DNA of 64,000 bases from Veillonellaceae bacterium (lineage in GTDB: Bacteria > Bacillota > Negativicutes > Veillonellales > Negativicoccaceae), in contig JALELM010000003.1 in the NCBI GenBank assembly GCA_022771805.1, positions 62,001 through 126,000 of the forward strand. The letters run 5' to 3'. A program made the translations under genes and the position numbers. How positions within the stretch are numbered: position 1 is the first letter of the stretch; every line of letters starts with the position of its first letter. Shown here piece by piece: positions 1 to 64,000 of this stretch. The notes under the pieces were generated by a model. The model was given only the letters and a program-made list of their open reading frames with translations, searched no databases and was not told where the DNA came from.

Positions 1-250
1 TGTCGTCTTTCGTATAGTGAATGCCGCCCGTCAGCGTGGCCGTACCGTCCGCAAAGGAATACTCTCCCGTTGCCCCGGTCAGTGTCGCGCCGTCGCGCGT
101 GATGACTACATCCCCCGTCGCCTGCGCGACATCGCTGTCGCCGTTATATACCAGACTGTCCGCGGTGATGGTCAACTCAGCCGCCCATACTGTGCCGCTG
201 AAGCAGATACCCAACGCCAGCGCCGTCATGATCCGATATCCAGCCTTCAT
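1..250 (-). CDS. lptA: LPS transport periplasmic protein LptA/OstA family (N-terminal part, cut by window edge)
   Basis: Only the first 83 or so codons are in the window. The protein begins MKAGYRIMTALALG with a hydrophobic stretch ending in VWA-A, a typical signal peptide with cleavage near residue 23. It continues with OstA-type beta-repeat sequence (LTITADSLVYNGDSDVAQA). LptA-family proteins form the periplasmic bridge that carries LPS to the outer membrane. Its ATG overlaps the TGA of lptC in an ATGA junction, so the two are translationally coupled at the distal end of the LPS operon. LptC and LptA share the OstA fold; position right after lptC supports LptA. Domain length cannot be judged. 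Confidence 0.8.
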   Translation of the reverse strand, partial: MKAGYRIMTALALGICFSGTVWAAELTITADSLVYNGDSDVAQATGDVVITRDGATLTGATGEYSFADGTATLTGGIHYTKDD

Positions 251-786
251 TCCGTTCGGCCTCCTTTATGTAACTCGACATTTCCCGTCAGACGTACTTC
301 CCGCAAGATCCGATCCGCTTCCAGCCGATCGCCGCACAGTTGCATATCGCCTTTTTCCATTACTACACCGCCGTCCGCGGTCAGTGTATCCGTATTGCCG
401 TCGTACTGCAAGTTGGTGAGGTGCAAGTAGGCATTGTCCTCGCTGCGTGCATCCACCGTTCCGCTCAATTCGATGCGCTTGCGGCTGTTGTCCACCACGC
501 CCTCCGACGCTTTCACGTGCACCTGGTGCGCCCCCTTGGCAAAGAGCAAGTCCACATCGTGTGCATACAGGATGCGGGTTTTCGTGTCCATCTCGATCTT
601 CGCCGCACTGATGCGCCAAACGAGCTCGCCCGCTTCTTCCTGCTGGATAACCGTGCCGTTAAACGCCACCCGCGCGCCCGGTTCTTCTGCGGGCAGCGGT
701 GCCGGGGCAAACAGCGCAAAGCCCATCCCGATTGCAAAGACGAGCAGAACCACAATCAACCACAGCCAACCTTTATACCGTTTCAT
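247..786 (-). CDS. lptC: LPS export system protein LptC
   Basis: 179 aa: one N-terminal membrane anchor (about residues 7-27) followed by a periplasmic beta-rich domain. Alternating segments such as WRISAAKIEMD, VHVKASEGVVD and LHLTNLQYDG are characteristic of LptC/OstA beta-jellyroll proteins. LptC belongs to the LptBFGC inner-membrane complex and hands LPS to LptA. The length suits the family (about 180-190 aa). Its start lies inside the 3' end of the upstream acyltransferase gene (14-nt overlap), and its stop overlaps the lptA start. Confidence 0.85.
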   Translation of the reverse strand: MKRYKGWLWLIVVLLVFAIGMGFALFAPAPLPAEEPGARVAFNGTVIQQEEAGELVWRISAAKIEMDTKTRILYAHDVDLLFAKGAHQVHVKASEGVVDNSRKRIELSGTVDARSEDNAYLHLTNLQYDGNTDTLTADGGVVMEKGDMQLCGDRLEADRILREVRLTGNVELHKGGRTE

Positions 787-1702
787 GCGGGTCCTCCTCT
801 CTCTGCCAACGTACTATCTCTTCCGGCGCCGTCCACCAGCGCCGCTGAATCCATAACCACTCCGCCGGATACGAACGGATAAAATCTTCGATGATACGTG
901 TCATGACCTTCGTCGTCCGATCGAGATCGTCCCGCACTGTACCGGTGTCTTCGTAGTAAAACATCTCTCCGATACAAATCACATGGCCGTAACCGTCGTC
1001 CCGCCGGCGAATGAACAGCGGCACGATCGGTGCCTGAAAGCGCCGGGCAAATACGGCCGGCCCTTCCACCGCCGACGATACCCGATTGAGAAAAAATACC
1101 GGGACGCCGCTCTCGCCGCCGTCTTTATCCGCAAGAAAGCCGAGAATTTTCTTGCGTTTCATCGCCCGCGCCGCCGCGATAATTTCCGACCCGCCGCTGT
1201 GAAACACTTCGATCCCCGCAAGCGAGCGGAAATAGTTCAGCAGATCCGTCACCGCCTGATTCGGCTGGCGTTTGGCGATCGTCGTCGTCGGAAAGCCGTG
1301 CAGGGCAAGTCCCGCGCCGAGCCATTCCCAATTGCCGATATGCGCCGTGAGGCCGATGACGCCCGCCCCCGCCGCCAATGCTTCCCGCAGGCGTTCGGGG
1401 TGATCGATGGTAATATATTCTTCCAGATGTTCCCGCTCCGCCACGAGACGCGGCGTGTACAGGATCTCCAAGGCCATCATGCCGAGATTTTCAAAATGTG
1501 CATGCAGCACGCGCTCCGCTTCGTCCGGCTGCAGATTCAGCCCTTGCATCAGCTGTTCCAACGCACGCTTGCGCGGCTTAGTCAGGCGGTTGAATACCAG
1601 CGGGCCGAGTCGTTTGCCGAGCGCCAGCAAATGCTCGTAAGACAAGCGGCATACGCCCTCGCTCAGCATTCGCAACGCTTTGTATTGCCATGTACTTCCC
1701 AT
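773..1702 (-). CDS. lipid A biosynthesis acyltransferase, LpxL/HtrB family
   Basis: 309 aa. The lysophospholipid acyltransferase signature H-x4-E is present as HIGNWE (His121, Glu126), followed by a KRQPN segment and a GFLADKDGGESGVPVFF block typical of LpxL/LpxM enzymes. These add secondary acyl chains to Kdo2-lipid A at the inner membrane. There is a weak hydrophobic N-terminus. A GGGGGC ribosome site precedes the ATG. It lies 31 nt after kdsC and overlaps lptC, matching its role after Kdo transfer. Whether it acts as LpxL or LpxM cannot be told from sequence, so no symbol is given. Confidence 0.87.
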   Translation of the reverse strand: MGSTWQYKALRMLSEGVCRLSYEHLLALGKRLGPLVFNRLTKPRKRALEQLMQGLNLQPDEAERVLHAHFENLGMMALEILYTPRLVAEREHLEEYITIDHPERLREALAAGAGVIGLTAHIGNWEWLGAGLALHGFPTTTIAKRQPNQAVTDLLNYFRSLAGIEVFHSGGSEIIAAARAMKRKKILGFLADKDGGESGVPVFFLNRVSSAVEGPAVFARRFQAPIVPLFIRRRDDGYGHVICIGEMFYYEDTGTVRDDLDRTTKVMTRIIEDFIRSYPAEWLWIQRRWWTAPEEIVRWQREEDPHETV

Positions 1703-1733
1703 CGGTCCGCCCCCTTTTTATCGCCCTGTGTCA

Positions 1734-2258
1734 TCATCCCTGCGGGTTGCGGAATACTTCCTGCAACTCATCCCAAACGCCCTGCCGGCAAAGGATATAT
1801 TCCAACCATTCCCGGACGGCGCCCCGGCCGCCTTCTTTCGTCGCGACGAAATCCGCCAGTTCCCGCACTTCCGCCGTGCCGTCCGCGGGTGCGGCGGCCA
1901 TGCCGACCCGGGCGAGCACGCCGAGATCGTTCGAGTCGTCGCCCATGAATCCCGCTTCCTCCCAAGTACAGCCGAATTCTTCCAGAATCTGCGCCATGGC
2001 CGTCACCTTATCGGCGGCCCCCTGCGCGCAAAAGTCCATTTGCAATTCCTCGCTGCGCCGCTGCGTGATCGGCGACTTCCGCCCGGTAATAATGCCGACC
2101 TTCAGTCCTGCGCGCCGGGCGAGCACGATGCCCATCCCGTCCCGCGCATGAAATGCTTTCAGCCGCTCACCTTCCGGGCCGATGAAAAGATGCCCCGTCG
2201 TCAATGTGCCGTCCACATCCAACGCGATGAGCCGCAGCCGCTGAGCCGGATCCTTCAT
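1734..2258 (-). CDS. kdsC: 3-deoxy-D-manno-octulosonate-8-phosphate phosphatase KdsC
   Basis: 174 aa HAD-family phosphatase of the small KdsC/YrbI type. Motif I is ALDVDGTLTTG near residue 12, the second motif is IITGRKS, and the C-terminal acidic motif is GFMGDDSNDLGVL. KdsC removes phosphate from Kdo-8-P to give Kdo. No cap domain is inserted, as expected. The ATG overlaps the kdsD stop by 4 nt (ATGA), placing it inside the contiguous Kdo block kdsB-kdsA-kdsD-kdsC. Confidence 0.93.
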   Translation of the reverse strand: MKDPAQRLRLIALDVDGTLTTGHLFIGPEGERLKAFHARDGMGIVLARRAGLKVGIITGRKSPITQRRSEELQMDFCAQGAADKVTAMAQILEEFGCTWEEAGFMGDDSNDLGVLARVGMAAAPADGTAEVRELADFVATKEGGRGAVREWLEYILCRQGVWDELQEVFRNPQG

Positions 2259-3226
2259 ACGACACCTCGCCGAAGCAGATCCGTAATATGCAGCATACCG
2301 ACAGCACGCCCCGCTTCGTCCACCACGGGCAATACCGTGACCGGTCTCGGTTCATGTTCCTGCATCAGGCGCAAGGCTTCCGCCGCCAGACGTTCCGCGG
2401 TAATCACCTGCGGGTTTTCTGTCATCATCTCGCCGACCGGCAAGCGCAAAAATCCCTCGCCCCGCTTCAGGCCGCGCCGAATATCACCGTCCGTCACGAG
2501 CCCCTTCAGTGTGCCGTCCGCCGCCACCACATTGGCTGCGCCGAGCCCTTTCTCCGTCATCACGAACAGAGCATCCGCCACCGGGCGATCCGCCATGATG
2601 ACGGGATTGTCCTCCGCACCGTGCATGACGTCGCCCACCGTCAGCAACAGACGACGGCCGAGCGCACCGCCCGGATGGAATATGGCAAAACGATCCGCAG
2701 TAAAGCGGGCATGTTCCATCAGCGCTACCGCCAGCGCATCGCCCAGAGCCAACGCCACGGTCGTGCTCGTCGTCGGTGCCAGTCCCAGCGGACAGGCTTC
2801 TTTTTCCACCGTCACATCTAGGACGAGATCGGCATTGTGCGCCAGTGTCGAGTCCGTATTGCCGACGACGGCGATAATCTTGGCGCCGATCCGGCGCAGC
2901 GACGGCAAAATCGCCACGATTTCTCCGGTTTCGCCGCTGTTGGAAAACGCCAGCACCACGTCCTGCTCCGTCACCATGCCGAGATCGCCGTGAATGCCTT
3001 CCGCCGGATGCAGGAAGAAGGACGGCGTACCCGTGCTGGCCATCGTCGCGGAAATCTTGCGGGCAATGTGCCCCGATTTCCCCATGCCGGTCAGGACAGC
3101 TCTGCCCGGAGCGGCATGAATCATCGCCACGGCCTGCTCGACACTTGCATCCAGACGTTCCGCCAAGGCCGAAATGCCTTCCGCTTCCGTTCGCAATACA
3201 CTTTGCATGGTCGTCAAAACGCTCAT
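2255..3226 (-). CDS. kdsD: D-arabinose 5-phosphate isomerase (KdsD/KpsF/GutQ family)
   Basis: 323 aa: an SIS sugar-isomerase domain (about 30-170, with GMGKSGHIARK and SNSGETGEIVA) followed by two CBS domains (about 205-320, ending MLHITDLLRRG). The architecture matches arabinose-5-phosphate isomerase, which converts ribulose-5-P to A5P, the entry step of Kdo synthesis. It sits between kdsA and kdsC with ATGA-type overlaps on both sides. This context points to the LPS enzyme rather than the GutQ paralogue. Confidence 0.93.
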   Translation of the reverse strand: MSVLTTMQSVLRTEAEGISALAERLDASVEQAVAMIHAAPGRAVLTGMGKSGHIARKISATMASTGTPSFFLHPAEGIHGDLGMVTEQDVVLAFSNSGETGEIVAILPSLRRIGAKIIAVVGNTDSTLAHNADLVLDVTVEKEACPLGLAPTTSTTVALALGDALAVALMEHARFTADRFAIFHPGGALGRRLLLTVGDVMHGAEDNPVIMADRPVADALFVMTEKGLGAANVVAADGTLKGLVTDGDIRRGLKRGEGFLRLPVGEMMTENPQVITAERLAAEALRLMQEHEPRPVTVLPVVDEAGRAVGMLHITDLLRRGVV

Positions 3227-4050
3227 TTTCCCTCGCCTTTCGTTACTACCGCATGAATCGCTTTCAAGTCGCGCAGCAGCGCTTCCAAGTCACGCAGGTA
3301 CAGCATATTCGGCCCGTCGGAAAGTGCTTCTTCCGGATTGTCATGAACTTCCATGAAAAACCCGTCCGCCCCGGCCGCCGCGGCCGCCTTTGCCAGGTAC
3401 GGCACGAACTCGCGTTGCCCTGAGGAATGCGTACCGGCTCCGCCCGGCAACTGCACACTGTGTGTCGCATCGAAAATAACGGGATAGCCCCATTCCCGCA
3501 TAATCGGGAACCCGCGCATATCCACCACGAGATTATGATAACCGAACGAAGCGCCGCGCTCCGTCAGGCAGACATTTTCATTGCCGGCCTCCCGCATCTT
3601 TTGCAGGACATTGTACATATCTTCCGGTGCCAGGAACTGCCCCTTCTTCACATTGACCGGCTTGCCCGTCTTCGCCGCACCGTAGACCAAATCCGTCTGC
3701 CGGCACAAAAAGGCGGGAATCTGCAGCATATCCAACACTTCCGCCGCCGGTTCCAGCTGCTCGACCGAGTGAACGTCGGAAAGTACCGGTACGCCCAGCT
3801 CCGCTTTGATTTCCTTCAAAATCCGCAGGCCTTCCGTCAACCCCGGACCGCGGAACGAAGAATAGGACGAACGATTCGCCTTGTCAAAGGAAGCTTTGAA
3901 GACATAGGGAATGTCCAATTTGCGGCAAATATCGCGTGCCGTGCGCCCGATCGCCAACGTGCGATCGTAATCTTCTATCACACAGGGGCCGGCGATCAAA
4001 AAGATGCTGTCCCCCGTAAACTGCAAGTTACCGACTTGTATCGTTTTCAT
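3223..4050 (-). CDS. kdsA: 3-deoxy-8-phosphooctulonate synthase KdsA
   Basis: 275 aa when started at MKTIQVGN, chosen because GGAGG lies 8 nt upstream; in-frame codons further upstream lie in kdsB and are not needed. Diagnostic segments are LIAGPCVIED, FKASFDKANRSS and a FDATHSVQLPGG block. KdsA condenses A5P with phosphoenolpyruvate to Kdo-8-P. The metal-type marker Cys of class II enzymes is not assigned here. The start overlaps the kdsB end by 23 nt and the stop overlaps the kdsD start. Confidence 0.95.
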   Translation of the reverse strand: MKTIQVGNLQFTGDSIFLIAGPCVIEDYDRTLAIGRTARDICRKLDIPYVFKASFDKANRSSYSSFRGPGLTEGLRILKEIKAELGVPVLSDVHSVEQLEPAAEVLDMLQIPAFLCRQTDLVYGAAKTGKPVNVKKGQFLAPEDMYNVLQKMREAGNENVCLTERGASFGYHNLVVDMRGFPIMREWGYPVIFDATHSVQLPGGAGTHSSGQREFVPYLAKAAAAAGADGFFMEVHDNPEEALSDGPNMLYLRDLEALLRDLKAIHAVVTKGEGK

Positions 4051-4780
4051 CCGCTGTACCTCCCTCGAAATACGCCCGTACCCGCTCCACATCCGCCGGC
4101 GTATCAATGCCGATACTCTCTTTCTCCGTCTCGATCACGCCGATGCGATAGCCGTGCTCCAGCGCCCGCAGCTGCTCGAGAGACTCCGCCTGCTCGAGCG
4201 GTGTCGGCGGCAAGGCGGCAAAGGTGCAGAGAAAATCACGCCGATAGGCATACATGCCCAAGTGTTTGCGCGGCAACACTACGCCCGTTTCCCGCGGATA
4301 CGGCAACAGCGAGCGGGAAAAATATAATGCCTCGCCCGCCAAGTTGCAGACGACTTTCACCGCATTCGGATTGTCGAAATCCGCCTCGGCCAACGGTGCC
4401 GAGACCGTCGCCATCGCCCAGTCGGGATGCGCCGCCAGCGAACTTGCCAGGCGGTCGATCAGACTCGGCTCGATGCAGGGCTCATCTCCCTGCACATTTA
4501 CAATAATTTCAAATTCCGGAAACTGCGCCGCCACTTCCGCCAGACGATCCGTCCCTGTCCGATGTGTCGCCGCCGTCATGACGGCATGCGCGCCGAAACC
4601 TTCCGCTGCGCGCAGGATCCGTTCGTCATCGGTGGCAATGATGACCGCCGTCGGCATGGTCGCCCGGCTTGCCCGTTCGTATACTCGCGCAATCAGGCTG
4701 CGCCCGCCGAGATCAATCAGCGGTTTTCCCGGCAGGCGTGTCGATCCGTACCTGGCGGGGATGATGCAGGCGATATTCAT
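4028..4780 (-). CDS. kdsB: 3-deoxy-manno-octulosonate cytidylyltransferase KdsB (CMP-Kdo synthetase)
   Basis: 250 aa from MNIACIIPARYGSTRLPGKPL, the nucleotide-binding signature of CMP-Kdo synthetases; NVQGDEPCIEP is a second family motif. It activates Kdo as CMP-Kdo for WaaA. The first 68 nt lie inside the 3' end of lpxK in another frame. An in-frame ATG seven codons upstream is possible, but the conserved N-terminus fits position 4780. Confidence 0.95.
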   Translation of the reverse strand: MNIACIIPARYGSTRLPGKPLIDLGGRSLIARVYERASRATMPTAVIIATDDERILRAAEGFGAHAVMTAATHRTGTDRLAEVAAQFPEFEIIVNVQGDEPCIEPSLIDRLASSLAAHPDWAMATVSAPLAEADFDNPNAVKVVCNLAGEALYFSRSLLPYPRETGVVLPRKHLGMYAYRRDFLCTFAALPPTPLEQAESLEQLRALEHGYRIGVIETEKESIGIDTPADVERVRAYFEGGTADENDTSR

Positions 4781-5894
4781 CGCGAAGCCCCCATTCGTCA
4801 TTTACATAATCCCAAAATTCCTCGGCGCCGCTGCGGATATGAAAATCCAATACCTGAACATAGATATCCGCGGCTTCCTCCGTCACGAATTCGGTAATCT
4901 TCACCGCATCTTTTTCGGAGACGACGATCGCTTCCGCGCCGCAATCCCGCATGATTTTTCGCGCCGCCGCCAAGTCCGTCGCCGTATACAGATGATGGTC
5001 GGGCAGGCGAATTTCTTCGACCGGATTCAACCCCGCCGCCCGCACCGTCGTCGCAAACGATTCCGGATTCCCCAACGCGCAGAGCGTCACCACGCGCTGC
5101 GGCGGACGCAGAGTAAAGCGTTTTTTATTGCGCCACGCATCCCAGGACAAGACCGGGCCGGGCCGATGTTCCGTCAGCAGCACCGGCACATGCACCCGAT
5201 AACTCTGCAAAACGGCCAGGATATCATCCAGCATTTGCTGCGAAACGGATTCCGTCTTCGTCACAACGAACACATCCGCCCGCTCCAGATGATCCAGCGG
5301 CTCGCGCAGCAACCCCCGCGGCAGCACATAGCCGTTGCTGAACGGATTCGTGGCATCGATCAGCACGATGTCGATGTCGCGGCGCAGCTTCCAGTGCTGA
5401 AAGCCGTCGTCGAGCAAAAATACTTGCGGCGCATACTTTTCTTCGACTTCCCGACCGATCCGGCTCCGCCGTTTACCGACCGCCACGATCGCCCCGGGCA
5501 GACTTTGCGCCAACAGGAAGGGCTCGTCTCCCGCTTCCGCCGCGGACAGGAGCAGCCGCTTGCCGTCGGAGACGATGCCGCCCTCTTTCTCCCGCATACC
5601 GCGGTAACCGCGACTGAGGATGGCCACCTTCACGCCGCGCTCCTGCAGTACCGTCGCCAAGTAGCGCACAAACGGGGTTTTCCCCGTACCGCCGGCCGTG
5701 ATATTGCCGACGCTCAAGGTAAACCCTTCCAGTTTGTGACGTTTCATATGCCCCGTTTCATAAAAGGAGCCGGCCATATTCAGGAGAAACGAATATGTTT
5801 TTTCTACCGGAGCCAACAGCGTCAGCAACGTCCGCTCCGCAAATGATTTTTTCCCGGGCTTGAACAGATCACGTGCCCATGCTTCCCAGTTCAT
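4713..5894 (-). CDS. lpxK: tetraacyldisaccharide 4'-kinase LpxK
   Basis: 393 aa starting MNWEAWARDLF, with AGGGAG 7 nt upstream inside the 3' end of waaA. A P-loop AGGTGKT (about residues 67-73) is preceded by LSVGNIT, and downstream blocks SRGYRG and LLDDGFQH are LpxK hallmarks. It phosphorylates the lipid A precursor at the 4' position on the inner membrane face. One N-terminal amphipathic segment replaces a full membrane anchor. The C-terminal 20-odd residues overlap kdsB and are probably unconserved. Confidence 0.94.
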   Translation of the reverse strand: MNWEAWARDLFKPGKKSFAERTLLTLLAPVEKTYSFLLNMAGSFYETGHMKRHKLEGFTLSVGNITAGGTGKTPFVRYLATVLQERGVKVAILSRGYRGMREKEGGIVSDGKRLLLSAAEAGDEPFLLAQSLPGAIVAVGKRRSRIGREVEEKYAPQVFLLDDGFQHWKLRRDIDIVLIDATNPFSNGYVLPRGLLREPLDHLERADVFVVTKTESVSQQMLDDILAVLQSYRVHVPVLLTEHRPGPVLSWDAWRNKKRFTLRPPQRVVTLCALGNPESFATTVRAAGLNPVEEIRLPDHHLYTATDLAAARKIMRDCGAEAIVVSEKDAVKITEFVTEEAADIYVQVLDFHIRSGAEEFWDYVNDEWGLRDEYRLHHPRQVRIDTPAGKTAD

Positions 5895-5896
5895 CG

Positions 5897-7207
5897 CTAT
5901 TCTCCCTGCAAAATGACACCTTCCCGCCTTGCCATGCGGACAAATGCGTCCACATTGCGTTGCGTGGCGCCCTGATTCTCTTGGACGAGATTCCAGGCGC
6001 AACGACCCATCCGCTCCAATTCTTCGGGCTTGTCCAGCAATTCGAGCAGCGCCGGCGCAAGCTCGTTTTCCTTCACCATGCGGCAAGCCCCTTGGCTGTG
6101 CAGCAAAGCAAAAATATCCTTAAAGTTAAACATATGCGGTCCGACCAAAATCGGCTTGCCGTGAGCCGCCGGCTCAAGGATATTGTGCCCGCCGACCCGA
6201 ACAAAACTGCCGCCGACCACAACGATATCGGCCAGACTGTACACCCGTCCGAGCTCGCCGATCGTGTCCAGCACCAGCACATCCGGCGACTCATTCGCCG
6301 GCACGACGCCGTCCGTACGGCGGCGTACACAAAAGCCGTGCTTTTCCGCCAGTGCCGCCACTTGCGCGCCGCGCGGAATCTCCCGCGGAGCCAGGATGAG
6401 ATGCGCGTTCGGATATACTTCCCGCACCGCGGCGAAGGTCCGCAGGAGCAATTCATCCTCGCCGCGATGGACGCTTCCGCCGATCAAGACCGGGTGGTAG
6501 TTGCCGATCCCGAATTCTTCCCGCATCGCTTCCCGTTCCGCCGGTGTCACCTCGGCGTAGGTCTGGTCGTACTTCGTATTTCCCGTGACCTCGATCCGCC
6601 GAGGATCCGCGCCCATTTGCTCGATATAACCGGCATCCGCACGCGATTGCATGCAGAACCACTTGATTTGCTTGAGCATCCGGCGAGTGAAACTGCGAAT
6701 CAGCAGGTAGCGTTTCGCGCTGCGATCGCTGATCCGGCCGTTCACCATCATGACAAACAGCCCCCGCTTTTCCGCCAACCGCAGGAAATTCGGCCACAGT
6801 TCCGTTTCCACGAGCAGAATCGCCCGCGGCTTGACGATATCGACGATACGGGTCGTGATGACCGGCAAATCGACCGGGAAGAAAATATGCCCGTCCGCTT
6901 CGGGAATGATCCGTTGCGCCATGCGATGCCCCGTCGCCGTGACGACGGAAACGACCACCATTTCCCGCGGGTAGCGCCGTTTCAGCTCGCGCACGATGGG
7001 GCTTGCCGCCACGATTTCGCCGACGGAAGCCGCATGCACCCAGATCGCCCGACTGCCGGCAATGCTCTGCAGTGTCGGCTGCGGCATCACGCCGGCGCTT
7101 TGCTGCAGGCGATCATAGAAGCCCTCTTCGGTCAACAGGCGATAGGCCAACACGGGCACCAGCGCCAGCCAGTAAAGCACCAGGCAAATGTTATAAAACC
7201 AGTACAT
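5897..7207 (-). CDS. waaA: 3-deoxy-D-manno-octulosonic acid transferase WaaA (KdtA)
   Basis: 436 aa: an N-terminal membrane anchor (YNICLVLYWLALVPVLAY), a GT-N domain with WVHAASVGEI, the TELWPNF motif and RISDRS, then a C-terminal GT-B half with GGSFVRVGGHNILEPA. WaaA transfers Kdo from CMP-Kdo to lipid IVA. The gene is separated by one base from msbA and by two from lpxK, so it is a central member of the operon. How many Kdo residues it adds cannot be read from sequence. Confidence 0.95.
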   Translation of the reverse strand: MYWFYNICLVLYWLALVPVLAYRLLTEEGFYDRLQQSAGVMPQPTLQSIAGSRAIWVHAASVGEIVAASPIVRELKRRYPREMVVVSVVTATGHRMAQRIIPEADGHIFFPVDLPVITTRIVDIVKPRAILLVETELWPNFLRLAEKRGLFVMMVNGRISDRSAKRYLLIRSFTRRMLKQIKWFCMQSRADAGYIEQMGADPRRIEVTGNTKYDQTYAEVTPAEREAMREEFGIGNYHPVLIGGSVHRGEDELLLRTFAAVREVYPNAHLILAPREIPRGAQVAALAEKHGFCVRRRTDGVVPANESPDVLVLDTIGELGRVYSLADIVVVGGSFVRVGGHNILEPAAHGKPILVGPHMFNFKDIFALLHSQGACRMVKENELAPALLELLDKPEELERMGRCAWNLVQENQGATQRNVDAFVRMARREGVILQGE

Positions 7208-7208
7208 G

Positions 7209-8936
7209 CTACTCCTTTTCCCACTCTTTCATGGTATATAAACTGTAGTACATACCGCGTGCCGCCATCAACGTGTCATGTGTCCCCTGTTCTACCACGC
7301 GCCCCCGATCAATGACCAGGATCCGATCGGCGTTGCGAATGGTCGAAAGCCGATGCGCGATAACAAATGCCGTCCGTCCCTGCAGCAAACGCTCGAATGC
7401 ATCCTGTACCAGGCGTTCGCTTTCCGCATCCAGGGCGGATGTCGCTTCATCCAAGATCAGAATCCGCGGGTCTTTCAAAATCGCCCGCGCAATGGCGATG
7501 CGTTGCCGCTGACCGCCCGAGAGCACGATCCCGCGATCACCGATCGGCGTCTGCAGACCCTGCGGCATGCGCGAGACGAATTCTTCCGCATGAGCGGCCC
7601 GCATCGCGGCGCGAATTTCTTCTGCCGTCGCCTCCAGCCGACCGTAACGGATATTGTCTTCGATCGTCGTGTTAAATAAAGCCGTGTCCTGCGGCACCAA
7701 CCCGATTTGCTCGCGCAACGATGCCAACGTCAGATCGCGCACATCGTGGCCGTCTATCGTAATACTCCCTGCCGTCACATCGTAAAACCGCGGCACGAGA
7801 TTCGCGACCGTCGTCTTGCCCGCGCCGCTCGGCCCGACCAATGCAACCGTTTGCCCCGGCTCGACCGAAAAACTGAGCCCGCGGAGGACTTCCTTGCCCT
7901 CCTCATAGGAAAAATACACATCATCGAAAACGACTTTGCCCCGCATCGGCACGAGGTCGTATGCATTCTCTTTTTCCCGGATCTCCGGCACTTCATCCAA
8001 AATCTCAAAGACCCGCTCACCGGCCGCCAGCGAACGCTGAATGCCGCCGTAGAGGGAACTGATCCGCCGGACGGGATTCGCCAGATTGATCGCATAGATC
8101 AGAAACGCGATCAATTCCCCGGCGGTCAACTGTCCTTCGATGACACTCCAGCCGCCGTACCAAATGATGGCCGTTACGGCGATCGCCGCCAAAAACTCGA
8201 TCAGCGGCGACAGCTGGCTTTCCTGTTGCGCCGCCTTCATCGCCGCCCGAAAGGCGTTTTCGTTGATCGTTCGAAAGCGTTCGATCTCATAGGCTTCACG
8301 GAAAAAGGATTTCACCACGCGAATGCCGCTGACGGATTCCTGCAGATGCGATGTCACATCGGCGATCCGTTCCTGTACCGTCCGGCCGCTTTTCTTCAAT
8401 TTGCGACCGAAGAAACGGATCGTAAACGAGACCAGCGGCACGATAACCAGACAAAGCAGTGTCAGTTTCCAATGCAGAAAGAGCATCCCGAGGAGCGAGC
8501 CGATCAGGATGACGCTTTCCTTGACAATATTGACGAAATTATCGACAATCGCCGTTTGCAACGCGCCGATATCATTCGTCAGACGACTCATGATCGAGCC
8601 TGTCTTGCGCGTGTCGAAATAGCGCAGCGACAAGTGCTGCAGGCGGCGGTACACTTCATTGCGGATATCGATCACCACGCGGTTACCGATATAGCTCATC
8701 AGGTAGCTTTGGCCGAAGCTGAATACGCCGCGCAGGAAAAACAGCACCAAAATACTGAGTGCGATCAGGTTCAACGCAAACAGATTTTTCGCCGCAAGCA
8801 CATCGTCAATGATATTGCGAATGATCCACGGCACGGCAAGCGTCGTCACCGCCCCCAGCACCATGCAGGCGATGGCGGCAAGTCCCCGTTGCCGGTACGG
8901 TCGGATATATGCTAACAAGCGCACGTAATCACCCAT
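7209..8936 (-). CDS. msbA: lipid A export ATP-binding/permease protein MsbA
   Basis: 575 aa half-transporter. It has six transmembrane helices in the first ~310 residues, then one ABC ATPase with Walker A VGPSGAGKTT, signature LSGGQRQR, Walker B ILILDEATSALD and an H-loop in VIAHRLST. MsbA flips core-lipid A across the inner membrane. The ATG at 8936 has a strong GGAAGGAG site 6 nt upstream; a longer in-frame reading to 8963 has no such support. Context in the lipid A operon favours MsbA over a drug exporter. Confidence 0.92.
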   Translation of the reverse strand: MGDYVRLLAYIRPYRQRGLAAIACMVLGAVTTLAVPWIIRNIIDDVLAAKNLFALNLIALSILVLFFLRGVFSFGQSYLMSYIGNRVVIDIRNEVYRRLQHLSLRYFDTRKTGSIMSRLTNDIGALQTAIVDNFVNIVKESVILIGSLLGMLFLHWKLTLLCLVIVPLVSFTIRFFGRKLKKSGRTVQERIADVTSHLQESVSGIRVVKSFFREAYEIERFRTINENAFRAAMKAAQQESQLSPLIEFLAAIAVTAIIWYGGWSVIEGQLTAGELIAFLIYAINLANPVRRISSLYGGIQRSLAAGERVFEILDEVPEIREKENAYDLVPMRGKVVFDDVYFSYEEGKEVLRGLSFSVEPGQTVALVGPSGAGKTTVANLVPRFYDVTAGSITIDGHDVRDLTLASLREQIGLVPQDTALFNTTIEDNIRYGRLEATAEEIRAAMRAAHAEEFVSRMPQGLQTPIGDRGIVLSGGQRQRIAIARAILKDPRILILDEATSALDAESERLVQDAFERLLQGRTAFVIAHRLSTIRNADRILVIDRGRVVEQGTHDTLMAARGMYYSLYTMKEWEKE

Positions 8937-10068
8937 GGTCGACTCCTTCCGCCACCCGTTCAATCAAGCGAGCCACTCGCCGCACCGCTCCGGGGCCGCC
9001 CAAGCGTTCCCGTATGCCGGCCAGTTCCGCACGTACTTGCGCGGCCGCTGCGGGATCTTCCCACCAACGGCGGATCGGCGCGGCAATCCGCGGCGCCGTG
9101 ACCTCTCCTTGTAAGAGTTCGGGAATGACTTCTTTGGCGGCCACGATATTCGGCAGGCCGATATGGCTGAGCCGCACCAGACGCCGCCCCAGCCAATACG
9201 TCAACGGATTGACCCGGTAGACCAATACCGTCGGCAACCGCATCAGCGCCGCTTCCAATGTGACCGTGCCGGAAGCGGCAATCGCCGCGTCGCAAATTTG
9301 CATTAAATCATACAGGCCGTCCTCGGTAATCGTCACCGATACGGACGTCCCGTCAAGCAATTCTTCCAACTCCGCCCGGGAGATCGTTCCCGCCCGCGGC
9401 AGGTAGCAGTGCAGGGGGTAGTCCTGCGCCAATTCTTCGGCGGCGCGCAACATCTCGGGCAGCAGACCGTGCACCTCTTGACACCGGCTGCCCGGCAGCA
9501 GGAGCAATTGCTTCTCCTGCGGCACGGCACCGAAATACGCCACGGCTTCCGCCGGGGTACGTGTCGGTCGCACCGTATCCAACAACGGGTGACCGACAAA
9601 TTCCGCATTGGCTCCCATCTCGCGGTACGCCGCTTCTTCCATCGGGAAAATACAGGCCACCGCCACCGTGTCGCGAGCAATCGCATAGCCGCGACTGCGA
9701 TGCCAAGCCCATACCGTCGGCGCAATATAATACACCACCGGAATCCCGAGTTCTTTCGCCGCATGCGCCAGACGCATATTGAAGCCGGGATAGTCCACAC
9801 ACACCAGCACATCGGGTCGCTCCTCGCGCAGCCATTGCACGAGTCGGGAGCGTAAACGGAAAAAGCGCGGCAAATTCGCCAGCACTTCCGCTACGCCGAT
9901 CACGCCCAGATCCGCAATATCCCGGATGATCTCCACACCGGCACGACGCATATGCTCGCCGCCCATGCCGTACAGTTTGCAGTCCGGTCGCAGCTTTCGC
10001 AAGGCGGCCGCCACTGCGGCTGCGTGTACATCACCGGATGCTTCCCCGGCGGAAAAGAACACCTTCAT
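8929..10068 (-). CDS. lpxB: lipid-A-disaccharide synthase LpxB
   Basis: 379 aa GT-B glycosyltransferase opening MKVFFSAGEASGDVHAA, the LpxB signature. YGMGGEHMRRAG, CVDYPGFN and PTVWAWHRSRG follow in family order. It joins UDP-diacylglucosamine and lipid X to make the lipid A disaccharide. Its ATG overlaps the lpxI stop by 4 nt, so its substrate producer is translated just before it, and its 3' end overlaps msbA by 8 nt. Confidence 0.95.
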   Translation of the reverse strand: MKVFFSAGEASGDVHAAAVAAALRKLRPDCKLYGMGGEHMRRAGVEIIRDIADLGVIGVAEVLANLPRFFRLRSRLVQWLREERPDVLVCVDYPGFNMRLAHAAKELGIPVVYYIAPTVWAWHRSRGYAIARDTVAVACIFPMEEAAYREMGANAEFVGHPLLDTVRPTRTPAEAVAYFGAVPQEKQLLLLPGSRCQEVHGLLPEMLRAAEELAQDYPLHCYLPRAGTISRAELEELLDGTSVSVTITEDGLYDLMQICDAAIAASGTVTLEAALMRLPTVLVYRVNPLTYWLGRRLVRLSHIGLPNIVAAKEVIPELLQGEVTAPRIAAPIRRWWEDPAAAAQVRAELAGIRERLGGPGAVRRVARLIERVAEGVDHG

Positions 10069-10889
10069 AGACCCAACGACTCCTCGGATACCGCACAAAT
10101 GCAAACGCCCTCGGCATTTGCCAGCGCCAGCACCTCTTCCTGCTCGACAAAGAGCGTCTTTTTCGCTTCGATCGCAATGACGGCACCGTCATGCTCCAAC
10201 AAAGAACGCAGTGTCTGCAGGCCGATCGTCGGCACGTCAAAACGGGCATCCTGGCTCGGCTTGGCTGTCTTGACGACGACCGCGCCCTTGCGCGCCAACT
10301 CGCAACCGCGCACGATGCAGGCATCGGTGCCTTCGATCGCCTCAATCGCCATCACGGCGCGGCGGCTGACGACTACCGTCTGGCCGATGTCGAGCGCGCC
10401 CATCACTTTCGCCGTACCGAAGCCGAAACGGATATCCGCCAGCTCCTCCTCCGTCGGCCGGCGCCGCGTAAACACGCCGACATCCGGCAACAGCGGCTGC
10501 AGGTAGCGCGTCTGATCCAGCGCTTCGATACCGTCCTTCGCCAGTTCCGCCACCAACGCCAACATGATCGTATCATCCTTGCGATCGTGAATTTTCTTCA
10601 ACACTTTCAGCGCACGCAAATCAGGTAACCAATTTCCTTTGAATAAAATCTCCTTGGTTACCTTGCCGAGCATTGTCGCCTGCGTGACGCCTTCCGCACG
10701 CAGGGTTCGAATGACTTTGTCCAGTTTCGTCACGTGGATGCGGTAAAACACGTCCGCTTCCGCCGCCAGTTCCGGTTCCGTATTATCCACGACCGCGATG
10801 ACCGCCACTCGTTCACCGAGTCGTTTCGCTTCGCGTAAAAAGGTGACCGGCAGTTTTCCTACCCCGGCCAGTAAGCCCACTGTCGCCAT
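10065..10889 (-). CDS. lpxI: UDP-2,3-diacylglucosamine pyrophosphatase LpxI
   Basis: 274 aa DUF1009/LpxI protein: GLLAGVGKLPVTFLREAK at the N-terminus, the MLGKVTKE and DTIMLALV blocks, and a C-terminal domain ending near DVPTIGLQTL and AIEAKKTL. LpxI hydrolyses UDP-diacyl-GlcN to lipid X and replaces LpxH in many non-gammaproteobacteria. No LpxH or LpxG is seen in the window. It follows a terminator after lpxA, so it may be the first gene of a separate downstream transcript. Confidence 0.93.
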   Translation of the reverse strand: MATVGLLAGVGKLPVTFLREAKRLGERVAVIAVVDNTEPELAAEADVFYRIHVTKLDKVIRTLRAEGVTQATMLGKVTKEILFKGNWLPDLRALKVLKKIHDRKDDTIMLALVAELAKDGIEALDQTRYLQPLLPDVGVFTRRRPTEEELADIRFGFGTAKVMGALDIGQTVVVSRRAVMAIEAIEGTDACIVRGCELARKGAVVVKTAKPSQDARFDVPTIGLQTLRSLLEHDGAVIAIEAKKTLFVEQEEVLALANAEGVCICAVSEESLGL

Positions 10890-11005
10890 AATTCCCCCTC
10901 GTATGTAATTATTTTAACACATATAGGGATTGCATTTCCATGCCGCCGGGGCTTTTCTCCCCGCCGCTGCAAAGAAAAAACGCCCGCCGCAGCGAGCGTT
11001 TAACT
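10890..11005 (-). terminator. intrinsic terminator after lpxA plus leader of lpxI
   Basis: On the minus strand AACGCTCGC (11000-10992) pairs with GCGGGCGTT (10987-10979), closing on TGCG and followed by six T residues. It lies 6 nt past the lpxA stop. Between it and lpxI is a second small GGGG/CCCC hairpin and a TAAAAT that could serve as a -10 element for lpxI, but no good -35. The LPS cluster is therefore probably split into lpxC-fabZ-lpxA and lpxI-onward units with some readthrough. Confidence 0.7.
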
Positions 11006-11818
11006 TTAATCCTTACGTGTTCGCACGATACCGCGTTCGCAATTCCGGAGGAAGCGCAGCAAATGCTCGATCTCCTCGTATGCATGCAGTTCATGCTCCA
11101 TCTCCGCAATCGCTTCCGTCAGCGTCAGGTTCGAGCGATACAGCAGGCGATAAGCACGCTTCAAATCGCGCTTTACATCACCCGATACGCCGCTCCGCGC
11201 CAAGCCGACATTGTTCAGACCGACCACGCGTGCGGGATTGCCGTCCGCAATGACGAAAGGCGGCACATCCTGGACGACCTTGGTCATGGCACCGACCATG
11301 GCGTTGCGGCCGACCTTCACAAACTGATGGACTCCCGCCATCCCGCCGATAACCGCACGATCTTCGACGGTCACATGCCCGGCAAGTCCGGCAAAGCTGC
11401 TGACCACGATGTGGTTGCCGACCACGCAGTTATGGGCAACGTGCGTGCAGGCCTGCAGCAGGCAATGGGAACCGATACGGGTTTCCTCGCCCTCGCCGGT
11501 CGCCCGGTTTATCGTGACGAACTCGCGGATTTCCGTGTGATCACCGATAATGACATAGCTCGTTTCGCCCTTGTACTTCAAGTCCTGCGGCTCGCCGCCG
11601 ATGGATGTGCTCGGGAAAATATGGCAATTCTTGCCGATGCTTGTATAGGGATGAATCACCGCATGTGCGTCGATTTGCGTGCCTTCACCGATCACCGTGT
11701 GCGGGCCGATTACGACATACGGACCGATCACGACATTGCTGTGCAATTCCGCTTGCGGATCGATAACAGCCGTCGGGTGGATATTCGGTTTTCTCTTTTC
11801 TACCACTTGTAATTCCAT
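11006..11818 (-). CDS. lpxA: acyl-ACP--UDP-N-acetylglucosamine O-acyltransferase LpxA
   Basis: 270 aa left-handed beta-helix acyltransferase with hexapeptide repeats (IHPTAVIDPQAELHSNVVIGPYVVIG and onward to about residue 190), catalytic-region CTHVAHNCVVG, and a helical C-terminal domain. It starts lipid A synthesis by 3-O-acylating UDP-GlcNAc. The start MELQVVEKR at 11818 has AGGAG 6 nt upstream; the frame stays open for 42 more codons, but that stretch is AT-rich spacer with no LpxA similarity. Confidence 0.94.
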   Translation of the reverse strand: MELQVVEKRKPNIHPTAVIDPQAELHSNVVIGPYVVIGPHTVIGEGTQIDAHAVIHPYTSIGKNCHIFPSTSIGGEPQDLKYKGETSYVIIGDHTEIREFVTINRATGEGEETRIGSHCLLQACTHVAHNCVVGNHIVVSSFAGLAGHVTVEDRAVIGGMAGVHQFVKVGRNAMVGAMTKVVQDVPPFVIADGNPARVVGLNNVGLARSGVSGDVKRDLKRAYRLLYRSNLTLTEAIAEMEHELHAYEEIEHLLRFLRNCERGIVRTRKD

Positions 11819-11981
11819 ATCTATCTCCTGAATCTGCATAGTTTGTGCTTTATTTACTATACAATCGGACAACCCGTCTTTTTTAGAACGCGGCTGACAG
11901 ACTCTTACGACTCCATTCCACCCTCTTGCTTTACTATTCTCCATTATTCTTACTTTTTTAACTATTTTCGATTTTTCGTAT
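11819..11981 (-). other. 163-nt AT-rich spacer between fabZ and lpxA
   Basis: This gap interrupts a cluster whose other joints mostly overlap. On the minus strand it stays open in frame with lpxA and is clearly AT-richer than the flanking genes. No convincing promoter pair or hairpin is visible; TGTATAGT near the lpxA-proximal end is only a weak -10. Confidence 0.5.
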
Positions 11982-12416
11982 CTATTCGTTGATATCTTTC
12001 AGGTAAAACATCAGTTCGCCTTCCGCAACCAAGTTCTCCCCGACATAGGCGCGCCCCGCCACCTTGCCCATCATGCCGCGAATCCGCAGCATTTCCGACT
12101 CGATCCGCAGCGTATCTCCCGGCCTGACGGAGGCGCGGAAGCGCACTTTGTCCATACCGGTAAACATGGGCAACAGCTTGCGGTGTTCTTCCGCGGAGAG
12201 CAGCATCACACCCGCAACCTGCGCCATCGCCTCACAAATCAGCACCCCCGGCATGACAGGATGTCCCGGATAATGGCCGACGAAAAAAGGCTCATTGATC
12301 GTCACGTTCTTTATGCCGACCACACGTTTCAGCGATTCCAGCTCCAAGATCCGATCCACCAGTAAAAAAGGGTAGCGATGCGGTAAAATGTCCATGATTT
12401 CAGTGCTGTCCAGCAT
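11982..12416 (-). CDS. fabZ: 3-hydroxyacyl-ACP dehydratase FabZ
   Basis: 144 aa hotdog-fold dehydratase. [13 protein letters not shown] and the active-site helix [20 protein letters not shown] supply the catalytic His and Glu. It dehydrates beta-hydroxyacyl-ACP for fatty acid elongation and competes with LpxA for the same hydroxyacyl-ACP pool, which explains its usual place between lpxC and lpxA. The start MLDSTEIM at 12416 has AGGGGGA upstream, one nucleotide past the lpxC stop. Confidence 0.96.
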
Positions 12417-12417
12417 A

Positions 12418-13248
12418 TTACATCCCCCTTCCCTGTGCGGCAATCAATGCCGCCAGCTGCGTATTCAAACGATGCCCGGATTTGCGCGCGATAATATGTG
12501 CGTGCAACGATCCGGCCAATGACAGATCGCCGATTACATCCAAAATTTTGTGACGGACGACTTCGTCGGGAAAACGCAATTCCGAAAGGCATTCCGTCGC
12601 CGAATAGACGACCGCATTCTCCAGCGTACCGCCTTTGCCAAGACCCATCGCCCGCAAGGCCTCCAATTCATCCGTAAACCCGATTGTCCGCGCCCGCATG
12701 ATCTCACGCCGATAGCTGTCCTCGGTGATCTCCAAATCCAGCACCTGCAGGCGAAGCAGCGGATGATCCTTTTCCGAGATAAACGTGACGCGCAGGCCGT
12801 CATACGGCAGGGCGGCAATGTAGCGATCCGCTTCATTTTCGTAGATGGAGCAGGCCTGTTGCAGTCGCAAGATGCGCCGCGGCACGGGCTGCTCTTCGCG
12901 TCCCGCCTGATCCAGCAGCGCGACAAACACCGCTGCGGAGCCGTCGCCTACCGGCGGCTCGGGGGCGCTGAGTTCGATAATGCAGTTATCAATGGCCAAG
13001 GCAGCCAGTCCGCTCAAGACATGCTCGACCGTCGCCACCATCACCGGCCCGTTTTCCAGCGTGGTCGCTCTCAACGTATCCGTCACGAAGTCCACATGAG
13101 CACGCACCGTATCCGCTGTAGCCAGATCCGTCCGCCGAAACAGGATGCCGGTATCCGGCGGAGCCGGCAAAAAGCGCATTTGCACGTGAACTCCGGAATG
13201 CAAACCGATACCCTCGTAGGATACCGCCCGCGCAATAGTATGTTGCAT
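12418..13248 (-). CDS. lpxC: UDP-3-O-acyl-N-acetylglucosamine deacetylase LpxC
   Basis: 276 aa. Family markers: [10 protein letters not shown] at the N-terminus, [12 protein letters not shown] with a zinc-ligand His, and the second zinc cluster [14 protein letters not shown] plus the general-base H in [11 protein letters not shown]. It catalyses the committed step of lipid A synthesis. AAAGGAG precedes the ATG at 13248. It is the first gene of the LPS cluster, with a TATAAT about 50 nt upstream. Confidence 0.95.
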
Positions 13249-13588
13249 ATATTCTCCTTTGACCCTTTTCATGAAAAGCTGTTGCTGTATCTTTTCAATT
13301 ATACCATAGATTGAGCATAATAAATAAAGAACGAGACGGAAATTCCCGTGCTTGGCGCGCAGCCGCCGCCATGTGCTGCCGTTTTCCGAGCGGCTGTTGA
13401 AATGTTTGCCGAAAATATTTACGGGGTCGCGGCGAGAATTCCCCCGGCTTGCAGCGAGGCACGCGGCGAATTTTTCCGTAGCAAAAGGAGACTTTTTCTT
13501 TCGGAAATCCCGCCTGCGAGCCGGCGCACATGCAACACACAGTTCCGCTAAAAAACACCGCCGAGCGTTCTCGACGGTGTTCTTTAGT
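13249..13588. other. 340-nt intergenic region upstream of lpxC, promoter for the LPS cluster
   Basis: Nearest to lpxC a TATAAT (minus strand, 13303-13298) is the probable -10; the -35 region is only weakly matched. A 14-nt palindrome CTTTTCATGAAAAG lies at 13267-13280 in the leader. The middle part (about 13330-13540) holds no supported gene. The far end is the terminator of the aminotransferase gene. Confidence 0.55.
13554..13581 (-). terminator. intrinsic terminator of the class I aminotransferase gene
   Basis: Twelve-base arms 13554-13565 and 13570-13581 (AACACCGCCGAG against CTCGACGGTGTT, one wobble) with a 4-nt loop, followed on the minus strand by TTTTTT, 8 nt after the stop codon. Confidence 0.88.
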
Positions 13589-14836
13589 TTACTGTCCGAC
13601 CTGTTCCATGGCCGCTTTGATCTTGCCCGCCATGCCGCGCATCTTCTCTTTCGGTACGGCGCAAACGGCTACTCGCACGCCCGCTTTCAGCGGCACCGGG
13701 AAAATCCGCTCCGCCGCGAGCGCCTTGCAAACCGCCTGCGAATCCGGCGACGGAATGCTGATAAAGAAACCGTCCCGATACGGGAGAACCGGCAGTCCGA
13801 CTTCGGCGGCCTCCTGCATGAAAATATCCGCGCGTTCACGAATCAGGCGATACATTTCCGCCTGTTCCGCCGCCAATGCCGCTTGCAGTTCCGGCTCCGC
13901 CGCAATCTGCACCAAGGTCGCCATCGCCGCCCGGTTGATATTGGACCAGGTCGCCCGCGAGGTGTATTGGTTGATGTCGCCGAATTCACGAATGATCGTC
14001 TCCGACGAGCTGATACCGATCATTGCGCCCGTCCGCTGGCCGTACAGCGTGTACCCCTTCGACATGCTGTAGCCGACGATGACGAGCAGGTTCTCCGGCA
14101 AATCGGTGAACCGGCGGAAAAAGGAGCGTGCCGCCGAAGCTTCCCCGGCAAAATCGAGGTAGGCCACATCGACGAGCAGGATAACATGTTTCCCTTCCAG
14201 CGCCGCCGCTTCCCGCAAGACATCGAGCACTTGCGTCCAGTCTTCGTCCGAAAGGCTGTAGCCCGTCGGGTTATGCGCCGGCGTGTTCAGGATGACCAGC
14301 AATTGATCCTGTTTTTTGGCCATATCCCGCACCTGCGCCGCAAAGTCGTCCCCGTTCCACTGCATCGTATCGGTCAGCAGGCGGAATGTCCGCAATTTGC
14401 GACCGTTATCGGCGCAGAGTACGGAGTACGCGCCCCAGTACCAGTCCGAGGTAAGCACCTCATCGCCGAGTTCCGTGTAGTTGTGAATCGCGTGATGGAT
14501 GACACCCGTGCCGCCGGCCGTCGCCACCGCTGCGGTATATGCCTGCGGCCGATGCTCGCCGAAGCAGCATTCCTGTACCGCGTTTAAATAGCCCGGCAGA
14601 CCGGAAATCGGTGCATACGCGATAATCTCCCGCATCGGCAAGTTCCGATACACCCGCTCCACGGTCGGCAGACATACCAATTCTTCCGCTTCATTCAAGA
14701 TAGCGCCGATAGTCGCATTCGTTACGGCTTCGGCTCCGAATTCGGCCGCAGCCGCCACCGCCGCCGCATTGGCTCCGAAGATGACGTCCTTGGCTTTTTT
14801 CCCGAACGCCTGCGGCGCCGCTACACTGATTGTCAT
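13589..14836 (-). CDS. class I aminotransferase (aspartate/aromatic aminotransferase type)
   Basis: 415 aa PLP enzyme of fold type I. The NPTGYSLSDEDW loop, VDVAYLDFAGE and the Schiff-base lysine in GYSMSKGYTLYGQRTGA fit the AspC/TyrB branch. It transfers amino groups between an amino acid and a 2-oxo acid; aspartate or an aromatic amino acid is likely, but the exact substrate is not decidable. It is monocistronic, with promoter TGGACA-N18-TAAGAT upstream and a strong terminator downstream. Confidence 0.85.
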   Translation of the reverse strand: MTISVAAPQAFGKKAKDVIFGANAAAVAAAAEFGAEAVTNATIGAILNEAEELVCLPTVERVYRNLPMREIIAYAPISGLPGYLNAVQECCFGEHRPQAYTAAVATAGGTGVIHHAIHNYTELGDEVLTSDWYWGAYSVLCADNGRKLRTFRLLTDTMQWNGDDFAAQVRDMAKKQDQLLVILNTPAHNPTGYSLSDEDWTQVLDVLREAAALEGKHVILLVDVAYLDFAGEASAARSFFRRFTDLPENLLVIVGYSMSKGYTLYGQRTGAMIGISSSETIIREFGDINQYTSRATWSNINRAAMATLVQIAAEPELQAALAAEQAEMYRLIRERADIFMQEAAEVGLPVLPYRDGFFISIPSPDSQAVCKALAAERIFPVPLKAGVRVAVCAVPKEKMRGMAGKIKAAMEQVGQ

Positions 14837-14871
14837 AGTCCTACCTCCTCGTATTCTCCGTTATTACGTTC

Positions 14872-14901
14872 ATCTTACCACGTCCGGCGGATCATTGTCC
14901 A
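14872..14901 (-). promoter_or_regulatory. sigma-70-type promoter of the class I aminotransferase gene
   Basis: Minus strand TGGACA (14901-14896), 18-nt spacer, TAAGAT (14877-14872), about 30 nt before the RBS GAGGAGG and ATG at 14836. Confidence 0.65.
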
Positions 14902-14934
14902 CGGCTGACAATCCGCTGTATCCCGCTTATGAAA

Positions 14935-14958
14935 AAAGCCTCCGCGAACGAAGGCTTT
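14935..14958 (-). terminator. intrinsic terminator after phoR
   Basis: AAAGCCT/AGGCTTT arms (14935-14941, 14952-14958) followed on the minus strand by TTTTTT; it lies 27 nt past the phoR stop and closes the pst-pho operon. Confidence 0.8.
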
Positions 14959-14984
14959 CTCCTGCTCTATGTCCTCTCTGGCGG

Positions 14985-16676
14985 TTATTCCGCAACCGGC
15001 AGAGTTATCGTGACCGTTGTACCGATGTCCGGTGTGCTGTCCAGGCGCACCGAGCCGCCGAGCCGCTGCGCGATGTGTTTCACAATCGCCAGACCCAAGC
15101 CGGTACCGCCCGTCTCTTTCGAGCGGCTGTGATCGACGCGATAAAATCGCTCAAACACATGCGCCTGCTCCGCCGGGCTGATCCCGATACCGTTATCACA
15201 GACTTTCAGACGTACCGCATGGGGGAAGTCGGTTATTCTGCAACGCACCTCACCGCCGTCGCGATTGTATTTCACGGCGTTATCAATGAGGTTCACCACC
15301 AACTCGAAACACAGGTGACGATCCGTATGCAAACGCCCCTCGTCGCCGCCGACCTCGATGCGAATATCACGTGCCTGTGCCTGCACACTCAGCATTTCCG
15401 CCGCCTCACGCGTCAATTCAAGCAGGGAAATGTGTTCACCCGTGACCGTATGTCCCTCATCCAGTCGCGACAAGCTCAGCAAGTCTTCGATCATGGCGAG
15501 CAGACGATCCGCTTCCTGCATGATCCGCGCCGCAAAGTTGCGGACTTCTTCCGTGCTTTCGTACATGCCCTTGTGCAGCAACTCCGCATAGCCGCGAACG
15601 GAGGTCAACGGCGTATTCAATTCATGCGATACATTGGCCGTAAATTGACGCCGGTGCTGTTCGGCTTGGTACGCTTCCGTCACGTCCCGCACCACGACGA
15701 GCACGCCGCCTTCTTTTTTCTCCAACCGCCGCGCAACGAGCACGTAGCGCCGTTCGTTACGCGTAAACTCGCCACCGCTGCGCCCGTCCGTAGCCACATC
15801 GCGCAAGGCCTGCAGCCAGACTTCTTCCTGCGCCAGTGTCGCCGCGTCCGTGCCGCGCAAATCCGCCGCCAGGTCGAAAATCCGCTCCGTCGCCCGGTTG
15901 TAGTCGATAATCCGCCCGTCCGTACCGAGGAGGATGACCCCCTCGTTCAGCGTATTCATCATCCGTTGGATATGGTTGCGCTCTTCTTTCAGCTCCTCCA
16001 TTTGATCGCGGATGAGCTCCTGCTGCTCCCGCAGCCGCAACAGAATCGGATCGATTTCCGGCAAGCGGGACAGCAACGGCACGGCCCGCCCCTGCACGAT
16101 GGCTTCCGCCGTCTCTCCGGCTTGGATAAGCGGCCGCAGCAATTTGCGAGTCAACAGTGATGTCAACGTGAAGCAACAAATCAGGACAATGGTCAGAACG
16201 CCCAGCATCGCCGGGATCGTTTCCCGCATAATGGCCAGCCAGCTGCCGCGTTCCACCCCGCCCCGCAGCACGGAGCCGTCTTCCAGCCGCACCGCATAGT
16301 AAGAGGTTTCTCGTTCCAGCGTGGACGATTTCCGCCGGACAAAGCCTTCACCCTTGGCCAACGCATCATGTATTTCTTCGCGTTCGAGATGGTTTTCCAT
16401 ATGCTGCGCCCGGTAGCCCGTTTCCTGCAGCACACTGCCGTCCGGCGCGATCAACGTCAGCCGTAAAAACGGCCGCCCCGCCACCGCGGACGGTAAAATT
16501 TCCGCCGGTGAATCGCCGCGATTCAACCCGGCAGCCACTACCTTCGTCAATGTACGCACGTGCTCTTCCGCTTCCGCACGGGCGCCGAGATAATAAATCC
16601 AAAGACAGGAGATCAGCGTGAGTAAAATAGCAATCAGGCCGGTTTGTACCAGCGCCTTGTAGATGCTTTTCCTCAT
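14985..16676 (-). CDS. phoR: phosphate regulon sensor histidine kinase PhoR
   Basis: 563 aa. TM1 about 9-29, periplasmic sensor about 30-153, TM2 about 155-175, a HAMP-like linker, PAS about 240-335, HisKA with phospho-acceptor His351 in FTANVSHELNTPL, and HATPase_c with NLIDNAVKYN, DNGIGIS and GTGLGLAIVKH. It phosphorylates PhoB under phosphate limitation. The gene overlaps phoB by 4 nt and is last in the pst operon. The large extracytoplasmic domain resembles Gram-positive PhoR more than the enterobacterial form. Confidence 0.9.
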   Translation of the reverse strand: MRKSIYKALVQTGLIAILLTLISCLWIYYLGARAEAEEHVRTLTKVVAAGLNRGDSPAEILPSAVAGRPFLRLTLIAPDGSVLQETGYRAQHMENHLEREEIHDALAKGEGFVRRKSSTLERETSYYAVRLEDGSVLRGGVERGSWLAIMRETIPAMLGVLTIVLICCFTLTSLLTRKLLRPLIQAGETAEAIVQGRAVPLLSRLPEIDPILLRLREQQELIRDQMEELKEERNHIQRMMNTLNEGVILLGTDGRIIDYNRATERIFDLAADLRGTDAATLAQEEVWLQALRDVATDGRSGGEFTRNERRYVLVARRLEKKEGGVLVVVRDVTEAYQAEQHRRQFTANVSHELNTPLTSVRGYAELLHKGMYESTEEVRNFAARIMQEADRLLAMIEDLLSLSRLDEGHTVTGEHISLLELTREAAEMLSVQAQARDIRIEVGGDEGRLHTDRHLCFELVVNLIDNAVKYNRDGGEVRCRITDFPHAVRLKVCDNGIGISPAEQAHVFERFYRVDHSRSKETGGTGLGLAIVKHIAQRLGGSVRLDSTPDIGTTVTITLPVAE

Positions 16677-17356
16677 TCTTCTTCACCCAGGCGATATCCG
16701 ACGCCGCGCACCGTATGGATCAATGATCCCGCTGCGGCGAGTTTTTTGCGCAGACTCTTAATGTGCATATCCACCGTACGCGTTTCAATATCGCCGGCCA
16801 GATCCCACACCCGATCCAGCAACTGTTCCCGTGTCAGCACGATATCCCGATTGAGCAGGAGGTAGTGAAGCAAATCGAACTCCCGCGCCGTCAACTGTAC
16901 GGTTTCGCCGTCGACCTGCACGCGACGCCGATCCGCATCCAGCTCCAAATCACCGCAGGCAAGCACCCGCTCCCCCCGTTCGCTTGCCTCGCTCCGGCGC
17001 AGCAGCGCACGTACCCGCGCCAACATCTCCATGACTCCGAACGGCTTCCGCAAATAATCGTCCGCACCGCTGTCCAGCCCGGCAATGACATCGTACTCCG
17101 TCGTTTTCGCCGTGATCAGCAGGATGCGAATATCGCGATACCGCTCCCGCTCCCGCAGTTTTCGTAGAATAGTCAGTCCGTCCTCGCCGGGCAACATAAT
17201 ATCAAGCAATATCAGATCCGGGATCTGCTCCGCCAGCGCATTGTACAACTCCGCCCCGTCGTTACAGGGCAGTGCTTCGTAGCCTTGGTTGCGCAGGGCG
17301 TAGACGGTCAGATCACGGATATTTGTATCGTCTTCCACACAATATACCAGTGCCAT
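16673..17356 (-). CDS. phoB: phosphate regulon response regulator PhoB
   Basis: 227 aa OmpR-family regulator. Receiver domain 1-120 with EDD acidic pocket, phospho-Asp52 in LLDIMLPGEDG and conserved Lys in LRKPFG; winged-helix DNA-binding domain about 135-225 with VDMHIKSLRKKL and TVRGVGYRL. Activated by PhoR it should drive Pho-regulon genes including pstS. It starts 51 nt after the pstB stop. Confidence 0.9.
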   Translation of the reverse strand: MALVYCVEDDTNIRDLTVYALRNQGYEALPCNDGAELYNALAEQIPDLILLDIMLPGEDGLTILRKLRERERYRDIRILLITAKTTEYDVIAGLDSGADDYLRKPFGVMEMLARVRALLRRSEASERGERVLACGDLELDADRRRVQVDGETVQLTAREFDLLHYLLLNRDIVLTREQLLDRVWDLAGDIETRTVDMHIKSLRKKLAAAGSLIHTVRGVGYRLGEEE

Positions 17357-17407
17357 ACTGTCTCCTTCCGACTCACCTGCTCTCCTGCTACCTATTATAC
17401 TCCGTTT

Positions 17408-18163
17408 TCAACCGAAGCGGCCTGCGATATAATCTTCCGTCTGTTGATTCGACGGGCTGTGGAACATGACTTCCGTCGTGTCTTTTTCCACCACCCGGCC
17501 GAGATAGAAAAAGGCCGTGGAGTCCGAACAACGTGCCGCCTGTTGCATATTATGCGTAACCAGAACGATCGTATAATCTTTTTTCAGCTCGGTGAGCAAG
17601 TCTTCGATTTTCAGCGTGGAAACAGGATCCAGCGCGGAGGTCGGCTCGTCCATCAGCAAGACGTCCGGGTCCATCGCCAAGGCTCTGGCGATGCAGAGCC
17701 GCTGCTGCTGACCGCCGGAAAGCGAGAGCGCATTTTCGCCGAGCCGGTCGCTTACCTCTTTCCAAAGCGACGCACGGCGCAGACTGCGCTCCACTCGCGT
17801 ATCCAGTTCTTTCTTGCTGTACTTGCCGGAACAGCGCAACGCAAAGGTAATGTTGTCGTAAATGCTCATCGGGAAAGGATTCGGCTTCTGGAACACCATG
17901 CCGATCCGGCGCCGCAACGCATTCGGATCTTCCACGGTGCGGATATCTTTTTCCGCATAAAAAATCCGTCCCGTAACCCGACAATCGGGAACTAAATCGT
18001 TCATCCGATTCAGGCAGCGCAGAAAGGTGGACTTCCCGCAGCCGGACGGTCCGATCAACGCCGTTACGCAGTTGCTTTCGATATCCATATTGATATCGAA
18101 CAGCGCCTGATTTTCCCCGTAGTATAGATTCAAATCTTCAATATGAAAAGCTGTCCGGTTCAT
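17408..18163 (-). CDS. pstB: phosphate ABC transporter ATP-binding protein PstB
   Basis: 251 aa ABC ATPase. Walker [11 protein letters not shown] with [10 protein letters not shown], the PstB-specific [18 protein letters not shown], signature LSGGQQQR, and Walker [14 protein letters not shown]. It energises high-affinity phosphate uptake. The ATG at 18163 is preferred since GGAG lies 7 nt before it, and it overlaps the pstA TAA by one base (TAATG); an ATG four codons earlier lacks an RBS. Confidence 0.96.
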
Positions 18164-18990
18164 TATTTTCTCCATTTATCGACTACATAATCGGACACGG
18201 TATTCATCGCGATGACCAACAAAATCAGGATTACCCCCGTCGCATACGCCTTATCCGTATGGATACCTTCGCCCGAGAGCGCGTACATGTGAATGGACAA
18301 TGTGCGCCCCGAATGCCACAAATCTGCCGGAATTTCCGCCACCGTCCCGATGGTGTACATCAATGCAACGGTTTCGCCGACGATTCGGCCGATACCGAGC
18401 ACGACCCCCGCCAGGATCCCGCGTCCCGCCGACGGCAGAACAATACGCAATACCGTATCTTTCTTCCCGACGCCCAAACCGTAGCTGCCTTCCCGCAAGT
18501 CACGGGAAACGGCAAGCAGGGCTTCTTCCGCCGTCTTGATGATGAAAGGCAGGATCATGATCGTCATCGTCAGTATCCCCGCCAACAGCGAATACCCCAT
18601 CCGGAAAAATTGCACGAAGAAGAGAAAGCCGAACAAGCCGTAAACGATCGACGGAATCCCCGCGAGCGCTTCCGTCGCGCTGCGTACCCAAGTCACCCAG
18701 AGTGAACGCCGATCCGCATACTCCGTCATATAAACGGCCGTTCCCAAGCCGAGCGGCACCGCCAAAGCGAGTGCGCCGAGCGTCAGGTATACTGTCGTCA
18801 CCAAGGCCGGGAAAAGCGACATATTCGTCGTCGTATATGTATAGGAGAAGAAGTCCGCCGTCAAAAACGGAATACCGTTGTACAAAATGTGCCCCAGCAG
18901 GAACGCCAGGCTTCCCAATGTCAGGAACAAAGAGATGCCGACGGCGATACGCACTGCATATTCATACGGACCGCGTGCCGCTTCGTTCAT
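18163..18990 (-). CDS. pstA: phosphate ABC transporter permease PstA
   Basis: 275 aa with about six transmembrane helices and the BPD_transp_1 EAA-type loop ([33 protein letters not shown]). [18 protein letters not shown] is the PstA/PstC core motif. The start MNEAARG at 18990 has GAGGTGG upstream and overlaps the pstC stop (ATGA). It forms the membrane channel with PstC. Confidence 0.94.
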
Positions 18991-19901
18991 TTCATCGCCA
19001 CCTCTTTTCTTCCCCAACGCTTACGCAAAGCAAGACACGCCGCGTTTACCAGCAAAATCAAGGCGAACAATACCGCCCCGCAGGCAACCAACGCGTCGCG
19101 GTGCAAATCGACCGCATAGCCCATTTCCAAGACGACATTGGCCGTCAGGGTACGGGTGCCGTCCCAAATGGAAGTCGGCAAATGCACCTGGTTACCGGCG
19201 ACCATGATCACCGCCATCGTTTCACCGACGGCACGCCCGATACCGAGCACGCCGGCGGCAAGGATGCCGTCCCGCGCCGCAGGTACCAAGAGACCGATGA
19301 CCGTGCGCTCGTGGCTCAAGCCCAACGCACGACCGCCGGCATAGTATGTTTCCGGCACCGCCGCCAGACTGGCTTCGCTTACCGCGATGACCGTCGGCAG
19401 TACCATCAAGGCCAAAAGACATGCGGCTGTCACGATACCGTTGCCGCTGCCGCCGCCGTAGTCGCGGACGAAGGGTACCATAACCATCATTCCGAAGAAA
19501 CCGTAAACGATGGACGGGATCCCCGCCAACAACAGTACGAAGGAGCGCAACAGCCGCTGCCAGCGCGACGGCACGAAATGCATGATTCCGACCGCCGCGG
19601 CCAACCCGACAGGCATGCTCAGCACAATAGCGCCGACAGTGACTGCCAAACTGCCGACAATCATTGCTCCGATACCATAGAGTGCCGGTTCATCCGTCGG
19701 TCGCCAAACCGTCCCGAACAGGAGGTTGGCAACACCGATTTCCGCAAAAGCGGGCAATGCTTTGCCGAAGATGAACCCCGCAATCAAGATAACGCAGATA
19801 ATCGATGTGGCCGCAAGGGCGCGGACTCCCCACGCCATTGCAACTTCACCGAATGCTCGGCGCTTTTCGCTGTGCAACACCTTTACTTCAACTCGTTCCA
19901 T
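18987..19901 (-). CDS. pstC: phosphate ABC transporter permease PstC
   Basis: 304 aa, six predicted transmembrane helices. [21 protein letters not shown] and SLAAVPETYYAGGRALGLSHERTV match the permease core. The ATG lies within the 3' end of pstS (19-nt overlap). It has only a weak ribosome site, suggesting translation coupled to pstS. Confidence 0.93.
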   Translation of the reverse strand: MERVEVKVLHSEKRRAFGEVAMAWGVRALAATSIICVILIAGFIFGKALPAFAEIGVANLLFGTVWRPTDEPALYGIGAMIVGSLAVTVGAIVLSMPVGLAAAVGIMHFVPSRWQRLLRSFVLLLAGIPSIVYGFFGMMVMVPFVRDYGGGSGNGIVTAACLLALMVLPTVIAVSEASLAAVPETYYAGGRALGLSHERTVIGLLVPAARDGILAAGVLGIGRAVGETMAVIMVAGNQVHLPTSIWDGTRTLTANVVLEMGYAVDLHRDALVACGAVLFALILLVNAACLALRKRWGRKEVAMK

Positions 19902-20776
19902 TTTTTCAATTGACCGATAAATACATTCTTCAAGCTGTCACGGTTGATTCCGCCCAGCGGGTTTTTCGGATTGACGACGACTGCCAGTCCGTCGCGCGCG
20001 ATGACATCCGCATCGGCTTCCGCCTTTTCGCTGTCTTTCAGATCACGCGAAGCCATACCGAGTTCCGCCGTTTGTGTAATTGCTGCCTGTACCCCGGTCG
20101 TCGAGTCGCTCATCTGTACTTCGATCTTCAGATCCGGGTTATGCACGCGATACGCTTCCGCCAATTTTTCCATCAGCGGCGAGATCGAGGACGAACCTGC
20201 TACGACCAATGTACCGCTCGTATTCGCCGGCGTATATGCAGCCGGGGATGTTTCTACCGCAACGAAACCGTTGTCGTTTACCAGCTTCTGACCTTCCGCA
20301 CTGTGGATGAAACGCATGAAGTCCGCAGCTGCCGGGGACAGTTCCTGACCCTTACGCATAACGACATGGAACGGACGTGCCAGCGGATAGGTGCTGTTCA
20401 TTACGTTCTCCGCCGTCGCTTTGACACCGTCAACATCCAAGGCTTTTACCGTGTCATTCAGCGAGCCCAGAGAAATATACCCGATCGCATACGGATCATT
20501 GGCAACCGAGGTCAGCATGACGTGCGTGCTGTTCGTGATCTGCGCTTTGTCATACGTGTGGTCGACCTTCTTGCCGTCTTCCTTCACTTCAATACCGACC
20601 AGTTCGATAAACGCTCCGCGCGTACCCGAGCCGCTTTCACGCGAGATGACATGGATCTCGCTTTCCGGCTTCCAAGCCGCATCGTTACTCGTACCGGCAC
20701 CGCCGCCGCAGCCCGCCATTGCCAATACCAGCAGCAAAGCGCTTGCCGCCATACCCAACCGTTGCTTTGTTTTCAT
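19883..20776 (-). CDS. pstS: phosphate-binding lipoprotein PstS with circularly permuted halves
   Basis: 297 aa. Signal peptide with lipobox LAMAGC (Cys23). The usual PstS order is inverted: the segment that normally forms the second half comes first (HVISRESGSGTRGAF, YAIGYISLGSLN, YPLARPFH, EGQKLVNDNG, about residues 36-165). The segment that normally begins the mature protein (VVAGSSSISPLMEKLAEAY, LGMASRDLKDSE, DGLAVVVNPKNP) follows at about 175-297. Phosphate-ligand motifs of both halves are present, so a functional binding protein is expected. First gene of the pst operon. Confidence 0.9.
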   Translation of the reverse strand: MKTKQRLGMAASALLLVLAMAGCGGGAGTSNDAAWKPESEIHVISRESGSGTRGAFIELVGIEVKEDGKKVDHTYDKAQITNSTHVMLTSVANDPYAIGYISLGSLNDTVKALDVDGVKATAENVMNSTYPLARPFHVVMRKGQELSPAAADFMRFIHSAEGQKLVNDNGFVAVETSPAAYTPANTSGTLVVAGSSSISPLMEKLAEAYRVHNPDLKIEVQMSDSTTGVQAAITQTAELGMASRDLKDSEKAEADADVIARDGLAVVVNPKNPLGGINRDSLKNVFIGQLKKWNELK

Positions 20777-20823
20777 AATTATGCCTCCTTTGGCTTTAAC
20801 CTTCCTGTACTGTACCCGACCCG

Positions 20824-20851
20824 TGTCAAAAACAAGACGAAATCATGTAAA
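20824..20851 (-). promoter_or_regulatory. candidate Pho box upstream of pstS
   Basis: On the minus strand TTTACA (20851-20846) and TTGACA (20829-20824) lie exactly 22 nt apart, about two helical turns, 48-75 nt before the pstS ATG. This resembles the 11-bp-spaced TTAACA-like repeats bound by Gram-positive PhoP, but the middle repeat is not recognisable. Tentative. Confidence 0.35.
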
Positions 20852-20863
20852 AAAACAGTAAAA

Positions 20864-20887
20864 AACGGCTCGTCCCGACGAGCCGTT
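20864..20887 (-). terminator. intrinsic terminator after uvrC
   Basis: Perfect 11-bp arms AACGGCTCGTC/GACGAGCCGTT (20864-20874, 20877-20887) followed on the minus strand by TTTTTT; 20 nt past the uvrC stop and just upstream of the pstS promoter region. Confidence 0.9.
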
Positions 20888-20906
20888 ACATCAATATATC
20901 TCCTAT

Positions 20907-22745
20907 TTAATTGCGAACCTGCTGCTGTTTCTCGTGTTTTTCCGCGGCGAGAAACTGCTGCACGGTCGCCGCCGCAGACCGAGTCATGCCCGGCACGGCC
21001 GCCAATTCGTCCAGGGTCGCCGCCCGCATTTCCGCCAGGCTGCCGAAGACTTTCCACAGAGCCTGCCGGCGCTTCGGCCCGATCCCCGGTAAATGCTCCA
21101 GTACGGATTGGAAATTCCGCTTGCTGCGAAGTTTCCGATGATACGTAATTCCGAAGCGATGTGCCTCGTCACGGACGGTTTGCAGCATTTGGAGCGCCGG
21201 ATGCCGCCGCCCGAGGATGACGGATTCATTGCTGAATTCCGTAAAAATTTCTTCCAAACGTTCCGCCAAGGCAATGACCGGCGCCTGCACGCCGCATTCG
21301 CGAATGACCGGCAGCGCGGCATGCAACTGCCCCTTGCCGCCGTCGATGACGATCAGATCCGGCAACGGCCACTCGGGATGATTGCCGTAGCGCCGCTGCA
21401 TGATTTCCCGCATCGAGGCGAAATCATCGGGTCGTCCCTGCACGGTTTTCAGCTTGAACTTGCGGTACTCGCTCTTTGCCGGCTTGCCGTCGAGCAAGAC
21501 GGTCATCGCCGCCACCGTTTCCTCCCCCTGCGTATGGCTGATGTCGAAACACTCGATCCGCTCCGGCAATTGCGGCAGATCGAGTACTTCCGCCAGGGCG
21601 CGCACGGCGCCTTCCTGCTTGTCCTGCGTATACTGCCATTGCGCTTCCCGCGCCTGCAAGAAACGCCCCGCATTGTCCTGCGCCATCATGTGGAGACCGC
21701 GCCGCATACCGCGCGCCGGTACGGCGATGCCGACTTTGGTGCCGCGCATATCGCTCAGCCACGCCGTCAGCAATTCCGCATCCTGCGGCAACACTCCGAC
21801 AAGGATTTCTTTCGGCACACGTTCCGGACGATCGAGGTAGTAACTCTTGAGAAACGCGGAGAGCAAATTCGCCTCGTCTTCGCCGCCCGAGCCGCTCAGC
21901 ATCAGCTGATCCTTGCCGATCATTTTGCCGGCGCGCACCCAAAGCACGACGACCGCGACCTTGTCCTCCCGCTGCGCCAGACCGACGACATCGAGATCCC
22001 CTCTGCCGCCGATGACGTGCTGCTTTTCCTGCACGCGGCTGAGCGCCTGAATGCGGTCGCGCCATTCGCCCGCCTCCTCGTAGCGCAGCGCCGCGGCCGC
22101 TTCTTCCATCCGCTTCGTCCAAGCGCGCAGCAGATGCGTATCCTTTCCCTCAAAGATGGCGCAAACTTCCTCCGCCATCGCGTGATATCTCCGTTGCTCC
22201 ACGATACCGACACAGGGAGCTTCGCAGCGGCGCAAATGGTATTGCAGGCAGGGTCTGTCCACCCGCATCGAGCGACAGGTCCGCAACGGATACAGTTGGC
22301 GGATCAGTTTCAATGTACGCGCGACCGCGCCCACATCCGTAAAGGGGCCGAGATAGCGTGCCCCGTCCCGTTCCAACCGCCGCGTCATGAAAACCCGCGG
22401 ATAGTCCTCCTGCAACGTAATTTTCACATAGGGATATGTTTTATCGTCACGCAGCAGAATATTGTACTTCGGCCGATGCTCCTTGATGAGGTTGCACTCC
22501 AATATGAGCGCTTCCATTTCCGTCTTCGTCAGGATAATGTCCACATCGACGGCATGCGCCATCATGGCACGCACCTTCGGGCTCAGGCGATCCGGATTTT
22601 GGATATACGACCGCACGCGGTTCCGCAGATTGATCGCCTTGCCCACGTAGATAATCCTGCCGAAACGATCCCGCCAGCGATACACCCCCGGCGCGGTCGG
22701 CATGGTCGCGACTTTCGCCTGCAGATCCTCCGAAATGCCGCTCAT
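20907..22745 (-). CDS. uvrC: excinuclease ABC subunit UvrC
   Basis: 612 aa. N-terminal GIY-YIG nuclease ([18 protein letters not shown]), Cys-rich stretch [25 protein letters not shown] motif, RNase H-like C-terminal nuclease ([15 protein letters not shown]), and tandem helix-hairpin-helix ending in [14 protein letters not shown]. It makes the two incisions flanking a DNA lesion. Its ATG overlaps the uvrA stop; last gene of a uvrB-uvrA-uvrC operon. Confidence 0.97.
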
Positions 22746-25591
22746 TTCCTTGCCTCCGTCTGACCGAGCTCACGCGCCCGCGCAAGCACCTTGGCAAGGT
22801 ACCTGCCCGTATGCGAGACGGTCGATTTCGCCACTTCTTCCGGCGTTCCCTGCGCGACCACCGTACCGCCGCCGGCCCCGCCTTCCGGCCCCAAATCGAT
22901 CAAATGATCCGCCGTCTTGATGACATCCAAATTGTGCTCGATGATGACCACCGTATCGCCGCCGTCGACAATACGCTGCAATACCTCCATCAGTTTATGG
23001 ATATCCGCCATGTGCAGCCCCGTCGTCGGCTCGTCCAACAGGTAGAGCGTCCGTCCGGTGCTGCGTTTCGCCAGCTCCGTCGCCAACTTGACACGCTGCG
23101 CCTCGCCGCCCGAAAGCGTCGTCGCCGGCTGACCGAGCCGAATGTAGCCGAGGCCGACATCCTGAATCGTCTGTAGCCGCCGGGCGATGGCGGGATGATT
23201 GGCGAAAAAGCCCGCCGCTTCGTCCACCGTCATCTCCAAGACATCCGCGATACTCTTGCCTTTATACTTCACTTCCAAAGTTTCGCGATTGTACCTTGCG
23301 CCGTGGCATACTTCGCAGGGCACGTACACATCGGGCAGGAAATGCATCTCGATTTTGATGATCCCGTCGCCCTTGCAGGCTTCGCAACGGCCGCCGCTCA
23401 GATTGAAGCTGAACCGGCGCGGCGCATACCCGCGCAGCTTCGCTTCCGGTGTCTGGCTGTACAGCTCGCGGATCGGCGTGAATACCCCCGTATACGTTGC
23501 CGGGTTGGAGCGCGGCGTGCGGCCGATCGGCTGCTGATCGATGTCGATGATCTTGTCGATATGTTCCGCCCCGTCGATGCCCGCATGCTCGCCCGCGCGC
23601 GCATACGAACCGTAGACGCGCTGTGCCATGCCTTTGTACAGTACCTCGTTCACCAGCGTACTCTTACCCGAGCCGGAGACCCCCGTCACGACCGTCAGCA
23701 CGCCGAGCGGGAAAGCCACGTCGATGTTTTTCAGATTGTTTGCCGTCGCCCCGCGCACGATGAGCGACTGCCCGTTCCCCCGGCGCCGTTCCGCCGGAAC
23801 CGGCAGGTACTTTTTGCCGCTGAGATATTGCCCCGTCAGCGATTCCGGCGCGGCGATAATATCCTCCACCGTTCCTTCCGTAACGACCCGACCGCCGTAT
23901 TCGCCCGCGCCCGGCCCGATATCGACAATGTAATCCGCCGCCCGGATCGTATCCTCGTCATGCTCCACGACAAGCAGGGTATTCCCCAAGTCGCGCAGCC
24001 CTTCGAGCGTCGCCAAGAGCCGGTCATTGTCGCGCTGATGCAGCCCGATCGACGGCTCATCGAGGATGTACAGCACGCCGACCAGTCCCGAGCCGATTTG
24101 CGTCGCCAGACGAATCCGCTGCGCCTCGCCGCCCGACAGAGTGCCCGCCGAACGCGCCAGCGTCAGGTAGGTCAGCCCCACATCGGCAAGGAAACCGATC
24201 CGCGCCTCCAACTCCTTGCGAATCTGCCTTGCGATCAGCATTTCCTTTTCCGTCAATTCCAAATTCGCCAAAAATTCCCGCATCTCCCCGATCGGCAGCA
24301 GAGTAAATTCATAAATACTCAAACCGCCGACCCGGAACGCCAACACTTCCGGTTTCAGCCGCGCGCCATGACACTCCGGACAGGGAACTTCCGACATATA
24401 CCGCTCGTATTCTTCCCGCTGCCGGTCGGAAAACGCCTCCCGATACCGGCGCTGCACCATCGGCAACACGCCCTCGAAACTGCGGTCATACTGCTTCACT
24501 TCGCCGCGCATATTCTCGTACGTGAAGCGAAATGTCCGCTCCGTCCCCTCGCGCAATTCACGCTGCCCTTCCGGCGGTAAATCCGCGTAGCAATTCGCCG
24601 GAGTCAGCCCGTACGATTGCAGAAACGGCACCAGCTGCACCATGAACCAGGAATTGCGGTTCGCCGAGAGCGCTTGCACCGCTCCGTCCGCAAACGGCAA
24701 CTCCGGATCCGGCAAAATCAGCTCGAAATCCGGCTCCAAACTCGCCCCGAGCCCCGTACACACGGGACAGGCTCCCGCCGGATTGTTAAACGAAAACAGG
24801 CGCGGCTCCGGATCCGGCAGCGAAATACCGCAATCCGGACAGGCGAATTTTCGACTGAATACATGCTGCGCGCCGTCCACTTCCTGCACGTAGACCACGC
24901 CGTCGCCGAGCGCCAATGCCGTTTCCAACGAGCCCGCCAGACGGCTCTGCATACCCTCCCGCACGACCAGACGGTCGACCACCGTTTCTATGTCATGCTT
25001 GCGGTTCTTCTGCAAGGAAATTTCCTCTTCCAGGAGACGCACTTCGCCGTCCACCCGAACCCGCGCGTAGCCTTCCTTCCGCAGGCGCTCGAACAAACGC
25101 CGATGCTCCCCTTTCTGCCCGCGCACGACCGGCGCCAGCAACAGAAAACGCGTTCCCTCCGGCAACGCGAGAACGGCATCGGTGATCTGCTCCGTCGTCT
25201 GCTGCCGGATCGGCTTGCCGCAGTGCGGACAGAACGGCCGCCCCACCCGCGCGTACAGCAGACGCAGGTAGTCGTAAATCTCCGTCACCGTGCCGACCGT
25301 CGAGCGCGGGTTCCGGCTCGTCGTCTTCTGGTCGATGGAAATCGCCGGCGACAAGCCCTCGATATAATCCACATCCGGCTTATCCATTTGGCCGAGGAAT
25401 TGCCGCGCATAGGCCGACAGCGATTCGACATAGCGCCGTTGCCCCTCGGCATAAATCGTATCGAACGCCAGCGAAGACTTGCCGCTGCCCGAAAGCCCCG
25501 TCAACACAATGAACGCGTCCCGCGGCAAACGCAAATCGATATTCTGCAAATTGTGTTGCCGCGCCCCGCGAATAATCAGTTCATCTTTCAT
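22742..25591 (-). CDS. uvrA: excinuclease ABC subunit UvrA
   Basis: 949 aa, the normal bacterial UvrA length. Two ABC ATPase modules: Walker [17 protein letters not shown] near the start and [16 protein letters not shown] in the second half, each with LSGGEAQR signatures. Zinc-finger cysteines appear in CPHCGK, CPDCG/CPVC and CEACKGDG. UvrA dimers detect damage and load UvrB. It lies 19 nt after the uvrB stop. Confidence 0.97.
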
Positions 25592-25610
25592 ATAACTCCT
25601 TCCGCCGCAC

Positions 25611-27686
<2,076 letters not shown>

Positions 27687-27721
27687 TCCGTCCCCCTTTT
27701 CTTTTCTCAATTTACATTTCA

Positions 27722-27775
27722 ATTATACCATATCTATAAAAATCTATTTATTTGTCGGCTGGCGCATAGTATACT
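27722..27775. promoter_or_regulatory. divergent promoter region between uvrB and the XRE regulator
   Basis: Minus-strand TATAAT (27727-27722) serves uvrB; plus-strand TATACT (27770-27775) serves the HTH gene. Neither has a strong -35 match, and the 43 nt between them are AT-rich. No LexA-type or other palindrome is evident. Confidence 0.55.
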
Positions 27776-27794
27776 GGTAGCAAAGGAGAATACC

Positions 27795-28112
27795 ATGAAA
27801 GAAACAGTCGGTATGCGTATCCGCCGCCTGCGCCGCGCACGCCTGCTCACCCAGCAGGAACTCGCCCGGCGCGCCGGATACAAAAGCCACGTCAGCATCG
27901 TTCGCTTCGAGCAGGATTACTACACCCGCCCGCGCTCTGCCGGGCTGCGGCGCATCGCCGCCGCGCTGCAGGTCAGCCCCGAATACCTCGCGCACGGCGA
28001 TACCATCTCGCCCGAAAACTATCCCGAGGCCGTGCGGGAATTTCTTTCCGTGCAGGAAAATATCGATCTGCTGGACCAGGCACTGCGCGCAAACAAAGGT
28101 CGTTTCCGTTAA
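27795..28112 (+). CDS. XRE-family helix-turn-helix regulator
   Basis: 105 aa and the only plus-strand protein gene supported in the window. The Cro/C1-type HTH spans about residues 5-68: MRIRRLRRARLLTQQELARRAG, a recognition-helix region YKSHVSIVRFEQ, and LRRIAAALQVSPEYLAHG. A short acidic tail follows. AAAGGAG lies 7 nt before the ATG. It is divergent from uvrB and convergent with tRNA-Arg. Target unknown; self-regulation or control of neighbours is possible. Confidence 0.85.
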   Translation: MKETVGMRIRRLRRARLLTQQELARRAGYKSHVSIVRFEQDYYTRPRSAGLRRIAAALQVSPEYLAHGDTISPENYPEAVREFLSVQENIDLLDQALRANKGRFR

Positions 28113-28128
28113 CGGAAGCGACCTTTGT
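28093..28128. terminator. 18-bp inverted repeat spanning the XRE stop codon
   Basis: Arms 28093-28110 and 28111-28128 (ACAAAGGTCGTTTCCGTT and its near-perfect complement, a single mismatch) place the TAA stop at the centre. There is no long T tract on either side, so it may be a weak bidirectional terminator between convergent genes, or a protein-binding palindrome. Confidence 0.55.
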
Positions 28129-28168
28129 CCTGGATTTTCGCACAATAAAAGCCCCGCAGGGCAAAAAA

Positions 28169-28243
28169 TGGTGCGCCTAGCAGGAATCGAACCTGCGCAC
28201 CCGGTTCCGGAGACCGGTGCTCTATCCCCTGAGCTATAGGCGC
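28169..28243 (-). tRNA. tRNA-Arg(CCG)
   Basis: 75 nt including encoded CCA. Acceptor GCGCCTA/TAGGCGC, D-arm GCTCAGGGGATAGAGC, anticodon arm CCGGT-CTCCGGA-ACCGG with anticodon CCG, T-arm GCAGG-TTCGATT-CCTGC. It reads CGG, useful in this high-GC genome. Confidence 0.97.
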
Positions 28244-28254
28244 ATTACTGAATT

Positions 28255-28283
28255 AGTATAGCACAGATTTGCTTTACTGCCAA
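28255..28283 (-). promoter_or_regulatory. promoter of tRNA-Arg
   Basis: Minus strand TTGGCA (28283-28278), 17-nt spacer, TATACT (28260-28255), 12 nt before the mature tRNA 5' end. Confidence 0.8.
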
Positions 28284-28316
28284 CTGCCGGAACAGAAAAA
28301 TCTTTTCCTTTTGCCA

Positions 28317-28347
28317 AAAACCCCCGCTCTCTATGAGCGGGGGTTTT
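28317..28347. terminator. strong bidirectional terminator
   Basis: Arms CCCCCGCTC (28321-28329) and GAGCGGGGG (28335-28343), flanked by A4 and T4, give a T tract in both directions. It lies 22 nt past the stop of the small minus-strand ORF at 28369 and upstream of the tRNA-Arg promoter, so it insulates the two. Confidence 0.88.
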
Positions 28348-28368
28348 ATTGCCTGCCGGTACCTTTTA

Positions 28369-28539
28369 TCAATCCGACCGGATTGCATAGCCCGTCGGTG
28401 TCAGCCGACACAATCCGGCGAATGCCGGTTCCGCGCCGTGTACGTACTCCGACGTACCGCCAAGATAGTCCGGATCCTTTTTCTTTAATTCCTCTTCATA
28501 AAGACGAATCAACTCTGGGATCCCTACCATCCCATTCAT
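28369..28539 (-). CDS. small hypothetical protein, 56 aa
   Basis: The reading frame runs from ATG at 28539 (second ATG at 28530) to TGA at 28369 and encodes a charged helix-like stretch (IPELIRLYEEELKKKDPDYLGG) followed by a more neutral tail. I recognise no family. Support is indirect: it ends just before a strong terminator in its own orientation, uses plausible codons, and lies 134 nt downstream of another minus-strand ORF driven by a good promoter. The RBS is weak (GAAAGCG). Confidence 0.45.
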   Translation of the reverse strand: MNGMVGIPELIRLYEEELKKKDPDYLGGTSEYVHGAEPAFAGLCRLTPTGYAIRSD

Positions 28540-28673
28540 AATCGCTTTCTATTTCGCACGCTCAATCCCTCCGGCAGCATTTTTTCTCGTAACCTAAGAT
28601 TTCTTCAGCCGACTATAACCCTCACTTCCTGCCCGGCTTCATTTATAGCTCCCTTTACCTCGCACCGTGCTGC

Positions 28674-29009
28674 CTACATGCGAATGATCTGCCGAACCCA
28701 CTTCTTTGCCGTCGCATACGGATTCCCGTCCCGTGCAACTGTCAGTGCCAGATGGAACAGATCCCGGTAGAATGTGGATTTACCTTTATTACTGAAGTAA
28801 TCCTTGCCGACTGCTTGAACATAGGCCGTTTCTTCTACCAGCTTGCCTCGTCCGTTCGTAACCTCTCGAAAGTCGATAATCAGCCGCCAGGCATATCCCT
28901 CCCGAATGACCGTGTCTTCCTCCATCGGCTTCACAATCAAATGCATGCGGACATTGTCCTGCGTATCTTGTGCCGTATTTCTTTCCATATGCAATTCTCC
29001 TCTCGACAT
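28674..29009 (-). CDS. hypothetical protein, about 111 aa
   Basis: No family recognised. The protein is soluble and mixed alpha/beta by eye (AWRLIIDFREVTNGRGKLVEETAYVQAVGKDYF, then FYRDLFHLALTVARDGNPYATAKKWVRQII). Two starts are equally good: ATG 29009 with GGAG 8 nt upstream and ATG 28988 with GAGGAG 8 nt upstream (104 aa). A textbook promoter lies about 240 nt upstream, with a leader containing several tiny ORFs. Probably accessory DNA next to the restriction-like locus. Confidence 0.6.
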   Translation of the reverse strand: MSRGELHMERNTAQDTQDNVRMHLIVKPMEEDTVIREGYAWRLIIDFREVTNGRGKLVEETAYVQAVGKDYFSNKGKSTFYRDLFHLALTVARDGNPYATAKKWVRQIIRM

Positions 29010-29246
29010 CTTTACAACTCCTATATCGTTCCTCCGCCTCTAGGGCTCCTCTCCGGAGGACCTCTGTTGTCGATGTATTTGACCGCTCACCCCTTTCTGC
29101 GCTCCGTCGGATCAGTCAGCCGATAAGAAAAAGACATCCGCCTTTCAAGATATCTTCACCGCTCTTCTACCGCGCGCCATCGTCCGAATCCTCTCTGACG
29201 TATCGTTGCAACACCACTGTCTGTTTACCATGACTGCTACGTCATT
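29010..29246 (-). other. 237-nt leader with three very short ORFs
   Basis: Downstream of the 29247-29275 promoter, the minus strand holds ATG ORFs of 28 and 17 codons and a GTG ORF of 16 codons (starts near 29231, 29135 and 29085). The 17-codon one follows GAAAGGCGG, and its GGGGTGAG end overlaps the GTG start. A GGTCCTC/GAGGAGCC hairpin precedes the RBS of the 111-aa gene. Could be a translated leader or chance. Confidence 0.3.
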
Positions 29247-29275
29247 ATTGTAACTCAATCGTAACATTTTGTCAA
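29247..29275 (-). promoter_or_regulatory. strong sigma-70-type promoter for the 111-aa hypothetical gene
   Basis: Minus strand TTGACA (29275-29270), exactly 17-nt spacer, TACAAT (29252-29247). Nothing else is close enough to claim it. Confidence 0.8.
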
Positions 29276-29414
29276 GAAAGAATGAATGATTTTACGGCAG
29301 AAGAAGCTCCTAATCCACCGGCATTAATTATAATTTATCCTGCCCGCAGTGATCAATGCGTCCGAATCAAAAATAGGAATATCCCCGCATTACAATATGT
29401 AACAAAAAACGAAC

Positions 29415-29497
29415 AACCAAAAAACAACCGATTCGAAAATCGGTCGCAATTGGCCTTGCCGTGTCAAATGTTGAAAAATTTTTCGATACCCTATTCT
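29415..29497 (-). ncRNA. candidate small RNA, about 85 nt
   Basis: A promoter TTGACG-N17-TAAATT (29532-29527 and 29509-29504, minus) predicts a start near 29497. About 55 nt later comes a terminator hairpin ACCGATT-TTCG-AATCGGT (29444-29427) followed by TGTTTTTT. No ORF fits between. It lies in the 3' flank of the restriction-like operon. A self-complementary GAAAAATTTTTC lies in the middle. Purely sequence-based candidate. Confidence 0.4.
29427..29444 (-). terminator. intrinsic terminator with TTCG tetraloop
   Basis: Seven-bp stem ACCGATT/AATCGGT closed by TTCG on the minus strand, then TGTTTTTTGG. It is independent of the terminator that ends the large restriction-like gene. Confidence 0.75.
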
Positions 29498-29503
29498 GCC
29501 GAA

Positions 29504-29532
29504 AATTTACGGTTTTGGTATTGTAACGTCAA
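29504..29532 (-). promoter_or_regulatory. candidate promoter of the small RNA
   Basis: Minus strand TTGACG (29532-29527), 17-nt spacer, TAAATT (29509-29504), just past the terminator of the upstream gene. Confidence 0.45.
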
Positions 29533-29554
29533 AAGAACATTTCAGCAAGAAAAA

Positions 29555-29575
29555 GACGCCCTCCGGGAGAGCGCC
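29555..29575 (-). terminator. intrinsic terminator of the restriction-like operon
   Basis: GGCGCTCTCC/GGAGGGCGTC with two wobble pairs (29575-29555, minus strand), followed by TTTTTCTTG, 9 nt after the stop of the 1507-aa gene. Confidence 0.75.
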
Positions 29576-29583
29576 TTACCTTG

Positions 29584-32500
29584 CTAGACCATCGCCTGTA
29601 CATTCGTCTCGATGAAGTCGATCTCTTTTTGATCCAGCTTGTACTTCGCATACAGCTGCTGATCGATCTCCGCCACCGACCGGCTCCAATCAATATCCGA
29701 TTGCGCCGTGAAATCCTGCCTGGGGACATTTTTCCAGGTCGGTTTGTTATTATCTTGAGTTACCTTCATTGTACCGAGCATCACGCGAGCAAATTTAGTC
29801 TTTATGTATTTCAGAAGCGCCTCGGCCTCTTTTTTTGTCGCCAGCGTACCGATTGCAATAAAGGTCTGCGTATACCCGATCAGGGGTTCCCCGATCAGGG
29901 GTTCCCCGATCAGGGGTGTGCTCAAACACTCTCCTAATGCCCCGGAACCGTTGGATTTCGGAACCAAAACCTTGTATCGCTCCAAAACAGTATCGGCAGC
30001 AAGGAATTTTCGCCGTATATAGCGGATTTCGCGCTTTCCTCCGATCAATCCCAAAATTCCTACGTCACCTTTTTCTTTATATGTGTGGAATGCAGGAATA
30101 TTTGTTAAGGCATTTGTTTTTAGCCTCTGATCCTTTCCGTTGCTACTGATCCGCTCCTTTGCTTCCGGATATTCCGCATACAATGCCTCTAAATCGTATT
30201 TCGTTTGCATGTAAACTTCATCCATCAAACTGACAAAGCCTGGCGTAACCACCTTGCGATATATTCCCTGTAACTCTTGATATGCCAAGAACGTTCCGAT
30301 CGCCCCAAAATCAGACTTTTTATCACGATACGTAATAGCTACTCCGCCTTTTATATCCGTATCCGCAAATACTTTACTACTGTCCGCCTCATAAAATGCA
30401 ACTTTTAAGTGCGGATCTTGTAGCATCTTTTCATTCCAAACTTTAGGTGTTGCGCCAGCATTGAATAAGAACCTCGCCGGAGTAATTAAGCACACCTTGT
30501 CCGCCAATTTGTACGCCGCGTCCATAAAAAGATTGTACACCGGCAGCGCATAATTCGGATTATCTCCCCGGCTTTGTTCCTGGTACGGCGGGTTACCGAT
30601 GACGATGTCAAATTTCATATCTTTTCCCCATTCCTGTCTGATGACTTGCGCTACATTTCCTGCGACCGCCGCATCGGTCAGATCCCGCTTGGTAATATGT
30701 GTATTTGCCGCTTCCCGGCGATTACCGTACACATAGCTGCGGACGATCCGATAGGTAATTTCCGTCGGTGCGCAGGCATAGATCTGCTTTGCGAGGATGT
30801 GGCGGATGCGCTCCTCTTCATTCGGGATGATCTCCGCCAGCCCCTGATACAGCCGCTTTCCCGCTTCCGCGAGGAACAGTCCGCTCTTCGTGTGCATGTC
30901 CAGGATGCGGATGTCTTTGTTTCGGAAAATATGCGGATCATGTGCTTCCAGCGTGTCGAGCAGCTGCTGCACCACGTGCCGCGGTGTATAGATCTGATTG
31001 GTCTTTTGCGGTGGGATATAGCTGAAGATGTCCGTCCCGCTGTCCGACCGGAAGTAGTCGGCGACTTCGTTGCGTTTGTGCATAAACTCCTGCACGGACG
31101 CATCGAATACTGCACCGTTAAAAAAGCCGGGGTAGGTCTTGGTACTGCCGTCTTCCTCTTCCACGGTGAAACCGTCGCGCAGAATGCGGAATTCCGCCAA
31201 AGTAATACCGGTCAGTTCTTCAAATACGTCCGCCGGTATTTTTTCATCAAAATTTGCCAAGCGGATATCTTCATCGCCATAGGCCATGAGGCAGGCGGAA
31301 ATCGCCCGGGCGAAACCGCGCAAGTGACTGCGCACTTCGTCTTCCGTTTCTTTTTTCTTCTGCTGTTCCTTATCTTCCAGCGGTTGGCGGGCGATATGTT
31401 CCTGTGCAGCCTGTACGGCCTGCCGCCTTTCTTCTGCCAATATGGCTGCTGCTTCTCGTTCCGCCTGTTCCTGCTTTTGTTCTATTTCCTCCCGTACGAT
31501 CGGCGAGGGCGCATTTTTCTTTTCTTCATCATAACGCGCCCGGATTTTCGCAATACTCGACCGATAGTCGCGAACCGGATCCGCCAAGCGTGCCGTAAGT
31601 TTCTTTTGCGCCGCTTCCCGAATACGGTTCGTCCTTTTTTGCGTCAGCTCCTCGGCATGGCGCAAGTTATCCAGGCCGGGCGCAATCCGCTCCTGCATTT
31701 CTTTTTTTACAAGCAATTCGACCGTTTTTTGGACGGCCGCTTCTTCCGTCGCTTGTGCTTCCGCCCGCTCCTCCGGCGTGCGTGCACTCGGATCCTCCGC
31801 TGCACGGATCCGCGTAGTCGGGCTTCCCTCGACGATCGCGCGGATTTCCTCGACCGCTTCGGGCGCATAGATCAGTTCTCCGAAGGTCGCTTGTGTCTTT
31901 TGTGTAACGATCTCATCGGGAATACGGACATTCCCTTCTTCATCCAGCGAGACCGGGCGCACGGTAACGGGTACCTGCGCATCCCGCACACGAAATTCGT
32001 TCGTCTTGGCAACCTGCGTTCGCTCAAGGATCTGCCGGATCTCTTCCGGTGCATGGAAAATATTCGCCACATTGGCAAACAGCATATTATTCATAAAGCC
32101 GCAGCGCACAACTTCCCGCGCAGCGATCCGCTGCGGCAGGATCAGCACCTCGTCCATATCCAGTTCCAGCATCGTGCCGGCTTCATCTTCCGCCACGACC
32201 GGGAAGAAATTCAGCACGCGCTCGACATTTCTCCGGCGTGCGCCCTCGCTTTCCTGTGTCGTGCCGCTGCAAAGACCGTTGGCAAATTCGTCAAAGAGTT
32301 TCAGCGTGCGCTCCGGCGCAAAGTCGAAGACATAGGCATGCTGTTTGGCGAAGCTTTGGCCGTCCCGCACCCGATTGTACGGACTCTGCGCGCGAAATGC
32401 CGCTTGGAAATAGAGGGCCGGCGACTGGATATTGCTGAGCATGAGGACGCCCGTCCATTCCGGCACGGTGACTCCGGTCGTCAATTGGCCGACGGAGAGC

Positions 32501-34107
32501 GTAATCGTGCGTTCATTTTGCGCGATGGCCCGGCGCACACGTTGCAGGCTGGTGCCGACCTGCTCATTGTCGGTCGCTTCGTCATGGTCACTGCGCTCGC
32601 CCGTTTCATCGACTTCATCCAGGCTGCGCCCGTCGCCGGCTGCGAGGACTATTTCATATCGGCTGAAGAAGGGATGCGACCGCAGCATTTGCTCCAAGGC
32701 TTTGGCTCCCGCCACCCGCGGCAAGAGCCAGAAGGTATGCGCCAGCGATTCCCGATACATTTCCGAACCGAACGGGTAATGTTTCTCGCAAAGATTGTCC
32801 AGGAACAGTCGCACTTCCTCTTCATGGACGAAGTGACCGTTCTCTTTTGTACGGAACAATTCCGTGAAACTGAAACCGTAAGCGACACGACCGTATTTCT
32901 CGAGTTCAATTCCCTCATCGATCCGATTGCGGATATCCGTGCTGATCTGGTAGCTGAAGAGGTGCATTTGCGGCATATCGGCGTAGGGGTTTTCATCCCC
33001 GTCGCGCTGCTCCCGTTCCCATGCTGCTTTGGCTTCCTGCTCATCCATGTAGGTCCAGTTAAAAATGTGCTCCGCAGCGAATTTCCCGTGCTGCAACGCT
33101 TTGAACGGCGTGCCGGACAGGTGCAGCGTAAAATCCCGCCGGATCTTGTCGAAGGCTTTTTCCGTTCGCATCGTGTCAATGCCCTCATGTGCTTCGTCGA
33201 TGATGAGAATATCCCAGTGCAGTTCGGCCAACCATTCCAGTTTGTCATGCTTGCCGCCGAACACCTTGGCACCTTTCAGGTCTTGGAGCGAAACAAAAGC
33301 AATCATGCCGACAGTATCGATATCCGTTTCCTCGCACGCCAGCATTTCAACATATTGGTCCCGGCTCATGCTGCCCGTTCCGGCTTCCTGCGCATCACTG
33401 ACAAAGAAGTAGCGTCTTCCCTCCGACCGCGGCTCTCCGTTTTCCGCCGGCGCCACAAAGCGCAGGAAATCTGTATGCCATGAGTCGGCGATGGCGGGGC
33501 GATTCGTCACGATGAGTACATTGCGGGCGTCCGTTTCCTTGACAAAATCATAGGCGCTCAGCGTCTTACCGAAGCGGGGCTTGGCATTCCACAAAAATTC
33601 GATCGGTGCCGCATCCTCTCCCCGTTCCATTGCTTCCCGCCGTGCCAGGTATGCCTGCAACGTTTTCTGTACGGCGGTTTCCTGCTCCGGTCGCAAGACA
33701 TATCTCCAACCCTTGCCCGTTTGCGCTTCAGCGTAGTCGCCGTTGATAAAATGGCGCGTCAGTTTTTCCGCATCTTCTGGGTGGCCGTTGAAATAGAACC
33801 ATTCCCGGGCGCTGCCGAATTCCCCGCGCTGATGACCGTGCAACTCCAAAAAACCGTGCAAAGCGGTGTCATGGAAGGCCGTACCGTCCCGACGAACCGC
33901 ATCACAAGAAAACAAAATATCCGGAACCAGCCCGACCGTTCCCGTTTGTTCGCGTATCCTGTCCTCGACACGCTGCTCCGTGATCCCGATTTTTATATAG
34001 CCGCTGTGCTTCGGTGATTCCGGCAAGGTATAGGCATAAATCTTCTTCGGTCTGTCCGAGATCGTCGGTTTGAATAGTTGCTTATCTGTCGCTTTTCCCA
34101 TCCGCAT
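29584..34107 (-). CDS. fused restriction-modification-like protein: GIY-YIG/T5orf172-like domain, DEAH helicase, Eco57I-type NPPY methylase
   Basis: 1507 aa. Residues about 22-110 resemble T5orf172/GIY-YIG nucleases (YAYTLPESP, GYIKIGITEQ with R50, and REWFYF). A superfamily 2 motor follows: Walker A-like NAKPRFGKT (174-182), IIDEAH (302-307), SGTP (331-334) and an ALYFQAAFRAQSP motif VI. A charged helical coupler spans roughly 780-940. A gamma-type N6-adenine methylase comes next, with motif-X QIYTPRHVV, motif I ILDMHTKSGLFLAEA and catalytic GNPPY (Asn1172). The C-terminal ~330 residues are probably target recognition. The start at 34107 has GGAGG 6 nt upstream and overlaps the partner gene by 26 nt. 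Likely phage defence; the exact class is not certain. Confidence 0.85.
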   Translation of the reverse strand: MRMGKATDKQLFKPTISDRPKKIYAYTLPESPKHSGYIKIGITEQRVEDRIREQTGTVGLVPDILFSCDAVRRDGTAFHDTALHGFLELHGHQRGEFGSAREWFYFNGHPEDAEKLTRHFINGDYAEAQTGKGWRYVLRPEQETAVQKTLQAYLARREAMERGEDAAPIEFLWNAKPRFGKTLSAYDFVKETDARNVLIVTNRPAIADSWHTDFLRFVAPAENGEPRSEGRRYFFVSDAQEAGTGSMSRDQYVEMLACEETDIDTVGMIAFVSLQDLKGAKVFGGKHDKLEWLAELHWDILIIDEAHEGIDTMRTEKAFDKIRRDFTLHLSGTPFKALQHGKFAAEHIFNWTYMDEQEAKAAWEREQRDGDENPYADMPQMHLFSYQISTDIRNRIDEGIELEKYGRVAYGFSFTELFRTKENGHFVHEEEVRLFLDNLCEKHYPFGSEMYRESLAHTFWLLPRVAGAKALEQMLRSHPFFSRYEIVLAAGDGRSLDEVDETGERSDHDEATDNEQVGTSLQRVRRAIAQNERTITLSVGQLTTGVTVPEWTGVLMLSNIQSPALYFQAAFRAQSPYNRVRDGQSFAKQHAYVFDFAPERTLKLFDEFANGLCSGTTQESEGARRRNVERVLNFFPVVAEDEAGTMLELDMDEVLILPQRIAAREVVRCGFMNNMLFANVANIFHAPEEIRQILERTQVAKTNEFRVRDAQVPVTVRPVSLDEEGNVRIPDEIVTQKTQATFGELIYAPEAVEEIRAIVEGSPTTRIRAAEDPSARTPEERAEAQATEEAAVQKTVELLVKKEMQERIAPGLDNLRHAEELTQKRTNRIREAAQKKLTARLADPVRDYRSSIAKIRARYDEEKKNAPSPIVREEIEQKQEQAEREAAAILAEERRQAVQAAQEHIARQPLEDKEQQKKKETEDEVRSHLRGFARAISACLMAYGDEDIRLANFDEKIPADVFEELTGITLAEFRILRDGFTVEEEDGSTKTYPGFFNGAVFDASVQEFMHKRNEVADYFRSDSGTDIFSYIPPQKTNQIYTPRHVVQQLLDTLEAHDPHIFRNKDIRILDMHTKSGLFLAEAGKRLYQGLAEIIPNEEERIRHILAKQIYACAPTEITYRIVRSYVYGNRREAANTHITKRDLTDAAVAGNVAQVIRQEWGKDMKFDIVIGNPPYQEQSRGDNPNYALPVYNLFMDAAYKLADKVCLITPARFLFNAGATPKVWNEKMLQDPHLKVAFYEADSSKVFADTDIKGGVAITYRDKKSDFGAIGTFLAYQELQGIYRKVVTPGFVSLMDEVYMQTKYDLEALYAEYPEAKERISSNGKDQRLKTNALTNIPAFHTYKEKGDVGILGLIGGKREIRYIRRKFLAADTVLERYKVLVPKSNGSGALGECLSTPLIGEPLIGEPLIGYTQTFIAIGTLATKKEAEALLKYIKTKFARVMLGTMKVTQDNNKPTWKNVPRQDFTAQSDIDWSRSVAEIDQQLYAKYKLDQKEIDFIETNVQAMV
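29875..29917. repeat. 15-bp tandem repeat (about 3 copies) inside the methylase/recognition region
   Basis: The unit CCCGATCAGGGGTTC occurs at 29875, 29890 and, nearly complete, at 29905. It encodes the peptide repeat LIGEP-LIGEP-LIGY on the minus strand. Copy-number change would keep the reading frame while adding or removing five residues. Confidence 0.95.
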
Positions 34108-34921
34108 GGTATTCCTCCATTTCTTCCCGATACACATCACATATCGCCGTCTCGATATAGCGGTACACCGGCTGCGCCGTCGGCTCTTCTGCCGCAGTCT
34201 CTGCCAAGTCGAACAACGTCGTCTGTTGCCACACCGGTCGTGCCTTGTGCCGATAGCCTGCCGGCTGCGTCACCCGCTGAAAAACATCTTCCAGACTGTG
34301 CTCCGTACGCGTCACCCGCGCCATTTTGCGTCGACTTTTTTCGGTATTCAGCCGCCACTCGCTCAGCACGATATCCTTTCCGTCCGGCGCTTTGCGCGTA
34401 AGAAAGTCCCCCAGAGCAATGTTCACACTGATGATTTTCATCGCACTTTTTTCTACATTGGCCCGAACTTTCTTGCCGAGCTGCATCGCCACATTCCGGT
34501 ATTCATCATGAAATACCTGATACAGATTCATACTGCACAGCTGCACATTATCTTCCAACAATTCAATACCGTACAAAGTGGAAAGGGCTACCAGCGCAGC
34601 GCTTTCATAACGAGTCAGGTCGTTACCGTACGCTTCGCGTATCTTCTCCAACCGCCGTTTCAAGATCTCGACCAAAAACACCCCTTCACCGACGGACGGC
34701 TCCAACACACGAGTATCGATCTGTATAATATCCTCCTGTAAGCCGGGCTGATCGATCATTTTATGGACAATGCTTCGCGGGGTAAACACCTCACCGTGCT
34801 GACGTACACGATGCTTGCTCTTGATCAGCAGTTCGTCCGTTTTCGCGGCGCTCTCTATGCGTGCCGAGCGCTTCGGCTTTGCGGCTGCTGCCTGCTTATG
34901 CTTCTGTTCCTTGCTGTCCAT
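34082..34921 (-). CDS. N6-methylase-like partner protein lacking the NPPY motif
   Basis: 279 aa starting MDSKEQKHK, with AGGAGG 6 nt before the ATG. After a basic N-terminus come EVFTPRSIVHKM (44-55) and a SAM-binding motif I LEPSVGEGVFLVEIL (73-87), then YGIELLEDNV (117-126) as in N6-adenine methylases. After NIALGDFL (167-174), where a (D/N)PPY motif would be expected, the sequence reads DIVLSEWRLN instead. The C-terminus is unlike methylases. It overlaps the 1507-aa gene and is co-transcribed first. It may be a SAM-binding or specificity subunit rather than an active enzyme. Confidence 0.8.
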   Translation of the reverse strand: MDSKEQKHKQAAAAKPKRSARIESAAKTDELLIKSKHRVRQHGEVFTPRSIVHKMIDQPGLQEDIIQIDTRVLEPSVGEGVFLVEILKRRLEKIREAYGNDLTRYESAALVALSTLYGIELLEDNVQLCSMNLYQVFHDEYRNVAMQLGKKVRANVEKSAMKIISVNIALGDFLTRKAPDGKDIVLSEWRLNTEKSRRKMARVTRTEHSLEDVFQRVTQPAGYRHKARPVWQQTTLFDLAETAAEEPTAQPVYRYIETAICDVYREEMEEYHADGKSDR

Positions 34922-34934
34922 GCGTTTCCTCCTA

Positions 34935-34949
34935 ATTATATTGATTATA
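34935..34949 (-). promoter_or_regulatory. candidate -10 elements for the restriction-like operon
   Basis: Two TATAAT hexamers on the minus strand (34949-34944 and 34940-34935) precede the AGGAGG of the partner gene; no convincing -35 is seen. The distal copy leaves the more realistic leader length. The rest of 34922-35106 shows no gene. Confidence 0.45.
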
Positions 34950-35106
34950 TCATTCTCTGCACATGAGCCGCAGCTTTTCCGCCGTTTATTTTTCTCTCCG
35001 CTGCGCCGAAAATGTCTCATTATGTATTTTCCACTGCGGCGAAGTTTCCGACTTCGTTCTTTTTGCTCCCGCTGCCGCGCATTTCCCTTTTCGGCGCAAG
35101 AAAAAA

Positions 35107-35122
35107 CCTCCCCGCAGGGAGG
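35107..35122 (-). terminator. intrinsic terminator of the aminotransferase/HcxA-like operon
   Basis: CCTCCC/GGGAGG stem with a short GCGG-containing loop, followed on the minus strand by TTTTTTCTT, 7 nt after the stop at 35130. Confidence 0.8.
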
Positions 35123-35129
35123 CTTGTGT

Positions 35130-36296
35130 TTATTTCAAGATATCCGCTAAACGCGCGATGCCTTCACGGATGCGCGAGGGATCGACTGCGGAGAAGTTCA
35201 GCCGCATGAAGCGGTCCTGCTTGCTGTTCGGGAAGAAGCCGTCACCCGGCACGAACGCGACATCCGCTTGCAGGGCGCGCTCAAAGGCGGCGCGGGCGCT
35301 CGTGCCTTCCGGCAGTGTCGCCCAGGTGAACAGGCCGCCTTGCGGGTGCGTGAAGTGTACGGCCGCCGGGAAAAACTCTTCCATGGCAGCCAGCATCGTA
35401 TCCCGCCGTTCACGGTAAACGGCGACATTTCTCGCCACCTGCGCCGCAAAGTCGCAGCGTTGCAGGTACAATGCCGCAATGCGTTGCGTGAGTGAGGACG
35501 GCGCGAGATCCATGCTTTGGCGCAGGTTGTCCGCCGCATTTACGATTTCCGTGCGGGCGAGCAGCCAGCCGAGTCGCATGCCCGGCGAAAGCGTTTTCGA
35601 GAAGGTGCCGAGATAGATGACATTACCCTCCGTGTCGAGTTCCCAAAGCGACGGCAGGTGTTCCCCTTCGTAGCGGAGGTCGCCGTACGGGCTGTCCTCA
35701 ACGACGGGCACGTCATAGCGCGCGGCGATTTCCAGCAAGGCTTGGCGGCGCGCAAGTGACCAGCAGATCCCGGTCGGGTTCTGGAAGTCGGGAATGACGT
35801 AGATAAAACGGATGCTGTCGTCCGTGCGCAGCGCTTCTTCCAAGGCTTCGGGAATCATCCCCTCTTCGTCCGTTGCAATTTCCCGGAATTTCGGCATTTG
35901 CAGCGCAAACGCCTGGATGGCGCCGAGGTAGGACGGGCTTTCCATCGCTACGGTTGCGCCCGGTTCCAGGAACATCCGCGCGACGAGGTCGAGCCCCTGT
36001 TGCGAGCCGTTGGTGACGAGGATATCGTCCGCACGCGGCGTTTTTCCGTGACTGCCGACGATTGCCGCAATGGCTTCACGCAGGGGCGCATGGCCGCGCG
36101 AAGGGCCGTATTGCAGTGCCGCCACGCCGTCCGTACGCATGACTTCCGCCTGCATTTCCGTCAGTTCCGCTACCGGAAATGTTTCCGCCGCCGGCAAGCC
36201 GCCGGCAAAGGAGATGACTTCCGGCCGCGCCGTCAGTTTCAGCAAGAGGCCGATGTCCGACGGTTTCAATATGTCATAAACAGGTGCCGTACGCAT
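35130..36296 (-). CDS. PLP-dependent aminotransferase (2-aminoadipate/MocR-type class I/II fold)
   Basis: 388 aa. ISFAGGLPAAETFP, LQYGPSRGHAPLREAIA, NGSQQGLDLVARMF, PDFQNPTG and the PLP lysine in GTFSKTLSPGMRLGW define the LysN/MocR-like aminotransferase group without the GntR DNA-binding domain. Substrate could be 2-aminoadipate, branched-chain or aromatic amino acids. The ATG directly follows the stop of the HcxA-like gene, so the pair is probably one functional unit interconverting amino, oxo and possibly hydroxy acids. Confidence 0.85.
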   Translation of the reverse strand: MRTAPVYDILKPSDIGLLLKLTARPEVISFAGGLPAAETFPVAELTEMQAEVMRTDGVAALQYGPSRGHAPLREAIAAIVGSHGKTPRADDILVTNGSQQGLDLVARMFLEPGATVAMESPSYLGAIQAFALQMPKFREIATDEEGMIPEALEEALRTDDSIRFIYVIPDFQNPTGICWSLARRQALLEIAARYDVPVVEDSPYGDLRYEGEHLPSLWELDTEGNVIYLGTFSKTLSPGMRLGWLLARTEIVNAADNLRQSMDLAPSSLTQRIAALYLQRCDFAAQVARNVAVYRERRDTMLAAMEEFFPAAVHFTHPQGGLFTWATLPEGTSARAAFERALQADVAFVPGDGFFPNSKQDRFMRLNFSAVDPSRIREGIARLADILK

Positions 36297-37385
36297 TTAT
36301 TCCGCCTCCTTCCGTGCCGCATCGTAGTCTTCCAATGCCAAGATCGCTTTCCGGAGCATGTCTTCGGTCACTTGATACGGCAACACGTTCAAATCGTAGG
36401 TCGTGACGGCTTTCGCCAGAACCGGGTCGAGTTCTTCGACACTCGCATCGAGATCCGCCAGCGAAGTCGGCAGTCCCATGCCGCGATGGAAGCGGTACAG
36501 TCGCTCGAATTCTTCCTGCTGACCGTCGACGAGAAGGAGAATCAACACGCCGTAGGAGACGATTTCGCCGTGCATATGCCCCGTTTCCACGGCGGGCAAT
36601 TCGACGAGGCCGTAGGTCAGGGAGTGCGCGATCGCGGAATTGTAGTCCGGATCGAGGAATACGGAAGCGAAGCCGGTGCTGACGATGCAGTTCAACACGG
36701 TCTCGCGCAATTCCGGCGTGACTTCGTTGCGCAGGCAGCTTTGGTAGCCGGCAATGGCGGCATTCTGCAGCGGAGCCGCGCACATACCGCTGATGCATAC
36801 GCCGAGTTCGTTTCCGTGCCCGATATCGCGACCGCGTGCGGACAGGCGGCTTTCGTAGTATTTCGCCAACGAGTCGCCGATGCCCGCCCAAAGGTATTTC
36901 GCCGGCGCTTCGGCAATGATGCCTTCATGAATGAATGTATGTACGGGCGGCTGATTTACATCGAAGGCGGCATCGAAGCGATGATCTTCCTTGTAGACCG
37001 CCGCAATGCTGGTAACCGCCGCGCAGGTCGAGGCCAGTGTCGGAAAGGTGAAAAACGGTTTGCCCGTTTTGCCGGCGACAATTTTCACCGTGTCGATCGC
37101 CTTACCGCCGCCCACGGCAAACAGCATATCCGCCTCCGCCACTTCCGGCATATCCTGCAGACGTTGCGCTCCGGCAAAGGAGCATTCTTTCCCGTATACG
37201 AAACGGCCGGTGCAAACCAAATCCGTCTCCTTCAACGCCGCCGCCAGCGCGGGCCACGCCTTGCTCAATGCGGTCTCCCCGCCGAGTACTGCGACTTTTC
37301 GCCCGAACGGACGACAAATTGTACCGATCTCCCGGTATACCTCGGCACCGCCGATGCTGTAACCCGGAATTTTCACTGTGTACAT
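36297..37385 (-). CDS. iron-containing alcohol dehydrogenase family, HcxA (YbdH)-like
   Basis: 362 aa. NAD(P) site VGGGKAIDTVKIVA, substrate-region TLASTCAAVTSIAAVY, LWAGIGDSLAKYYESR, and metal-site histidines in NSAIAHSLTYG and TGHMHGEIVSYG. The pattern LAGIGDTLAKWYE / ATCAAWTPLSVWY of E. coli HcxA, a 2-oxoacid (hydroxycarboxylate) oxidoreductase, is recognisably shared, more than that of glycerol dehydrogenase. Start MYTVKIPG at 37385 follows GGAGG. Served by an excellent promoter at 37471-37499. Confidence 0.8.
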   Translation of the reverse strand: MYTVKIPGYSIGGAEVYREIGTICRPFGRKVAVLGGETALSKAWPALAAALKETDLVCTGRFVYGKECSFAGAQRLQDMPEVAEADMLFAVGGGKAIDTVKIVAGKTGKPFFTFPTLASTCAAVTSIAAVYKEDHRFDAAFDVNQPPVHTFIHEGIIAEAPAKYLWAGIGDSLAKYYESRLSARGRDIGHGNELGVCISGMCAAPLQNAAIAGYQSCLRNEVTPELRETVLNCIVSTGFASVFLDPDYNSAIAHSLTYGLVELPAVETGHMHGEIVSYGVLILLLVDGQQEEFERLYRFHRGMGLPTSLADLDASVEELDPVLAKAVTTYDLNVLPYQVTEDMLRKAILALEDYDAARKEAE

Positions 37386-37470
37386 ACAATCGCCTCCTAT
37401 GGTTTCCATACTCTCGTGCAGGTAATAAAAATCGCCTTGCGGCGGTAGTATTCCTGTAGGTATTTTTGCT

Positions 37471-37499
37471 ATTGTAACACCAACACCCGCATACGTCAA
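37471..37499 (-). promoter_or_regulatory. sigma-70-type promoter of the HcxA-like/aminotransferase operon
   Basis: Minus strand TTGACG (37499-37494), 17-nt spacer, TACAAT (37476-37471), about 85 nt upstream of the ATG. Confidence 0.8.
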
Positions 37500-37617
37500 C
37501 GCAAGTTTTGTTTGAAAACCCGCTTTTCTCCGCTTTCGTGCGCTTTTATTGCCGAATTCTTATCGCGTTCACAGAGAGCCGGCGATGCAGGAATTGCGCG
37601 ATCGGCCGCACGTACAC

Positions 37618-37653
37618 AAAAAGCCCTGCCGCGTAAAAGCGAAAGGGCTTTTT
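37618..37653. terminator. terminator after ribF
   Basis: AAAAAGCCCT (37618-37627) and AGGGCTTTTT (37644-37653) arms give T tracts on both strands; 6 nt past the ribF stop. It ends the rimP-ribF operon. Confidence 0.85.
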
Positions 37654-37659
37654 CCTGTT

Positions 37660-38580
37660 CTATTCTTCGTTCGGCAAGGGTGCCTGCCGCAAGATTTCCT
37701 GCGCCGCCCGCACATCCGCCGCGATTTGCTCGCGCAATGCTTCCAACGAGGCAAATTTTGTTTCCTGCCGTAAATACGCCACGAAATACGTTCGCAAATT
37801 TTCGCCGTAGATTCTTTTGCCGAAATCCATAATATGCGTTTCCAAACGCTTTTCCACCGCGCCGAAGGTGGGGTTCGTCCCGACATTGGTCACCGCCGGA
37901 TAGCAGCGCCCCTCATACTCGGCAAAAGTCGCATAGACGCCGTTCGCCGGAGCGACACGCCCGCGCGGGAGCGCCATGTTCGCCGTGGGAAAACCGATCG
38001 TCCGCCCGCGCGCCGCGCCGGCAAGCACGGTACCCGCCAGCGACCAGTAGCGGCCGAGCAAACGTGTCACGGTGGCAACATCTCCCCGCAGCAACGCCTG
38101 CCGGATCGCCGTGCTGCTGATCGCGCCGCCGTCTTCTCCCGCCAAGGCCACCACGCTGACGGGTATTCCTTCCCGGCGACCGTAGCGGACGAGGAAATCC
38201 GCATCGCCGGCGGCTGCGGCACCGAAGCGAAAATTCTCCCCGACGACGAAGCCGCGCACGGCGTAGCGCGTCCGCAACTGCGCCAGAAATTCCTCCGGTG
38301 TTTGGGACAGCACTTCGCGTGTCGGCCGCAGCAGGACGATTTCCTTTGCGCCGGCCGCTTCCAAAGCGCGTATTTTTCCCGTCAGCGAAAGCAGATCGCC
38401 GGCATATTCCGCCGGGCGCAACGCGGCCAGCGGCGTGCGCGTGAAAGTCAGCGCCGCCGGCAATGCGCCCTGTTCAGCGGCCAGTTGTTGTGCCGCCGCC
38501 AGCACGGCGCGATGGCCGCGATGTACGCCGTCGAAATTGCCCATGGCCAAGACCGCTTTCGGCCGTTCCTGTTCGTTCAT
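37660..38580 (-). CDS. ribF: bifunctional riboflavin kinase/FAD synthetase RibF
   Basis: 306 aa. N-terminal FMN adenylyltransferase domain (LAMGNFDGVHRGHRAVL, ISSTAIRQALLRGD) and C-terminal flavokinase domain (GRTIGFPTANMALP, YPAVTNVGTNPTF, ETHIMDF). It makes FMN and FAD from riboflavin. Start MNEQERP at 38580 overlaps the truB stop (ATGA). Its place behind truB is common in Firmicutes. Confidence 0.95.
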   Translation of the reverse strand: MNEQERPKAVLAMGNFDGVHRGHRAVLAAAQQLAAEQGALPAALTFTRTPLAALRPAEYAGDLLSLTGKIRALEAAGAKEIVLLRPTREVLSQTPEEFLAQLRTRYAVRGFVVGENFRFGAAAAGDADFLVRYGRREGIPVSVVALAGEDGGAISSTAIRQALLRGDVATVTRLLGRYWSLAGTVLAGAARGRTIGFPTANMALPRGRVAPANGVYATFAEYEGRCYPAVTNVGTNPTFGAVEKRLETHIMDFGKRIYGENLRTYFVAYLRQETKFASLEALREQIAADVRAAQEILRQAPLPNEE

Positions 38581-39431
38581 GGTTGCACCGTCCATACTTT
38601 TTTCGGGTGTATATAGCGGCCGTCGCCCTCGGCCGTACCGAGAAATTCATTCTCCGCCCACACGGTCACCGTCCCCTGTACCGCCGCGGGAACGGTCATG
38701 CCGTTGCGAAAGCGGGCTCCTTCCGTTGCATCGAGCTCCGTCCGCGGCAAATGCGCGACAATCGTCTCCGCCGGCGCGCAGACCGTCTCCGGTGCGGCCG
38801 CAATTTCCTCGAGGGCATGCGCCGTCTCCAGGCAAAAGCTGCCGACCCGCTCCCGCAGGAGGAAGGACATGGTCATCGCCGTTCCCGCCGCGGCCGCCAG
38901 ATCCCGCCCGAGCGCACGGATATACGTGCCGCCGGAACAAATGATCCGCGCCCGCAACACGGGCGGTTGCCAAGTCGTAATGACAAATTCGTCCAGCCGA
39001 ATTTCCCGCTCCGGCAATTCCACTTGTTGTTGCGTACGGGCGAGTTCATATGCCTTGCGCCCGCCGATTTTTACCGCCGAATATGCGGACGGGCGCTGGC
39101 GAATCGTCCCGAGGAATGTATTCGCCAGCTGCTGCCACGCCGCCATATCCCACGCCGGAACGGTCGCCGCGGCCGTTACCGTTCCCGCAGTATCTTCCGT
39201 ATCCGTCGAGCAACCGACAAGCCATTCCGCCCGGTATATTTTCGGTTCGGTCGGCGCGTATTCCAGCAGCCGTGTCGCACGCCCGAGGAAGACGGGCAGC
39301 ACGCCCGCCGCCGCCGGATCCAGCGTGCCGGCATGGCCGACACGTTTTTGGCCGTAAATGCGCCGAACGGCGGACACGACATCATGTGACGTCATGCCCG
39401 CCGGTTTCAAGACATTAAGAACTCCGTCCAT
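38577..39431 (-). CDS. truB: tRNA pseudouridine(55) synthase TruB
   Basis: 284 aa. GVLNVLKPAGMTSHDVV, the catalytic-Asp motif VGHAGTLDPAAAGVLP, and SAYSAVKIGGRKAYELAR are diagnostic, with a C-terminal PUA-like segment. It forms pseudouridine 55 in tRNA T-loops. Start MDGVLNV at 39431; overlaps nrnA by 17 nt. Confidence 0.95.
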   Translation of the reverse strand: MDGVLNVLKPAGMTSHDVVSAVRRIYGQKRVGHAGTLDPAAAGVLPVFLGRATRLLEYAPTEPKIYRAEWLVGCSTDTEDTAGTVTAAATVPAWDMAAWQQLANTFLGTIRQRPSAYSAVKIGGRKAYELARTQQQVELPEREIRLDEFVITTWQPPVLRARIICSGGTYIRALGRDLAAAAGTAMTMSFLLRERVGSFCLETAHALEEIAAAPETVCAPAETIVAHLPRTELDATEGARFRNGMTVPAAVQGTVTVWAENEFLGTAEGDGRYIHPKKVWTVQP

Positions 39432-40371
39432 CACGTACCCAACTTTCCGCAAGCGGCACTACCTTGGCGACAGCTTCCGCCAACGGCAGATCCACCGTAC
39501 AGCCCGCCGCGCGGATATGCCCGCCACCGCCGAATACGGCCGCCAATTTGCTGACATCCGTATATTCCTGCGAGCGGAAGGAGATCCGCGTATGATCCGG
39601 GCGGTCATACTTGAACTGAATGGTCAACTCGATGCCCTGCACATTGCGCGCCAACATAAGATAGTTGTCGACATATTCTCCGGCCAAAGCCATCGCTTCT
39701 TCATCCATGACGATGTAGTTCAGCCGGCCGTCCGCCGCCGTCCGCAACGTGCTCATAATCGGCCCCATCGCATGCAATGCCTCCGGCGGCAGCGAATCCA
39801 TCGCCCGGGAAATTTCCGGCGGCTGCGCACCGCGTTCCAGCAGTTCCGCCGCCATACGCAAGGTGCGCGCCGAGGTATTCGGGAAGCTGAAGAAGCCGCA
39901 ATCGGTCGCAATGGCCATGTACAGAGCCTGCGCCATGCTCGGCGTAATTTCCCAGCCCCAATCGAGGAACAGTGCCGTCAGTATTTCTCCCGTCGCCGCG
40001 GCTTGCGGCTCGAGATAGAGCGCATCGGCATAGTCCGGATTGCTCACGTGGTGATCGATATTGACCACCGGCGCTTGCGGCCAGGCAATGTCTCCCGCCC
40101 GATCCGGCGTGCTGAGGTCGAGGAAAAAGATCGTGTCGTAGGCTTTGTCCGGCAGTTCGTTCACCGCATCGCGCAACACCGGCAGAAACTCGAATTTCCG
40201 ATCCGGGCGATCGGCAAAGAGAGCATCCGCAGCCGCGCCGCGATTACGCAGCGCTTCCGTAAACGCCAACACCGAGCCGACGGCATCGCCGTCGGGGCTG
40301 ATGTGGCCGACCACCAGCGCACACTGCGTTTCTTCCGCATACTTGCGAAGAGTTTCCGCATCAATCTTCAT
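39415..40371 (-). CDS. nrnA: bifunctional oligoribonuclease/PAP phosphatase NrnA (DHH family)
   Basis: 318 aa DHH/DHHA1 phosphoesterase. VVGHISPDGDAVGS, FLDLSTPDRAG and the signature NIDHHVSN bind the metals; the DHHA1 end contains SFRSQEYTDVSKLAAVFGGGGHIRAAGC. It degrades nano-RNA and 3'-phosphoadenosine-5'-phosphate. It sits between rbfA and truB, overlapping both slightly. Confidence 0.93.
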   Translation of the reverse strand: MKIDAETLRKYAEETQCALVVGHISPDGDAVGSVLAFTEALRNRGAAADALFADRPDRKFEFLPVLRDAVNELPDKAYDTIFFLDLSTPDRAGDIAWPQAPVVNIDHHVSNPDYADALYLEPQAAATGEILTALFLDWGWEITPSMAQALYMAIATDCGFFSFPNTSARTLRMAAELLERGAQPPEISRAMDSLPPEALHAMGPIMSTLRTAADGRLNYIVMDEEAMALAGEYVDNYLMLARNVQGIELTIQFKYDRPDHTRISFRSQEYTDVSKLAAVFGGGGHIRAAGCTVDLPLAEAVAKVVPLAESWVRDGRSS

Positions 40372-40726
40372 GCTTCTCCTCCCCGTCTTGGCGGATCTGT
40401 TTCAAAACGGCCTCGATCCGATTGCCGTAGTCGATCGATGTATCCAGCGCAAATTCAATATCCGGCGTCAGGCGCAGTTGCAGTCGGCTGCCGAGTTCGC
40501 GCCGGATGAATCCTTTCGCGCGCCGCAGGGCCTCCCACGATGCCGCCTTTTCTTCTTCCTTGCCGAACAGACTGACATAGATCGTCGCCTGCTGCAGGTC
40601 GCCGGTTACCGCAACGTCGGTGACCGTGACAAAGCCCAACCGGGGATCTTTCAGATCACGCAGCAGCATCTGACCGACTTCCTGCTTGATAAATTCCTGC
40701 AATTTCTGTACGCGTACTTTTGCCAT
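40361..40726 (-). CDS. rbfA: 30S ribosome-binding factor RbfA
   Basis: 121 aa single KH-like domain. RVQKLQEFIKQEVGQMLLRDLKDPRLGFVTVTDV and a C-terminal LRLTPDIEFALDTSIDYGNRIEAVL match the family from end to end. It assists 16S 5'-end maturation during 30S assembly. Located 15 nt after infB. Confidence 0.95.
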   Translation of the reverse strand: MAKVRVQKLQEFIKQEVGQMLLRDLKDPRLGFVTVTDVAVTGDLQQATIYVSLFGKEEEKAASWEALRRAKGFIRRELGSRLQLRLTPDIEFALDTSIDYGNRIEAVLKQIRQDGEEKHED

Positions 40727-40741
40727 AGTCTCCCTCCGTTC

Positions 40742-43324
40742 TTATTCCAAGGTTTGTTCGATTTCTTCTTCCGTAAAGGCCTCGATGACGTCGCCTTCCT
40801 TGACGTCGCGGTAGCTTTCAATGGCAATCCCGCATTCGTAGCCTTCCGCCACTTCACGCACATCGTCTTTGAAGCGCCGCAGGGAAGCGATATGTCCTTC
40901 GTGAATGACAATCCCGTCGCGAATAAGCCGCAGTGACGCGGAATTCGTGATCTTGCCTTCCGTTACGTACGAGCCGGCCACGATCACCCTCGGTGTCGGG
41001 ATGACTTGCCGCACTTCCGCCCGACCGAGCACCAGTTCGCGGAACTTCGGCGCGAGCATCCCCTGCATCGCCATCTTCACGTCGTCGATCGCATCGTAGA
41101 TGACGCGATAGGTACGCATATCGACCTTTTCTTCTTCCGCAATCCGGCGCACCTGTGCATCCGGGCGAACGTTGAAGCCGATGATCAGCGCATTGGCCGC
41201 CGAGGCGAGCATGATATCCGATTCGGAAATTGCGCCCACGCCCGCATGGACGATATCGATCCGGACTTCCGGATTCTTAATTCCTTCAAAGGATTGGCGC
41301 AGTGCTTCGACGGAACCCTGTACGTCCGCTTTGCTGACGATGTTGAGGTTCTTGAGCTCGCCTTCCTTGATTTGGTTGAAAAGATCGTCCAGCGTGACTT
41401 TCTGCGCCCGGTTCTGTTCTTCGTATTTCTGCTTGGCGATGCGTTTTTCCGCGATCGAGCGCGCCCGGCGTTCGTCCATCGCATAGATCAGTTCGCCCGC
41501 CGGCGGTACTTCGGAAAGGCCGAGAATTTCGACCGGCGTGGACGGCTCGGCTTTTTTCACCGCATCGCCCGTGTCGCTGTTCATCGCCCGCACGCGGCCG
41601 TATGCCGTACCGGCCACGATACCGTCGCCGATATGCATCGTCCCGTGCTGGATCAGCACCGTCACTACCGGGCCGCGGCCTTTATCCAGCTCCCCTTCGA
41701 TAACGACACCGACCGCATCGCGATCCGGATTCGCTTTCAGTTCCAACACTTCCGCAACGAGCAGGATGTTTTCCAGCAAATCGTCGATGCCCATGCTTTT
41801 TTTCGCGGAAACCGGCACCATAATGACATCCCCGCCCCAGTCTTCGGCGAGCAGGCCGTGTTCCGCCAATTGCTGCCGGATGTGATCCGGATTTGCCGTC
41901 GGCTTATCGATTTTGTTAATCGCCACGACAATCGGCACCTTGGCCGCTTTGGCGTGGTTGATCGCTTCAATGGTCTGCGGCATGACCCCGTCGTCCGCCG
42001 CGACGACCAGTACCGCAATATCCGTGACTTGCGCCCCGCGCGCACGCATTGCCGTAAAGGCTTCATGCCCCGGCGTATCGAGAAAGACGATCTTCTTTCC
42101 TTCGTAGCGGATCCGGTATGCCCCGATATGCTGGGTAATGCCTCCCGCTTCGCGCGCCGTGACATTCGTCTTGCGGATGGTGTCGAGCAGCGATGTCTTG
42201 CCGTGGTCGACATGACCCATGATGGTCACGACCGGCGGCCGCAGCTGCAAATCTTCCGGCGCATCGACGATTTCTTCGATTTCCGTATCGTCTTCTTCCG
42301 GTGGCAACTCCGTCAACGTAATGCCGTATTCGTCCGCCAGGAGCTCGATCGCATCCCGATCGACTTCCTGGTTGATGGTCGCCATAATCCCCAACAGCAT
42401 CAACCGCTTGATTACATCGCCGACTTCCTTGCGGAAGAGTTCGGCCAATTCTTTGACCGTCACGCTCGGCGGCAAGGCTACTTCCGTCACGGCTTCCACT
42501 TCAGTCGTGCGCTCGTTGCGCTTATTGCGCTGCGACTTGGACTTGCGAATGGATTCCGCCAGCAACGAAGTGCCGCGCTCGCGGTTGCGGCGCTCCTCGT
42601 TACGATTGCGATTCCGCCGCTCGTTGCGCTTGCCGCGCTTCTGTTCCTTCTGCTCTGCCGCGGGCGCCGCCGCAACGCGTTCCTCACGCCGCGGTTGCCG
42701 TTCGGTTCGTTGCGACCGTTCGGTTCGTTGCGGTCGCTCTGCACCGCTTTCCTTGCGAGCCGGCCGCGCCGGGCGCTCCTTCTTTGCCTGTTGCGGTTTT
42801 TCCTGCCGCGGTTTTTCCTGTTTGTCGGCGGATTCTTTTGCCGGCTGCTTCGTTTGCGCCGCAGCTGCCGGTTTCGCCGGTTTCACCGGAGTTTCCTGCG
42901 CCGGAGCCGCCGCGACCTTCTGTTTCGGTGCGGCCGGTTTCGCTTCTGCGGCCGGTTTCGCTGCCGCTTTTGCCGGGGTCGCCGGTTTCGCGGCCGACTC
43001 TTTCTTGGCGGTTTCTTTCTTCGCCTGTTCTTCCCATTTGCGACCGCGACCGTCCGTCAAGAATTCTTCCTTCGGCTTGCCGGATTTCTGATCGAAACGC
43101 ACCGTACGCACCGGGCCGCGGCGGCGTTTCGCACCGCTTGCCGCCGGTGCTTTCACCGGTTCCGGAAGCGGCGCAAACGCACGCTCCAGTACCGCCTGAC
43201 CCGCTTCATCCACCGTGCTGGTATGACTGGATACCGTTACCTGATGTGCGCGCAGCGTTTCGATGATCTCCTTCGATTCTTTATTATATTTTTTTGCCAG
43301 TTCCCATACTCGAAGTTTCTGCAT
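40742..43324 (-). CDS. infB: translation initiation factor IF-2
   Basis: 860 aa. IF2_N motif at the start ([21 protein letters not shown]), then a long low-complexity Ala/Lys/Pro and Arg/Asn/Glu-rich linker (about 60-245). The GTPase follows, with [19 protein letters not shown] and NKIDK, then domains II-IV. It delivers fMet-tRNA to the 30S subunit. The linker makes long open frames on both opposite-strand frames, which are not genes. Confidence 0.97.
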
Positions 43325-43333
43325 AGTTCCTCC

Positions 43334-43639
43334 TTACTCGTCCAACCGTTGTCGAATCGCCGCCGCCAGACCCGCATCCGTTACCAGAAGGGCTACCCGC
43401 CGGGCTTTCCCCACTGCCTGTCCCAGCTCTTCCGCCGTGCCGTGAACCAGGTACGGAATGTGTTCGCGTTTCGCCAAATGCTCATATTTCTCGCGATTGT
43501 TCCGGCCGCAATCCGCCGCAATGATGAGGAGGGCTCCGTCACCGCGCCGCAGGTATGTCTCCAATGTCGCATCACCCGATACGATCTTCCCTGCCCGCTG
43601 CGCCAACCCCAACAGCGACAATCCGCTCCCGCTCGTCAT
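43334..43639 (-). CDS. ylxQ: L7Ae/YlxQ-family RNA-binding protein
   Basis: 101 aa L7Ae/L30e/S12e fold. LSLLGLAQRAGKIVSGDATLETYLRRG, LLIIAADCGRNNREKYEHLAKREHIPYL and the C-terminal VALLVTDAGLAAAI match YlxQ, a kink-turn RNA binder of the nusA-infB operon. Start at 43639 is inside the ylxR stop (ATGA). Confidence 0.9.
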   Translation of the reverse strand: MTSGSGLSLLGLAQRAGKIVSGDATLETYLRRGDGALLIIAADCGRNNREKYEHLAKREHIPYLVHGTAEELGQAVGKARRVALLVTDAGLAAAIRQRLDE

Positions 43640-43896
43640 GACCGGGTTTCCGACAAACTTTCGTATACTTCTTTCGGGACGGCACGTTTGAGCGATCGTT
43701 CCAGACCGCGCGACTTGTAGGCTTTTTCCAGACACTCCCGTGACCGGCAGACATAGGCTCCGCGCCCCGGTGCCTTGCCGGTTTCGTCTTTGAAAATTCC
43801 CCCCGCCGCATTGGCGACAATACGCACCAATTCCCGTTTATCTTTTTGTTCGTTGCAGCCGATACACCGCCGCAACGGTACTTTTCTTACTTTCAT
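43636..43896 (-). CDS. ylxR: YlxR-family RNA-binding protein (RnpM/YlxR)
   Basis: 86 aa DUF448 protein with the core PLRRCIGCNEQKDKRELVRIV and GRGAYVCRSRECLEKA, including the paired cysteines. The family acts in RNA metabolism; in B. subtilis the homologue modulates RNase P. The ATG at 43896 has GGAG 8 nt upstream; a GTG at 43905 overlapping the nusA stop is the alternative. Confidence 0.9.
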   Translation of the reverse strand: MKVRKVPLRRCIGCNEQKDKRELVRIVANAAGGIFKDETGKAPGRGAYVCRSRECLEKAYKSRGLERSLKRAVPKEVYESLSETRS

Positions 43897-43901
43897 ACGC
43901 C

Positions 43902-45032
43902 TCACTCCGCGTCCGTTGCAAATTCTTCACTCAATGCCTCTTCCGCATCGAATGCTTCCTCCGCCGCTTCGTCATCGTAGAAATCCTCGAAGCCTTCTTC
44001 TTCCGCCTGGGATTCGCTCTTGATGTCGATTTTCCAATTCGTCAGCTTGGCCGCCAAGCGGGCGTTCTGCCCCGCCTTGCCGATCGCCAGCGACAGCTGG
44101 TAGTCCGGCACGATGACGTGCGATATTTTTTCGTCGTCCCAGACGCTGACCGAAACGACCTTCGACGGACTCAACGATTGGGCAATGTACAGCGCCGGGT
44201 CTTCATCCCAACGCACGATGTCGATCTTTTCGTCATGCAATTCATCGACGATCGCCTGCACGCGTTGTCCCTTCGGGCCGACACAAGCACCGATCGGATC
44301 GACGTTGCCGTCCACCGAGTACACGGAAATTTTGGAGCGGGAGCCCGCCTCGCGTGCCACCGACTTGATTTCTACCGTACCGTCCTGGATTTCCGGCACT
44401 TCCAACTCGAAAAGGCGTTTCAAGAGCCCCGGATGTGTCCGCGACAGAATAATCTGCGGCCCTTTCGCCGTCTTTTTCACTTCGACGACATAGCATTTCA
44501 GACGCATCTTCGGGCGGTAGCGTTCCCCCGGGATCTGTTCCGTCAGCGGCAAGATGCCTTCCGTCTTGCCGAGACCGACGTAGACCGTTTTCGTGTCGAT
44601 CCGCTCGATGATGCCCGTCAGGATATCTCCCTGGCGACCGATGAACTCATCATATATCGCATCGCGCTCCGCTTCCCGCAGTTTTTGAATCATGACCTGC
44701 TTAGCCGTCTGCGCCGCCATGCGACCGAAGTTTTTCGGCGTCACGTCCAATTGGACGATATCGCCGAGTTCATACGCCGGATTGATCTCTTTCGCGTGCG
44801 CCAAACCAATTTCCAGATCCGGTTCCGCGACCTCTTCGACAACAGTCTTATTGGCATAGATTGTATAGGCGCCCGTTTCGCGGTTCAGCGTGACGCGCGC
44901 TTCCGCCGCCGAGCCTGTTTCGCGTTTGTATGCGGTCAGCAATACCGCTTCCAACGAATCGAAAATAACGTCTTCCGACAGGCCCTTCTGTTCTTTCAGA
45001 AAATGTACTGCCTGCAATAACTCCTGGTTCAC
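43902..45032 (-). CDS. nusA: transcription termination/antitermination protein NusA
   Basis: 376 aa. N-terminal RNAP-binding domain ([22 protein letters not shown]), S1 domain around [21 protein letters not shown], two KH domains ([17 protein letters not shown] and [17 protein letters not shown]), and an acidic tail ([23 protein letters not shown]). The start is best taken as GTG at 45032, with GGGAGG 6 nt upstream; the frame remains open to a TTG at 45056 inside rimP. No C-terminal AR repeats, as usual in Firmicutes. Confidence 0.95.
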
Positions 45033-45045
45033 TTTATTCCTCCCG

Positions 45046-45507
45046 CTAAAACTCAAAATGCAGTCGCATCTGCGCGATTTGTTTTCGTTCCAATTCCCAT
45101 TCCCCGGCTTCGGTCGTCAAGCGGATTCGTCCGTCCTGTGTCAGACCGCCCAACTTCGCGGTAAACTCTTTTTTCCCTTCGTGCGCCGAGTACAGTTTCA
45201 CATCGACTTTCCGGCCGGTAAAGCGTTCTATGTCACGATCCTTTTTGATGATGCGATCCACCCCCGGTGAAGATACTTCCAGCAGGTAATTCTCCGCAAT
45301 CGGATCCGCTTCGTCCAGCACCGCGCTGATCTGTTCGCTCAACCGACCGCAGTCGTCCAGATCGACACCGCCTTCTCTGTCAATGTAAACGCGCAAAAAC
45401 CGATCGTGCTCGCGGACGTATTCCACATCGACGAGTTCCATGCCTGCCGCCTCAACCAATGGTGTAATCAGCTCTTCCACCTGTGCGGCAATACCTTTTT
45501 GTGCCAT
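45046..45507 (-). CDS. rimP: ribosome maturation factor RimP
   Basis: 153 aa. VEELITPLVEAAGMELVDVEYVREHDRFLRVYIDREGGVDLDDC and YLLEVSSPGVDR are RimP hallmarks. It promotes 30S assembly and opens the rimP-nusA-ylxR-ylxQ-infB-rbfA-nrnA-truB-ribF operon. Confidence 0.95.
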   Translation of the reverse strand: MAQKGIAAQVEELITPLVEAAGMELVDVEYVREHDRFLRVYIDREGGVDLDDCGRLSEQISAVLDEADPIAENYLLEVSSPGVDRIIKKDRDIERFTGRKVDVKLYSAHEGKKEFTAKLGGLTQDGRIRLTTEAGEWELERKQIAQMRLHFEF

Positions 45508-45542
45508 ATGCTCCCCTCCTGTCCGGTTCGGATCATAGAAAA

Positions 45543-45562
45543 GAGTGAGCCGCAGCTCACTC
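45543..45562 (-). promoter_or_regulatory. leader hairpin of the rimP-nusA operon, attenuator-like
   Basis: On the minus strand GAGTGAGC-TGCG-GCTCACTC (45562-45543), a perfect 8-bp stem, followed at once by TTTTCT. It lies between the promoter and the rimP RBS, where an intrinsic terminator would act as an attenuator for an operon that encodes NusA. Confidence 0.6.
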
Positions 45563-45591
45563 CTCCTTTTTCCTCAATAATTTCTTTAGTT

Positions 45592-45620
45592 ATTATAGCA
45601 TGTTCTCGTCCGCGTGACAA
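45592..45620 (-). promoter_or_regulatory. sigma-70-type promoter of the rimP-nusA-infB operon
   Basis: Minus strand TTGTCA (45620-45615), 17-nt spacer, perfect TATAAT (45597-45592). Confidence 0.85.
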
Positions 45621-45763
45621 GAATATCCTTGCCGCAATATTATTTCCCTTAGAATCTCCACAAATTTCGGCCGAAAACGGCATGTTTGTCTTCGGTTCAT
45701 TTCGGGTTCATAATTTGTTCCAGCGCCCTCAGAAATGGTTCTATTTCTCCGTTTCCAAGCAAA

Positions 45764-45791
45764 AAGTCTCCCGTCCGCAGACGGGAGACTT
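45764..45791 (-). terminator. intrinsic terminator after the RND pump gene
   Basis: Perfect 12-bp arms AAGTCTCCCGTC/GACGGGAGACTT with loop of 4, then TTTTTG on the minus strand, 5 nt after the acrB stop. No outer-membrane channel gene follows. Confidence 0.9.
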
Positions 45792-45795
45792 TACT

Positions 45796-48700
45796 TTATT
45801 TGCGGCGACGACTGCCGATTTTTTCTACGCTGACGAAGAGCATCGGAATGACGAAAATTCCCAATGCCGTCGCCGTCAGCATACCGAAGACGACCGTCGT
45901 TCCCATTTCCGAACGTGCCGCCGAACCGGCGCCCGTTGAGAGCGCCAACGGCAGACAGCCCAGAATGAACGCAAACGAAGTCATCAAAATCGGCCGCAGA
46001 CGAATTTTGGCCGCTTCCACCGCCGCCTGGGCGTAGTCCATGCCGTTATCGGCACGGATCTTCGCATATTCGACGATAAGAATGGCGTTCTTCGCCGCCA
46101 GACCGATGATCGTCAAGACGCCGATCTGGAAGTAGATATCGTTGTTGATATCGAAGAGCCAGCCGAAGAAGGCGACCCCCAAAACCCCTGTCGGCACGCT
46201 GAACATCACGGAGAACGGAACCTTCCAGCTTTCGTACAGCGCCGCCAATGCCAGGAATACGAAGAGGAACGCCAACAGCATGATGTACAGCACCTGGTCG
46301 CCCGAACGGACTTCCTGCGCCGACTGATCGGCAAATTCGTAGCCGTAGCCGGTCGGTAACACTTCTTCCGCCGTTTCCTGCAATGCCTGCAACGCCTGCC
46401 CCGAGCTGTAGCCCGTTGCGGCGGAACCGCCGATACGAATTGCCGGGTAGTTGTTATACCGCGTCGCAATCGCCTGCGAGCCCGCCTGCTTTACGGTGAT
46501 GAAGCTGCTCAACGGCAACATCGCCCCGTTGCTGCTGCGGACATGCAAATCCCGCAGGCTGTCCGTCGACATCCGGAAATCATGATCCGCTTCCGCCACT
46601 ACCTTGAAGCTGCGGCCGAACGCGCTGAAATCATTGATCTCCATTCCGCCGTAAAAGACTTGCAGAGCAGAATAAATATCACTCAAGGATACCCCCGCCT
46701 GTGCCGCCCGCTCCCGGTCGACATCGAATTGGTAGGAAGGCGTATCCAGTCGGAATGTCGTATACACACTCGCAATTTCCGGCCGCTGCTGTGCTTTTGC
46801 CAGGAAATTCTGCGCCACTTCGTTCATCGTTTCCACATCGTCCCCGCTGCGATTCTGCAGGTACAACGAGAAGCCGCCCGTCGAACCCAGACCGGGAATC
46901 GGCGGCGGGTTCATCGCCACGATGTTCGCTTCCGGTGTCTGCGCGCCGAAGATAAACGCTTTCTTGATGTAGTTATCGATCTGCGCATCCTTGCTGTCAC
47001 GCTCATCCCAGTGCTGCAGCTTGACAAAGGACATCGCCGCATTCTGTTTCGGGCCACCGGACAGGATATCAAAACCCGTTACGCCCATGATACTTTCCAC
47101 GGCCGGTTGCCCCTGCATGAACTCGGTGAATTTTTTGACCACATTATCCGTGCGCTGTGCCGTTGCACCTTCCGGTAATGTGATGGATGTTATGAAATAG
47201 CCGTTATCTTCCGGCGGCACGAACGCGGTCGGCATTTGCATGAAAAAGAATGCCGCAATGCCGGCGACCGCCGCCAATGACGCGATCGCCACGCCGAGCC
47301 GGTGGACGAACCGATCCAGCCAGGCGCCGTAACGTTCCGTCATCCGATCAAATCCGTCATTGAATTTGTGAAAGAACCGCTGCAGGCGCCCCTCCTCCGA
47401 CAGCGATTCATGCTTCAGCATGGTCGCACACAGTGCCGGCGTCAGCGTCAGCGCCACAAATGCGGAGATCGCAACGGACACCGCAATCGTCAGAGCGAAC
47501 TGCTTGTACAATACCCCCATGATACCGCCGAGGAATGCAACCGGTACGAACACGGCCGCCAATACGACCGCGATCCCGATAACCGGGCCGGATACTTTTT
47601 CCATGGCGGCGACGGTGGCGTCAACGGGATTGAGCCTGTTGTAGCGCATTTCATACTCAACGGCTTCAATTACGACGATGGCGTCATCCACGACCAGACC
47701 GATGGAAAGCACCATGGCAAACAAGGTCAGGGTATTGATCGTAAAGCCGAGGAACACAAAGGCGATGAAGGTCCCCAAAAGCGAAACCGGTACGGCGATC
47801 ATCGGAATGAGTGTCGCCCGCCAGTTCTGCAGGAACAGGAACACAATAAACAGTACCAGCAATAATGCTTCCACAAATGTATGCAATACCGCTTCCAGCG
47901 ACGCGACAACGAATTCCGTGTTGTCAACGACGATGCGGTAGTCCATATCCGCCGGGAAGGTCTTGGCATCCCGCTCGAGCGCCTCCTTGATGGCGGCTAC
48001 CGTTTCCAGCGCATTCGCCTCGCTGGTGAGCGAGAACGCGATCCCCACGACTTCTTCACCGTTGCCGCGGGCAATAAAGCCGTAGTCCCGCGAATCCAAA
48101 TCGATGCGCGCCACATCACCCAGGCGCAACAGACTGCCGTCCGGATTGGTGCGAATCACTATCTTGGCAAATTCTTCGGGCTTTTCCAGCTGACCGTCCA
48201 CCGAAATCGAATACTGGTATTGCTGTGTCGACGGCGCCGGATTCAGACCGATCGAACCCGCGGCGGCGCGTTGGTTCTGCACCTGTACCGCGCCCAGCAC
48301 GTCAGCGACCGCGACACCGTATTCCGACATCTTGGCCGGATTCAGCCAAATTCGCATCGCATAATCCGAGCCGAACTCGTTGACATTGCCGACCCCCGGA
48401 ATGGATTTCAATTCATCCATATAGTTCAGGCTGAAATAGTTCTTCAGAAAAGTCGGTGAATACGTCCCGTTCGGGCTGTATATATTGATGACCAGCGCCA
48501 TATCGCTGTTGGACTTCTGTATCGACAGGCCGAGCTGCCGCACGATGGACGGCAATTGCGCCTCCGCACGTGCCATGGCATTTTGTACCTGCACGGCGGC
48601 CATATCCGGATCCGCATCCGAGTCGAATTGAATACTCAGGCTGTACGATCCGTTCGAAGAGCTGCTCGACATCATGCTTTCGAAATTATCGATCCCGATG

Positions 48701-48906
48701 ACCTGTTTTTCCAGCACTTCCGCCACCGATTCACTGATGACCGCCGCATCCGCTCCCGGATACTGCGCCGAAACCCGCACTTGCGGCGGGGCAATGGCCG
48801 GATAGCGGTCGATCGGCAGCGAGAACATGCAGAGCAGGCCGATAATGGAAATGATCAGCGTGACTACGATCGCAAAAATGGGTCGTCGAATGAAAAACTT
48901 AGACAC
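45796..48906 (-). CDS. RND efflux pump inner-membrane transporter, AcrB/HAE1 family
   Basis: 1036 aa, the usual length. MSKFFIRRPIFAIVVTLIIS at the start, twelve TM helices in two halves separated by large periplasmic loops, proton-relay acidic pair in GLVVDDAIVVIEAVE (TM4), and typical RND segments SIQFDSDADPDMAAVQVQNA and PTGVLGVAFFGWLF. It exports hydrophobic compounds by proton antiport together with a periplasmic adaptor and an outer-membrane channel. Substrates are not predictable. Confidence 0.93.
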   Translation of the reverse strand: MSKFFIRRPIFAIVVTLIISIIGLLCMFSLPIDRYPAIAPPQVRVSAQYPGADAAVISESVAEVLEKQVIGIDNFESMMSSSSSNGSYSLSIQFDSDADPDMAAVQVQNAMARAEAQLPSIVRQLGLSIQKSNSDMALVINIYSPNGTYSPTFLKNYFSLNYMDELKSIPGVGNVNEFGSDYAMRIWLNPAKMSEYGVAVADVLGAVQVQNQRAAAGSIGLNPAPSTQQYQYSISVDGQLEKPEEFAKIVIRTNPDGSLLRLGDVARIDLDSRDYGFIARGNGEEVVGIAFSLTSEANALETVAAIKEALERDAKTFPADMDYRIVVDNTEFVVASLEAVLHTFVEALLLVLFIVFLFLQNWRATLIPMIAVPVSLLGTFIAFVFLGFTINTLTLFAMVLSIGLVVDDAIVVIEAVEYEMRYNRLNPVDATVAAMEKVSGPVIGIAVVLAAVFVPVAFLGGIMGVLYKQFALTIAVSVAISAFVALTLTPALCATMLKHESLSEEGRLQRFFHKFNDGFDRMTERYGAWLDRFVHRLGVAIASLAAVAGIAAFFFMQMPTAFVPPEDNGYFITSITLPEGATAQRTDNVVKKFTEFMQGQPAVESIMGVTGFDILSGGPKQNAAMSFVKLQHWDERDSKDAQIDNYIKKAFIFGAQTPEANIVAMNPPPIPGLGSTGGFSLYLQNRSGDDVETMNEVAQNFLAKAQQRPEIASVYTTFRLDTPSYQFDVDRERAAQAGVSLSDIYSALQVFYGGMEINDFSAFGRSFKVVAEADHDFRMSTDSLRDLHVRSSNGAMLPLSSFITVKQAGSQAIATRYNNYPAIRIGGSAATGYSSGQALQALQETAEEVLPTGYGYEFADQSAQEVRSGDQVLYIMLLAFLFVFLALAALYESWKVPFSVMFSVPTGVLGVAFFGWLFDINNDIYFQIGVLTIIGLAAKNAILIVEYAKIRADNGMDYAQAAVEAAKIRLRPILMTSFAFILGCLPLALSTGAGSAARSEMGTTVVFGMLTATALGIFVIPMLFVSVEKIGSRRRK

Positions 48907-48917
48907 TTCGCCCTCCC

Positions 48918-50072
48918 TTACTGCGCCGCCGGTGCAGCTGCCGCCTTTTCAATATCCTCACGCGTGACCATTTGCGGCTGCACCGTCATGCCGTTCTGCG
49001 CTTTGACTTGCCCTTCCACGATTACGGTTTCACCGGCCTGCAAACCGTCCGTAACCACCACATAGGGGCCGAAATCCGCGCCGATCTGAACCGGCCGCTG
49101 TGTTACTTTATTTTCCGCATCCACGACGAGAATCATTTGCTTATCCAACAGCGGTTGCACCGCCTGCCGCGGTACCAGAACCGAATTTTTCGCAATTTCC
49201 GCAGCGGAAACCAGCCGCACGAACATTCCCGGCCGCAACAAGTGGTTCGGATTGTCGAAACGCGCTTTCACGCTGAACGAACCGCCGCCCGTCGCGCCCT
49301 GATCCACCGCCACTACGGAACCTTCCTGCGGGTATAACGACCCGTCCGAAAGCCGCAGCTGCAAATGATCGCCCCATTGCGAGTCATCCCGTTGCGCCAT
49401 ACGCAAATACTGCGCTTCCGTGATATCGAAGCGCACCAAGATCGGATCCGCGGCGGAAATCGTTACCAACGGTGTCTGACCGGCCGCGACAAAATTCCCG
49501 ACGGGCAAATCGTCCAAACCGAGAATTCCGCTGAACGGTGCGCGAACAATCGTATCATCCACATTATCCGAAGCGATCGACGTCTGTGCTTCCTGCGCCT
49601 CGACCATTGCCCGATACTGATCAACCAAAGCCTGCTGGCGTGTAAATTCCTGCTCCGAAATCGCATCCTGAGCAATCAGGCTGCGATAGCGCTCCAAATC
49701 CTGCAACGCACTTTCATAGTTGGCTCGAGCCTGTGCAGTCTGCGCCCGCGCCGCTTCGTAGGAAGCGCGATACTGCCGCGAATCGATCCGGTAGAGAGCC
49801 TGCCCGGCTTCCACCCGTTCGCCGCCTTGGACGTATTTTTCAACAATATATCCCGTCACACGAGCGGCGATCGGCACCTCCTGATCCGCCGCGATACTGC
49901 CTGTATACTCTTCCCGCACGGGCGTATCCGAAGAAAATGCCGTAAACGTCCGTACCAATGTCGGCGGCGTTCCCTGCGTTCCCCCCGCAGCACCTTTATC
50001 ACTGCCGCAACCGACCAATGCCAGGATCCCGCAAAGCATTGCGATCATCCCGAGCCATATTCTTACTCGCAT
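48918..50072 (-). CDS. RND efflux periplasmic adaptor, AcrA/MFP family lipoprotein
   Basis: 384 aa. Lipobox LALVGC (Cys22). Barrel-sandwich/lipoyl halves around VTGYIVEKYVQGGERVEAGQALYRID and DTIVRAPFSGILG flank an alpha-hairpin rich in AR/Q/E. A beta-barrel and membrane-proximal domain follow to PRQAVQPLL and VIVEGQVKAQNGMTV. It couples the AcrB-like pump to an outer-membrane channel. Start at 50072 follows GGAGG, immediately after the tetR stop. Confidence 0.92.
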   Translation of the reverse strand: MRVRIWLGMIAMLCGILALVGCGSDKGAAGGTQGTPPTLVRTFTAFSSDTPVREEYTGSIAADQEVPIAARVTGYIVEKYVQGGERVEAGQALYRIDSRQYRASYEAARAQTAQARANYESALQDLERYRSLIAQDAISEQEFTRQQALVDQYRAMVEAQEAQTSIASDNVDDTIVRAPFSGILGLDDLPVGNFVAAGQTPLVTISAADPILVRFDITEAQYLRMAQRDDSQWGDHLQLRLSDGSLYPQEGSVVAVDQGATGGGSFSVKARFDNPNHLLRPGMFVRLVSAAEIAKNSVLVPRQAVQPLLDKQMILVVDAENKVTQRPVQIGADFGPYVVVTDGLQAGETVIVEGQVKAQNGMTVQPQMVTREDIEKAAAAPAAQ

Positions 50073-50073
50073 A

Positions 50074-50637
50074 CTAGTCCTCCTCCGTCTTGGGTGCCGC
50101 ACCCTGCCAAAGCATCCGGATCGCACCCTTCATCAATTCCTCATGCGCTGCTTCGTCGCCATGCCCCAAATGCAGACACATGGATTCCAAAAAAGTACCG
50201 TGCAGAACAAAAAAGAACACTTCCACATCTTCTTCGGCGAGTTCTCCCTGTCGGGCACACACGTGCAGATACTCTTTCAGTGCCCGCCGATCTTCTTCCC
50301 CCAGGCGTTCCAATTGCGCCCGTACTTGCGGATAACTCGCCACCAACTTCCAGGCCAGTTCACCCCGAATCAGCGGGTAGACGCGTGTCTGCGCCGTGAA
50401 ATACCGTGTCAATTTTGTCGGCAGATCTCCATCACTTGCCAGCACCGCACGATACAAGTCCGACCAATCCCGCGCTTTGGCGAGCAATAAATCCTCGACC
50501 AATTCTTCCTTCGATGAAAAATGCTCATACAGTGTACGCTTACTGATGTTCAGCCTTGCCGCCAAGGTGTCCATCGTAAATTGCGTGCCTGTTTCCGCAA
50601 GGACGGCCTCCGCCGCCGCCAAAATTCGTTCCTTCAT
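50074..50637 (-). CDS. TetR/AcrR-family transcriptional regulator
   Basis: 187 aa. N-terminal HTH: MKERILAAAEAVLAETGTQFTMDTLAARLNISKRTLYEHFSSKEELV, then a helical ligand-binding/dimerisation domain. First gene of the tetR-acrA-acrB operon, so probably a self-repressing, ligand-responsive regulator of the pump. Start at 50637 has GGAGG. Its promoter lies against a large inverted repeat that could be the operator. Confidence 0.9.
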   Translation of the reverse strand: MKERILAAAEAVLAETGTQFTMDTLAARLNISKRTLYEHFSSKEELVEDLLLAKARDWSDLYRAVLASDGDLPTKLTRYFTAQTRVYPLIRGELAWKLVASYPQVRAQLERLGEEDRRALKEYLHVCARQGELAEEDVEVFFFVLHGTFLESMCLHLGHGDEAAHEELMKGAIRMLWQGAAPKTEED

Positions 50638-50685
50638 TGCTCCTCCGTCAAATTCGGAAACTAAAAACTTTTTTACAGTACCAAA

Positions 50686-50714
50686 ATTATAACAAAAGGC
50701 CCGTTTCTTGTCAA
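50686..50714 (-). promoter_or_regulatory. sigma-70-type promoter of tetR-acrA-acrB
   Basis: Minus strand TTGACA (50714-50709), 17-nt spacer, TATAAT (50691-50686): consensus-perfect. The -35 hexamer lies within the inverted repeat 50698-50728. Confidence 0.88.
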
Positions 50715-50728
50715 TCAAGAAACGGGCC
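50698..50728. repeat. perfect 13-bp inverted repeat overlapping the tetR promoter
   Basis: Arms 50698-50710 (GGCCCGTTTCTTG) and 50716-50728 (CAAGAAACGGGCC), 5-nt spacer. On the minus strand it is followed by TTTTGTTATAATTTT and lies 22 nt past the YhcH-family stop, so it can be that gene's terminator and at the same time a TetR operator. Confidence 0.75.
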
Positions 50729-50750
50729 GATCAGGTCACCACTTTTTATT

Positions 50751-51215
50751 TTACTTTTCGTTCCCGATATACCATTTCAAAACAGCCTTGCGTACTTTCT
50801 GCGGCGTGCCGCTGCTCACCAACGGCCGATGTGCATCCGTCGGATATAGGATGGTAAACGAGCCGGGTATCGCATAGATACTGCCGCGCAACTCACAGTC
50901 CCCGTAAAAATGCAAATCCCGTTCCGGGTACGCTTCGACAGGCTCCGCCGCAGGCAAGATCGCCCAGTCCAACCGCTCCTGCCCGCTGAGCAGAATCTGT
51001 ACATCGACATATTCCCGGTGCGCCTCCCACTTCCGCTCCGTTGCCGGCTCCGTGTGCACCGTCTCCACATTCACGTAATTCTTCCCGCCGAAATCCAGGC
51101 GGCCGTCTTGCACCTGCGACCAGTCCGTCGCCGCCAAACGCACCAGTGCCACATACAACGGCTCCGGTAATTGCGACTGAAAACTCGCCAACTCATCCCA
51201 ATGTCCCGCCAGCAT
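50751..51215 (-). CDS. YhcH/YjgK/YiaL-family protein
   Basis: 154 aa DUF386/beta-jellyroll protein. GKNYVNVETVHTEPATERKWEAHREYVDVQILLSGQE holds the conserved His/Glu metal-site region, and FTILYPTDAHRPLV the second conserved block. Family members are linked to sialic-acid and other sugar (anomer) metabolism; the true substrate here is unknown. Start MLAGHWDE at 51215 follows GGAGG. No sugar pathway genes adjoin it. Confidence 0.85.
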   Translation of the reverse strand: MLAGHWDELASFQSQLPEPLYVALVRLAATDWSQVQDGRLDFGGKNYVNVETVHTEPATERKWEAHREYVDVQILLSGQERLDWAILPAAEPVEAYPERDLHFYGDCELRGSIYAIPGSFTILYPTDAHRPLVSSGTPQKVRKAVLKWYIGNEK

Positions 51216-51516
51216 ACTATGCCTCCACTCTATACCGCAAACGCCCGGCCGCCCGCCGACACAAAAGAAAAGACCTGCCAAATCCGGCCGCACGAACGCT
51301 TGCATTAACTCGTACGCCGGTACTGAAAAATTTAATAATCGAAAAGTTCGCTTCTTTTTGATAAATCGAAAAATAGGGCAGTACCCAAGAATAGGGCAGC
51401 CGGTTCCGCTATTCAAGAAGATATCCGAAATATCCCAAAATGCAAAAAGCCCGCAGCCCGGACAGTTTGAGCTGCTCTACAGTATGCAGAAGCAGCCTGA
51501 AACGTTCAATGAACAG
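51216..51516. other. 301-nt intergenic region between tRNA-Leu and the YhcH-family gene
   Basis: Contains the probable tRNA-Leu terminator (51453-51475) and a direct repeat AATAGGGCAG at about 51370 and 51388 upstream of the YhcH gene. An in-frame extension of that gene runs through this region but has no RBS. No other gene seen. Confidence 0.5.
51453..51475 (-). terminator. probable terminator of tRNA-Leu
   Basis: GCAGCTC/GGGCTGC (51475-51469, 51459-51453, minus strand) with a 9-nt loop, followed by GGGCTTTTTGC, about 40 nt past the tRNA. Confidence 0.5.
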
Positions 51517-51601
51517 TGGTGCCGGAGAAGGGACTCGAACCCCCACGCCACAAAGGCGCCGGATCCTAAATCCGGTGCGTCTGCCATTCCGCCACTCCGG
51601 C
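51517..51601 (-). tRNA. tRNA-Leu(TAG)
   Basis: 85 nt with encoded CCA and the long variable arm of class II tRNAs. Acceptor GCCGGAG/CTCCGGC, anticodon arm CCGGA-TTTAGGA-TCCGG (anticodon TAG, reads CTA), T-arm GGGGG-TTCGAGT-CCCTT. Confidence 0.97.
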
Positions 51602-51612
51602 AGGTTCGTCTC

Positions 51613-51642
51613 ATCTTAGCACAGAGACGCCGATACGGTCAA
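51613..51642 (-). promoter_or_regulatory. promoter of tRNA-Leu
   Basis: Minus strand TTGACC (51642-51637), 18-nt spacer, TAAGAT (51618-51613), 12 nt upstream of the tRNA. Confidence 0.65.
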
Positions 51643-51659
51643 TGTGCCGAATCCGTTGC

Positions 51660-51962
51660 AACAAAAAAGGCGAAGCGCGCTTCGTCTTTTGTTGTGTGAG
51701 ATTCGGTTCCCTGTCCGAATCTCCGACTATGTGTAGCCGGCGCCCCTTGCCGGGCTTGTCGGAAAAAGGTGCGGAATCATTTCCGCGGAGGATGATGCTA
51801 TCCTGACGACCGAGTCGTTATGTTAAAAAGGGGGAAGAGAATAATGTTCCCAAGCATTATCCTCTTCGAAAGGAGATGAACGTAGCCATCGGCTTGCGCC
51901 GACGCTACCGGGGCTTGCGCCCCTGAAGGATGATATGCAAAAGTTTTCCAAGAAAACTTATT
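51660..51962 (-). ncRNA. candidate structured noncoding RNA (eight consecutive hairpins)
   Basis: Complementary arms seen by eye: 51698-51706/51715-51723 (9 bp perfect); 51723-51727/51758-51762 enclosing AGCCGGC/GCCGGGCT; 51771-51776/51781-51786; 51789-51793/51800-51804; 51806-51810/51814-51818; 51834-51846/51855-51867 (13 bp, one mismatch); 51882-51886/51904-51908 enclosing 51889-51893/51898-51902; 51910-51914/51919-51923. Read on the minus strand, two loops become GCAA tetraloops and the array ends in an intrinsic terminator (51686-51663), favouring minus-strand transcription. It lies directly downstream of a cobalamin riboswitch. No ORF explains it. Identity unknown; plus-strand purine-rich linkers leave orientation open. 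Confidence 0.6.
51663..51694 (-). terminator. intrinsic terminator at the end of the structured RNA
   Basis: On the minus strand AACAAAAGACGAAGC pairs with GCTTCGCCTTTTTTGTT (one mismatch, GC-rich core 51669-51686), with T6 in the right arm. It lies just before the tRNA-Leu promoter. Confidence 0.8.
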
Positions 51963-51996
51963 GCCGTAATTGGAAGTTCATGACCGTCCATCAAAA

Positions 51997-52022
51997 AAAC
52001 TCTTTGCGAAGGCAAAGAGTTT
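51997..52022 (-). terminator. terminator of the cobalamin riboswitch expression platform
   Basis: Perfect 11-bp stem AAACTCTTTGC-CTTC-GCAAAGAGTTT followed by TTTTG on the minus strand, about 60 nt past the aptamer. Confidence 0.88.
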
Positions 52023-52079
52023 TGCGTACCATAATAAAGCACGTATTCTCCTCCCCATCGCTCGTGGGTCCAGTGGTGA

Positions 52080-52232
52080 ACGTTAAACAGGCAGTTCTCC
52101 TGACTTCGCATCATCGCTCATTCCGCCTTCCCGGTTTCCCAGTGGCTCCATGGAATTTGCTCCGCTTCACAGTGGCGGGACCGTGTCGGCTTTGCACCGA
52201 ACTTCCCTATTAAGCTTTGCAGCACCTGTTCC
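52080..52232 (-). promoter_or_regulatory. cobalamin (B12) riboswitch aptamer
   Basis: Minus-strand sequence carries all conserved blocks in order: AATAGGGAAGTTCGGTGCAA, CCGACACGGTCCCGCCACTGTGA, GAGCCACTGGGAA, GGGAAGGCGG, then the B12-box region GATGATGCGAAGTCAGGAGA followed by ACTGCCTG. Spacing suits the full-size aptamer. It has its own promoter upstream and terminator downstream, but the next 400 nt hold no convincing protein gene on this strand. Confidence 0.93.
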
Positions 52233-52251
52233 TCTCTATGAACTTGCCTAT

Positions 52252-52280
52252 ATATTAGCACATGTACCTATACCTGTCAA
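52252..52280 (-). promoter_or_regulatory. promoter of the cobalamin riboswitch transcript
   Basis: Minus strand TTGACA (52280-52275), 17-nt spacer, TAATAT (52257-52252), about 12 nt ahead of the expected riboswitch 5' end. Confidence 0.83.
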
Positions 52281-52490
52281 TTCTTTTCTGCAAATTCTTT
52301 TTAATTTCCTTGGCGAATATCGGTTGACAAACCGCTTTTCAGCTCTCTTTTTGCTCACGAAATATAACGGCAATGTGTAATCCGGTCGCTTTTTATGCCT
52401 GCAGATCCCCTAACTGCGGCATGTTTTCAGATTGCACCATACTTCTTCATTCCGCCCGTATGCCGTCATTCCGCAAAAAAGCAGATAAAA
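52281..52490. other. intergenic region between the riboswitch promoter and the symporter terminator
   Basis: About 210 nt, AT-richer near the riboswitch. No ORF or clear structured element found. Confidence 0.4.
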
Positions 52491-52518
52491 AATACCCGCA
52501 ATGTGCATTGCGGGTATT
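52491..52518. terminator. terminator after the GltS-type symporter gene
   Basis: Perfect 13-bp arms AATACCCGCAATG/CATTGCGGGTATT (52491-52503, 52506-52518) with T tracts on both strands, 7 nt past the stop. Confidence 0.9.
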
Positions 52519-52524
52519 TTTTTA

Positions 52525-53889
52525 TCAAACTTCGGAAGCGTCGCCGCGTCCTGTCAACGGCAGAGACTGCCACCACCAACCGCTGACACGGCATACGATC
52601 AACAGGCCGGCACTGATGACGACATACATACCTACCAGCCACCAATGCTGCCCGTTGAGCAACATGAACGGCGCGGCCGACCAGGTGAAAATTTCCAAGG
52701 GCGTATTGATCGGTCCGACAATCGCCGTATCCGTAATCGTCTTGGAACGATACGCCGGATCCACGATACGCAAGAGCACGAAACCGATTGCAAATACTCC
52801 CGTCGCGTAGCCGAAAACGAAAATGGAACGCTCAAACCAGCTTTCTTTATTCAGCAACGGACCGCCGTAGCGCATCGTCGCCCACACGACGAGAATGCCG
52901 CAGAGCAGCAGCAACGCAAGCGGCCCCGCATATTCCATGACCACGGGCACTTTGATGGACGCCACCCCGAAGAAAACGAGAAAATCCGTCGTTGTGCCGC
53001 TGATGCGGTCAAAAACGCGCGTATCCACGTATTCGTATACGCCGATACGGCGCAAAAGGAGAAAGAGCGCCAACGCCAACAGGAATGCCACCGTAAAAGT
53101 AGGCAGGTCGATCGCCGTAGTGGCAAAAATCCATTGATTCAACAGATACCCCGCACCGCTCGGTACCAAGACCAACGCCAAATGCCAGGCCAACGGATCG
53201 AGCGCAATGTTGGAAATGGTGCGATCCCCCAGTTCTTCGCGCTTTTCCTTCGGAACCAGACCGGTTCGCAAATCTCCCGAAATATAGCGGAAATCACGAA
53301 TATATTCCGTATAGCCTCGACTTGTCGCCCATTTAATGAAGATCAGGCCGCCGAACACCCCGGCCAAAATCCCGACCGTGGCAATCGTCATCCCCAGATC
53401 CATCGCCTCAGGAAAACCGATACGGACGAAGCTGTTGCCTACGGCAGCCGCCGTTCCGTGGCCGCCGTTAAAACCGGCCACCAGCAGCAGACCGAAACCA
53501 TAGTTGATTTCCGGATACAGCCGGGAGATGACCAAAATGGAGAAGGCAACCGGAATGCACACCTGCAGGGTCAGCGCCAGCGTCTTGTAGCAGAAATACG
53601 AGCCGAGCCGGGCAATTTCCGCCCGCCAGCCGCCGCTCCCCTTGTGAAATCCGGCCATCCCGACCGCGGCAAAGACGACGACCGTGAGCAGGCCCGCATA
53701 CGAGCCTATGTTTTCCGTAAACGGCAGCACATTCAGGAAATAGGGGCCGAGGGCGAGACCGATAAAGCCCGCAATCAGACTGGACGGCAGAAAATACCGT
53801 TGTACCCAGGTAACCCGCGCCCGAATCCACTGACTCAGGACGATGAGCAGCGCCGCAACGGCAAAGTCGACCAGAATACCGTACAGCAT
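52525..53889 (-). CDS. sodium/glutamate symporter (GltS) family transporter
   Basis: 454 aa, about 11-12 transmembrane helices. The GltS-family marker GFNGGHGTAAAVG occurs near residue 140 in a re-entrant-type segment, and two repeated halves are visible (LPSSLIAGFIGLALGPYF at the start). It is longer than E. coli GltS (about 400 aa). It starts 2 nt after the AlaDH/PNT-family gene, suggesting uptake of an amino acid used by that enzyme. Substrate (glutamate or another amino/organic acid) not certain. Confidence 0.8.
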   Translation of the reverse strand: MLYGILVDFAVAALLIVLSQWIRARVTWVQRYFLPSSLIAGFIGLALGPYFLNVLPFTENIGSYAGLLTVVVFAAVGMAGFHKGSGGWRAEIARLGSYFCYKTLALTLQVCIPVAFSILVISRLYPEINYGFGLLLVAGFNGGHGTAAAVGNSFVRIGFPEAMDLGMTIATVGILAGVFGGLIFIKWATSRGYTEYIRDFRYISGDLRTGLVPKEKREELGDRTISNIALDPLAWHLALVLVPSGAGYLLNQWIFATTAIDLPTFTVAFLLALALFLLLRRIGVYEYVDTRVFDRISGTTTDFLVFFGVASIKVPVVMEYAGPLALLLLCGILVVWATMRYGGPLLNKESWFERSIFVFGYATGVFAIGFVLLRIVDPAYRSKTITDTAIVGPINTPLEIFTWSAAPFMLLNGQHWWLVGMYVVISAGLLIVCRVSGWWWQSLPLTGRGDASEV

Positions 53890-53891
53890 AC

Positions 53892-55067
53892 TCAGCCTCC
53901 TTTTGTCTGCAACAATTCCGGCGAGCGTGTTCCTGTCGCCGGCGGTGCGGGATCACATGCTTGCGGATCCAGGCCGAGGACATCGGCCGGCGTGCGCCAC
54001 GGCCGTTGCTGCAGAGCGCTGGTTTCCTCATGTGTCAGCACACCTTGATAGACGGTCAGCGCCCGCCGCAGAAAACCGTCCCGCCGGCAAGCTTCCGCCA
54101 CACCGTTATTCAGAATGCTGCGAATATGCCCGACCAGACTCACCGCATACGCCTGCGATGCCGACTTCGCAATGGATGCCGGAATATTGCTCACGCCGAA
54201 GTGAATCACTCCGTCAATGACATATGTCGGTTCGGCATGTGTCGTTTCTTTATAGGTTTCGACGGCACCGCCTTCGTCCGCAGAAATATCCACGATGACC
54301 GAGCCCGGTTCCATCAGCTTCAACATACTGCGATCGATCAGATGTGTCTTGCTTTCCTTCGGCCATTTCACGCAATTCAGAACCAAGTCCGTTGTCGGTA
54401 ACAGCGCGGCGATATTTTCCTTAGTGGAAAGCATGGTATGCACACGATCACCGTATTGGCGATTGATGTCGCGCAGTGTCGCAATATTGATATCCAAGAC
54501 CGTAACCCAGGCTCCGAGCGCCTCCAGTACCTGCAAAGCCGCCTTGCCGACCAATCCGGCGCCCAGAATCACCGCCTGAATCCCCGGTGCGCCGGCAAGC
54601 CCGCCGACAAACTTCCCCTTGCCTCCGTTCGTCGAAAGCAAATGATGCAGCCCGAACAAGGCGCCCTGTTTCCCGGCCGCCTCGCAGTTCGGCGAACCGT
54701 AACGATGCGTATCTTCCGCCGTAAAGGCAATGCACTCCGAGCGCAGCAGCGCCTCCACTTCCGCCGGATGCGCCGCGGGATGGATACAGGTCAGGTAGAT
54801 CTGCCCCTTACGCAGCAAATCGTATTCCGACTCTTCGAATTCTTTTACCTTGACGAGGAAATCGGCCTCCGCATACATTTCCGCCGCCGTTTCCAGCAGC
54901 CGCGCGCCGGCCTTTTCATATGCCGCGTCCGGAAATCCGGCCTTGACACCGGCTCCCGCCTGTACATACACCGGATGTCCGTCTCCTACAATCGTCGCCA
55001 CTTCCTGCGGCGTTAACACGACGCGATATTCATTGGCTTTAATATCTCGCAATACCCCCAGTTTCAC
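53892..55067 (-). CDS. alanine dehydrogenase/PNT-family NAD-dependent dehydrogenase
   Basis: 391 aa. N-terminal AlaDh_PNT_N domain (LGVLRDIKANEYRVVLTPQEVATIV, VKVKEFEESEYDLLRKGQIYLT) and a Rossmann domain with AVILGAGLVGKAALQVLEALGAWVTVLDIN; PTYVIDGVIHFGVSNIPAS matches the alanine dehydrogenase C-terminal block. The YLHL and AYETV stretches of classical alanine dehydrogenase are altered (CIHPAAH, FTAEDTHRYG), so a related amino-acid dehydrogenase is possible. The start is GTG at 55067 with AGGAGG 8 nt upstream. A Pro-rich tail adds about 20 residues. Confidence 0.75.
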   Translation of the reverse strand: MKLGVLRDIKANEYRVVLTPQEVATIVGDGHPVYVQAGAGVKAGFPDAAYEKAGARLLETAAEMYAEADFLVKVKEFEESEYDLLRKGQIYLTCIHPAAHPAEVEALLRSECIAFTAEDTHRYGSPNCEAAGKQGALFGLHHLLSTNGGKGKFVGGLAGAPGIQAVILGAGLVGKAALQVLEALGAWVTVLDINIATLRDINRQYGDRVHTMLSTKENIAALLPTTDLVLNCVKWPKESKTHLIDRSMLKLMEPGSVIVDISADEGGAVETYKETTHAEPTYVIDGVIHFGVSNIPASIAKSASQAYAVSLVGHIRSILNNGVAEACRRDGFLRRALTVYQGVLTHEETSALQQRPWRTPADVLGLDPQACDPAPPATGTRSPELLQTKGG

Positions 55068-55119
55068 GCAAGCCGCCTCCTTTTCCTTCTGCACATTGCC
55101 AAAATATAATCCGGAAATG

Positions 55120-55144
55120 AAAAGCCGCTGCAAGAGCGGCTTTT
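55120..55144 (-). terminator. intrinsic terminator after hup
   Basis: AAAAGCCGCT (55120-55129) and AGCGGCTTTT (55135-55144) arms with a 5-nt loop; 20 nt past the HU stop and upstream of the dehydrogenase gene, so those two are separate transcripts. Confidence 0.78.
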
Positions 55145-55164
55145 CGCATTCGTATCACAAGTTC

Positions 55165-55470
55165 TTATTTTTTACGAGCCCGTTTCGCTTTTTTTACGTT
55201 AACGCGTTCTTTCAGCTGTTTGCCGGCTTTGAATGCCGGGCTCTTGGATGCCGGAATCTGGATCTTTTTGCTCGGATCCATCGGGTTGTGACCTTCACGG
55301 GCTTTACGATCACGAACTTCGAAGGTGCCGAAGCCGATAACCTGTACTTTTTCGCCCTGTGCCAATGCTTCGCTGATGCATTCGAACATAGCTTTTACGG
55401 ATTTTTCCGCGTCTTTTTTCGTCAAGCCGGAAACTTCCGCCACCTTAGCGATCAATTCTGTTTTGTTCAT
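55165..55470 (-). CDS. hup: DNA-binding protein HU
   Basis: 101 aa. [49 protein letters not shown] and [16 protein letters not shown] are the HU/IHF fold signatures, with a lysine-rich tail. It compacts the nucleoid. GGAGG precedes the ATG. A small GATACC/GGTATC hairpin lies in the 59-nt gap behind mazG. Confidence 0.96.
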
Positions 55471-55529
55471 ACAAACCCCTCCTTTGAAATAGATCCGTTC
55501 TGCGGATCATCGCCCGATACCCTACGGTA

Positions 55530-56543
55530 TCATTCCCCGCGCTTGGCCTCTTGCCAATACGCATCCAGCTCGGTCAAGTCGGTCTCCTCCCAAGTCTTGC
55601 CGCTGCGACGAACACATTCTTCCACGTATTGAAAACGATGACAAAACTTCGCGTTCGCACGACGGAGCGCAGTCTCGGGTTCTACGCCCAGATGTCGCAG
55701 GACGTTGACCGTGGCAAAAAGCACATCACCACACTCATCTTCTAAGCGTGTCGGACTATTTTGTGCAAGCGCTTCCCGCACTTCCTGCCACTCTTCCCGC
55801 AACTTCTCCCGGGCGGACTCGACGGAGTCCCAATCAAAGCCGACTCGGGCTGTTTTCTCTTGTATTTTACACGCTAAACTAAGGCTTGGCAAGCCCTTTG
55901 GCACACCATCAAGAATATCCTTGCGTTTTTTGAATGAAAATTTGCTTTTTTCCCAGTCCGCCACGACTTCCGCCGCCTGTTTTCCGCTTTCCGGAGCAAA
56001 TACATGCGGATGTCGCGCAATCATCTTATCCGCGATGCCGCGGCACACATCTTCCCAGGAAAAGAGCCCTTCTTCCGCCGCCAGTTGTGCGTGAAACACC
56101 ACCTGCAACAAGACATCGCCGAGTTCTTCACACAGCAGTTCGCTGTCTTGTGTGTCGATGGCCTCCAACACTTCGTACACTTCTTCGATCAGGTAGCGCC
56201 GCAGACCGGCATGCGTTTGTCGTCGATCCCAGGGGCAGCCCTGCTCGCCGCGCAGTGTCGCCACCACTCGCACCAATCGCTCGGCCTCGCTTCCCCGTCC
56301 GCTCGGCGGAATAATAATCGCCTCTGCTCCCGCAACCTCTTCCGCTCGACAGCGTGCGACCTTGCCGTCCGCCACTTTGTATACTTCCGTTCCGGCCAAT
56401 GCCGGCGGGCAGGGTGTCCTCAATGCCTGCACTCCGACGAGCCACAGCGGTACGGCTCCCTGCCGGGCAGGCCATGCGTTCAGCACGCGATACCCTTGTT
56501 CCGGCACGAAACCGGCCGCTCGTAAGCCTTGTTCGTAATCCAT
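55530..56543 (-). CDS. mazG: nucleoside triphosphate pyrophosphohydrolase MazG with N-terminal extension
   Basis: 337 aa. Two MazG all-alpha domains: LRGEQGCPWDRRQTHAGLRRYLIEEVYEVLEAID with EELGDVLLQVVFHAQ (about 100-190) and REKLREEWQEVREAL with EDECGDVLFATVNVLRHLG (about 255-315), whose E-x2-E/E-x2-D sets bind Mg-NTP. It removes aberrant or signalling NTPs. The first ~85 residues are not the tetrapyrrole-methylase domain often fused in Firmicutes and are not recognised. The start overlaps the flippase stop (TGATG). Confidence 0.9.
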   Translation of the reverse strand: MDYEQGLRAAGFVPEQGYRVLNAWPARQGAVPLWLVGVQALRTPCPPALAGTEVYKVADGKVARCRAEEVAGAEAIIIPPSGRGSEAERLVRVVATLRGEQGCPWDRRQTHAGLRRYLIEEVYEVLEAIDTQDSELLCEELGDVLLQVVFHAQLAAEEGLFSWEDVCRGIADKMIARHPHVFAPESGKQAAEVVADWEKSKFSFKKRKDILDGVPKGLPSLSLACKIQEKTARVGFDWDSVESAREKLREEWQEVREALAQNSPTRLEDECGDVLFATVNVLRHLGVEPETALRRANAKFCHRFQYVEECVRRSGKTWEETDLTELDAYWQEAKRGE

Positions 56544-58141
56544 CAGCGAGCCTCCCAACGTTCCACCCACCGGGCGAGACGCGGCCCGACTTTCGGCACG
56601 GAACGCAAATCCTGCGCAACGATGCCTTTAGCCAAAATCAACCCGATCGTATACGCAATCATCCCGATAATAATCGCGCCGAGCGTAGCCAAAGTATTGC
56701 TGTGCAATGCGCCCAATAAGCTGCGATAACCGACGAAGGTAAACATCCCCATCCCGATCGCCGCCGCAAAAATCCGCAAGGTATGCGCGATATCCGGTCG
56801 ATAATCGAGATATTTATAAAGGAAGTACAAATTCAAAGCCGCCGCTACCCCGAAGTCGGCATTTGTCGCCCAAGCGGCTCCCTCGATACCGAGTGCGGGC
56901 ATCGCGGTCAGCGTCCAGTTCAGCACGAATTTGACCACCGCGCTGACCACCATGTTGATCAGCGGAATCGCGGTTCGTCCCATTCCCTGCAGAATTCCCG
57001 TGGTGACCTGCTGGATGCCGAGCAGGAAAATGCCCATGCTCATGATCTGAATGGAAGGCCCCGCATTCGGCGTCGCATACAGCATTTGTGAAATCGGTGT
57101 CGCAATGACGCACATACCGATAAACGACGGTATCGTCAATATATTGGCAATGCGCATCGCCACATCCGTGCGCCGATAAATCTGTGCCTCGTCCCGCATC
57201 ATGTATGCCGCGGAGACCGCCGGCACCAGACTGGCCGCCAGGGATGCCGTCAGAATCGTCGGCAAATTCACCAACGAGGTCGCCATCCCCGTCAGGTAGC
57301 CGAAAAGTTCCGTCGACTGTTCGACCGAGTACCCCGCCACCGCCAAACGGTGCGGCACGACAAAGAGGTCGATATTCGCCACGATCGGCAGCATAATATT
57401 CGCCAGCGAAACCGGCAGAGCCAGCACGACCAGGCGCTTCAGAATGGAAGCCAAACGCTCACGCGGCAACGCCCTGTCCTGATCGGCCAGACGTTCCGCC
57501 CGCTTGCCCCGATCCCGCCAGTAGAACCAAATCAGCGCCGCAAGCGCAATCAAGGCGCCCGGAGCCGCCCCGAAGGTGGCCCCGGCGGCGGCGTACTCCA
57601 AACCGTAAGGCAGGAGCATGACCGCAAATAAAATCATCGTCAAAACGCGAAACAATTGCTCCAAGATCTGACTGATCGCCGTCGGGCGCATTTCCTGCAG
57701 CCCTTGGAAATAGCCGCGCAGGCAGGAAACCACGCTCACAACGAAAATCGCAGGCGACAACGCCACCAGCGCCCAATACGCACGCGGATCGCGCACCAAA
57801 CCGGTATCGATCAGCCAGTGTGCGCTCAGGTACAACAGAATACTGAAGGCCAATCCCGTAACCGTCAAGGCCGCCGTGGAAATGCGGAAGACCCGCTGCG
57901 CCCCGATATAGTCGCGAATGGCATTTTTCTCCGCCACCATAATGGAGATCGCCACCGGCAAACCTGCCGAGGAAATGCTCAGTGCCAACAAATAGATCGG
58001 GTACGCCATCTGGTACAGGCCGATCCCTTCGCCGCCCAGCAGTCGGGACAGTAAAATCCGGTTGACCGCGCCGATGATTTTAACGATGATCCCGGCTATC
58101 GTCAAAATCATGGCGCCGCGGATAAATGTATCTTTACTCAC
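56543..58141 (-). CDS. polysaccharide biosynthesis/MurJ-like flippase (SpoVB family, MATE/MOP fold)
   Basis: 532 aa, about 14 transmembrane helices. FIRGAMILTIAGIIVKIIGAVNRILLSRLLGGEGIGLYQMAYPIY at the N-terminus is the SpoVB/YtgP signature, and SLPTILTAS-like and GILQGMGRT segments follow. Such proteins flip lipid-linked cell-wall precursors. A GTG at 58141 with AAGGAG 6 nt upstream is the preferred start; an ATG seven codons earlier lies in mfd. Lipid II versus polysaccharide specificity is open. Confidence 0.87.
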   Translation of the reverse strand: MSKDTFIRGAMILTIAGIIVKIIGAVNRILLSRLLGGEGIGLYQMAYPIYLLALSISSAGLPVAISIMVAEKNAIRDYIGAQRVFRISTAALTVTGLAFSILLYLSAHWLIDTGLVRDPRAYWALVALSPAIFVVSVVSCLRGYFQGLQEMRPTAISQILEQLFRVLTMILFAVMLLPYGLEYAAAGATFGAAPGALIALAALIWFYWRDRGKRAERLADQDRALPRERLASILKRLVVLALPVSLANIMLPIVANIDLFVVPHRLAVAGYSVEQSTELFGYLTGMATSLVNLPTILTASLAASLVPAVSAAYMMRDEAQIYRRTDVAMRIANILTIPSFIGMCVIATPISQMLYATPNAGPSIQIMSMGIFLLGIQQVTTGILQGMGRTAIPLINMVVSAVVKFVLNWTLTAMPALGIEGAAWATNADFGVAAALNLYFLYKYLDYRPDIAHTLRIFAAAIGMGMFTFVGYRSLLGALHSNTLATLGAIIIGMIAYTIGLILAKGIVAQDLRSVPKVGPRLARWVERWEAR

Positions 58142-61100
58142 TCTTTGCTCCTTCATCTGCATCGTTGCGGCGCTGCAAAAACGCCTGCAAGACCTGCGGC
58201 AGAAAATCCGTCACCGGACGCTGCCAGTATATCTTGTTTATTGTAGCACGCGGCAAATCGGATGGCAAAAAGCGAATGCTCTCCATCACGGCATCCGGCA
58301 CGGCGCCGATATCCCAGTCCGCCATGGCTTCCGGACGCACCCACTGCACTTCGACGACATGATTCAGTTCGCGAATGCTGCCGATGCCCGCCTGTGCCGC
58401 CAAAATCCGCAGGCGACACACATCGAGCAATGTCTCCGTCGCCGGCGGCGGCGTCCCGAAGCGGTCGATCAACTCGTCCGTCAAATCGGAGAGTTCCGTT
58501 TCCGTCACCGCTTCCGCCAAGCGCCGATACATTTCGAGCTTCTGTGTCGGATCGGCGATGTATTCTTCCGGAATGTACGCCTCCACCTGCAACTCCAATA
58601 CCGGTGCCGGAGTCGGTGCGGTCTTCGGCGCTTCGCCGCGCCGTTTTGCCACTTCCTCGTCGAGCATGGCGCAATAGGTCGCAAAGCCGACCCCGACCAT
58701 ATTCCCGTGCTGCTCCGCGCCGAGCAGATTGCCTGCGCCGCGAATTTCCAAATCGCGCATCGCTATCTTGAAACCTGCGCCGAGTTCGGTAAATTCACGA
58801 ATGGCATACAGGCGTTTTTCCGCCGTCTCGTTCAAAATTTTGTCCGGACGATAAAGGAAGTATGCAAAAGCCGCCCGATCGGATCGTCCCACACGCCCCC
58901 GCATCTGGTACAACTGCGACAGGCCGAGTCGATCCGCATCGTAAACGATAATCGTATTGGCATTCGGCTGATCCAGTCCGTTTTCCACCAAACTCGTGCA
59001 GACCAGGACGGTGAAGCGACCGTCATAAAAGTCCTGCATGACCTGCTCCAGATGCTCTCCGTTCATCGCTCCGTGGGCAATGTCAAAGGATACATCCTCG
59101 CCGACCAGACTCTGCAAATGCTCCGTCATATCATCAATGGAAGCGATCCGGTTGTAGACAAAATACACCTGCCCGCCCCGCTCGTATTCCGCTCGGATGG
59201 CATCGCGAATAATGCTGTCCCGCGCTTCCGTTACATAGGTTTGTACCGGCTGCCGATCTGTCGGCGGAGTGTAAATCACGGACAATTCCCGGACGCCCGC
59301 AAGCGACATATGGAGCGTCCGCGGAATCGGTGTCGCCGAAAGCGTCAGCACGTCAATGTTTCTCGCCCGGCTTTTCCATTTTTCTTTTTGCGCCACACCG
59401 AAACGCTGTTCTTCATCCACCACCAGCAGCCCCAGGTCGTGAAACTTCACCTGTTTGTTCAACAACGCATGCGTACCGATCAACACATCCAGCGTGCCTT
59501 CCCGCGCGCTGCGCAGCACCGCTTTCTTTTCCGCCGCCGTACGAAAACGATTCAACACGGCGACCTGCACGCCGAAAGGCGACAGTCGGGCGGTAAATGT
59601 CCGGAAATGCTGCTGCGACAACACCGTCGTCGGCACGAGAACCGCCACCTGCTTGCCGCTCATGACCGCCTTGAACACGGCTCGCATCGCCACTTCCGTT
59701 TTACCGAAACCGACATCCCCGCACAGCAGTCGATCCATCGGCTGCTGTTTTTCCATGGATGCTTTGATTTCCGCCGTCGCCTGCAATTGATCCGGCGTTT
59801 CTTCATACGGAAACGCCTCTTCAAACTCCCGCTGCCACGGCGTATCCGGTCCGAAAGCATAGCCGCGTTCCAACTCGCGCTCCGCATACAGTGCCACCAA
59901 CTTGTCCGCCAAGTCCGCCAGCGACTTTTGGGTGCGTGCCTTCGTGCGTGCCCATTGCGCGCCGCCCATGCGGTGCAGTGTCGGCACCGTACCGTCGGGA
60001 GCGATGTATTTTTCCAGCTGGCCGATCCGTTCTACCGGCAGAAACAGGCTGTCCTCGCCGGCATAGCGAATACGCAAGTAATCGCGATGAATGCCGTCAC
60101 GCTCGATCGTTTCCACGCCCGTATAGCGGCCGATGCCGTGCACGCGATGCACGACATAATCGCCCTCGCTCAAGTCGGAAAAATAGCGAATTTCATTTCC
60201 GGAAGAAGCCCGCCTGCGCCGGCGCGCTTTTTGATTTCCGAAGATATCCTCCTCGGTGATCAGGACGAGCTTTTCATACGCCCACTCGAAACTCCCGGTC
60301 ACCTCGGCCGGCAACATACTCACCAGCCCGGCCGCCGCCGTATCGACCGGATAGATATCCGCCCGAGCCAGGATCTCCGTAAGCGTCTCCCGCCGATTTT
60401 CATCGCCGCAAGCCAGCACCACGGCATAACCTTGGCGTTGATACTTCCGCAATGCGTCAAGCAGGAGCGGCCATTGCTTACGAAAAGCGGTAATCCCGCG
60501 CCCTTCCAGCGGATACCGCTGCTGAATGCGTGCGCCCGGAACCCGTTGCGAAATCAGCGAAAAATAGACTTGCACGGGCGTTGCCAGCGTTCCGAGCAAC
60601 TGCTCCCATGTATGCAGATCGGCGGCGCGGCCGCCTTCTTCCTTGTGCACGGCGCGCAGAGCCTCCGCCGCCCGGGCGGCTTCCTCGACCAGCCAGACAC
60701 CGTCGCGGCAATAAGCCGCCAACGATGAACTGCCGCCCGCAAATGTCACGGGAAACACCGTCGCCTGTTCGACGCGGGCGACGGAACGCTGCGTCACCGT
60801 ATCAAAGTAGCGCAGACTGTCGATTTCATCGCCGAAAAACTCGATCCGCAGCGGATATTCCTCCGCCGGTGAGAACACGTCCACAATATCGCCGCGGACG
60901 GCGAAATGCCCGCGCCGCTCCACCTGATCCACGCGCTCGTAGCCGCGCTCCGCCCAGCTGCGCAGCAATTTTTCGCGCACGACAACAGACCCCGTCGTCA
61001 ATAACGACAGGGCCGCCGTCAATTCTTCCGGCGCGGGAATCTTTGCCGCCGCTTCCGCCGCCGTGGCAAACACGATCGTCGGCTTCCCGCTTTGCAGGAG

Positions 61101-61427
61101 AGCCAACGCCCGCAGGCGTTCCGTTTCCTGTTCGCGACTGCGCGCAGCCGCTTGAAACGTTGCCGTCGCCGTCCGCGGAAACACGGCGGTCGCCACCTCC
61201 GGCAGAAAGGCCGCCGCATTGGCCTGCCAACGCCGCAACGCCGCCGCATCTTCCGTCACCACGATCGCTCTCGGTAAGCCCTCCGCAAAAGCCGCCGCCA
61301 AGAGCAACGCCTGTTGCGCTTCTCCCGCTCCCTGTACCAAGTGCGCGCCGCTGCGAAAAAACAAACCGATCAATTCCTGCAGTCGCGGCGCCCGGCGAAT
61401 TCGTTCAATAATGCTTGCTGTTTCCAT
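58134..61427 (-). CDS. mfd: transcription-repair coupling factor Mfd
   Basis: 1097 aa. UvrB-homology region at the N-terminus, RNAP-interacting domain ([21 protein letters not shown]), RecG-like helicase with Walker [20 protein letters not shown] box [27 protein letters not shown] motif and a C-terminal regulatory domain. It removes stalled RNA polymerase and recruits UvrA. Slightly short for the family. It starts 42 nt after folK. Confidence 0.97.
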
Positions 61428-61469
61428 ATCGTCGTCCCGTAGCGAGTCCGCCCTTCACTTTGCCAACAC

Positions 61470-61961
61470 TCAATGCAACACGACCGTCGTACGTTGCACG
61501 TCCGCTGTGCCCAGTTCCCGCAGCCGTGCCGCGATTGCCTGCCCCTGCCACTGAAACTCCGGCAACAAATCCGCCAGCGGTGCCAAGACAAAAGCCCGCT
61601 CCCAAAAATAGGGATGCGGTAAGGTCAAATACGCCGATGAGCAGGAAATCCCCTCGCCGTAGATCAAGTCCATGTCCAATGTGCGCGGCCCCCAGTGCTC
61701 CCGCCGTTCGCGACCGGCCGCCGACTCGATCGCCAGCATCTCCGCCAACAATTCGGTCGGTTCGCATTCCGTCCGTACCGCACAGACCGCATTCAAAAAC
61801 GGTGCCTGATCCGTCTTGCCCCAGGGAGCCGTTTCATATACGGGAGAAACGGCGGTCACCGTTATGCCGGCCGCCCGCAGACCGTCCACTCCGGCCTGCA
61901 GGTACGCCGGACGATCGCCCAGGTTCGAGCCGAGCGCAATATAGTATGTCGCGTCAGCCAT
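61470..61961 (-). CDS. folK: 2-amino-4-hydroxy-6-hydroxymethyldihydropteridine diphosphokinase FolK
   Basis: 163 aa. YYIALGSNLGDRPAYLQ, VSPVYETAPWG, and WGPRTLDMDLIYG with the two Mg-binding Asp residues; LPHPYFWERAFVLAPL closes the fold. It pyrophosphorylates hydroxymethyldihydropterin for FolP. Overlaps folB by 8 nt. Confidence 0.96.
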   Translation of the reverse strand: MADATYYIALGSNLGDRPAYLQAGVDGLRAAGITVTAVSPVYETAPWGKTDQAPFLNAVCAVRTECEPTELLAEMLAIESAAGRERREHWGPRTLDMDLIYGEGISCSSAYLTLPHPYFWERAFVLAPLADLLPEFQWQGQAIAARLRELGTADVQRTTVVLH

Positions 61962-62319
61962 GCCGAACCGCCCGCCGCGACACCGCCGCGTAGCGGAGAA
62001 CTCCCGCGACCGGTGCCGCCGGCTTGTATACTTTCGTCGTCACCGCAACCACCGCCGGGAATTCCCGCAACACCGCTTCGTTGATGAGCGTAACCAAACG
62101 CTCCAACGTACGCACCGGCGTGCCGCTCAGCAAGCCCTCTACCAAGGTGAATACGGCACTGTAATCGACTCCGTCCCGGATGTCGTCACCGGCACCGATT
62201 GCCGCAAGGGAGGTCTCCAGGCGAACATCGGCCGTGAAACGCTGTCCCAACCGCGTTTCCTCCGCCAAGACGCCATGATAGCCGTACGCCGTGATCCCGC
62301 ACAATTCAATGTAATCCAT
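61954..62319 (-). CDS. folB: dihydroneopterin aldolase FolB
   Basis: 121 aa. MDYIELCGITAYGYHGVLAEETRLGQRF is the FolB start signature; the conserved Lys is in VTTKVYKPAAPV. It converts dihydroneopterin to hydroxymethyldihydropterin. Overlaps folP by 14 nt and folK by 8 nt. Confidence 0.95.
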   Translation of the reverse strand: MDYIELCGITAYGYHGVLAEETRLGQRFTADVRLETSLAAIGAGDDIRDGVDYSAVFTLVEGLLSGTPVRTLERLVTLINEAVLREFPAVVAVTTKVYKPAAPVAGVLRYAAVSRRAVRHG

Positions 62320-63157
62320 ATGCCCGCCTGCCTGTAATTTGATCCATCATCCGCACCATGCGCACGATCGGCGCTACATCATGCACCCGCAAAATATCGC
62401 AGCCGGCCAGCTGGCCGTACATGCACGTCGCGGCCGTGCCTTCCATGCGTTCCGTCACCGGCAGATCGAGCGCAATTCCGATGAATGCCTTGCGGCTCGT
62501 ACCGAGCAACCAGGGGAAGGGCAAGCGCTCAATCAATTCCGGCAAACGCCGCAGCACTTCCATATTCTGCGCCGCCGTCTTGCCGAAGCCGATGCCCGGG
62601 TCGAGAATAATATGCGACTCCGGAATGCCGGCAGCCGCCGCCAACGACAGCGAACGATCAAAGAAACGCTCCATCGCCGCAATAATATCTTCCGTATATG
62701 TCGTGCCGTCCTGATTGTGCATCACGATGACGGGGCAGCGGTGCTCCGCCGCCACCTTTGCCATATCCGGATCGTATTGCAGCCCCCAAATGTCATTGAT
62801 GATATCGGCTCCTTGCGCCAGTGCCCACGCCGCCGTCTTCGCTTTGAAGGTGTCGATCGATACCGGCACCGTCGCCGCCGCAATCAACGCCGGCAAGTAC
62901 TCCGCCAGCCGCGCGATTTCCTCCGCCGCGCTCATCGGCACAAAGCCCGGCCGGGACGATTCGCCGCCGATGTCGATAACCGCCGCGCCCGCCGCTTCCA
63001 TTTCCCGCAAATGCGCCTGCGCCTTGGCCGGATCGAACCATTGTCCGCCGTCGGAAAAAGAATCCGGCGTCACGTTCAGTATCCCCATCACCTGCGTTTC
63101 GCCGCCGACACTCCATGTCCGCCCGTCACGCAGTGTATATGTATATTTATCGCGCAT
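62306..63157 (-). CDS. folP: dihydropteroate synthase FolP
   Basis: 283 aa TIM barrel. GILNVTPDSFSDGGQW, IDIGGESSRPGF, NDIWGLQYD and ILDPGIGFGKTAAQN are pterin-site and phosphate-site motifs. It couples pABA to the pterin and is the sulfonamide target. Overlaps folE by 11 nt. Confidence 0.97.
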   Translation of the reverse strand: MRDKYTYTLRDGRTWSVGGETQVMGILNVTPDSFSDGGQWFDPAKAQAHLREMEAAGAAVIDIGGESSRPGFVPMSAAEEIARLAEYLPALIAAATVPVSIDTFKAKTAAWALAQGADIINDIWGLQYDPDMAKVAAEHRCPVIVMHNQDGTTYTEDIIAAMERFFDRSLSLAAAAGIPESHIILDPGIGFGKTAAQNMEVLRRLPELIERLPFPWLLGTSRKAFIGIALDLPVTERMEGTAATCMYGQLAGCDILRVHDVAPIVRMVRMMDQITGRRAYGLH

Positions 63158-63713
63158 CGTTTCCTCCTAACATCGCCAATACGCGCGCTTCACCTGCCGT
63201 ACCGGGCGCCAGTTCGCCCGCCGCCCGCACCGTCGTAATGCGCGCCTCGGGCGACGACTCGCCCTTCATCGTCATGCATAAATGGCGGGCACGCAAGCGC
63301 ACCCAGGCGCCGCGAGCCGACAAATCCGTCATGAACGCCGTCACGATTTGTTCCGTCAGCCGCTCCTGCAACTGCGGCTGACGCGACAGGAACTGCAGCA
63401 GCGCCTCCACTTTGGAAAGACCCGCCACCCGTCCGTCCCGCGGCAAATAAACGATATCGGCCGAGCCGAAAAACGGCAACATATGATGCTCGCACAAGGA
63501 ATGAAAATGCAAACCGGTCACCGTCACGAGCCCTTCATAATCCGAGGTAAACACTTCACCCCAGACTTCGGCCGTGGACTTGCCGGTACCGGCAAGCAAT
63601 GTCGTATATAGATCCGCCACCCGGCGCGGTGTGTCCGTCATACCGAGTGCGGCCAAATCCAGCCCGTATGCCTCGAGAAATTCCCGATAGGCGCGTGCCG
63701 CTCGTTCGTTCAT
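63147..63713 (-). CDS. folE: GTP cyclohydrolase I FolE
   Basis: 188 aa. GLVTVTGLHFHSLCEHHMLPFFG supplies zinc ligands; VEALLQFLSRQPQLQERLTEQI and RHLCMTMKG follow. It is the first step of folate synthesis and the first gene of folE-folP-folB-folK, probably continuing into mfd. A TATAAT at 63745-63740 (minus) is the likely -10; the -35 is weak. Confidence 0.96.
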   Translation of the reverse strand: MNERAARAYREFLEAYGLDLAALGMTDTPRRVADLYTTLLAGTGKSTAEVWGEVFTSDYEGLVTVTGLHFHSLCEHHMLPFFGSADIVYLPRDGRVAGLSKVEALLQFLSRQPQLQERLTEQIVTAFMTDLSARGAWVRLRARHLCMTMKGESSPEARITTVRAAGELAPGTAGEARVLAMLGGNDAR

Positions 63714-63739
63714 ACACGTTCCCCCTTCGTACTCTTTCT

Positions 63740-63745
63740 ATTATA
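63740..63745 (-). promoter_or_regulatory. -10 element of the folE operon
   Basis: Perfect TATAAT on the minus strand, 27 nt upstream of the ATG, with no good -35 at 16-18 nt. The rest of 63714-63910 shows no gene. Confidence 0.55.
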
Positions 63746-63915
63746 CACTGTTGCCTCCCTTTTGTTATCGCTTTGTTGCAGACGGTCGAATTCCTGCCGC
63801 CCGCACCAAACAAAACGACACGGCTCCCGCGCTTTTCGGCAAACCGCGCCCGTCTCGACAGCGGCCGAGACTCGGCGCGGGAATACGCATGCGCTATACA
63901 AGGTTCAGCAATAAA

Positions 63916-63935
63916 AAACCGCCCGAGGGCGGTTT
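63916..63935 (-). terminator. intrinsic terminator of the gene entering from the right edge
   Basis: AAACCGCCC/GGGCGGTTT arms around a 2-nt loop, with T6 on the minus strand, 20 nt past the stop at 63956. Confidence 0.82.
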
Positions 63936-63955
63936 CCCGGCAATACACGCAAAAG

Positions 63956-64000
63956 TCAAATGCTTTCCAGTACGGGGCGCAGTCGATTGGTCAGGCGCGC
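63956..64000 (-). CDS. C-terminal fragment of an unidentified protein
   Basis: The last 14 codons of a minus-strand frame, ending RLTNRLRPVLESI before TGA, run off the right edge. A terminator follows directly, supporting a real gene end. Too short to identify. Confidence 0.5.
   Translation of the reverse strand, partial: ARLTNRLRPVLESI

Follow-up and report, generated by a model that had tools for sequence, protein, structure and literature searches.

The cobalamin riboswitch on the minus strand of the DNA analysed here almost certainly gates a noncoding RNA (ncRNA). This DNA, referred to below as the window, is a stretch of 64,000 nucleotides in contig C2 of a 1.44-Mb genome (G000). Taken as a whole, the locus is read as a B12-responsive, trans-acting RNA gene that would repress mutase operons at low B12, a reading for which a probability of roughly 0.55 is estimated.

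The comparison covered 61 genomes of the order and 380 Negativicutes genomes of the class. The window's own family (f1) includes G000 and the genomes G001-G003, of which G002 is Negativicoccus massiliensis (LT700188.1, a complete single-contig genome) and G001 is an uncultured Veillonellaceae MAG. The families f2, f3 and f4 are taken here to be Dialister and relatives, Megasphaera, and Veillonella, respectively.

Architecture of the riboswitch locus

The first-pass annotation of this region described a consensus promoter, a complete B12 aptamer and a terminator on the minus strand, followed by a dense hairpin array and with no target ORF before tRNA-Leu, and it placed the unit at 51987-52280. 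All of these elements were recovered and the location held; the extent did not, as the true unit is larger and continues to a final terminator near 51663, giving a total of about 585 nt. The main features of the locus are as follows.

52252..52280, minus strand: promoter TTGACA-N17-TAATAT of the riboswitch/ncRNA transcript, with 10/12 consensus matches
52073..52244, minus strand (read from 52244 to 52073): cobalamin riboswitch aptamer, RF00174 (Rfam search; 99.4 bits against a gathering score of 31.5, E 1.2e-23, full length 1-189)
52047..52070, minus strand: P13 hairpin CCCA-CGAGCGA-TGGG; the antiterminator strand GGGGAGGAGA begins with its 3' arm
about 52023-51993, minus strand: attenuator, an intrinsic terminator AAAACTCTTTGC-CTTC-GCAAAGAGTTTT (3' arm also written GCAAAGAGTTTTTTT) followed by a T run
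51663..51992, minus strand: conserved structured noncoding RNA arising from readthrough (fold z-score and comparative models, see below)
51517..51601, minus strand: tRNA-Leu(TAG), a separate neighbour outside the regulated unit, with its own promoter-like site at 51642-51613

G002, G003 and the f2 genomes likewise have a TTGACA-type promoter 5' of their first riboswitch, and equivalent terminators stand 3' of the riboswitches in f1, f2 and f4 genomes. According to the ORF list of the window, there is no credible protein gene between the riboswitch and tRNA-Leu(TAG). The nearest minus-strand ORFs (one of 42 aa with a TTG start and one of 69 aa overlapping the aptamer) have neither a ribosome-binding site nor a homologous frame in relatives beyond the conservation of the RNA itself. 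A conserved small ORF was also considered and rejected, since the cross-genus peptide matches track the conserved hairpin, the lengths are inconsistent, and the home family offers a TTG start without a ribosome-binding site. The hairpin array is real: the region 51995-51600 folds at -147 kcal/mol vs -113 kcal/mol in shuffled sequences (z = -6.2).

Expression platform and expected response to B12

All parts of an expression platform are found behind the window aptamer, namely P13/L13, an antiterminator overlapping P13 and a regulated terminator, and they show compensating changes. The 3' arm of P13, with which the antiterminator begins, pairs with the terminator's 5' arm; the same overlap with compensating changes recurs in relatives. 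In nearly all riboswitches examined, including the Veillonella and mutA leaders, the P13 3' arm and its flank can form this pairing, the two sides of which covary (GAAGGUG/CACCUU and GGGAAGGGGA/CUCUUUUCC, among others). P13 and the antiterminator are mutually exclusive. B12 stabilises the L5-L13 kissing contact and hence P13, and it should therefore favour termination.

Published behaviour of such elements points in the same direction. Kennedy et al. reported 38 functional cobalamin riboswitch reporters that were repressed on corrinoid addition, 37 of them with predicted terminators (PMC9600662). The V. parvula mutA riboswitch, which is related to the one in the window and has a terminator platform, is among these repressing reporters and was presented as a dose-response example (PMC9600662). 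From the mechanism of the platform together with the behaviour of this related riboswitch, the long RNA would therefore be expected at low B12. Thus, judging from its anatomy and from the published behaviour of a relative, the window riboswitch is very probably an OFF switch.

Several other cobalamin riboswitches occur in these genomes. The gene mutA, which encodes a B12-dependent methylmalonyl-CoA mutase, has its own riboswitch with an OFF-type terminator platform in G000 (G000:C6:39128-39301), G001 and one Veillonella-type genome, an odd arrangement for a B12-using enzyme. Two weaker riboswitches (35.8 and 37.8 bits) lie on contig C16 of G000 close to genes for cell-surface proteins, among them a TonB-receptor-like gene and genes for repetitive surface proteins.

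Distribution of the riboswitch and its noncoding RNA

In all four f1 genomes, the aptamer is followed by the same conserved structured RNA. A tRNA-Leu lies downstream in G000, G002 and G003 (3/4), and in G001 no tRNA is present in the 10 kb examined and the neighbouring genes are different, which indicates that the unit is independent of the tRNA. No tRNA was seen behind the f2 arrays either. The genes downstream vary: several g5 genomes have a glutathione-peroxidase-like gene, g6 and g7 have others, and f1 has the tRNA.

A covariance model (R1) was built from four sequences of the downstream RNA alone. When applied to the 61 genomes of the order, R1 matched f1 and seven f2 genomes (E 4e-6 to 6.5e-4), and an Rfam scan of the matched loci placed every match behind one or two cobalamin riboswitches. 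As R1 held no riboswitch sequence, the presence of a riboswitch upstream of the matches is an independent confirmation of the unit. Two genomes (G006 and G008) were missed by R1 under strict filters and recovered through their tandem riboswitches and through the refined model R3, which was based on 24 units; another model, R2, was dominated by sequence and left unused. A search of the 380 class genomes with R3 identified the ncRNA in 13, comprising the four f1 genomes and nine genomes of the sister family f2, each time behind one or two cobalamin riboswitches, and in none of the remaining 367. No curated Rfam family was found in the downstream region, the only Rfam matches being the cobalamin aptamer and, in the window, the tRNAs; the best other match, suhB/mmgR in G010, had an E-value of 0.25, below the cut-off, and was treated as chance.

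In most relatives (among them f2 genomes, G001 and G003), the same ncRNA stands behind two cobalamin riboswitches in tandem, both of which have a terminator; the window has a single riboswitch. The second tandem aptamer of G014 appears decayed, with fragments of the conserved core remaining on the minus strand at about 1400-1440 of the oriented locus sequence.

The Veillonella-type genomes (f4) have an orphan cobalamin riboswitch as well. Its position upstream of tRNA-Leu(TAG) in much of g12 and in three g13 genomes reproduces the synteny of the window. The RNA downstream has a different conserved core (UUGGUAUUAUCA ... GUGUUAAUAUA); UUCAUCAUCAUCC or UUUUCAUCAUCUCC usually stands a short way 5' of a terminator. 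The RNA of these related Veillonella thus differs from that of the window and ends in UUCAUCAUCUCC-like seeds.

Structure of the noncoding RNA

The ncRNA of the window consists of hairpins separated by CU-rich segments, and the following parts were distinguished.

51825..51908, minus strand: ncRNA core of models R1/R3 (hairpin GTAGC...GCTAC, linker and AGGGAA-type hairpin), 70.1 bits with R3
51868..51881, minus strand: unpaired linker GUUCAUCUCCUUUC, mimicking the 16S anti-SD tail UCACCUCCUUU and complementary to the CoA-transferase ribosome-binding sites
51834..51867, minus strand: hairpin 1, 13 bp, loop CUUGGGAA, with covariation support
51698..51723, minus strand: hairpin 2, 9 bp, loop ACAGGGAA
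51925..51936, minus strand: further CU-rich segment AUAUCAUCCUUC, seen in the sequence and also present in G001
51787..51798, minus strand: further CU-rich segment GCAUCAUCCUCC, seen in the sequence
51663..51684, minus strand: final ncRNA terminator CGAAGCGCGCTTCG-CCTTTTTT

Every array contains one to several hairpins with a loop of 8-9 nt that includes GGGAA, mostly as AGGGAA. Across the 13 arrays, GGGAA occurs 35 times, 27 of them in loops closed by stems of 8 bp or more, compared with a mean of 0.06 and a maximum of 1 in shuffled arrays. The loop is the most constant feature of all 13 arrays, and the stems vary by compensatory change. In a set of 12 hairpins from nine genomes, 8/9 stem pairs change on both sides around a constant loop, a result reached in 0/500 shuffles; as these hairpins were pre-chosen for having a stem, the evidence lies in the compensating changes and in the excess over shuffles. 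In a structure-fitted alignment, which leans towards structure, compensatory change was found in 20/20 pairs.

The linkers, too, show conservation, almost base for base within the home family. The most constant of the CU-rich segments are UUCAUCUCCUUU (f1) and UUCAUCUCCYUU (much of g5), and these segments resemble the 3' end of 16S rRNA (UCACCUCCUUU). In nearly all of 16 units, RNAalifold proposed a UCCY-GGGA pairing between the linker 5' of the AGGGAA hairpin and the loop, a possible pseudoknot or intermolecular contact. The loop side of this possible pairing is invariant, so that covariation is lacking, and a stem of 10-13 bp would have to be crossed.

Candidate target in the CoA-transferase/mutase operons

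The family genomes contain two B12-dependent acyl-CoA mutase operons, each headed by a succinyl-CoA:CoA-transferase-like gene (names read from sequence). In G000, the ribosome-binding sites of these CoA transferases, CAAAGGAGATGGAAAG-ATG and AAAAGGAGATGACAGT-ATG, complement the linker of the ncRNA. Each genome has just 8-10 copies of the 10-mer AAGGAGATGR and, the ncRNA itself aside, only two sites in G000 were accepted as the ribosome-binding site of a real gene, those of the two CoA transferases. They account for two of the three accepted sites in G001, and CoA transferase 1 is one of the few accepted in G002 and G003, together with adk and, in G003, thrC; it matches the 10-mer in all four f1 genomes. 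In the 1.44-Mb assembly, the succinate-propionate operon has a 694-aa mutase gene (G000:C18:14260-16110) that shows one in-frame TAA, and relatives have intact copies.

By raw duplex energy, CoA transferase 1 is 8th of 204 sampled start regions in G000 and 3rd of 173 in G002, the two G000 targets being only 8th and 9th. When SD strength is allowed for, CoA transferase 1 becomes 2nd of 204 and 2nd of 173, respectively, and CoA transferase 2 becomes 5th of 204 in G000. Complementarity of the unpaired seed to the CoA-transferase ribosome-binding sites exceeds the SD background in the home family and does not in f2. In the Negativicoccus linker CCAUCUCCUUG, a U-to-C change replaces a G-U pair with CoA transferase 1 (AAGGAGATGG) by a G-C pair; the fit to CoA transferase 2 is lost, the site of that gene having drifted. 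Scoring of full-length duplexes against start regions did not favour the CoA transferases and returned only GC-driven noise.

In f2, the three genomes without a CoA transferase also have no cobalamin riboswitch and no ncRNA, and a CoA transferase is present in 8/9 ncRNA genomes; G009, a fragmented genome, has the ncRNA and no CoA-transferase match. The CoA-transferase ribosome-binding site of f2 is GGGAGGATGATAGT, and the f2 linkers show no preference for this start region (rank 39-85 of 150). By eye, the first f2 hairpins complement GGGAGGATGATAGT through their 3' arms (e.g., AUCAUCCUCC in G010), but these arms are inside a stem. In addition, the ribosome-binding site AAAGGAGATGGT is kept in Veillonella, where the ncRNA differs, and SD conservation alone could therefore explain part of the match. 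Support for this target is thus strong within the home family, whereas the sister family f2 provides none. On the basis of complementarity, a direct action of the ncRNA on the mutase operons of the home family is possible, at slightly less than even odds.

Proposed mechanism and alternative explanations

From the anatomy, conservation, RNA structure and complementarity described above, pairing in vivo, repression and a physiological role are inferred as follows. With cobalamin bound, P13 would form and dock on the aptamer, leaving its 3' arm unavailable for the antiterminator, and transcription would stop at 51993 to give a short RNA of about 250 nt. When B12 is scarce, the P13 3' arm and its flank would instead pair with the terminator's 5' arm, letting RNA polymerase read through into an RNA of about 585 nt with AGGGAA-looped hairpins and CU-rich linkers. 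The linker UUCAUCUCCUUU could then pair with the ribosome-binding site of the succinyl-CoA:CoA-transferase genes heading the B12-dependent acyl-CoA mutase operons (succinate-to-propionate); with translation blocked, the enzymes would remain unmade when their cofactor is missing. Two observations sit poorly with this model: the AGGGAA loops, though conserved, have no role in linker pairing, and mutA, a B12-dependent gene under its own riboswitch, counts against it. A fuller version is held more tentatively still, in which a new Veillonellales ncRNA family behind one or two B12 riboswitches in series may be B12-sparing, silencing the mutase operons at low B12 via their ribosome-binding sites, with the AGGGAA hairpins recruiting an unknown protein or RNA partner.

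The main rival is that the RNA serves mainly in protein capture, its AGGGAA hairpins titrating an RNA-binding protein as CsrB does CsrA and its CU-rich linkers being spacers. The constancy of the loop in 13 arrays with compensating stems agrees with this, as does a copy number of one to several, such as known sponges have. However, no candidate protein was found, and the linkers, as described above, are conserved as well. A CsrA sponge in particular was rejected, because csrA, which encodes the known binder of GGA loops, is absent from 61/61 genomes of the order, with positive E. coli and B. subtilis controls. Protein capture as the main function is considered unlikely, at about the level of a minority view, and it may coexist with mRNA pairing. 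A sponge of the Rli55/EutX type for a resident ANTAR antiterminator is improbable. The riboswitch-ncRNA architecture is that of Rli55 (PMC8079631), and one REC-ANTAR protein above the Pfam cut-off, encoded beside a putative sensor-kinase gene, was found in 11/11 ncRNA genomes tested. Nevertheless, EutV requires A1-x-x-G4 hexaloops (PMC3369931, PMC8934654), and these are absent from 10/11 arrays; G000 has two single ones that do not form a short-linker pair, and the AGGGAA loops measure 8-9 nt. The canonical ANTAR sponge was accordingly rejected, since the hexaloops are missing despite the presence of the ANTAR protein. The suggestion of the first-pass annotation that the riboswitch controls an ncRNA as in Rli55/EutX thus survives for the architecture and fails for the hexaloop motif, and the working mechanism must differ from that of Rli55/EutX. 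The REC-ANTAR regulator and the putative sensor-kinase gene adjoin a tsaD-like gene in ncRNA genomes.

The remaining explanations are more remote. The short terminated riboswitch RNA could itself be the trans-acting product, as for Listeria SreA (PMC8079631), with readthrough incidental; this is highly improbable, as the sequence past the terminator is strongly conserved and structured, which incidental readthrough does not explain. Slightly less probable again is a leader coupling tRNA-Leu(TAG) expression to B12. A tRNA-Leu does follow in G000, G002, G003 and most Veillonella-type g12 genomes, but the tRNA has a promoter-like site of its own and is preceded by an intrinsic terminator, and G001 and the f2 loci have the RNA with no tRNA seen behind it, on which grounds a tRNA-Leu leader was rejected. 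Least probable of all is a relic, in which a B12-related protein gene was lost and the hairpins are debris. The missing ORF and the decayed-looking second aptamer of G014 would fit, but riboswitches without a gene occur in relatives of three families, and selection acts on the aptamer, the platform and the downstream RNA structure. The comparative data refute the decayed gene that the first-pass annotation had named as its alternative: relatives have no ORF at that place either and carry the same riboswitch and conserved structured RNA, and the lost-gene relic was rejected. Preference is given to the B12-responsive, trans-acting RNA gene.

Relation to known regulatory RNAs

RyhB is an iron-sparing sRNA of enterobacteria, and the logic proposed here would be similar: when the cofactor is scarce, the sRNA is on and the cofactor-using enzymes are off. 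RyhB differs in being controlled by Fur, vs a riboswitch here, and has no sequence relation to the window RNA. The LhrC family sRNAs of Listeria also have CU-rich single-stranded motifs between hairpins and pair with the ribosome-binding sites of several mRNAs, but they are not riboswitch-controlled, have another structure and have no AGGGAA loops. CsrB/RsmZ share hairpin arrays with GGA-containing loops, the difference being the absence of CsrA from the window's whole order.

B12 riboswitches that gate ncRNAs are already known, namely those of Rli55, EutX and AspocR (PMC8079631). Similar to Rli55/EutX, the window locus combines a terminator-type B12 riboswitch with an ncRNA of a few hundred nucleotides and no ORF; Rli55/EutX link B12-dependent catabolism to cofactor supply, as is proposed for the window. 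Unlike them, it has no dual A1-G4 hexaloops and no eut genes in the immediate surroundings, is unrelated by Rfam search, and carries 8-9 nt AGGGAA loops and anti-SD linkers. Listeria AspocR resembles the proposed system as a B12 riboswitch-gated RNA proposed to repress a B12-using pathway via base pairing, but it is a cis-encoded antisense to pocR, whereas the proposed targets of the window RNA lie on other contigs; no credible plus-strand gene was found across 51663-52245, where an overlap of the AspocR type would lie.

Significance

The type of control is known, but the ncRNA represents a new family of RNAs, new also in its architecture, and it is not in Rfam; a literature search of incomplete coverage found no published description of such an RNA in these bacteria. 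Riboswitches controlling ncRNAs are known from a handful of Listeria and Enterococcus cases. The present results add a family whose RNA is built differently and which occurs in common human-associated bacteria, namely Negativicoccus and the sister family, with an orphan counterpart in Veillonella. In Negativicoccus massiliensis, the riboswitch before the ncRNA is the sole cobalamin riboswitch found in the genome, and thus its one such sensor has no protein gene behind it. Moreover, these findings suggest a testable circuit in which the production of propionate, a major gut metabolite, would be tied to B12 supply.
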